IMG/VR virus record: IMGVR_UViG_3300028802_000056
Coordinates: 1 to 23,866 of that record
DNA from: a virus
Strand: one strand, 5' to 3'
DNA: 23,866 nucleotides
Of this stretch, positions 1 through 23,866 are shown one piece after another; the stretch's first letter is position 1; every line of letters starts with the position of its first letter. The notes under the pieces were generated by a model, which was not told where the DNA came from, searched no databases, and saw only the letters and a program-made list of their open reading frames with translations. A program made the position numbers and the translations under genes.

Positions 1-234
1 GAACCGGGTCAGGATGAGGGACAGGCCACGCCCGTTCCCCTGATGCTTCGCGTCCCAGACGCAGCGATACGTGTAGCACTCGCTGTCCGTAGGTGCCCAC
101 GGGAGCCCTCGCGGGAACACGCGGTCACTAGGGGCCGGGGCGGTCCTGGCGGACGCCTCAGCGGGCTGTGAGGCCCCCTCAGAGGCAGCGACGACCAGCA
201 GGGCGGTGAGCGCGGCGGCGGCTAGAGTCCTCAT
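1..234 (-). CDS. Small secreted/exported hypothetical protein, 3' part beyond the window
   Basis: This reading frame starts at ATG 234-232 and runs off the left edge, so about 78 residues are visible. It begins MRTLAAAALTALLVVAAS, a short positive N-terminus followed by a hydrophobic stretch typical of a signal peptide, then an Ala/Pro-rich linker. The rest contains CYTYRCVWDAKHQGNGRG, a Cys/Trp/Gly signature I associate with small proteins of unknown function in actinobacteriophages. The start lies two bases after the stop of the upstream gene, so translation is probably coupled; there is only a weak GGGG upstream. I infer export or membrane anchoring; the function is unknown. The start is well supported, the C-terminus is not visible. 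Confidence 0.6.
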   Translation of the reverse strand, partial: MRTLAAAALTALLVVAASEGASQPAEASARTAPAPSDRVFPRGLPWAPTDSECYTYRCVWDAKHQGNGRGLSLILTRF

Positions 235-236
235 GA

Positions 237-746
237 TCAGTACCCCATGCTCTCTGCGCGGTGGTCGCGCTGCCACGGGCGCTCGTCGGGGCACTCGTCC
301 TCGCACCAGCGGACCTCGGCGGCTCGGTAGCCCTCTTCCGTCTGCTCGTGCCAGTGGAGGCCGGTGGCGGAGACCGTCAGCGTGCCCTCCCCGTGGAGGC
401 TGACCACGTTCCCCATGACCCGCTCCTTGAAGTGCAGGTCGCCGAACTGGTCGCATCGCTCCAGCACGGTCATGTCGTCGACGTGGCCTCCACTGTAGTC
501 CCCGTCGCAGTCGCGGCTGCTCGTGTCCACGTGCGCGTGAACGCGGAAGTGGGTTCGCCACGCGCCGGTGGTCCCGGCCCAGAGGTCTTCCTCTGCCGCC
601 TTGACCCTGCGGTGCGGGTCCAGGTCCACGTAGAAGTAGAAGTCGCCCTCGGCGTCTCCGACCCCCGGCTGGACCCTCTTCACCACGCCGACCTTGCCGT
701 CGTATCGGCGCTCGACCCACTCGCCGATGCTGAACTGCTGTTCCAT
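237..746 (-). CDS. Hypothetical protein with N-terminal SH3-like segment (169 aa)
   Basis: The start is ATG 746-744, preceded by the strong ribosome site AGAGGAGAAACGAG; longer frames begin inside the leader with the tRNA-like element and are rejected. Residues 1-60 (IGEWVERRYDGKVGVVKRV, then a Tyr/Phe strand and VKAAEEDLW) look like a small beta-barrel of the SH3/KOW kind found in many small phage proteins. The middle is rich in His and Asp. The C-terminus has two Cys three residues apart in an acidic context (CEDEC). No catalytic motif is visible and no function is assigned. It is the third gene of a minus-strand unit and is followed after two bases by the signal-peptide gene. Confidence 0.65.
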   Translation of the reverse strand: MEQQFSIGEWVERRYDGKVGVVKRVQPGVGDAEGDFYFYVDLDPHRRVKAAEEDLWAGTTGAWRTHFRVHAHVDTSSRDCDGDYSGGHVDDMTVLERCDQFGDLHFKERVMGNVVSLHGEGTLTVSATGLHWHEQTEEGYRAAEVRWCEDECPDERPWQRDHRAESMGY

Positions 747-769
747 CTCGTTTCTCCTCTGTGCTGGCT

Positions 770-782
770 GGGGCTGATCCCC
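770..782 (-). other. Small leader hairpin downstream of tRNA-like element 1
   Basis: GGGG (770-773) and CCCC (779-782) flank a five-base loop. The same 13 bases occur at 1258-1270 in the next leader, inside an 18-base identical block. It lies between the tRNA-like element and the ribosome binding site of the 237-746 gene, where it could protect the 5' end of a processed mRNA. Confidence 0.5.
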
Positions 783-790
783 GGCCTCGT

Positions 791-830
791 GCCCGCCCCG
801 GACTCGCACCGGGGTGTCTGCTGGTCGGGC
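791..830 (-). other. tRNA-like leader element 1 (acceptor/T-arm minihelix)
   Basis: Read on the minus strand: a 5-nt arm GCCCG (830-826), an 11-nt single-stranded insert (825-815), a 6-bp stem CCCCGG/CCGGGG around the 7-nt loop TGCGAGT (808-802), then CGGGC (795-791) closing the outer stem. This is the geometry of a tRNA T-arm stacked on an acceptor stem with the D and anticodon arms replaced by a bulge. T54, C56, R57 and A58 equivalents are kept; the position 55 equivalent is G. It lies wholly in the gap between the genes 839-1234 and 237-746, with 44 nt from its 3' end to the ATG. Two relatives occur at 1281-1320 and 3349-3390. Confidence 0.6.
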
Positions 831-838
831 GTCCATGC

Positions 839-1234
839 CTAGTACTCGTTCGGGAAGAGCGGGCGACCGAGCATACCCTCCTCGGCCTCACGGTTCAGCG
901 CGTCGGCCAGCCAGGAGCCGTCGTCCACCCCCACCCCGCTCATCGTGTCGAGGATGCGGGCGCACTCGGCCTCGTCGTGCTCGTGAGGGCCGAACTCCCG
1001 GTCGCAGGGCCGGTCGTTGAATCGGGCGTTGCGGACGGGGAGCGGGTCTCCGGCGCAGTACCCTCCGCCGGTCCACTCGTAGGTGCCGTCCCCGCCGAGC
1101 GGGTTGGCGCTGACGTGAGGTCCGCGGTGCCCCGCGTCCAGTTCGCAGGTCGCGCCGTAGGGGTCGCTGCCGCCGAGGGTCACGCTGGACCCGCACATCC
1201 GCTCTTGCTCGGCGATGAACTCGTCGTACGTCAT
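839..1234 (-). CDS. Hypothetical protein with Cys/His cluster (131 aa)
   Basis: The start is ATG 1234-1232, preceded by AGAGAAGAGGAACAG; longer upstream starts would read through the tRNA-like leader and are rejected. The protein begins MTYDEFIAEQERMCG. Residues around 31-42 carry CELDAGHRGPHV, a C-x6-H-x3-H type cluster I recognise from many small actinophage proteins and which may bind a metal. More Cys/His follow (CAGD, CDREFGPHEHDEAEC), making a second possible metal site. The C-terminal quarter is acidic and helical. The function is unknown. It is the second gene of the unit that starts with the 1368-1814 gene and is separated from it by a GC hairpin and tRNA-like element 2. Confidence 0.65.
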   Translation of the reverse strand: MTYDEFIAEQERMCGSSVTLGGSDPYGATCELDAGHRGPHVSANPLGGDGTYEWTGGGYCAGDPLPVRNARFNDRPCDREFGPHEHDEAECARILDTMSGVGVDDGSWLADALNREAEEGMLGRPLFPNEY

Positions 1235-1257
1235 CTGTTCCTCTTCTCTGCGTGGCT

Positions 1258-1270
1258 GGGGCTGATCCCC
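1258..1270 (-). other. Small leader hairpin downstream of tRNA-like element 2
   Basis: GGGG (1258-1261) and CCCC (1267-1270) around a five-base loop, identical to the hairpin at 770-782. It lies between tRNA-like element 2 and the ribosome binding site of the 839-1234 gene. Confidence 0.5.
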
Positions 1271-1280
1271 TGCCTGGAGC

Positions 1281-1320
1281 GCCCGCCCGGGACTTGAACC
1301 CAGGAGTCTGCCAGTCGGGC
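1281..1320 (-). other. tRNA-like leader element 2 (acceptor/T-arm minihelix)
   Basis: On the minus strand: GCCCG (1320-1316), an 11-nt insert containing GGCAGAC, a 6-bp stem CCTGGG/CCCGGG with one U-G pair around the canonical T-loop TTCAAGT (1298-1292), then CGGGC (1285-1281). The outer 5-bp stem is identical to elements 1 and 3, while the inner stem differs but still pairs. The 3' flank reads GCTCCA, which resembles a tRNA 3' end. A complete cloverleaf cannot be drawn: no D-arm or anticodon arm is present in the 11-nt insert. It lies 46 nt before the start of the 839-1234 gene. Confidence 0.6.
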
Positions 1321-1323
1321 TTA

Positions 1324-1359
1324 CCCGCGTGTCCCCACCCCCCAGCGGGGACACGCGGG
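1324..1359 (-). terminator. Perfect 13-bp hairpin after the 1368-1814 gene
   Basis: CCCGCGTGTCCCC (1324-1336) and its exact complement (1347-1359) flank a 10-nt loop. It begins nine bases past the stop of the 1368-1814 gene. No U-run follows on the minus strand, so it is either an inefficient terminator or an mRNA-stabilising or processing hairpin. An 11-bp hairpin holds the equivalent place after the paralogous gene at 3413-3439. Confidence 0.5.
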
Positions 1360-1367
1360 CGGGTGGA

Positions 1368-1814
1368 TCAGGCGTGCGCCTTGACCACCTTGGTGAGGAC
1401 GGCAAGCGCGTCCTTCTGCGGCTTGTCGGCCGCACCCTTGTCCGCGGCCGCGAGCGCAGCGGCCAGCGCGTCCGGAATGGACGTGCCCTCCGGGATCGCC
1501 ATGTCGTCGGCGTAGGCCACGACGTTCGGCGTGGTGCCCTTGGCCCAGCCGACGTTTCCGCCGGGGGTCTTCCACGCGAGGTGGGTGACCAACTGGAGCG
1601 CCTGCGTGACGTCCGTGTTGCCCTTGGCCGCCGCCTTGGCCGACTTCAGGGCCTCGGCGAAGCCCTCCACGTCGCGGTAGGCGGGCTTGGCCGGGACCTT
1701 CGGCGCGGACGCCTTGGGCTCGGTCGCCTCGGGCTTCTCCGCCTTCGGCTTCGCGGCGGTGCGCTTGGCCGGAGCCGGGGTGGACTTCTGGGTCTTCGTG
1801 CTGCTGGTGGTCAT
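1368..1814 (-). CDS. Ala/Lys/Pro-rich protein, paralogue A (148 aa)
   Basis: The start is ATG 1814-1812 with GAAAGG about nine bases upstream. Residues 1-45 form a tail of Lys, Ala, Pro and Thr resembling histone-H1-like tails. Residues 46-148 look like a small helical domain beginning AYRDVEGF and containing VTHLAWKTPGGNVGWAKGTT. The gene at 3448-3810 has the same plan and shares the core THLAW-x2-P-x3-V-x-W-x-KGT, so the two are paralogues. A nucleic-acid-binding or nucleoid-type role is possible from the basic tail, but this is inference. It is the first gene of a minus-strand unit with a leader closely matching that of its paralogue. GA and TC dinucleotides are abundant here (seven in the 60 bases 1368-1427), unlike in paralogue B. 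Confidence 0.7.
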   Translation of the reverse strand: MTTSSTKTQKSTPAPAKRTAAKPKAEKPEATEPKASAPKVPAKPAYRDVEGFAEALKSAKAAAKGNTDVTQALQLVTHLAWKTPGGNVGWAKGTTPNVVAYADDMAIPEGTSIPDALAAALAAADKGAADKPQKDALAVLTKVVKAHA

Positions 1815-1835
1815 GGGACCAACCTTTCTCTTCTG

Positions 1836-1876
1836 GTATCGGCCTCCCCTTGGTGGGCTGCCTAGAGGCTAGCCTA
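1836..1876 (-). promoter_or_regulatory. Conserved leader block shared by both paralogue genes
   Basis: Read on the minus strand, TAGGCTAGCC is followed by a short variable base run, then TAGGCAGCCCAC and AAGGGG. The same order, with only a few differences, is found at 3834-3863 before paralogue B. There TAGGCT forms the -10 box of a good promoter; here TAGGCT lacks a good -35 partner. GGCTAGCC is a perfect palindrome. It may be a promoter/operator or a 5'-leader signal. Confidence 0.5.
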
Positions 1877-1950
1877 GCAGGGTTGAGCCCTCTCGGGTAG
1901 GGTTTTGACGGTGTTTTGCTCCACTGATTTGCAATAGTTGAAGGGCCTTG

Positions 1951-1979
1951 ATCCTAGCACACCGCCTATCACTGGACAA
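1951..1979 (-). promoter_or_regulatory. Predicted sigma-70-type promoter for the leftward unit
   Basis: On the minus strand TTGTCC (1979-1974) is followed by a 17-nt spacer and TAGGAT (1956-1951). Transcription would start near 1944 and give a leader of about 130 nt for the 1368-1814 gene. The match is by eye. Confidence 0.45.
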
Positions 1980-2004
1980 GGGGTTGGAGGAGGGTCTTTC
2001 GGGC

Positions 2005-2291
2005 GTACCCGTATGGCGGCTGATCGTCGTATGGGTACGGGTACAAGGGTACGAACGTCAGTTGGGTTGTACCCGTACTGGATGAAAGAAGTCGTAGCCT
2101 AGCGCGTGGCTAGTAGTCTTCTTGCTAGCCGGAGGGGTACTCTAAGACATTCCAATGATACGCCATTGTTCAGGAATTCGGTTCTGGAGACCGATCCTCC
2201 TACTCCTCGCGTCACGTAAGGGTACAATACAACTGACGATCGTACCCGTGTACCCGTACCCGTACGAGTCCGCCCGACGTCGCACGGGTAC
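2005..2291. repeat. Cluster of eleven GTACCC/GGGTAC sites (consensus GTACCCGTA)
   Basis: Sites start at 2005, 2033, 2039, 2047, 2069, 2135, 2220, 2242, 2250, 2256 and 2286, in both orientations. Several extend to GTACCCGTA. The arms 2035-2046 (GTACGGGTACAA) and 2067-2078 form a perfect 12-bp inverted repeat with a 20-nt spacer. CGCACG (2281-2286) and CGTGCG (2291-2296) form another. The density over 290 bp suggests binding sites for a phage or host DNA-binding protein. Confidence 0.7.
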
Positions 2292-2308
2292 GTGCGGCTA
2301 GGCTCAAA

Positions 2309-2443
2309 AGTCGGCACTGAAGTCGGCTTACGACGCGCCTAGCGCGTGGCGTTCTGCAAGAGCCTGTTCTGGACTTGCAGAACGCGACATACGACGTACG
2401 AAGTCGCCCCCGAGTCGGCTTACGAGTCGGCTTACGAGTCGGC
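2309..2443 (+). repeat. AGTCGGC iterons at 12-bp spacing
   Basis: AGTCGGC starts at 2309, 2321, 2413, 2425 and 2437. Within each of the two groups the spacing is exactly 12 bp, and the full unit in the second group is AGTCGGCTTACG. The groups flank the 12-bp inverted repeat at 2349-2385. This arrangement resembles replication iterons, although no initiator gene is in the window. Confidence 0.6.
2349..2385. repeat. Perfect 12-bp inverted repeat with TTCTGCAAG arms
   Basis: GCGTTCTGCAAG (2349-2360) and CTTGCAGAACGC (2374-2385) are exact complements around a 13-nt spacer. It follows GCCTAGCGCGTGGC (2338-2351), which also occurs at 2098-2111. The half-site TTCTGCAAG recurs at 8137-8145 in front of the protease gene, so this may be an operator for the same protein. 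Confidence 0.6.
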
Positions 2444-2474
2444 GCGGCGACGTCACGTCCGCCTCGGGGGCGAC
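2403..2474. repeat. Second 12-bp inverted repeat enclosing the iterons
   Basis: GTCGCCCCCGAG (2403-2414) and CTCGGGGGCGAC (2463-2474) are exact complements and enclose most of the second AGTCGGC iteron group. Confidence 0.5.
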
Positions 2475-2504
2475 GAACCGTCCGCGGGCACCGCCGCCGA
2501 GCCT

Positions 2505-2800
2505 GATCGTCGGGCTGGACGCCGTCCTGTCCGGGATCCGCGGCTCCGCGGCGAAGCCGCTGCGCCGAGGACGATCGTCCGGGCAGCGGCCCGCCGACGC
2601 AGCCGTCGGCCGCGGAGCCGCCGGACGATCCTCGTCACGCCGCCCGCCGACGAGGATCGTCCGGCGAGACGCCGCCCTACCCGGCCCGCCGAGGACGAGG
2701 ATCGTCCGCGTAACCGGGCGGGCCGGAGGATCGTCGCCGACGATCGTCGGGCGGCTTCGCCGAGACGAGGATCATCGTCGGCTCCGCGACGAGGATCATC
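2505..2800. repeat. Field of GATCGTC/GACGATC repeats and small GC hairpins
   Basis: GATCGTC or its complement occurs at 2505, 2570, 2573, 2624, 2655, 2700, 2729, 2739 and 2742, with GATCATC variants at 2770 and 2794. Many lie in the longer context GACGAGGATCGTCCG. Short palindromes such as GCGGCGAAGCCGC (2550-2562) are interspersed. The region is extremely GC-rich and does not look coding in any frame. Confidence 0.55.
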
Positions 2801-2817
2801 GGGGGGCGGGCACGCCG

Positions 2818-2851
2818 AAAAGCCCCCCGGCCCGAGGGCCGAGGGGCTTGT
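2818..2851 (-). terminator. Rho-independent terminator of the right-hand minus-strand unit
   Basis: AAGCCCC (2820-2826) pairs with GGGGCTT (2843-2849), and an inner GGCC/GGCC stem extends the hairpin. On the minus strand the stem ends in GGGGCUUUU. It lies about 16 bases past the stop of the 2867-3079 gene. The bases just before it (2849-2864) repeat the CCGGCAGGAGCGACAA motif of tRNA-like element 3. Confidence 0.7.
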
Positions 2852-2866
2852 CGCTCCTGCCGGTCG

Positions 2867-3079
2867 TCAGCCGACCAGGAGGTTCCCGTTCAGGACGGTG
2901 CCGCCGGACAGGACGTGGGAGACCCACTCCGGTCCGTACTGCGGGACCCGCCGCCCGAAGTAGGAGGCGCAGCGGTGGCAGTCCGCCTTCGCGGCGTCCT
3001 CCCATGCGACGTCACCGAGTACGAGCGGCAGGTCGCAGAGCGTGCGAGTGGTGCCGCCCGCGTGGATGTGGATGGTCAT
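2867..3079 (-). CDS. Small Cys-motif hypothetical protein (70 aa)
   Basis: The chosen start, ATG 3079-3077, overlaps the stop of the upstream gene by one base (TGATG), suggesting coupled translation, with GAGGG about 11 bases upstream. A start four codons earlier at 3091 is possible but would place GAGGG too close. The sequence begins MTIHIHAGGTTRTLCDLP and contains ADCHRCASYFGRR, giving a C-x22-C-x2-C pattern typical of small actinophage proteins that may bind zinc. The function is unknown. It is the last gene of its unit, followed by a terminator. Confidence 0.6.
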   Translation of the reverse strand: MTIHIHAGGTTRTLCDLPLVLGDVAWEDAAKADCHRCASYFGRRVPQYGPEWVSHVLSGGTVLNGNLLVG

Positions 3080-3309
3080 CAGACGGCCCATCCCTCGTCG
3101 TTGCGGGTCGGGGCCAGGAAGTTGCCGCCGAGGGCGACCCGCTTGCTGCGCCCGCTGGGGGTCTGGATCATCAGGACCACCTGGTCCGTCACGTCGAACT
3201 GCCCGAGCAGATCGGCGAGGTTGACGTCCACGTAGTGGATCGTCTGGGTGTGCGTCTGTACGGACACCGTGTCGCGTCCGCTCCCGCGGACGCTTTTCAT
3301 GCTGGTCAT
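3079..3309 (-). CDS. Hypothetical protein (76 aa)
   Basis: The start, ATG 3309-3307, is preceded by GAAGGAGGAACG, the best ribosome site in the left arm. The protein begins MTSMKSVRGSGRDTVSVQTH and has alternating hydrophobic strands (TIHYVDVNLADLLGQF, TDQVVLMIQT) ending in an Arg/Lys turn. I do not recognise the family. It is the second gene of the unit that starts with paralogue B and follows tRNA-like element 3. Its stop overlaps the start of the next gene by one base. Confidence 0.6.
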   Translation of the reverse strand: MTSMKSVRGSGRDTVSVQTHTQTIHYVDVNLADLLGQFDVTDQVVLMIQTPSGRSKRVALGGNFLAPTRNDEGWAV

Positions 3310-3327
3310 CGTTCCTCCTTCGTGGCT

Positions 3328-3340
3328 CCCGCTTGCCGGG
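3328..3340 (-). other. Small leader hairpin downstream of tRNA-like element 3
   Basis: CCCG (3328-3331) and CGGG (3337-3340) flank a five-base loop. Sequence differs from the hairpins at 770-782 and 1258-1270, but stem length, loop length and position between tRNA-like element and ribosome site are the same. Confidence 0.45.
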
Positions 3341-3348
3341 GGCCTCGT

Positions 3349-3390
3349 GCCCGCCCCGGAATCGAACCGGGGTTGTCGCTCCTGCCGGGC
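3349..3390 (-). other. tRNA-like leader element 3 (acceptor/T-arm minihelix)
   Basis: On the minus strand: GCCCG (3390-3386), a 13-nt insert GCAGGAGCGACAA (3385-3373), a 6-bp stem CCCCGG/CCGGGG around the canonical T-loop TTCGATT (3366-3360), then CGGGC (3353-3349). The 3' flank ACGAGG is the same as in element 1. It lies 39 nt before the start of the 3079-3309 gene. The 5' arm plus insert are duplicated in tandem just upstream. Confidence 0.6.
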
Positions 3391-3410
3391 GGTTGTCGCT
3401 CCTGCCGGGG
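3371..3410. repeat. 20-bp tandem duplication of the 5' half of tRNA-like element 3
   Basis: GGTTGTCGCTCCTGCCGGG occurs at 3371-3389 and again at 3391-3409. A shorter copy (TTGTCGCTCCTGCCGG) is at 2849-2864, directly before the terminator hairpin. Confidence 0.7.
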
Positions 3411-3412
3411 GT

Positions 3413-3439
3413 GCCCCCGCCGCTGGCGGCGGCGGGGGC
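3413..3439 (-). terminator. 11-bp GC hairpin after paralogue B
   Basis: GCCCCCGCCGC (3413-3423) pairs perfectly with 3429-3439 around a five-base loop, just past the stop of the 3448-3810 gene. There is no U-run on the minus strand, so termination would be weak. It matches the place of the 13-bp hairpin after paralogue A (1324-1359). Confidence 0.45.
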
Positions 3440-3447
3440 GGCGGCGG

Positions 3448-3810
3448 CTACTTGCCAGCGGGGGCCAGCGCGGCGGTTTCCTTGCGCAGCGCGGTTGTGG
3501 TGGGGTGCGCGGGCAGGCTTGCCACCACAAGGGCCATAGCGGCGTGCACGGGCTGGCCGGTGGAAATCCCCAGCGTGGCGGCGTGGGCCAGCATGGCCGC
3601 GTTAGTGCCCTTGTGCCACGCCACGGCGGCGGCGGGGGCACGCCACGCAAGGTGGGTTGCCACGGTGCACGCGGCGCGCGCCGTGGGGTTGCCACGGTGC
3701 GCGCCCACGGCGGCGGCGTGGGCGGCGTGCCACGCGGGCACGGTGCGGTAGGGGCCGGGCGCGGCCACGGGGGCGGCGGGGGCGGCGGGGGCGGCGGGCT
3801 TTGCGGGCAT
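3448..3810 (-). CDS. Ala-rich protein, paralogue B, with GA/TC-depleted gene (120 aa)
   Basis: The start is ATG 3810-3808 with AAAGGAAA upstream. The protein has a Pro/Ala tail (MPAKPAAPAAPAAP) and a domain with VATHLAWRAP and VAWHKGTN that matches paralogue A at 1368-1814. By my count 41 of 120 residues are Ala; there is no Asp or Phe and only one Glu. The gene contains only two TC and one GA dinucleotide on the plus strand, and none in about 250 bp (3569-3817), while AG and CT occur about 18 times. Synonymous choices fit this: every Val codon is GTG, CTC is absent, and GCA is used before codons that begin with A. The function is unknown; the paralogue's basic tail hints at nucleic-acid contact. 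Confidence 0.65.
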   Translation of the reverse strand: MPAKPAAPAAPAAPVAAPGPYRTVPAWHAAHAAAVGAHRGNPTARAACTVATHLAWRAPAAAVAWHKGTNAAMLAHAATLGISTGQPVHAAMALVVASLPAHPTTTALRKETAALAPAGK

Positions 3811-3833
3811 GGCGGTTTCCTTTGCTAGTGGCG

Positions 3834-3886
3834 GCCCCTTGTGGGCTGCCTACGGCTAGCCTACCACGCGGCGTGACCGCGCACAA
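3834..3886 (-). promoter_or_regulatory. Predicted promoter and conserved leader of paralogue B
   Basis: On the minus strand TTGTGC (3886-3881) is separated by 17 nt from TAGGCT (3863-3858). Transcription would start near 3851, giving a leader of about 40 nt. The sequence from TAGGCTAGCC through AAGGGG closely matches 1836-1876 before paralogue A. Confidence 0.5.
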
Positions 3887-3934
3887 ATCCGCCGCCCCCC
3901 GCGGAGACGACCGAGGTCCCCCTCACCGGGTTTT

Positions 3935-3954
3935 GAGATCGCACATGGAATCTC
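3935..3954. promoter_or_regulatory. Small inverted repeat in the divergent promoter region
   Basis: GAGAT (3935-3939) and ATCTC (3950-3954) are spaced by 10 bases in the 266-bp gap between the leftward and rightward gene blocks. It could be an operator, but the arms are short. Confidence 0.2.
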
Positions 3955-4003
3955 ATTCTCCGCACGCATAGCCGAGACACACGCATGGAGATTCCCTCAG
4001 GTG

Positions 4004-4009
4004 TATGCT
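4004..4009 (+). promoter_or_regulatory. Possible -10 box for the rightward structural genes
   Basis: TATGCT lies 68 bases before the first rightward gene. No convincing -35 hexamer is found at 16-18 bases, so this is tentative. Confidence 0.3.
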
Positions 4010-4076
4010 GAGCCCCGGTCGGACGTTCCCGTGGAAGTTCGCAGCCTGACAACCCCACAACGACAGAGGAGAAGTC

Positions 4077-4319
4077 ATGGCTGTGAAGTGCGTGTTCTAC
4101 ATCTCAGGCGTCGAGAAGCGAGCGAACGGTGTCGGTGTCCTGAATGCCCAAGCGACCGCGAAGGGTCCGTACAAGGAGTGGGCGCAGTTCACTCCAAGTG
4201 GGACTCTCCAGATCAGTAGCCTGAACCCTGCGGCGACGGACTGGTTCCTGGAGCGGATCGGCAAGGACGTCACGATCCTGATCGACGATGCGACAGAGGC
4301 GGATCTGCTGACGCCGTAG
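4077..4319 (+). CDS. Small conserved phage protein (80 aa)
   Basis: The start is ATG 4077 with AGAGGAGAAGTC directly upstream. The protein begins MAVKCVFYISGVEKRANG and contains WAQFTPSGTLQISSLNPAAT, ending in a short acidic strand. The PSG-x-L-x-[IL]-x3-NPAA pattern is one I associate with a small protein of unknown function found in diverse phages. It opens the rightward morphogenesis cluster, 13 bases before the terminase. A small-terminase role is conceivable from position, but there is no helix-turn-helix and I do not assign it. Confidence 0.6.
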   Translation: MAVKCVFYISGVEKRANGVGVLNAQATAKGPYKEWAQFTPSGTLQISSLNPAATDWFLERIGKDVTILIDDATEADLLTP

Positions 4320-4332
4320 TACCCTGCCCGCT

Positions 4333-5694
4333 ATGGCCTCCCTTTCGTCCACCGCGCTAGCCGATGGACTGAGAGAGCGCCTAGCGGGCAGAGTCATTCT
4401 CCAGCACCATCAAGTCCCCCCGTGGAGGATACCCCCCGGCTCTGCCCGCGACCCGGGAGAGAACGCCGACGCGCTCGGGTTCGCGATGCTGGCGGGGCGC
4501 GGTGCCGGGAAGTCGTTCGCGGCGATGTGGGAACTCCACACGACGCTGAGCGAGACGAAGAACGTCCGTGCGCGGGTGATCGCGCCGACGTTGGGTGACG
4601 GCATCGCGGCTGCGGTGGACGGGCCGAACGGGCTGCTGACTCTGTCGAAGGGAGTCGCGAAGTGGCTGCCGTCTGCTCCCGGTGGCGCGTGCGTCCGCTA
4701 CCCGAACGGATCGAGAGTCTGGATCGTTGGCACGCCCACCGAGAAGGACGTGGACCGGCTTCGTGCTCTGACGAACATCGACTTCGACGTCTTTGAGGAG
4801 TTCTTCGCGAACCCGTGCGCCACTCAGGCGTTCCAGCAGGCGTCACTGTCCCGTCGTCGCGGGGCGATGCGGTGGCTGGTCTCCAGCACGCCCCGGCCTC
4901 ACGACCTGATCAAGAAGTGGGAGAAGGACGACTCGATCGTCGTGCGTCACGGCACGTCGATGGACAACAAGTACATCCCCCTGGAGTGGCTGCACACCCT
5001 GAACACCACGTACTACGGAACGAGGCTGTACCGCCAGGAGGTCTTGGGTGAGGTCATCGAGGATGTGGAGGGCGCGCTGTGGAAGGCGAACGACATTGAG
5101 CGGTCGAAGGTCATGGGGCCAGCCTCCGCCGTGGCTTCGATCTGCGACCGGATCGTGGTGGGGGTCGACCCGCCGACCGGGCAGGGGACCTGCGGAATCG
5201 TCGTGGTCGGCCAAGACGCGAGCGGTCACATGTATGTCCTTGACGACCGCTCGGTGGAGGAGGCCAGCCCGCACGTCTGGGCGGCGCGGGTGAAGGAGGC
5301 CGCCGACACCTACGACGCCGTCGTGATCGCCGAGATCAATCAGGGCGGGCAGATGGTGAAGGAGGTGATCAACTCCGCTGGACACGCGCTTCCGATTCAC
5401 ACGGTGAACGCGACCAAGAACAAGAAGACGCGGGCGGAGCCGATTGCGCTTCTGTGGGAGGTCGAGGAGCAGATCGTTCACATGGTGACGACGAGCGGGA
5501 AGTTGATCGACGAGTTGTGCGAGTGGGTGCCGGGTGAGACTCCGGCGTCGCCCGACCGGCTGGACGCGATGGTCTGGGCGTGCTGGTACTTGAGGTCAAG
5601 GCATACAGCCGTCGTCCGAGGGAGTAGTGTGTCGGTGCCGGGGCCGGTCGGGCTCCCCTCGGCCCTGAGCAGCGTGCGTATGGGCCGGTTCTGA
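4333..5694 (+). CDS. terL: Terminase large subunit (453 aa)
   Basis: This is the DNA-packaging motor: an ATPase that drives DNA into the prohead and a nuclease that cuts concatemers. Walker A is AGRGAGKS at residues 54-61, Walker B is FDVFEE at 151-156, and the SST coupling motif is at 184-186. In the nuclease half, acidic residues in GVDPP (Asp279), IAEIN (Glu334) and RLDAMVWA (Asp411) fit the RNase-H-like active site. The length is normal. The start is ATG 4333, 13 bases after the previous stop; the ribosome site is weak, so translation may depend on coupling. No separate small terminase is recognisable next to it. Confidence 0.93.
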   Translation: MASLSSTALADGLRERLAGRVILQHHQVPPWRIPPGSARDPGENADALGFAMLAGRGAGKSFAAMWELHTTLSETKNVRARVIAPTLGDGIAAAVDGPNGLLTLSKGVAKWLPSAPGGACVRYPNGSRVWIVGTPTEKDVDRLRALTNIDFDVFEEFFANPCATQAFQQASLSRRRGAMRWLVSSTPRPHDLIKKWEKDDSIVVRHGTSMDNKYIPLEWLHTLNTTYYGTRLYRQEVLGEVIEDVEGALWKANDIERSKVMGPASAVASICDRIVVGVDPPTGQGTCGIVVVGQDASGHMYVLDDRSVEEASPHVWAARVKEAADTYDAVVIAEINQGGQMVKEVINSAGHALPIHTVNATKNKKTRAEPIALLWEVEEQIVHMVTTSGKLIDELCEWVPGETPASPDRLDAMVWACWYLRSRHTAVVRGSSVSVPGPVGLPSALSSVRMGRF

Positions 5695-5706
5695 GAAGGA
5701 GAGAAG

Positions 5707-6210
5707 ATGAACGTAACGCATGACCTGATCGCGGCGGTGACCGGACCCGGCTGGAAGTTCGGGCTGAGTCGCATCCTCATCAACGACGAGGAAGAGGGAG
5801 TCGTGTTCATCGCCGGCTCCGAGGAGCCGTACGCCGCGTTCGCCGTGCAGAGCATCACCACCGGGCGAGGCACCGGCGTCAGCGAGGAAGGCCCGATCTC
5901 GTGGCGCAGGCGCGGGTCATCGTGTCAGTACAAACTCGCGAAGTGCAAGGTGGACACCGCGACCATGACGTCGTGGTGGGAGGCCTCCCTCGTGGAGTCA
6001 CCGGAGCCCGAGACCGTCGAACTCCCTGAGGACGACGACACCCAGGAGATGGACGTCGTGCCTGACGGCTCCGCTGCCGTGGTGCTGGAGTGGGTCGGCA
6101 ACGACGTGGACCGGGCGCAGGCCGCGCTGGAGGCCGAGCAAGAGGGGAAGCAGCGCGTCGGCCTGACCGCTGACCTCGAGAAGATGCTGGCGGCTGAGGA
6201 ACTCCTGTGA
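5707..6210 (+). CDS. Hypothetical protein between terminase and portal (167 aa)
   Basis: The start is ATG 5707 with AGAAGGAGAGAAG upstream. Residues 1-95 look like a beta-rich domain with a basic patch (SWRRRGSSCQYKLAKCKV). An acidic linker (about 97-120) leads to a C-terminal helical segment, VLEWVGNDVDRAQAALEAEQ, a recurrent short motif in actinophage proteins. The function is unknown. Its last bases overlap the GTG start of the next gene. Confidence 0.65.
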   Translation: MNVTHDLIAAVTGPGWKFGLSRILINDEEEGVVFIAGSEEPYAAFAVQSITTGRGTGVSEEGPISWRRRGSSCQYKLAKCKVDTATMTSWWEASLVESPEPETVELPEDDDTQEMDVVPDGSAAVVLEWVGNDVDRAQAALEAEQEGKQRVGLTADLEKMLAAEELL

Positions 6211-6476
6211 TCTCTGTTGCCGTGATCTCTGGGCTGGTCGGATTCTGGTTCTGGTCAGTCCTCAACGACGACACCGGAATCGCAGCCCCGGTGAACAGGC
6301 TGCTCGAGAAGAACTCGTTCACCAAGAAGTGGATGATCTGTCCGTTCTGCTCCGGTGCATGGTTCGCCATCATCCCCTCCCTGATCTTGCTCCACGATCC
6401 GCTAGACGTGGCCGTGATCACCGCCTTCGCCGCTGCTGCCCTCACCGGCCTGCTCGGCTCGTACTTCGGAGACTGA
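6207..6476 (+). CDS. Small membrane protein with C-x2-C-x-G-x-W motif (89 aa)
   Basis: The start is GTG 6207, overlapping the stop of the previous gene (GTGA). Two hydrophobic segments, residues about 1-20 and 51-84, flank a short polar loop. CPFCSGAW at 45-52 matches the Cys/Trp signature of the DUF1360-type family of small membrane proteins. Predicted location is the host membrane. Its place before the portal is typical of small actinophage membrane proteins of unknown role; superinfection control is possible but not shown. Confidence 0.65.
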   Translation: MISVAVISGLVGFWFWSVLNDDTGIAAPVNRLLEKNSFTKKWMICPFCSGAWFAIIPSLILLHDPLDVAVITAFAAAALTGLLGSYFGD

Positions 6477-6479
6477 CTC

Positions 6480-8168
6480 ATGGCCTACACACCGCCCGCC
6501 ACCCTCGTCAGGAATCAGCAGATTCAGGCGTGGGGATACTACGGAGCCTACGGAGCGGCGGCTGCGGCGGCTGCTGCCACGCCGAAGACCGCCGTCTACG
6601 GTGCTGTCATCCCGGGGACTGAGGCCGTCGGTGAGGTGCGCTACATCGTCGGGTGGGCCTCAGACCAGATGTCCCGAATGCAGTGGGACGTCTTCGTCGA
6701 CGGGTCCGCGGACTGGGAACTGGAACTCTCCAACGGCAAGACCGTCGTGTCCGGCGGCAAGGGCGAGAAGAAGCATCCACACTCGAAGGCGTCGGCCGAG
6801 GTGCTCAAGTCCATCGGCTGGACGACCGGCACGGTCCGGCTTGTCACGACGAACCTGTACGTCGCTGGCGAGTTGTTCTACGTCTACATGGACAAGGACT
6901 GGCGGGTGGTGTCGGTCATCCACCCCGACCAGCCGTCCATCTTCAAGGAGGCGGAGCACGTCGTCCGGGGTTTGTGGCCCTCACCCATCGACCCGACGAC
7001 GCCGGACGCCCCGCTGTTCGGCGTGCTGGCGATCCTCTGTGACATGGACTGGCTCGGCCGCTTGAGCCGTGCTCAGTCCGCGAACCGGGTGGGGATGCGC
7101 GGCATCTTGGGCTCGGCCGACGGCCTGAACTTCGCCGGTGGCGGAGACTTCTGGGAGGAGTGGGACAAGTCGCTCCGGGCCAAGATGCTCGACCCGACTG
7201 ACGTGGGGCCGGTCCACCTGCGAGGCGCGAAGGAACTCGTCGAGCCGATGGCGAGTGGCCGGGGCATGGGCGGGCTCTCCTGGGTTGTGCCCGACTTCCC
7301 CTACGACGCCCGCATCGAGGGCCGCATGGAGGCCATGATCCACCGGCTGGCGTACGGCCTGCCCATCCCGCCCGAGATCCTGCTGGGGCTGTCGGCGCAG
7401 AGCCGAGCCACTGCCTTCCAGGTCGAGGAGAACTCGTACCGGGCGCACATCGAGCCGCCAGCCAACATCGTCGCTCAGGTAGCGACTGACGTGCTGAACA
7501 CTCTCTTCGAGGACGTGGAGGTCGAGGTCAAGCCGGACCCGACCCTCCTCCTCGCCAAGCGGTCCACGGTCCAAGACGTCAAGGACGCCTACGACCGGGG
7601 TGAGGTCAGCGGTGACTATCTCCGCGAGGTGCTCGACATCCCGTCGCACGCCGCCCCGTCCGATGAGGAGCGGGCACGCCGCCAGACCATCGGCGTCGAT
7701 GCGGAGGAGGGCGGTCACAGCCCGACCACCGAGACGCCCCGCCAGCGGGCAGCACGCGCCGACCGGGAGGACCCCAGCGGTGCTCCTGCCGATCAGAAGG
7801 ATCTGGATCCCACTGTCATCGCGGAGTGGCGTGGCAAGATCGACGTCGCCACGTTCCGAGCACGGGACCGGGTGGGTGCCAAGGCTCGCACGCACAAGGT
7901 CCTGAGAGACGCCCTGCCGTCCAACATGACCAACGACGCGGTGCCCGCCCACCTGGGACTCCAGGCGCTCGAGAGCGCGGGGCTGGATGTGGCCTCGGTG
8001 GTGTCCGACAGTCTCCTGTTCCTCGGTCCACGGTCCTGTGCAGGGGACAACCTTGTGGATGGGTTGACCGAGCATGTGCTGGCAACGCTGGACAGCGCCG
8101 ATCCGGTCCCCCTGAAGGACGAAGATTTGGCAAATCTTCTGCAAGGGCTTGCAAACACCCCTGACTGA
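6480..8168 (+). CDS. Portal protein (562 aa)
   Basis: This is the dodecameric ring at the capsid vertex through which DNA is packaged. The start is ATG 6480 with GGAG nine bases upstream. After an Ala-rich N-terminus, the sequence shows the portal plan: an early beta-rich part (VRYIVGWASDQMSRMQW), a long helical core (LAILCDMDWLGRLSRAQSAN), and the motif YGLPIPPEILLGLS with a following helix, as in actinophage portals. The C-terminal 150 residues are charged and probably flexible. Its place after terminase and before the capsid protease supports the call. The 3' end of the gene (8121-8153) carries the operator-like palindromes of the next gene. Confidence 0.85.
   Translation: MAYTPPATLVRNQQIQAWGYYGAYGAAAAAAAATPKTAVYGAVIPGTEAVGEVRYIVGWASDQMSRMQWDVFVDGSADWELELSNGKTVVSGGKGEKKHPHSKASAEVLKSIGWTTGTVRLVTTNLYVAGELFYVYMDKDWRVVSVIHPDQPSIFKEAEHVVRGLWPSPIDPTTPDAPLFGVLAILCDMDWLGRLSRAQSANRVGMRGILGSADGLNFAGGGDFWEEWDKSLRAKMLDPTDVGPVHLRGAKELVEPMASGRGMGGLSWVVPDFPYDARIEGRMEAMIHRLAYGLPIPPEILLGLSAQSRATAFQVEENSYRAHIEPPANIVAQVATDVLNTLFEDVEVEVKPDPTLLLAKRSTVQDVKDAYDRGEVSGDYLREVLDIPSHAAPSDEERARRQTIGVDAEEGGHSPTTETPRQRAARADREDPSGAPADQKDLDPTVIAEWRGKIDVATFRARDRVGAKARTHKVLRDALPSNMTNDAVPAHLGLQALESAGLDVASVVSDSLLFLGPRSCAGDNLVDGLTEHVLATLDSADPVPLKDEDLANLLQGLANTPD
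8121..8139. promoter_or_regulatory. 8-bp inverted repeat at the end of the portal gene
   Basis: GAAGATTT (8121-8128) and AAATCTTC (8132-8139) are exact complements with a three-base spacer. It lies directly upstream of the palindrome over the -35 box of the protease promoter and is unusually AT-rich for this genome. Confidence 0.5.
8140..8153. promoter_or_regulatory. Operator-like palindrome TGCAAG-GG-CTTGCA
   Basis: Perfect 6-bp arms with a two-base centre, overlapping the -35 hexamer at 8149-8154. A further half-site CTTGCAG occurs at 8204-8210 just inside the gene. Extended to the left the arm reads TTCTGCAAG (8137-8145), identical to the arm of the inverted repeat at 2349-2385. Confidence 0.5.
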
Positions 8169-8178
8169 CCCCTACGCT
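8149..8178 (+). promoter_or_regulatory. Predicted promoter giving a leaderless protease mRNA
   Basis: TTGCAA (8149-8154), an 18-nt spacer and TACGCT (8173-8178) place transcription start at about 8185-8186, which is the ATG itself. The gene has no Shine-Dalgarno sequence, which fits a leaderless transcript of the kind common in actinobacteria. Confidence 0.5.
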
Positions 8179-8185
8179 GCGTCAT

Positions 8186-10450
8186 ATGGACGCCTTTGCA
8201 CTTCTTGCAGCCCTTGAGGATGCCCGTGAGGCGCGGGGTTCGGGCATTCCGCTCTCGTGGTCAGAGGTTGCGGAGGAGGTGGGGATCCATCAGGCTGCGT
8301 TCAGCCGTCTGAAGCAGGGCAGGCTCCCCGGCCCGCGCTCCCTGAGGTCGTTGATGGACTGGCTGGAGATGGATGCAGCCGAGTTCAAGGTCGGCGGTAG
8401 CCTCGAACTTCCCATCGGTGGGCGTGACGAGCCGTGGGACGGTGAGGCTGCAACGAACCGAGTGTTCGAGTGGGCCACGGAGGAAGGCGGGTCGCTCGAT
8501 CAGGACAAACTCCGTCAGGCGTTCTTCTTCATCGACACATCGAAGGACCTCAACACCCGACAGGCGTACAAACTCCCCTACACCGATGTCAACGACGGCA
8601 GCCTCCATATCGTCCCACGGGGGATGTCTGCTGTGTCGGGGGGACACGGCATCGACAAGATGACGGGTGCGTCCCCGTCCGAGAAGCAGGCAATCAAGCG
8701 CAAGATCTGCGCGATCTACGAGCGGATCGTCGACAAGTACGAGGACTGGCCCGACTGCCCCTTTGATGCGGACGGCTCTCGCCCCGAGCGCAAGGAGCGC
8801 CGGAACGACAAGGAGGAGGACGGCGTGGACTTCGAGGACGGCTTCAAGGACTACTCACCCGAGGCCCGGAAGCAGATGGCGAAGGACGGCAGGGCGCTCC
8901 CGGACGGGTCGTTCCCGATCGGCGACTGCGCTGACCTGAAGAACGCGATCCAGGCCATCGGCCGGGCGAGCGACCCGGCCAAGGCGAAGGCGCACATCAA
9001 GAAGCGACGGAGCGCCCTGAAGTGCGACGTCGACCTCCCGGACGGCTGGGCCGTCGAAGATGCAGAGGAGCCGGCGATCGGCGACACGGACAAGCAGACG
9101 GCGGGCATCATCGGCACCGGCACCCTGTCCCAGTCCGAGGACCCCCGCACTCAGGCTCTGGTGGCCCGCGTGCAGGAACTCCTCCGTGAGGGCGCGGTGG
9201 CGGTGTCCATCAAGCACGACCTCACGCCTGAGGTGGCCGAGCGGCTGGCCGCGCTGGAGCCCAGCCCGGACGACGACGAAGAGACCATGATGGCGAAGAT
9301 GAAGGAGGCCAACGAGATCTTCGAGAACGCGGAGATCCGTCCGCGTCACGTCGCCATCGTCGACACCGCCGCGTTCAGCAACGCCCGCCTCACCCTCGAC
9401 GAGGACGGCTACGGCGTGTCCGGCCCGGTCACCTTCGAGGGCATCTACACGGGCGACGTTCGGACGCTGAAGTACGGCAGCCTCTGCTGGGACGAGGACC
9501 TGCTCCCCATCCCGATCATCTGGGACCCGGACAACAACGACCATGACGGCGTGGTGGTCGGCTCCATCAGCGCCCTCGAGCGCGTCGACGGCATGACCAC
9601 TGCCGTTCGACCGGAGGCCGTCAGCGGGGAGGACGTCGAGGCAGTCACCGCTGCGGCTGGCACGACGGCCCTCCCCGCTGCGTACTTCGCCGACTTCAAG
9701 CCGAAGAAGGCGGTGCCCCTCACGATCGGCGGTGAGGACGAGAACGGCCTCCGTCACGTGTACGGCATCGCCGCACCGAAGGGCGTGTGCCACCGAAGTG
9801 ACATGGGCGCGTGCTTCCAGTACCCCGGTGACGTGGACCCGAAGCACCGGGGCTTCCACACCGGCCAGGAGATCACCCTGTCCGACGGGAGCAAGGTGCG
9901 TGTCGGTGCTCTCACCATCGGCGGGAAGCACGTCGACGCCAACCTCGCCCGGCAGGGCGTGGACTTCCGCGAGGTGAACCGGCACCGCGACGACGCGAAC
10001 ACCGTGTTCGCGATGGTCCGTGCATGGGAGACCAACTTCGGTCTCGCCATCTCGGGTGTCGTGATGCCCGGTGTGGACCGCGACACTCTGATGCGAGCGC
10101 TGACCCTCGCCCCCAGCGTGGAACTCTGGCCTGCGGGCCGAGGCCGCACGTTGGTCGGTGTCCACCTCGTCCCGACTCCGGCGTGGCCTGTTGCGGCCAG
10201 CGCGGGCGATACCCAGACCCTGACTCAGTCCGGGCACGTCCACGTGATCAATCCCGAGGGCGGTTTCTGCGCTGACTGCGGTGAGCACTTCGAGGACGAC
10301 TTCCCGCCTGAGGACGACAAGCCGGATGAGAAGTCGCCCAGCATGGACGAGGTCATGGCGAGCCTGAAGCGGATCGAGAAGGCGGTCGCCATGCTCGCCG
10401 AAGACCTGCTCACGGATGTTCCTCTTCCAGAAGATTCTCCCAAAGAGTAG
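8186..10450 (+). CDS. HTH-fused capsid maturation protease (754 aa)
   Basis: This is a multi-domain head protein that probably processes capsid precursors. Residues 22-63 form a Cro/C1-type helix-turn-helix (SWSEVAEEVGIHQAAFSRLK). Residues 83-190 contain WDG, FFFID and AYKLPYTDVNDG, a domain often attached to phage prohead proteases. Residues 222-290 (YSPEARKQMAKDGRALPDGS, then NAIQAIGR) match a widespread DUF6582-like module. Residues 334-470 (FEGIYTGDVRTL, LPIPIIW, HDGVVVGSI) and 500-672 match actinophage capsid maturation proteases. A CADCGEHF knuckle (695-702) and a short coiled coil (about 719-742) end the protein. The start has no ribosome site but fits a leaderless promoter. I cannot assign the catalytic residues with confidence. 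Confidence 0.75.
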   Translation: MDAFALLAALEDAREARGSGIPLSWSEVAEEVGIHQAAFSRLKQGRLPGPRSLRSLMDWLEMDAAEFKVGGSLELPIGGRDEPWDGEAATNRVFEWATEEGGSLDQDKLRQAFFFIDTSKDLNTRQAYKLPYTDVNDGSLHIVPRGMSAVSGGHGIDKMTGASPSEKQAIKRKICAIYERIVDKYEDWPDCPFDADGSRPERKERRNDKEEDGVDFEDGFKDYSPEARKQMAKDGRALPDGSFPIGDCADLKNAIQAIGRASDPAKAKAHIKKRRSALKCDVDLPDGWAVEDAEEPAIGDTDKQTAGIIGTGTLSQSEDPRTQALVARVQELLREGAVAVSIKHDLTPEVAERLAALEPSPDDDEETMMAKMKEANEIFENAEIRPRHVAIVDTAAFSNARLTLDEDGYGVSGPVTFEGIYTGDVRTLKYGSLCWDEDLLPIPIIWDPDNNDHDGVVVGSISALERVDGMTTAVRPEAVSGEDVEAVTAAAGTTALPAAYFADFKPKKAVPLTIGGEDENGLRHVYGIAAPKGVCHRSDMGACFQYPGDVDPKHRGFHTGQEITLSDGSKVRVGALTIGGKHVDANLARQGVDFREVNRHRDDANTVFAMVRAWETNFGLAISGVVMPGVDRDTLMRALTLAPSVELWPAGRGRTLVGVHLVPTPAWPVAASAGDTQTLTQSGHVHVINPEGGFCADCGEHFEDDFPPEDDKPDEKSPSMDEVMASLKRIEKAVAMLAEDLLTDVPLPEDSPKE

Positions 10451-10559
10451 CGGAAACCTCTCGGTGGGGCTACCCTTCGGTCTAATCGGCTCTGTGTAGA
10501 GCGAACTGGCGGTGGGCACCGCGTCCCGGATTCACAACCAGACGCGAAAGAAGTCCACC
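10451..10559 (+). promoter_or_regulatory. Leader region of the major capsid gene
   Basis: This 109-bp gap is one of the longest in the structural cluster. TCTAAT (10481-10486) could be a -10 box but lacks a good -35. GCTCT (10489-10493) and AGAGC (10498-10502) form a small hairpin. A separate promoter for the capsid gene is plausible but not shown. Confidence 0.3.
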
Positions 10560-12176
10560 ATGGATCTCCAGCAGGCTCTCAGCATTCTGGGTCGGGTTGG
10601 CGCGGGAGAGACTCTCTCGCTGTCCGAACTCACTCAGGCCCGTGACGTCATCGCCCGCCAACTCCACTCCCTCCGTGGTTCCGGCTCGCCGGACCTCGAC
10701 GCGCTGACCACCCTTCGCGAGTCCTACTTCGCTGCTGACGCCGCCGTCAAGGCTGTCACCGAGCAGCAGGAGGCAGCGATCGCCGACGTGGACGCCGCGC
10801 TCTCCGACATCCCCGACCCGGACGCCGAGGCCGAGGGAGATCCCGAGGACGAGGACCCCGAGGCCGACCCCGAGGACGACAAGGACCCCGAGGACGACTC
10901 GAAGTCCGTCAAGAAGGGCAAGATGCTCTCCGTCCAGGAGGCGGTCAAGCGGCTCGGCCTCAGCGGCACCCCCGGCACCGCCAGCACTCAGGTCAACGAG
11001 CCGGATCTTGCGGCCACCGATACCCGCGTGCTGATCGGCGGCGACGTGGTCCAGAGCGCCGACATCCGTTCACTGGCCGAGGCGTTCCACGACTCCTCGA
11101 GCCGCAGCCTCAAGGCGGGCAAGGAGCGGGTCGCCCGCATCGAGACCACGTACGCCGACGAGCGCACCCTCTCCGGCAAGATCAACGCCGACACCCGCAT
11201 GGTGGACGCGTTCGTCAGCCCGGAGGCCGTGGTGGCGGCGGGCGGCTGCTGCTCACTCCCGCAGCCGATCTACAGCAACCCGGTCAACGGCAGCACCGAT
11301 CGCCCGATCAAGGGCGCGCTGCCGACGCTGGGTGCGACGCGGGGCAAGTTCTCGTTCTTCCCGGCCATCTGCCTCCCGGTGGACGGCTTCGGGGTCTGGA
11401 CCTGTGACGACGACGAGGCCGTCGACGAGAGCGACCCGGACACCTGGAAGGTGTGCGCCGATGTCGACTGCGACGACGCCGACGAGGTCGACGTCTACGC
11501 CGTCTACTCCTGCGTCACGGTGGGCAACTACCAGGCTCGGTTCGCCCCCGAGCAGTGGCAGGGCTACCTGTCCGCGCTGGCGATCCAGAACGCCCGTCGC
11601 GGTGAGGTCCTCCTCTTCGAGCAGATGCGGGATCAGGTCATCTCGACCTACACCGTGGACGCCCTCGGGTCGATCTTCGCCAACGTGGTCAACGGCGTCG
11701 GCACCGCTGCCGCCGCGCTTCGCCAGGACCAGCGCCTCGGGGATGTCCAGATGGACTTCTTCGTCAGCGAGACGCTGCTCACCGCGGTTCGCCAGGACCT
11801 GATCAACCGTCGGGTCTACTCCTCGGCGGTCGACGACCCCAACGTGGCGGCGAGCCTGCTCAACACGGCGCTCTCCAACGAGGGTGTCAACGCGGTCTAC
11901 TCGCAGGACCTGGACCCGGTGACCTTCGGCAGCGGCGGCGACAACCCGCAGTTCCCGACCACCCTCGGTTCGGTGCTCGCCCCCAACGGGTTCTTCACCT
12001 ACCTCGACGGCGGCACGCTGGACCTCGGCACCGAGATCCGGGACCACAACCTCAACCGCCAGAACAAGGTCGCGGCGTTCGCCGAGTCCTACGAGGGTAT
12101 CCTGGCCCGTGGGTGCAACGCCCTCGGCCTGGACATCCCCGTCGAGATCTGCGACAACGTCGCCTGCCCGTCCTGA
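10560..12176 (+). CDS. Major capsid protein with N-terminal scaffold-like region (538 aa)
   Basis: The start is ATG 10560 (GAAAGAAG upstream); an in-frame GTG at 10512 has no ribosome site. Residues 1-82 are helical, 83-114 are almost all Asp, Glu and Pro, and 115-123 are basic. This is the layout of an HK97-type delta (scaffold) domain fused to the coat protein and removed by the protease encoded just upstream. The remainder fits an HK97-fold coat protein: an E-loop-like segment, the motif FAPEQWQGYLSALAIQNARR, and the C-terminal NLNRQNKVAAFAESYEGI. It contains about ten cysteines, a high number for this family, which may form disulfides or metal sites. Confidence 0.85.
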   Translation: MDLQQALSILGRVGAGETLSLSELTQARDVIARQLHSLRGSGSPDLDALTTLRESYFAADAAVKAVTEQQEAAIADVDAALSDIPDPDAEAEGDPEDEDPEADPEDDKDPEDDSKSVKKGKMLSVQEAVKRLGLSGTPGTASTQVNEPDLAATDTRVLIGGDVVQSADIRSLAEAFHDSSSRSLKAGKERVARIETTYADERTLSGKINADTRMVDAFVSPEAVVAAGGCCSLPQPIYSNPVNGSTDRPIKGALPTLGATRGKFSFFPAICLPVDGFGVWTCDDDEAVDESDPDTWKVCADVDCDDADEVDVYAVYSCVTVGNYQARFAPEQWQGYLSALAIQNARRGEVLLFEQMRDQVISTYTVDALGSIFANVVNGVGTAAAALRQDQRLGDVQMDFFVSETLLTAVRQDLINRRVYSSAVDDPNVAASLLNTALSNEGVNAVYSQDLDPVTFGSGGDNPQFPTTLGSVLAPNGFFTYLDGGTLDLGTEIRDHNLNRQNKVAAFAESYEGILARGCNALGLDIPVEICDNVACPS

Positions 12177-12208
12177 ATCGCCGGCTCTACTAGGAAGGAG
12201 AGGCTCTG

Positions 12209-12973
12209 ATGTCTCAGACTCTCATGGAGGGCGTGGAGGTCGAGGTTGACACTCGATCCGGTGGCATCCTCGATGTCTCGCTCCCCGTCCCGCAGGGTTG
12301 GATGCAGGGCCTCTCCATCCCGTTCTACGGGTGTGGCGAGCCGGTGCTCGTGAATCGGTGCGTCACTGCCGATGACACCACTCCTCTCAACAAGCCTGCT
12401 GTCGCGGAGTTCATGCCGTTCGGCATCACGCAGAACGCGGCGTGCAGCAGCCTGTCCAAACTCGACCAGAAGAAGCACGCGACGGGGCGGCTCGACTCGA
12501 CGACCGAGTGGGCCGTCGCCCGTCAACTGGCGACGGATGACGTCGGCCTTGGCACTCCGTCCTTCGAAGACGGGACCAGCCTCGGCACCGTCGCAGGCGG
12601 GGACTTCGTCCTGGCCGTGGGGACGCTGGAGCAGGCTGCGGCCGATGCTGGCTTCGGCACTCAGTGGTGGCTCCACGCTCCGGTCAAGGCGGCGGCGTAC
12701 CTCGCGGAAGCCCGCCTGCTGAACGGGAAGTGGTCTCCGTCTGGCGCACCGTGGGTCATCAGCGTCGGCTATCCGGTTCAGGGATCCACCACTGTCCGCC
12801 TCTGGGCCACCGGCTCGGTGTGGGCAGGGGTGGACGAAGCCTTCGTCCTCAACGACCTGGACCGTCGTAGCAACACGGACGAGGCCTTCGCCAATCGCAG
12901 CGCCATCGTTGCGTTCGACCCCTGTATCAATCTCTACATCGATGTCACTGTCCCGGCCAGCCCGACTCCGTAG
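12209..12973 (+). CDS. Putative capsid-associated structural protein (254 aa)
   Basis: The start is ATG 12209 with AGGAAGGAGAGG upstream. The protein directly follows the major capsid gene and shares features of the actinophage family in that place: an N-terminal beta segment with paired Cys (YGCG, NRC), a helical middle (EWAVARQLATDD), and a C-terminal part with VISVGYPVQG, LWATGSVW, ANRSAIVAFDPC. There is no signal peptide or enzyme motif. A minor capsid or head decoration role is inferred from position and family resemblance. Confidence 0.55.
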   Translation: MSQTLMEGVEVEVDTRSGGILDVSLPVPQGWMQGLSIPFYGCGEPVLVNRCVTADDTTPLNKPAVAEFMPFGITQNAACSSLSKLDQKKHATGRLDSTTEWAVARQLATDDVGLGTPSFEDGTSLGTVAGGDFVLAVGTLEQAAADAGFGTQWWLHAPVKAAAYLAEARLLNGKWSPSGAPWVISVGYPVQGSTTVRLWATGSVWAGVDEAFVLNDLDRRSNTDEAFANRSAIVAFDPCINLYIDVTVPASPTP

Positions 12974-12987
12974 GAAGAGAGAACGCA

Positions 12988-13668
12988 ATGGGAATCTGCA
13001 CGACGCCCGATCTGGGGCGTATCAAGAAGGTCGGGCTCTTCCTGGCCGATGAGTGCCTCACTCCGCTCTACGGGGCTGACATGGGCTACCTCGACGACTG
13101 TCCCGCAGCCTTCGAGACCAGCGACAACGTGGACGACGGCGAGGAGTTCACTCGCCGCTGCGCCGACGGGTCGATCAAGCGGTACATCCCCGGCGTCAAG
13201 AGCCTCCAGTCCATCGAGGTGAACGTAGACCTCCACTGGCTCGACCCCGAGTGGATCGCTGCGGCTGGCGGTGCCACCGCGATCGAGCACGACAGCGAGG
13301 TCATCGGCTGGGCGGACGGCAAGGCCGACCGTTTCAACGTGGTCGTGATCGTGTGGCAGGAGATCCTCGGCGAGTGCGGTGGTGGGGTCACCGGCGACTT
13401 CGTCCGGATCTACCCGGTCAAGGGCGCGACGGTCACCGAGGAGGGTACGCCGGGTTCCGAGGACAACTACGTCCGCATCACCGGCATGACCTCCGACAGC
13501 CACAACATCGGCTTCGGCCCGATCCCGTTGGCGTTGGACACCACGACCGGCGACACCGAGTGGCTGTCCGACGAACTGGCGGATGCCACCCACCGTTTCC
13601 GGTTCATCGGCGGCGTGGCCCCCGACGGTTGCGGCTCCATGGCCACGACCGACCCCGGCTCGGCCTGA
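12988..13668 (+). CDS. Putative major tail protein (226 aa)
   Basis: The start is ATG 12988 with GGAAGAGAGAACGCA upstream. The sequence is beta-rich and acidic with paired Cys (ICTTPD, DDCPAAF, RRCADG, GECGGG). VKSLQSIEVNVDLHWLDPEW followed by IGWADG and a late FRFIGG fit the plan of actinophage tail-tube subunits, which make the hollow tube. A placement directly after capsid genes and before the adaptor is unusual for a tail tube, so a capsid-associated role is the main alternative. Confidence 0.45.
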   Translation: MGICTTPDLGRIKKVGLFLADECLTPLYGADMGYLDDCPAAFETSDNVDDGEEFTRRCADGSIKRYIPGVKSLQSIEVNVDLHWLDPEWIAAAGGATAIEHDSEVIGWADGKADRFNVVVIVWQEILGECGGGVTGDFVRIYPVKGATVTEEGTPGSEDNYVRITGMTSDSHNIGFGPIPLALDTTTGDTEWLSDELADATHRFRFIGGVAPDGCGSMATTDPGSA

Positions 13669-13681
13669 GCGGTAGGGCACG

Positions 13682-14404
13682 ATGACTCTCTTGAGCGAGG
13701 CCTCGTGTCCGTGGGAAGTGGACGCAGAGAGTTGCGGGCTGGCCGACCTGGACCCTGACGCTCCGCTCTTCATCTCTTCCGTCGCGACAGCCTCGTCCAT
13801 CATGACGAGGCTGTCGGGGTACACGGTGGGGTTGTGCGAGGCCGAGATCCGCCCACTGAACCTCTGCAAGGAGTGCCGGACGTGGTGCTGCGGTGGTGCC
13901 GATGCGATTCCCCTCAAGGGTCCGTTCAGTATCTCTGTCTGGGACGTCACCCGCGTACGGCTGGGTGCGGACGAGTACCCGGAAATCTCCTGGCGATTCG
14001 ACAGGGACTCGCGGATGCTTTACCGAGTGCCCCCAGATGTCTGGCCGACCAAGGACGAGAAGTGGTCTGCCCCCGGTGAGGGCGAGGCGTTCGTCGTGGA
14101 CGCCGAGATCGGCACCCCGCCGGACGCGTGGGCGTTGGACGTGGCCGCTCGGCTGGTCAAGGAACTCTACTTGTCCTGCACGGGCGCGAAGTGCCGTCTT
14201 CCTTCCAACGTCACCACGGTTACGGCGCAAGGCATCACTGTTCGGCTCCGGGATGACGAGGTCAACACCTTTATCCCGGAACTCGGTGCGTGGATCAACG
14301 CTGTGAACCCCCACGGCGCTCATCTGCCCGGTGCAGTGTTCTCTCCGGACCTCTCTGCGGCCCGTAGGGGCGCTCTGAGCGCTCCGGGGGCCTGTTGTGC
14401 GTAG
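13682..14404 (+). CDS. Head-to-tail adaptor (240 aa)
   Basis: The start is ATG 13682 with GGTAGGGCACG upstream. The N-terminal helices contain SSIMTRLSGYTVGLCEAEIRP, then a Cys cluster LCKECRTWCC, a beta segment (FSISVWDVTRVRL) and the WP motif (DVWPTKDEKW). The C-terminal part has LVKELYLSCTGAKCRLPSNV followed by VTAQGIT. This layout is characteristic of actinophage head-to-tail adaptors, which bind below the portal. The stop is followed by a 14427-14454 hairpin. Confidence 0.65.
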   Translation: MTLLSEASCPWEVDAESCGLADLDPDAPLFISSVATASSIMTRLSGYTVGLCEAEIRPLNLCKECRTWCCGGADAIPLKGPFSISVWDVTRVRLGADEYPEISWRFDRDSRMLYRVPPDVWPTKDEKWSAPGEGEAFVVDAEIGTPPDAWALDVAARLVKELYLSCTGAKCRLPSNVTTVTAQGITVRLRDDEVNTFIPELGAWINAVNPHGAHLPGAVFSPDLSAARRGALSAPGACCA

Positions 14405-14426
14405 TTGTACCGCTAGCAGGCTGCGC

Positions 14427-14454
14427 GACGCTCAGAACGGCTCTGAGGGGCGTC
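14427..14454 (+). other. Hairpin in the adaptor-connector gap
   Basis: CTCAGA (14431-14436) and TCTGAG (14442-14447) pair around a five-base loop; GACG (14427-14430) and CGTC (14451-14454) can extend the stem across a GGG bulge. There is no U-run, so it is not a clear terminator. It lies in the gap before the connector gene. Confidence 0.35.
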
Positions 14455-14481
14455 TGAGGGCATCCTGGGGCGGTGGCTGGC

Positions 14482-15012
14482 ATGGCTGAGCGGCTGTACG
14501 CAACGGCTGACACGATTCTTCAGTGTGTAGCGGACGCTCTGGCTGCCGATCTGCGCCCGGTGTGCAAGGTCTACCAGACTCACGGCGTTCCGGTGATCTT
14601 CCAGTGCTGTGAGTGCGAAGATCCGGATCTGGGCGATGAGGCCAACGGTGAACTCAGCATCCACTTCCGCCGTCTCATGGACGCGGACCCTGCCACGCTC
14701 GACGAGGTGCGTCGCATCCGTCCGTGCCACGGCGGGGTGACAGCCGCTCAGTTTCGGCTGGTGCTGGCTCGGTGCCGCCCCATCATCAACGCGGAGGGCG
14801 AGATACCACCGCCCGAGACCCTGACCGAGCACACCGAGGACCAACTCCGTGACGTGGAGTTGCTCTGGCAGAGTCTCGCCTGCTGTGGGGTGGACATCCG
14901 GATCGACGATGTCTCCGCTGACCTCAGCGAACCCGGCATGTGTTCGATCGTGTTCGCGGACGTGACGGTCCAAGCGTTGATCCCTGCGTTGCCGGACCTC
15001 GGCTCCGCTTGA
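14482..15012 (+). CDS. Putative head-tail connector or tail terminator (176 aa)
   Basis: I chose ATG 14482, with a G-rich site about 11 bases upstream; an in-frame GTG at 14473 is possible but lies too close to it. The protein begins MAERLYATADTILQCVADAL. It has a Cys-rich strand region (QCCECEDPD), IRPCHGG, the strand FRLVLARCRPI and a late helix LRDVELLWQSLACCG. The position after the adaptor and the RC-P motif resemble actinophage connector or tail-terminator proteins, which join the tail tube to the neck. The assignment is by context more than by motif. Confidence 0.5.
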   Translation: MAERLYATADTILQCVADALAADLRPVCKVYQTHGVPVIFQCCECEDPDLGDEANGELSIHFRRLMDADPATLDEVRRIRPCHGGVTAAQFRLVLARCRPIINAEGEIPPPETLTEHTEDQLRDVELLWQSLACCGVDIRIDDVSADLSEPGMCSIVFADVTVQALIPALPDLGSA

Positions 15013-15038
15013 TTGCAAGAAAGAGAAAGTGATTCACC

Positions 15039-15506
15039 ATGCTCGCACGTTTCATCGCCCTCATGACAGGGCTCGCTGCCGCGCTCACCCTCGGGCTGTT
15101 CGCGGCTCCCTCGGCCAACGCGGATCCCTGTGACCACCACGGCCACGGTCAGCCTCCGTTCTGTTGCCCAGACAATGACAGAGGTCACGGCGATGACTGC
15201 CCGACTCCGCCGCCACCGCCGCCGCCCGTTCCGGTGCCCACCGGGTTCAACATCATCATCGGCTCGGGGCACAGTGACCGCCTCCCGGGCACGGATGGTC
15301 GGGATGCGATCTTCGCCTTCGGTGGTCTTCGCGACGTACTGATCGGTCACGCTGGTCGCGACCGCCTCTACGGGATGCGTGGCCACGACGTGCTCCGAGC
15401 CGTGGACGGCGAGCGTGACGTGGTCAACGGCGGACGTGGTCGAGACCGCTGCGTTGTGGACGCGATCGACGTGGTACGGAACTGCGAAACCATCATCGTT
15501 CGGTGA
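15039..15506 (+). CDS. Secreted RTX-repeat-like protein, moron candidate (155 aa)
   Basis: The start is ATG 15039 with GAAAGAGAAAG upstream. Residues 1-28 form a classic signal peptide (MLARFIAL, hydrophobic core, then APSANA before Asp29). A Cys/His-rich stretch (four Cys and several His in residues 31-54) leads to a Pro run (55-67). Residues 74-137 are degenerate RTX-type calcium-binding repeats, for example HAGRDRLYG, MRGHDVLRA and NGGRGRDRC, and the end RCVVDAIDVVRNCE is typical of actinobacterial RTX-like secreted proteins. It does not look like a tail or head part. Likely exported from the infected or lysogenic cell, it may act at the cell surface. It lies between connector and chaperone genes and is followed by a strong hairpin. 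Confidence 0.7.
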   Translation: MLARFIALMTGLAAALTLGLFAAPSANADPCDHHGHGQPPFCCPDNDRGHGDDCPTPPPPPPPVPVPTGFNIIIGSGHSDRLPGTDGRDAIFAFGGLRDVLIGHAGRDRLYGMRGHDVLRAVDGERDVVNGGRGRDRCVVDAIDVVRNCETIIVR

Positions 15507-15523
15507 TTGCTACGCTACGGTCA

Positions 15524-15565
15524 CCGTGGGCCGGGGGTTCTCCTCTAGTTCTCCCCGGCCCACGG
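15524..15565 (+). terminator. Perfect 13-bp hairpin after the RTX-like gene
   Basis: CCGTGGGCCGGGG (15524-15536) pairs exactly with 15553-15565 around a 16-nt loop. It lies between the RTX-like gene and the chaperone gene. There is no U-run, so it may partly terminate or stabilise mRNA; either would set expression of the RTX-like gene apart from its neighbours. Confidence 0.5.
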
Positions 15566-15594
15566 CCAAATCGCTAGAACAAAGGAGAACAGCG

Positions 15595-15978
15595 ATGACC
15601 GACGAAGTACGCCGTGACGTAGTCAAGTTGGGCCTGGACTTCCGGGCTATCCCGGTCGATCTGGGCGACGGGGTCGAGTGGGAGTTCCACCCGGACCCTT
15701 CCCCTGAGCAGTGGTCCACCCTTGTGGATGCACTGAAGGAGTTCACGAAGTTCGAGGACGCCGACTTCGGAGGGGACGCCTTCAAGTCCGCTCTCGCCGG
15801 CTTCACGAAGGCGATGTCTGAGATGCTGGTTCGCAAGGAACAGCAGAGGGAGTGGCTCAAGAAGGGCTACGGGCTCGGCCCCCAGCAGGCGATCTCCGAG
15901 GCGCTCATGGGGATCTGGACGGGTTTCCCTACGACGCGGCAATCGCCGTCTGGGAAGGCATCGAAAGCAACTGGATAA
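15595..15978 (+). CDS. Tail assembly chaperone, G-type (127 aa)
   Basis: The start is ATG 15595 with AAAGGAGAACAGCG upstream; the longer frame that starts inside the RTX-like gene is rejected. This protein corresponds to lambda gpG: it binds the tape measure protein during tail assembly. It begins MTDEVRRDVVKLGLDF and is acidic and helical (EQWSTLVDALKEF). Its last 16 codons past the slip site are low in quality, as expected when most function lies upstream of the frameshift. The place just before the tape measure region supports the call. Confidence 0.75.
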   Translation: MTDEVRRDVVKLGLDFRAIPVDLGDGVEWEFHPDPSPEQWSTLVDALKEFTKFEDADFGGDAFKSALAGFTKAMSEMLVRKEQQREWLKKGYGLGPQQAISEALMGIWTGFPTTRQSPSGKASKATG

Positions 15979-16184
15979 GTCTGGTCACATCGTGGAACCT
16001 CAACGGTGTGCGGTGGAAGGAGTTCTCATTCGCGGAAATGCTCTGGATGGTACATCTTTCGACCATCGAACGGTTGAAGGAAGACAAGCCGAATCAGGTC
16101 CGCATGTACCTCACCAAGACCAAGGACTACACTGCTCTTCGTGAGTGGGATAAGTCCCAGATGAAGGACTCCAAGGACAAGTAG
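15595..16184 (+). CDS. Tail assembly chaperone, GT-type, made by -1 frameshift (196 aa)
   Basis: The product joins 15595-15927 to 15927-16184 in the -1 frame. The extension begins PYDAAIAVWEGIESNWIS and ends in a Lys/Asp-rich helix (DKSQMKDSKDK). It has no start of its own with a ribosome site, but is clearly protein-like. By analogy with lambda gpGT it would carry the T domain that recruits tail-tube subunits. The site is described separately. Confidence 0.75.
15921..15927 (+). other. Slippery heptamer GGGTTTC for -1 frameshifting
   Basis: In the 0 frame the bases are read as G GGT TTC. Slipping back one base lets Gly and Phe tRNAs re-pair with GGG and TTT, and the next codon is CCC at 15927. 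It has the X-XXY-YYZ form and lies where the -1 frame opens into the T-like extension. Confidence 0.75.
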
Positions 16185-16199
16185 ACGGGAGGTGGGTTC

Positions 16200-16613
16200 A
16201 TGGCTGATCGTGACGTAGTCGTCATCATGGACCCGGCTCCTGTTGTCTACCTGAAGAGTTTCCATCCCGGTTCTGGTCCAGACCGTATGAACAAGCGACA
16301 GGCTGAAGCCGTGGCGATCTTGGCTATGGCGCTCGCCCCCATCAGTTCCGGGCGGTTGAAGTCCACCATCAGGGCCGAGCAGAACCGGAACGAGCGAGGG
16401 TTCTACACCTTCGGTCATAACGTCTCCGCTGGAACCTCGTATGCTCTTTACGTCCACGAGGGCACGGGTCCATCCCCCCGCTGGCCCGACAGCCGAAAGG
16501 TGATGAAGTGGCACGGGTCCCGCCCACCTGTCCCTTACCGTGATTTCGTTATGCACCCTGGAACCCCTGCCGTGCCGTTCCTCCGAGACGCACTCGTGGC
16601 GATGGTGATCTGA
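16200..16613 (+). CDS. HK97-gp10-like neck/tail completion protein (137 aa)
   Basis: The start is ATG 16200 with GGGAGGTGGG upstream. The sequence contains LAPISSGRLKSTI, VSAGTSYALYVHEGTGPS and FVMHPGTPAVPFLRDAL, the signature order of the HK97 gp10-like family, which acts at the head-tail joint or tail end. In HK97-like phages this gene lies before the tail-tube gene; here it is between the chaperones and the tape measure gene. The stop is one base before the next ATG. Confidence 0.7.
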   Translation: MADRDVVVIMDPAPVVYLKSFHPGSGPDRMNKRQAEAVAILAMALAPISSGRLKSTIRAEQNRNERGFYTFGHNVSAGTSYALYVHEGTGPSPRWPDSRKVMKWHGSRPPVPYRDFVMHPGTPAVPFLRDALVAMVI

Positions 16614-16614
16614 G

Positions 16615-19600
16615 ATGCCTTCGGCGAGCGTGCGGGTCGGCTCAGCCCACGTCGAGGTCAACCTCAAGTTCGACGACAAGTCCATCGACACCGTTGGCAA
16701 GGACATCAAGCGGCAACTGAGCAAACTGAACAAGGATCTCGTCAAGGTTGGCGAGCAGAACACGAAGGTCTATCGTGGGATCGGTCAAAACGCGGTCACC
16801 GCGTGGCGAGCAGCGGTCGGCGCGGCTATCACGGGTGCCCCGCTCATCGGCGGCGCGATCAGCGGGATTTCTGCTGTCGCGACTGAGTTGGCTGGAGCGC
16901 TCTACTCCGTAGGCCAGGAGTCTGGTGCCCTGCTCCCCATCTTCACCAGTCTCGGTATCGCGGGCCTCACCCTGAAGATCGGGATGCGGAACTTCGCTGA
17001 GGCCGTGTCTGAGGTTGACCCGAAGAAACTGGAACTCCTGCTCAAGGACATGCCGAAGTCCATGCAGAACGCGGTCCTGGCGACCCGCAAACTTTCCAAC
17101 GAGATGCGGGCCGCTGTCTGGCCGGTGCTGTTCAAGGGGCTGTCCGACGGCATCGAGAAACTCCGCAACACGGGAGTGATCCAGCGCGGCCTCGGCCTCA
17201 TGGCGGAGTCGCTGAACGGGCTGGCGAAGTCCGTCCTCAACTACGCCAACTCGGCGGAGGGGACCAAGACCCTCAACAGGTTCTTCAAGAACAACGCGGA
17301 CGTCTTCGCAGCGTTGTCCAAGATCGCCGTTCCGTTCCTCGATGGATTCCTTCGCCTTGTCAACGCGCTGACCCCCGCAGCCATTCGACTCGCCGGGTCC
17401 ATCCAGAAGGTCGCCGAGCAATTCCAGGGCTGGACGAAGGGCGAGGGCTTCAACAAGCGGATCGACACCGCGATGAAGGGTGCGGCCGAGACGGCGGGCA
17501 AACTCTGGAAGATCCTGGGCAACCTCTCCTCGGCGCTCATGAACGTGTTCAACGCGGCGAACCCGTCCACGAACAACTTCCTCGACATGATCATCGACAT
17601 CACCCAGAAGTTCGAGGACTGGACGGCGAGTGTCGGTGGGCAGAACACCATCGCGAAGTGGGCCGACGCCGCGAACCAGATGATGGTGCAGGTCGGCCAC
17701 ACCCTCGAGGCCGTCTGGCCGGTTTTCGTGAAACTCGCTGACCCCCGTGTGATGGGGTCGTTCCTGAAGACGGTGGAGGGGGCGTTCAAACTCCTCAACA
17801 AACTGCCGCTGGAGCAGATGGTCAACGCCTTCCTCAAGGTCTCGGACGCACTCCAGCCGGTCAGCAGTTTCTTCCTCGCCGTCATCATCGCCGGTGCTGC
17901 CTTCAACATCATGATCGGTAGCCTCATCGGCCAGATGGGCGGCTTGTTCAGCATCCTCGCCAAGATCGTCAAGTTCAAGATCATCAGCAATATCCTCAAG
18001 AACATGGGTGGCCCCGCCGGAGAGGCGGCGAAGAAGACCGGCCTTCTGCGGCGGGCGTGGGAACTGCTCCTCAACATCTTCAACAAGTTGAAAGGCGCGT
18101 TCACCAAGATCCTCGGCTTCTTCGGGAAGACCGGTGGGGAATCGGCTGGGGTGGCATCCAAGGTGGGCAGGCTCACTTCTGCCTTCTCAAAGTTCGCGCC
18201 TCTCCTCGAGGGGATCGCGAAGTTCGCTGGCATAGCGGGCATCGTGGTCTGGATCGGCATTCTCATCGCGAAGTCGAAGGATCTCCAGGCCAAGTTGGGT
18301 GAAGTCTGGGATTCGATCAAGGGTGTGTTCAGCCAACTCGGTGAGACGTTCGCTGAGATCGGCACCGCGCTCAAGCCTTTCGCCCCGGCTGCGAAGGCTG
18401 CGGGCAAGGCGTTCGGCTTCATCTTCGACATTATTGACAAGATCGCCACACTCGCTATCGGCGTGGTCCTGGACGGGATCGTCCTTGGCTTCAAGTCGTT
18501 GGGGCTCGTGATCGAGGGCGTGGGCCATATCATCGCCGGATTCATCACCATACTGGCGGGCCTGTTCACCCTGGACTTCGGGATGATGCTGGACGGATTG
18601 AAGCAGATGGCGAGCGGTATCTGGCCGCTGCTGAAGGGGGTGCTCGGCCTGTTCGTCCTGTTCTTCGCTCCGGCCCGTCTGGCGAAGTTGGGTCTCCTTG
18701 CGTTCAAGGCTCTGGGCGGTGGGATGAAGGCAGCCATGCCAGCGATCCTGTCTGGGATTGGCCGATTCCTCGTCTTCATCGGCAAGGGCTTCCTGGAGTT
18801 GGTCCCCAAGTTGCTGAAACTTGGCGGCGACGCGATCCTGGCGTTGGGCAAGGCTTTCGTCAAGTACGCGCCGACCGTGCTGAAGATAGTGGCCCGTTTC
18901 ATCGTCGACTTCCTCAAGTGGTACATCAGCCTCCCCGGAAAGTTGCTCCGCCTCGGCATCTCGGCTGTCAAGGCGTTGGGCAACGCTATCGCCAAGGGTG
19001 CCCCGAAGGTAGCGGCGGCGGCTGGCCGGATCGCCACGACTGTCATCGAGTGGATTGCGAAGTTGCCCGGTCGCCTGCTTACGCTGGGCCAGCAGGCCGT
19101 TTCCAAGTTGGGGAGCGCCATTCGAGCGGGACTCGGTGTCCTGAGAGATATCGCCAACACCATCGTCAACACGGTCGTGGACATCATCAAGGGTCTTCCT
19201 GGGAAGATGCTCGCCCTCGGTGCGTCACTCCTCTCGGCCGGGAAGTCGCTGGGCGGTAAGATTCTTGAGGGCATCCGGAGCGGCATCACCGCGATCGGCG
19301 ATATGGCCGGGAGCGTCGCTGCCGACCTGAAGGCTGGCATCAACAACGCGATCGGGCTGCCCAAGTCGCTGGAGTTCTCGGTGCTGGGCAAGCACATCGG
19401 ATTCACCATCCCCGGCTTTGAGAAGGGCGGTCTCACTCCGGGCGGTCTTGTCGCGGTCGGCGAGGGTGGCCCTGAACTCGTGAGCCTCCCCCGTAACTCG
19501 CGGGTCCACTCGAATGCGGACAGCAAGAAGATGATGAACAACGGCTTCCCGAAGCGGGTGCTGCTCCGTATCGGTTCCCGTGACTTCGAGGCGTACGTCG

Positions 19601-19659
19601 AAGAGTTGGCGGACAACCGGATCAACGCCTCGGACAACCTCGCATGGCAGGGAGCCTGA
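16615..19659 (+). CDS. Tape measure protein (1014 aa)
   Basis: The start is ATG 16615, one base after the previous stop. This long helical protein sets tail length and leaves the tail on infection. The N-terminus is a coiled-coil-like region; several hydrophobic segments follow, for example near residues 417-460, 538-555 and 609-660 (VVLDGIVLGFKSLGLVIEG). Near the C-terminus (about 935-967) is the usual tape measure end motif GGLVAVGEGGPELVSLP. At about 0.15 nm per residue the tail would be near 150 nm, which is an inference. Its position after the chaperones is diagnostic. Confidence 0.9.
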   Translation: MPSASVRVGSAHVEVNLKFDDKSIDTVGKDIKRQLSKLNKDLVKVGEQNTKVYRGIGQNAVTAWRAAVGAAITGAPLIGGAISGISAVATELAGALYSVGQESGALLPIFTSLGIAGLTLKIGMRNFAEAVSEVDPKKLELLLKDMPKSMQNAVLATRKLSNEMRAAVWPVLFKGLSDGIEKLRNTGVIQRGLGLMAESLNGLAKSVLNYANSAEGTKTLNRFFKNNADVFAALSKIAVPFLDGFLRLVNALTPAAIRLAGSIQKVAEQFQGWTKGEGFNKRIDTAMKGAAETAGKLWKILGNLSSALMNVFNAANPSTNNFLDMIIDITQKFEDWTASVGGQNTIAKWADAANQMMVQVGHTLEAVWPVFVKLADPRVMGSFLKTVEGAFKLLNKLPLEQMVNAFLKVSDALQPVSSFFLAVIIAGAAFNIMIGSLIGQMGGLFSILAKIVKFKIISNILKNMGGPAGEAAKKTGLLRRAWELLLNIFNKLKGAFTKILGFFGKTGGESAGVASKVGRLTSAFSKFAPLLEGIAKFAGIAGIVVWIGILIAKSKDLQAKLGEVWDSIKGVFSQLGETFAEIGTALKPFAPAAKAAGKAFGFIFDIIDKIATLAIGVVLDGIVLGFKSLGLVIEGVGHIIAGFITILAGLFTLDFGMMLDGLKQMASGIWPLLKGVLGLFVLFFAPARLAKLGLLAFKALGGGMKAAMPAILSGIGRFLVFIGKGFLELVPKLLKLGGDAILALGKAFVKYAPTVLKIVARFIVDFLKWYISLPGKLLRLGISAVKALGNAIAKGAPKVAAAAGRIATTVIEWIAKLPGRLLTLGQQAVSKLGSAIRAGLGVLRDIANTIVNTVVDIIKGLPGKMLALGASLLSAGKSLGGKILEGIRSGITAIGDMAGSVAADLKAGINNAIGLPKSLEFSVLGKHIGFTIPGFEKGGLTPGGLVAVGEGGPELVSLPRNSRVHSNADSKKMMNNGFPKRVLLRIGSRDFEAYVEELADNRINASDNLAWQGA

Positions 19660-19660
19660 G

Positions 19661-21451
19661 ATGCCGCAGATCATCATCCCGCTGACGACCTACCAGATCA
19701 AGCAGAACCGAGCCGCGTACCCCATCGGGTCGCCGGGCACTCTGGCCGTCCAGAACCCCAGCAACGCCATCCAGCGGGTTTTGATCCGTGTCCCCATCGA
19801 CCAGATTCCCGTGGGGGCCGTCGTCACATCGGCGGTGGTGGAGTTCTGGACGGCTGCGGCCAAGTCGGGCGCGGTGCCCGTTCGCATCCTCCCGATCACC
19901 GCGGCCTGGAAGTCTTCGGTCACGTGGTCCAACCGACCCGCGCTCGGCGCGGTCATCACCACGACCTCGATCACCGCTCCGGTCGTGGACGCCCTCTACG
20001 CTTTCTCTGTCACGGCGTGGGCCAACACCCGGAGTCGGCTCGGTCTGGCTCTCGACACCACCATCAGCACGACCATCAGTCTCAGGGGCTCGTCGGCGGC
20101 GCTGAACAAGCCGGTCATGGTCGTGGACTACTACACGCCGAACTCCGTGCCCACCAGCCTGACTCCGCAGGGCGGGGCGGTCTCGGTGCCCACCCCCATC
20201 TTGTCCTACAACGGCGACGAGGACATGGATCACCAGCAGATCCAGTACTCCTCGGACGGCACGGTCGCCGGCATCACCTTTGACACCGGCTCGATCCCGG
20301 CCTCGTCGGGCCGCTACGAGCCCGGTGTGGGCGCTCCGGTGCTGGCGTCGGGGGCGGCTACCTACTGGCGCGCTATGACCACTGGAGGGGGCGGCACGAG
20401 CCCGTGGAGCCCGTGGGTGCGGTACTCTTACCGGCCCATCGTCAACCCTGTCATCGTCAACCCGCCCTCGGTGACTGACGACGGCAGCCCTGTCCTGAAT
20501 TGGACGGTGGCCGATCAGGTGTCGTGGCAGGCCGAACTCCACCAAGGTTCTGACATCATCGCGAGGTCGACGTGGGACGTGGACTCGGCGACCCGCGACT
20601 GGTTCCCGTCCAAGGGCGTGCCCGTGCCGGGTGGTCACGGCAAGATGGTCTTGCGGACTACCGACTCCATCACCCCGCGTGTGGCAGCAGAGGGAGCGCC
20701 GGTCTGGTCGTACGTGGAGAAGGTGTTCGACACCGTCCACACTGGCACGGGTCCGGCGGTCACGAATCTCGCGGTCACGTTCAGCGACCCCTTCCCCGTC
20801 ATCTCTGGTGACCGTGCACTTGGCATCCCCGACGAGATCTCGCTCTGGCGCGATGGGGTGGCGGTCACGATCTGGGACGCGGACGGCAACCCCAAGAAGT
20901 GGGCTCCCGCCACCGACTTCTTCACCGGCACGCACTTCAGCCTCCGAGACCTCACCGCGGATCTCCGTGTGGAGCACACCTGGAACGTGCTGACCCGGAT
21001 CGACGGCGTGACCTCGGCGATGGGTCCTTCGGTCAAGGACACCCTCACCACCGCCAGCGTGTGGATCGTGAACCCGAGGACCGGGAACAAGGTCGAAATC
21101 CTCGGGAACAACGACCTGCCCGTCGTGGCGCAGGTCACGGAGGAAGGGTCGATCCTGCACACTCCGGTCCACGGCAATCTCGTGGTCGAGCCGGTGCGCC
21201 GTAGGCTGATGCGGACCACTCGTTCAGGCGGCATTGAGGGTCTCGTCCTCAACGAACACGAGGGCAGGCTCAACGCATGGGCGCTCGCCGACTCGGGGCT
21301 GAAGTACCGGCTGATCTTCGGCAAGGTCAACTGGCCCATCATCTTCGGCGACTACAGCCCGACTGACGTCTTCTACCCCCACCCCGATCCCAAGTGTGAC
21401 GACACCCTCGTCCTCGTCCTGCTCAACTGGTGGGAAAGGCTGGACGACTAG
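19661..21451 (+). CDS. Minor tail protein with DNRLRE-like N-terminal domain (596 aa)
   Basis: The start is ATG 19661, one base after the tape measure stop; the longer upstream frame overlaps that gene and is rejected. Residues 1-165 look like a beta-sandwich with VEFWTAAAKSGAVPVRI, WKSSVTWSNRPA and VTAWANTRSRLGLAL, the pattern of DNRLRE-type domains found in surface and carbohydrate-associated proteins. The following 300 residues look like fibronectin-III-type modules, and the end carries WPIIFGDYSP. A distal-tail or baseplate role is likely. In this position other phages carry distal tail (Dit) proteins. Confidence 0.65.
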   Translation: MPQIIIPLTTYQIKQNRAAYPIGSPGTLAVQNPSNAIQRVLIRVPIDQIPVGAVVTSAVVEFWTAAAKSGAVPVRILPITAAWKSSVTWSNRPALGAVITTTSITAPVVDALYAFSVTAWANTRSRLGLALDTTISTTISLRGSSAALNKPVMVVDYYTPNSVPTSLTPQGGAVSVPTPILSYNGDEDMDHQQIQYSSDGTVAGITFDTGSIPASSGRYEPGVGAPVLASGAATYWRAMTTGGGGTSPWSPWVRYSYRPIVNPVIVNPPSVTDDGSPVLNWTVADQVSWQAELHQGSDIIARSTWDVDSATRDWFPSKGVPVPGGHGKMVLRTTDSITPRVAAEGAPVWSYVEKVFDTVHTGTGPAVTNLAVTFSDPFPVISGDRALGIPDEISLWRDGVAVTIWDADGNPKKWAPATDFFTGTHFSLRDLTADLRVEHTWNVLTRIDGVTSAMGPSVKDTLTTASVWIVNPRTGNKVEILGNNDLPVVAQVTEEGSILHTPVHGNLVVEPVRRRLMRTTRSGGIEGLVLNEHEGRLNAWALADSGLKYRLIFGKVNWPIIFGDYSPTDVFYPHPDPKCDDTLVLVLLNWWERLDD

Positions 21452-21453
21452 TC

Positions 21454-22686
21454 ATGCAGCACTCCGGCCGAACGTTGGAGGCTCGGACTGCCTACCACGA
21501 ACACCTTCAGTCCGACCATGACTTTCGAGTGTGGGTCGACATCCTCACGATCGAGCAGAAGTACGTCGGGACACTGGAGATGCTCGACGGGCAGATGAAC
21601 TACTCGAACGGAGTCGACGGGCCGGTTCGCACGGGGTCTGTCGTGGTGTCCGATCCTGAGGGCGCGTTGAACTTCGGGACCGACTACATGCGCGACCCGA
21701 AGGGCGTGCTCTGGATCAACCGGCTGATCCAGGTTTGGCATGAGGTCACTGTCCCGGGCTACGGCGACTTCACCACGTCTTGCATCGTGGGACTGCCCAC
21801 GGCGGTCGCCCGCTCAGGCGCGGAGGTCTCCCTTGAGTTGGGGGACAAGTCGCTGCTCGCCGACCACGGTGTCCGCCCGCGCACCTACAAGAAGGGCCAT
21901 CAGGTAGACGCCGTTCTGCGCTCGATCCTGGAGGACTGCACGGGCGAGAAGTTCATGCGGATCCCCTCAACCAAGAAGAAGTTGAGTCGTACCTACGTGG
22001 TCGGGATGGGCGAGAACTCGCTGACCCCGTGGCAGGCGTTCAAGCGCATCGCCGATCAGGAGATGGGCTGGCGGGCCTACTACGACGGACTTGGCTGGGC
22101 CGTGGCTGACTCGGTCTCGAACGCCAAGAATCCGGTCGATGTCCATTCGCTGCTGGCTCTTCCCTCGGCGGCCACTTCCTTCACCGACTTCTCGAACTAC
22201 GTGCGGGTCACCAGCCACCGCACTCCGGTCAACAAGAAGAGCACGAAGAAGGTGGACGAGTCCCGCGTTCACTACACCTACGACAGCATCGTCCAGTTGC
22301 TGAGCAGCAACGAACTCTCCGAGCAGAGTCTCAACCGCAACGGTGTTCCGCGGACGATGCCTCTTGTGGTTGTCAACGATGACCTCAAGACGCTCAAGGA
22401 CACCCTGACGTCGGCGACCAATCAGTTGAAGGCGGACTCGGGTCTGGACGCGAGCAAGACCTACGAGATCATCCCGCTGTTCCACCTGGAGCCCTTCGAC
22501 TACGTGAAGTTGCCCGAGGGGGTGGGTAGCATTCGCCTTGCCGACGGTGCCTCCATCCCGTTCGGGACGGGCGGCAACATGACCATCGGCGAGCACAAGT
22601 GGGTCAGTAAGCCGTCGAAGGTCAAGAAGATCCGATCGAAGACCACCGTGAAGCGCGACAAGAAGAAGGGCGGGAAGAAGAACTGA
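21454..22686 (+). CDS. Minor tail/baseplate hub protein (410 aa)
   Basis: I chose ATG 21454, two bases after the previous stop; GTG 21430 would overlap the previous gene, and AAAGG lies 16 bases upstream. The sequence has VWVDILTIEQKYVGTLEMLD and NGVDGPVRTGSVVVSD, which fit the tail-hub-like proteins of actinophages that follow the distal tail protein. The C-terminus is strongly basic (KRDKKKGGKKN), possibly a DNA or cell-surface contact. Its stop overlaps the start of the next gene by one base (TGATG). Confidence 0.6.
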   Translation: MQHSGRTLEARTAYHEHLQSDHDFRVWVDILTIEQKYVGTLEMLDGQMNYSNGVDGPVRTGSVVVSDPEGALNFGTDYMRDPKGVLWINRLIQVWHEVTVPGYGDFTTSCIVGLPTAVARSGAEVSLELGDKSLLADHGVRPRTYKKGHQVDAVLRSILEDCTGEKFMRIPSTKKKLSRTYVVGMGENSLTPWQAFKRIADQEMGWRAYYDGLGWAVADSVSNAKNPVDVHSLLALPSAATSFTDFSNYVRVTSHRTPVNKKSTKKVDESRVHYTYDSIVQLLSSNELSEQSLNRNGVPRTMPLVVVNDDLKTLKDTLTSATNQLKADSGLDASKTYEIIPLFHLEPFDYVKLPEGVGSIRLADGASIPFGTGGNMTIGEHKWVSKPSKVKKIRSKTTVKRDKKKGGKKN

Positions 22687-23866
22687 TGGGCGTCAACGGC
22701 CTACTCACTGACGTCCGCTGGGAGTGGACGGGCACCGAGGTCACCGCGGACCTCGTCGCCGGCACGACCGTTCTTCCTGTTCTCGACCCTGAGTCTATCA
22801 CGGAGGAGGAGAACGTCTGGATCGCGGGGACCGGCCCCTACGAGATCGTCGACGCGGACGTGGATGCGTCCACCTTCACCATCACGCCCGGACTCGAAAT
22901 CGATATAGACATCGGGACCGAGGTGGCGAACGATGTCGGCGGCCAGCCGGGTCGGGCGTGGGTGTGCGAGGTTATCCTTGCTGACGCTGACGTGCCCATC
23001 GAGGTTCCGCTCACCATCCACGACCTCTCGGTCATGCCCGAGGGCCACTACGACCCGCCCGTCGTCATTGTCCTGACGGACGATCTTGAGCGGGTGGAGA
23101 ACCTGCCTGGATCGCTGCCGGTCGTCGACGGCATCTACATCCCGCCGGACAGCCTGCCAGCCGGTTCACAGGAAGTCTACTCTGGGCCGACGCCGCCGTG
23201 GCCTGACGGCGAGGCCGGTCATCCGGACGCGATCTGGTACAACACCCAGGACCCGGACGCGATAGTTCCGTTCATCTGGGACCTTGACCGGCTGATCTGG
23301 GTGGATGCGTCCGACCCGAAGTTGGATCTCCTCGACGACTTGTCTCAGGCACCTGTCGGGGACACTACCGTCGGCGCGATCGGCGTAGTGGCGATCGGTG
23401 CGAGCGCGACTGCCGACAACGCCCGCAGCCTCGCCTCGACCGCTGACGGTCGCGTGTCGTTCAGCGACTACGACCCGACCGCCGATGACGTGTCGTACTA
23501 CGTCACGAACGCCGATGGCTCGTTGGCGCGGGGTACGGCGTGGGCGATCCTGCAAGCCGAACTCCAGAGTGGTGTGGCCGCGCTCCGGGTTGGCGATGCG
23601 GGCATGACGATGGACGTCGGCGAGTTCATCGTTGTCCTGGGGCTCGGTGCTCCGTTCGACGGCGAGCACATCGTGGATGCCTTCTCTACCACAGAGCGTG
23701 ACGTGTCAAACATGGCACTGACCTCCGGGGTGGCGACGTTGGACCTGACCGCCGCGCACCCGTGGGTCGTTGGCCAGAACATCATCATCTCCGGTGTGGA
23801 CCCGATCCTCGACGGTGAGGTCACGCTGACCGCTGTCACCGGGACCTCGATCACCTACGCGGTGGC
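22686..23866 (+). CDS. Minor tail protein, 3' end beyond the window
   Basis: The frame starts at ATG 22686, overlapping the previous stop (TGATG), and stays open for all of the remaining 1181 bases, so 393 residues are visible. It begins MGVNGLLTDVRWEWTGTEV, is acidic and beta-rich, and near the end shows two similar modules: FIVVLGLGAPFDGEHIVDA and NIIISGVDPILDGEVTLTAV, the second followed by TGTSITYAV. Such repeats are typical of baseplate and fibre-like tail proteins. WPDGEAGHPDAIWYN is a Trp-rich linker. It is probably a receptor-binding or baseplate protein, inferred from place and composition. Confidence 0.6.
   Translation, partial: MGVNGLLTDVRWEWTGTEVTADLVAGTTVLPVLDPESITEEENVWIAGTGPYEIVDADVDASTFTITPGLEIDIDIGTEVANDVGGQPGRAWVCEVILADADVPIEVPLTIHDLSVMPEGHYDPPVVIVLTDDLERVENLPGSLPVVDGIYIPPDSLPAGSQEVYSGPTPPWPDGEAGHPDAIWYNTQDPDAIVPFIWDLDRLIWVDASDPKLDLLDDLSQAPVGDTTVGAIGVVAIGASATADNARSLASTADGRVSFSDYDPTADDVSYYVTNADGSLARGTAWAILQAELQSGVAALRVGDAGMTMDVGEFIVVLGLGAPFDGEHIVDAFSTTERDVSNMALTSGVATLDLTAAHPWVVGQNIIISGVDPILDGEVTLTAVTGTSITYAV

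Follow-up and report, generated by a model that had tools for sequence, protein, structure and literature searches.

The 23.9-kb IMG/VR virus record analysed here at its full length (the window) carries three short minus-strand elements, each shortly before a start codon, which almost certainly belong to a real, selected RNA family. Covariation strongly supports a fold in which 40 nt rebuild the elbow of tRNA from a 5-bp acceptor-like stem, a 6-bp T-arm capped by a true T-loop, and a mimic of the D-loop. Punctuation of the operon transcript by RNase P is the best explanation of these elements, and we give it about an even chance. The elbow, a conserved purine and C directly after the helix (R41-C42) and a very wide distribution all go beyond the original prediction from this DNA.

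The window has its terminase, portal, capsid and tape-measure genes on the plus strand and small genes on the minus strand. Element 1 (e1) occupies positions 791–830, element 2 (e2) 1281–1320 and element 3 (e3) 3349–3390, all on the minus strand. They share one plan, i.e. an outer stem GCCCG/CGGGC, an inner stem of 6 bp and a loop of 7 nt. On the same strand, e1 is 43 nt from the start codon (747) of gene A (237–747), e2 is 46 nt from that (1234) of gene B (839–1234) and e3 is 39 nt from that (3309) of gene C (3079–3309). The stop codon of gene B lies 8 nt before e1. The bulge has 11 nt both in e1 (ACCAGCAGACA, with the loop TGCGAGT) and in e2 (ACTGGCAGACT, with the loop TTCAAGT); e3 is a divergent copy with a 13-nt bulge and the loop TTCGATT. 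The original prediction had described these three minus-strand elements with their stems, loops and distances to the start codons, and it is accurate in all these respects. The hairpins that it placed after the elements are also present, at 766–786 and 1254–1274 with the stem GGGG/CCCC and at 3324–3344 with CCCG/CGGG, a compensatory change with respect to the first two copies (all on the minus strand). Across the family there is a surplus of structure 3' of the elements, on average −10.2 kcal/mol vs −6.6 in shuffles.

A motif scan for the stems, the T-loop core and a GG or AG within the bulge recovers e1, e2 and e3 and no others in the window, and nothing in 500 Markov shuffles. The folding energy of single elements is unconvincing because the window DNA is GC-rich; z is only −0.4 to −1.4, and this measure was dropped as evidence.

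Positions are numbered 1–40 from 5' to 3', with the acceptor-like stem at 1–5/36–40, the bulge at 6–16, the inner stem at 17–22/30–35 and the loop at 23–29. In tRNA, the equivalents of positions 23, 24, 25, 27, 28 and 29 are 54, 55, 56, 58, 59 and 60; those of 9 and 10 are G18 and G19, and those of 41 and 42 are 73 and 74. A pattern with a fixed acceptor stem matched 51 stretches in IMG/VR, some of them chance or tRNA-like matches. Fixed- and free-acceptor patterns together gave at least 188 unique elements, in which every varying acceptor and T-arm pair is compensated. A covariance model (R1) was built from 106 sequences, picked partly by their bulge and loop letters; 98.9% of its cells pair, and its covariation is 0.83 vs 0.18 in shuffled and 0.09–0.16 in slid controls. 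Such a model had been proposed as a check on the prediction; it scores e2 at 61.2, e1 at 57.9 and e3 at 37.1 bits. In 1.76 Mb of related loci the motif scan detects 401 elements vs 0 in the same loci reversed; these loci had been chosen for their matches, so 401 cannot be taken as a frequency, and it is the zero in the controls that carries weight.

As the choice of sequences for the model depended in part on the letters of bulge and loop, a stem-only scan was run that leaves these letters free and asks for 11 Watson-Crick pairs in the stems, a bulge of 11 nt and R-C behind the stem. It finds 387 unique elements vs 2 in reversed sequence. T23 and A27 are present in 383 of the 387, although the scan required neither. 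Thus, the selection on a tRNA-like RNA structure that had been proposed from three copies is borne out by the family, and the compensatory changes expected in relatives are found in all varying stem pairs and in the tertiary contacts.

One correction to the prediction concerns the bulge, which is no passive feature and is instead the equivalent of the D-loop. In the stem-only set, the bases at 7 and 13 form a pair in all but one of the 387 elements (CG 250, GC 69, AU 57, UA 8 and GU two). G10 and C25 are invariant (383/383), while positions 9 and 24 switch jointly: 369 elements have G9/U24, 13 have A9/G24, one has G9/C24, and A9/U24 and G9/G24 do not occur (n = 383; these are counts of sequences and not of independent events). 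The A9/G24 type is seen with several different acceptor stems and also in Actinomyces phage xhp1. In the elbow of tRNA, G18 contacts U55 and G19 pairs with C56. The joint switch therefore directly indicates a docking of the bulge on the T-loop as in tRNA. By covariation the bulge is shown to be a miniature D-loop, closed by the lone pair 7-13, whose GG contacts the T-loop in the manner of G18-U55 and G19-C56. Two more pairs link the bulge to the loop (n = 383): 14-29 is AU in 245, GC in 102, CG in 16 and UA in 7 elements, and 15-28 is CG in 368 and GC in 7. Covariation likewise shows these two pairs, which involve the T-loop nucleotides equivalent to 60 and 59.

A nested fold that pairs GAC of the bulge with GUC of the loop, the energy minimum of e2, was rejected, as the neighbouring positions do not extend this pairing, position 13 covaries with 7, and C30 is fixed. 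It is because this nested helix is not extended that 14-29 and 15-28 are read as tertiary. A subtype in L010, L039 and L067 has a AACGGTTTTCG-like bulge and the loop TTCGATT and lacks Watson-Crick pairs at 14-29 and 15-28; it may dock in a slightly different way.

The original prediction held that the loop of the first copy keeps the T-loop equivalents. It is indeed of the T-loop type; however, TGCGAGT is no degraded loop but a compensated variant, A9 with G24, and e2 is a standard G9/U24 elbow. The orthologues of e1 before the same downstream gene (in L013, L048 and L041, where gene A homologues are also preceded by an element) are of the G9/U24 type, whereas e1 is A9/G24. For e3, the orthologues in L013, L048 and L007, which also hold gene C homologues, are 40-nt A9/G24 elements, whereas e3 of the window has GG with TTC. 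Orthologues of e2 are present in L048, L007 and L013, where the homologues of gene B are 83–89% identical. The 5' half of e3 sits inside a short tandem duplication, which may be the source of the longer bulge; a 23-nt piece of this half (GGTTGTCGCTCCTGCCGG on the plus strand) is duplicated in tandem (3369–3411) and occurs again at 2844–2866.

The elements have the features of a tRNA T-loop, i.e. U54-A58, the G53-C61 closing pair and, by covariation, the docking contacts 18-55 and 19-56. They also imitate the tertiary structure of tRNA, as virus tRNA-like structures do by definition, to judge from the covarying elbow contacts. They are no tRNAs, as originally predicted: the D stem, the anticodon arm and the variable loop are absent, with only 16 nt between G1 and the T-arm, and ARAGORN calls no tRNA in the window. 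A cmscan of the window against Rfam 15 gives nothing above the gathering score, only sub-threshold chance matches.

The family is carried by well over a hundred phage contigs. One identical pattern matches 119 stretches in viral contigs vs 5 in the genomes of bacteria and archaea (257 Gb), and the family is therefore mainly one of phages. Named carriers are Streptomyces Camvirus, the mycobacteriophages Oaker, Papyrus and Cuke, and phages of Gordonia, Actinomyces and Riemerella. Papyrus has 13 copies, Joe 9, Oaker 7, Cafasso 7 (five of them weak), Riemerella phage CRP6 2 and Neville 1, and Cuke has 8 by identity with L010; phiC31 has none. BLAST with single elements hits more than 100 Streptomyces and several dozen Mycobacterium records, counts that are upper-range guides, as some matches are ordinary tRNA genes or lie inside coding genes and are not counted as elements. 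Megablast of window positions 1–8000 against named phages gave no match. A related minihelix with a 10-nt bulge and a weaker score (34.5 bits) is seen in haloarchaeal tailed viruses of the Haloferacalesvirus group (L173:1880–1922, L293 and L294), where it follows a stop codon and is itself followed by a hairpin with compensated changes and then a start codon. That it belongs to the family is possible, not proven. The intergenic repeats described in HF2 (PMC8707807) are different from the elements.

Among 321 unique elements, 70% have the stop codon of an upstream same-strand frame 0–30 nt before them (13% of random positions) and 77% have a Shine-Dalgarno (SD) site and a start codon 30–90 nt after them (22% of random positions). 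The median distances are 8 nt to the stop codon and 44 nt to the start codon, and the stop codons peak sharply at 6–9 nt before the element. In a Riemerella phage, the start codon after an element has no clear SD site. The copies expected before other same-strand genes are found: all 17 of 17 IMG/VR records have every copy on one strand, with 2 to 15 copies per record. Among operon gaps of at least 75 nt, 8/9 hold an element in Joe gp54–79, 9/10 in Papyrus gp43–62 and 8/11 in Oaker gp40–57; a few of these are weak matches. Not every case is simply one element per gene, as L143 (9893–11361, minus strand), L059 and L146 have arrays of two or three elements, spaced by about 110–120 nt, in non-coding DNA that is rich in GGCRNGGC repeats. 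These arrays may point to a sponge or multi-cut role.

In the window, two small minus-strand genes upstream of e2 (1368–1814) and e3 (3448–3810) look like paralogues, with cross matches to the same relatives, and have no match in Pfam or PHROGs. The region 1870–2850 is a long non-coding stretch with a 71-nt inverted repeat (2027–2097/2197–2267, 80%) and, at 2480–2810, many GACGATCGTC-type repeats; it is a possible origin or regulatory region.

Outside the fold, conservation is confined to the end of the helix. In 285 standard elements G1 is found in 89%, C40 in 88%, R41 in 95%, C42 in 96% and A or C at −1 in 85%, and no appreciable information is found further out. The base after C42 avoids C (27/285), and U is rare at −1. 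In the window, R41-C42 is AC at 789–790 after e1, GC at 1279–1280 after e2 and AC at 3347–3348 after e3 (minus strand). The common form has 11 stacked pairs; variants with a 10-nt bulge often add a sixth acceptor pair and reach 12, and there too R-C usually follows the end of the stem.

We suggest that the elbow, G1-C40 (tRNA 1-72) and R41-C42 (73-74) would recruit host RNase P, which would cut at the 5' side of G1. Such a cut would place the end of the upstream message close behind its own stop codon, and the downstream message would start with its 5' end locked in a stable helix, so that the operon transcript would be split into single-gene messages by a tRNA punctuation in which the tRNA is reduced to its elbow. 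In the window a strong minus-strand hairpin (1321–1362) separates e2 from the stop codon of gene D; if e2 were cut at its 5' end, this hairpin would be the 3' end of the gene D message. The reading is based on the coincidence of the conserved G1-C40, R41-C42 and elbow with the contacts of bacterial RNase P, which reads the elbow by a platform, G1-C72 by A248 and residues 73–75 via L15 (PMC11143913, PMC13254310). It is well established that RNase P accepts hairpins made of an acceptor stem and a T-arm (PMC11143913), and RNAs are known to engage tRNA-processing enzymes by imitating the elbow (PMC4810234). An enzyme that acts at the end of the helix explains G1-C40 and R41-C42, unlike a pure elbow binder or a plain insulator. 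The reading is further supported by the placement between genes, in most wide gaps of one operon and on one strand, and the Riemerella start codon favours mRNA processing over a role linked to the SD site.

Of the features of an RNase P substrate, the elements have the elbow with its T-loop, a stacked acceptor helix and the equivalents of G1-C72, purine 73 and C74. The ruler of RNase P is 12 bp, an RCC end would strengthen its binding, and U is the preferred base at −1 in E. coli substrates. A span of 12 bp from T-loop to cut is reached by many of the 10-nt-bulge variants but not by the common form, and a full RCC(A) end is not kept. Three traits do not match a textbook substrate: the common form has 11 pairs, its second C is avoided and U is rare at −1. 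The arrays in non-coding DNA of some contigs and the lack of elements in phiC31 also count against RNase P punctuation.

The elements could instead remain uncut as insulators, their compact fold blocking run-on ribosomes, separating the translation of neighbours or shielding the next leader from decay. The stop codons peak 6–9 nt before the elements, which would place the elements roughly at the leading edge of a terminating ribosome; the fold is very stable, and the surplus hairpins lie further downstream. Even so, any stable hairpin would serve this purpose, the exact elbow, the 9/24 switch, the fixed G1-C40 and C42 are left unexplained, as are arrays with no gene between the copies, and we give insulation a small but real chance. 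An equally small chance goes to another tRNA-handling partner, such as RNase Z cutting after R41, a tRNA-modifying enzyme or a phage RNA-binding protein, or to the titration of such a factor, for which the arrays in L143, L059 and L146 would be suited. The elbow is read by RNase Z, the CCA-adding enzyme, TruB and ribosomal parts (PMC4810234), and the avoidance of C at position 43 is odd for RNase P. However, the hosts span several phyla, so this partner must be widespread, most modifying enzymes need neither G1-C72 nor C74, and CCA addition requires a free 3' end.

Two other explanations are very improbable. Known stimulators of readthrough or frameshifting, among them some viral readthrough signals, have a structure at a similar spacing, 6–9 nt after the stop codon; yet, relative to the stop, the downstream start lies in phase 0 in 62 cases, in phase 1 in 60 and in phase 2 in 70, and a path into the next gene is open in only 30 of 220, so the evenly spread phases and few open paths rule against it. 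The resemblance of the elements to the 3' half of tRNA genes could suggest remnants of such genes or attachment sites, and actinophages commonly have DNA sites that are repeated between their genes (PMC4351075, PMC9302106), so terminators or repressor sites acting at the DNA level also come to mind. This whole group has hardly any chance: decayed tRNA genes and DNA sites are ruled out by covariation that includes the tertiary contacts, by the constant length and by the constancy of strand, with many copies per genome; no tRNA is called in the window; and as terminators the helices lack a T-run, and T is not enriched over the next 30 nt.

Among the closest known systems are minimal RNase P substrates such as AT1 and pMini, which also stack an acceptor-like stem on a T-arm with a T-loop and have a purine and then C after the stem. 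These are laboratory constructs with 12 pairs and RCCA. The element of the phages occurs in nature and includes a docked D-loop mimic; most copies have 11 pairs, and R-C alone follows the stem. Mitochondrial tRNA punctuation likewise places tRNA-type folds between the genes of a polycistronic RNA, as the elements lie in almost every wide operon gap; however, mitochondria use whole tRNAs, which are themselves products, while the elements lack the D stem, anticodon arm and CCA. Mimicry of the elbow is shared with the tRNA domain of tmRNA, the 3' tRNA-like structures of plant viruses (TYMV) and mascRNA/menRNA, several of which are RNase P substrates (PMC11143913, PMC4810234). The elements differ from these in having 40 nt within an mRNA between phage genes, many copies per genome, a one-pair D-loop in the acceptor bulge, two extra pairs to the T-loop and no 3' CCA end; being internal to a gene leader and without CCA, they offer no free 3' end for charging or CCA addition. 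In actinophages, the SAS of cluster K, the 17-bp repeats of cluster O and the CaiB repeats are also repeated intergenic sites in one genome arm, and SAS and CaiB lie directly upstream of genes as the elements do. The comparison with SAS is one of position; the CaiB (PMC9302106) and cluster O (PMC4351075) repeats are conserved sequences and not an elbow minihelix.

No earlier description of the element was found in the open-access literature, although subscription journals, preprints or supplementary motif lists may hold one. It is thus an apparently undescribed, new topology within the tRNA-like structures, and no precedent was found for its setting between phage genes with many copies per genome. 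It would be one of the smallest RNAs in nature that are known to form a tRNA elbow, and many phage genomes carry it unannotated, among them those of laboratory phages of Streptomyces and Mycobacterium.

We speculate, at somewhat less than an even chance, that phages of several bacterial phyla, and possibly haloarchaeal tailed viruses, place an elbow mimic in nearly every wide gap of one operon to have their polycistronic RNA cut into single-gene messages by a tRNA enzyme that all hosts possess, most likely RNase P; this would be a tRNA punctuation that needs no tRNAs. If RNase P is the partner, this would account for the way in which phages tune single early genes, in stability and in level, without needing many promoters. 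The elements would then also provide natural substrates in series for testing the RNase P ruler and 3'-end contacts, and a portable tag for cutting synthetic operons. Should RNase P not be the partner, the structure still points to a widespread tRNA-reading factor that acts on phage mRNA.
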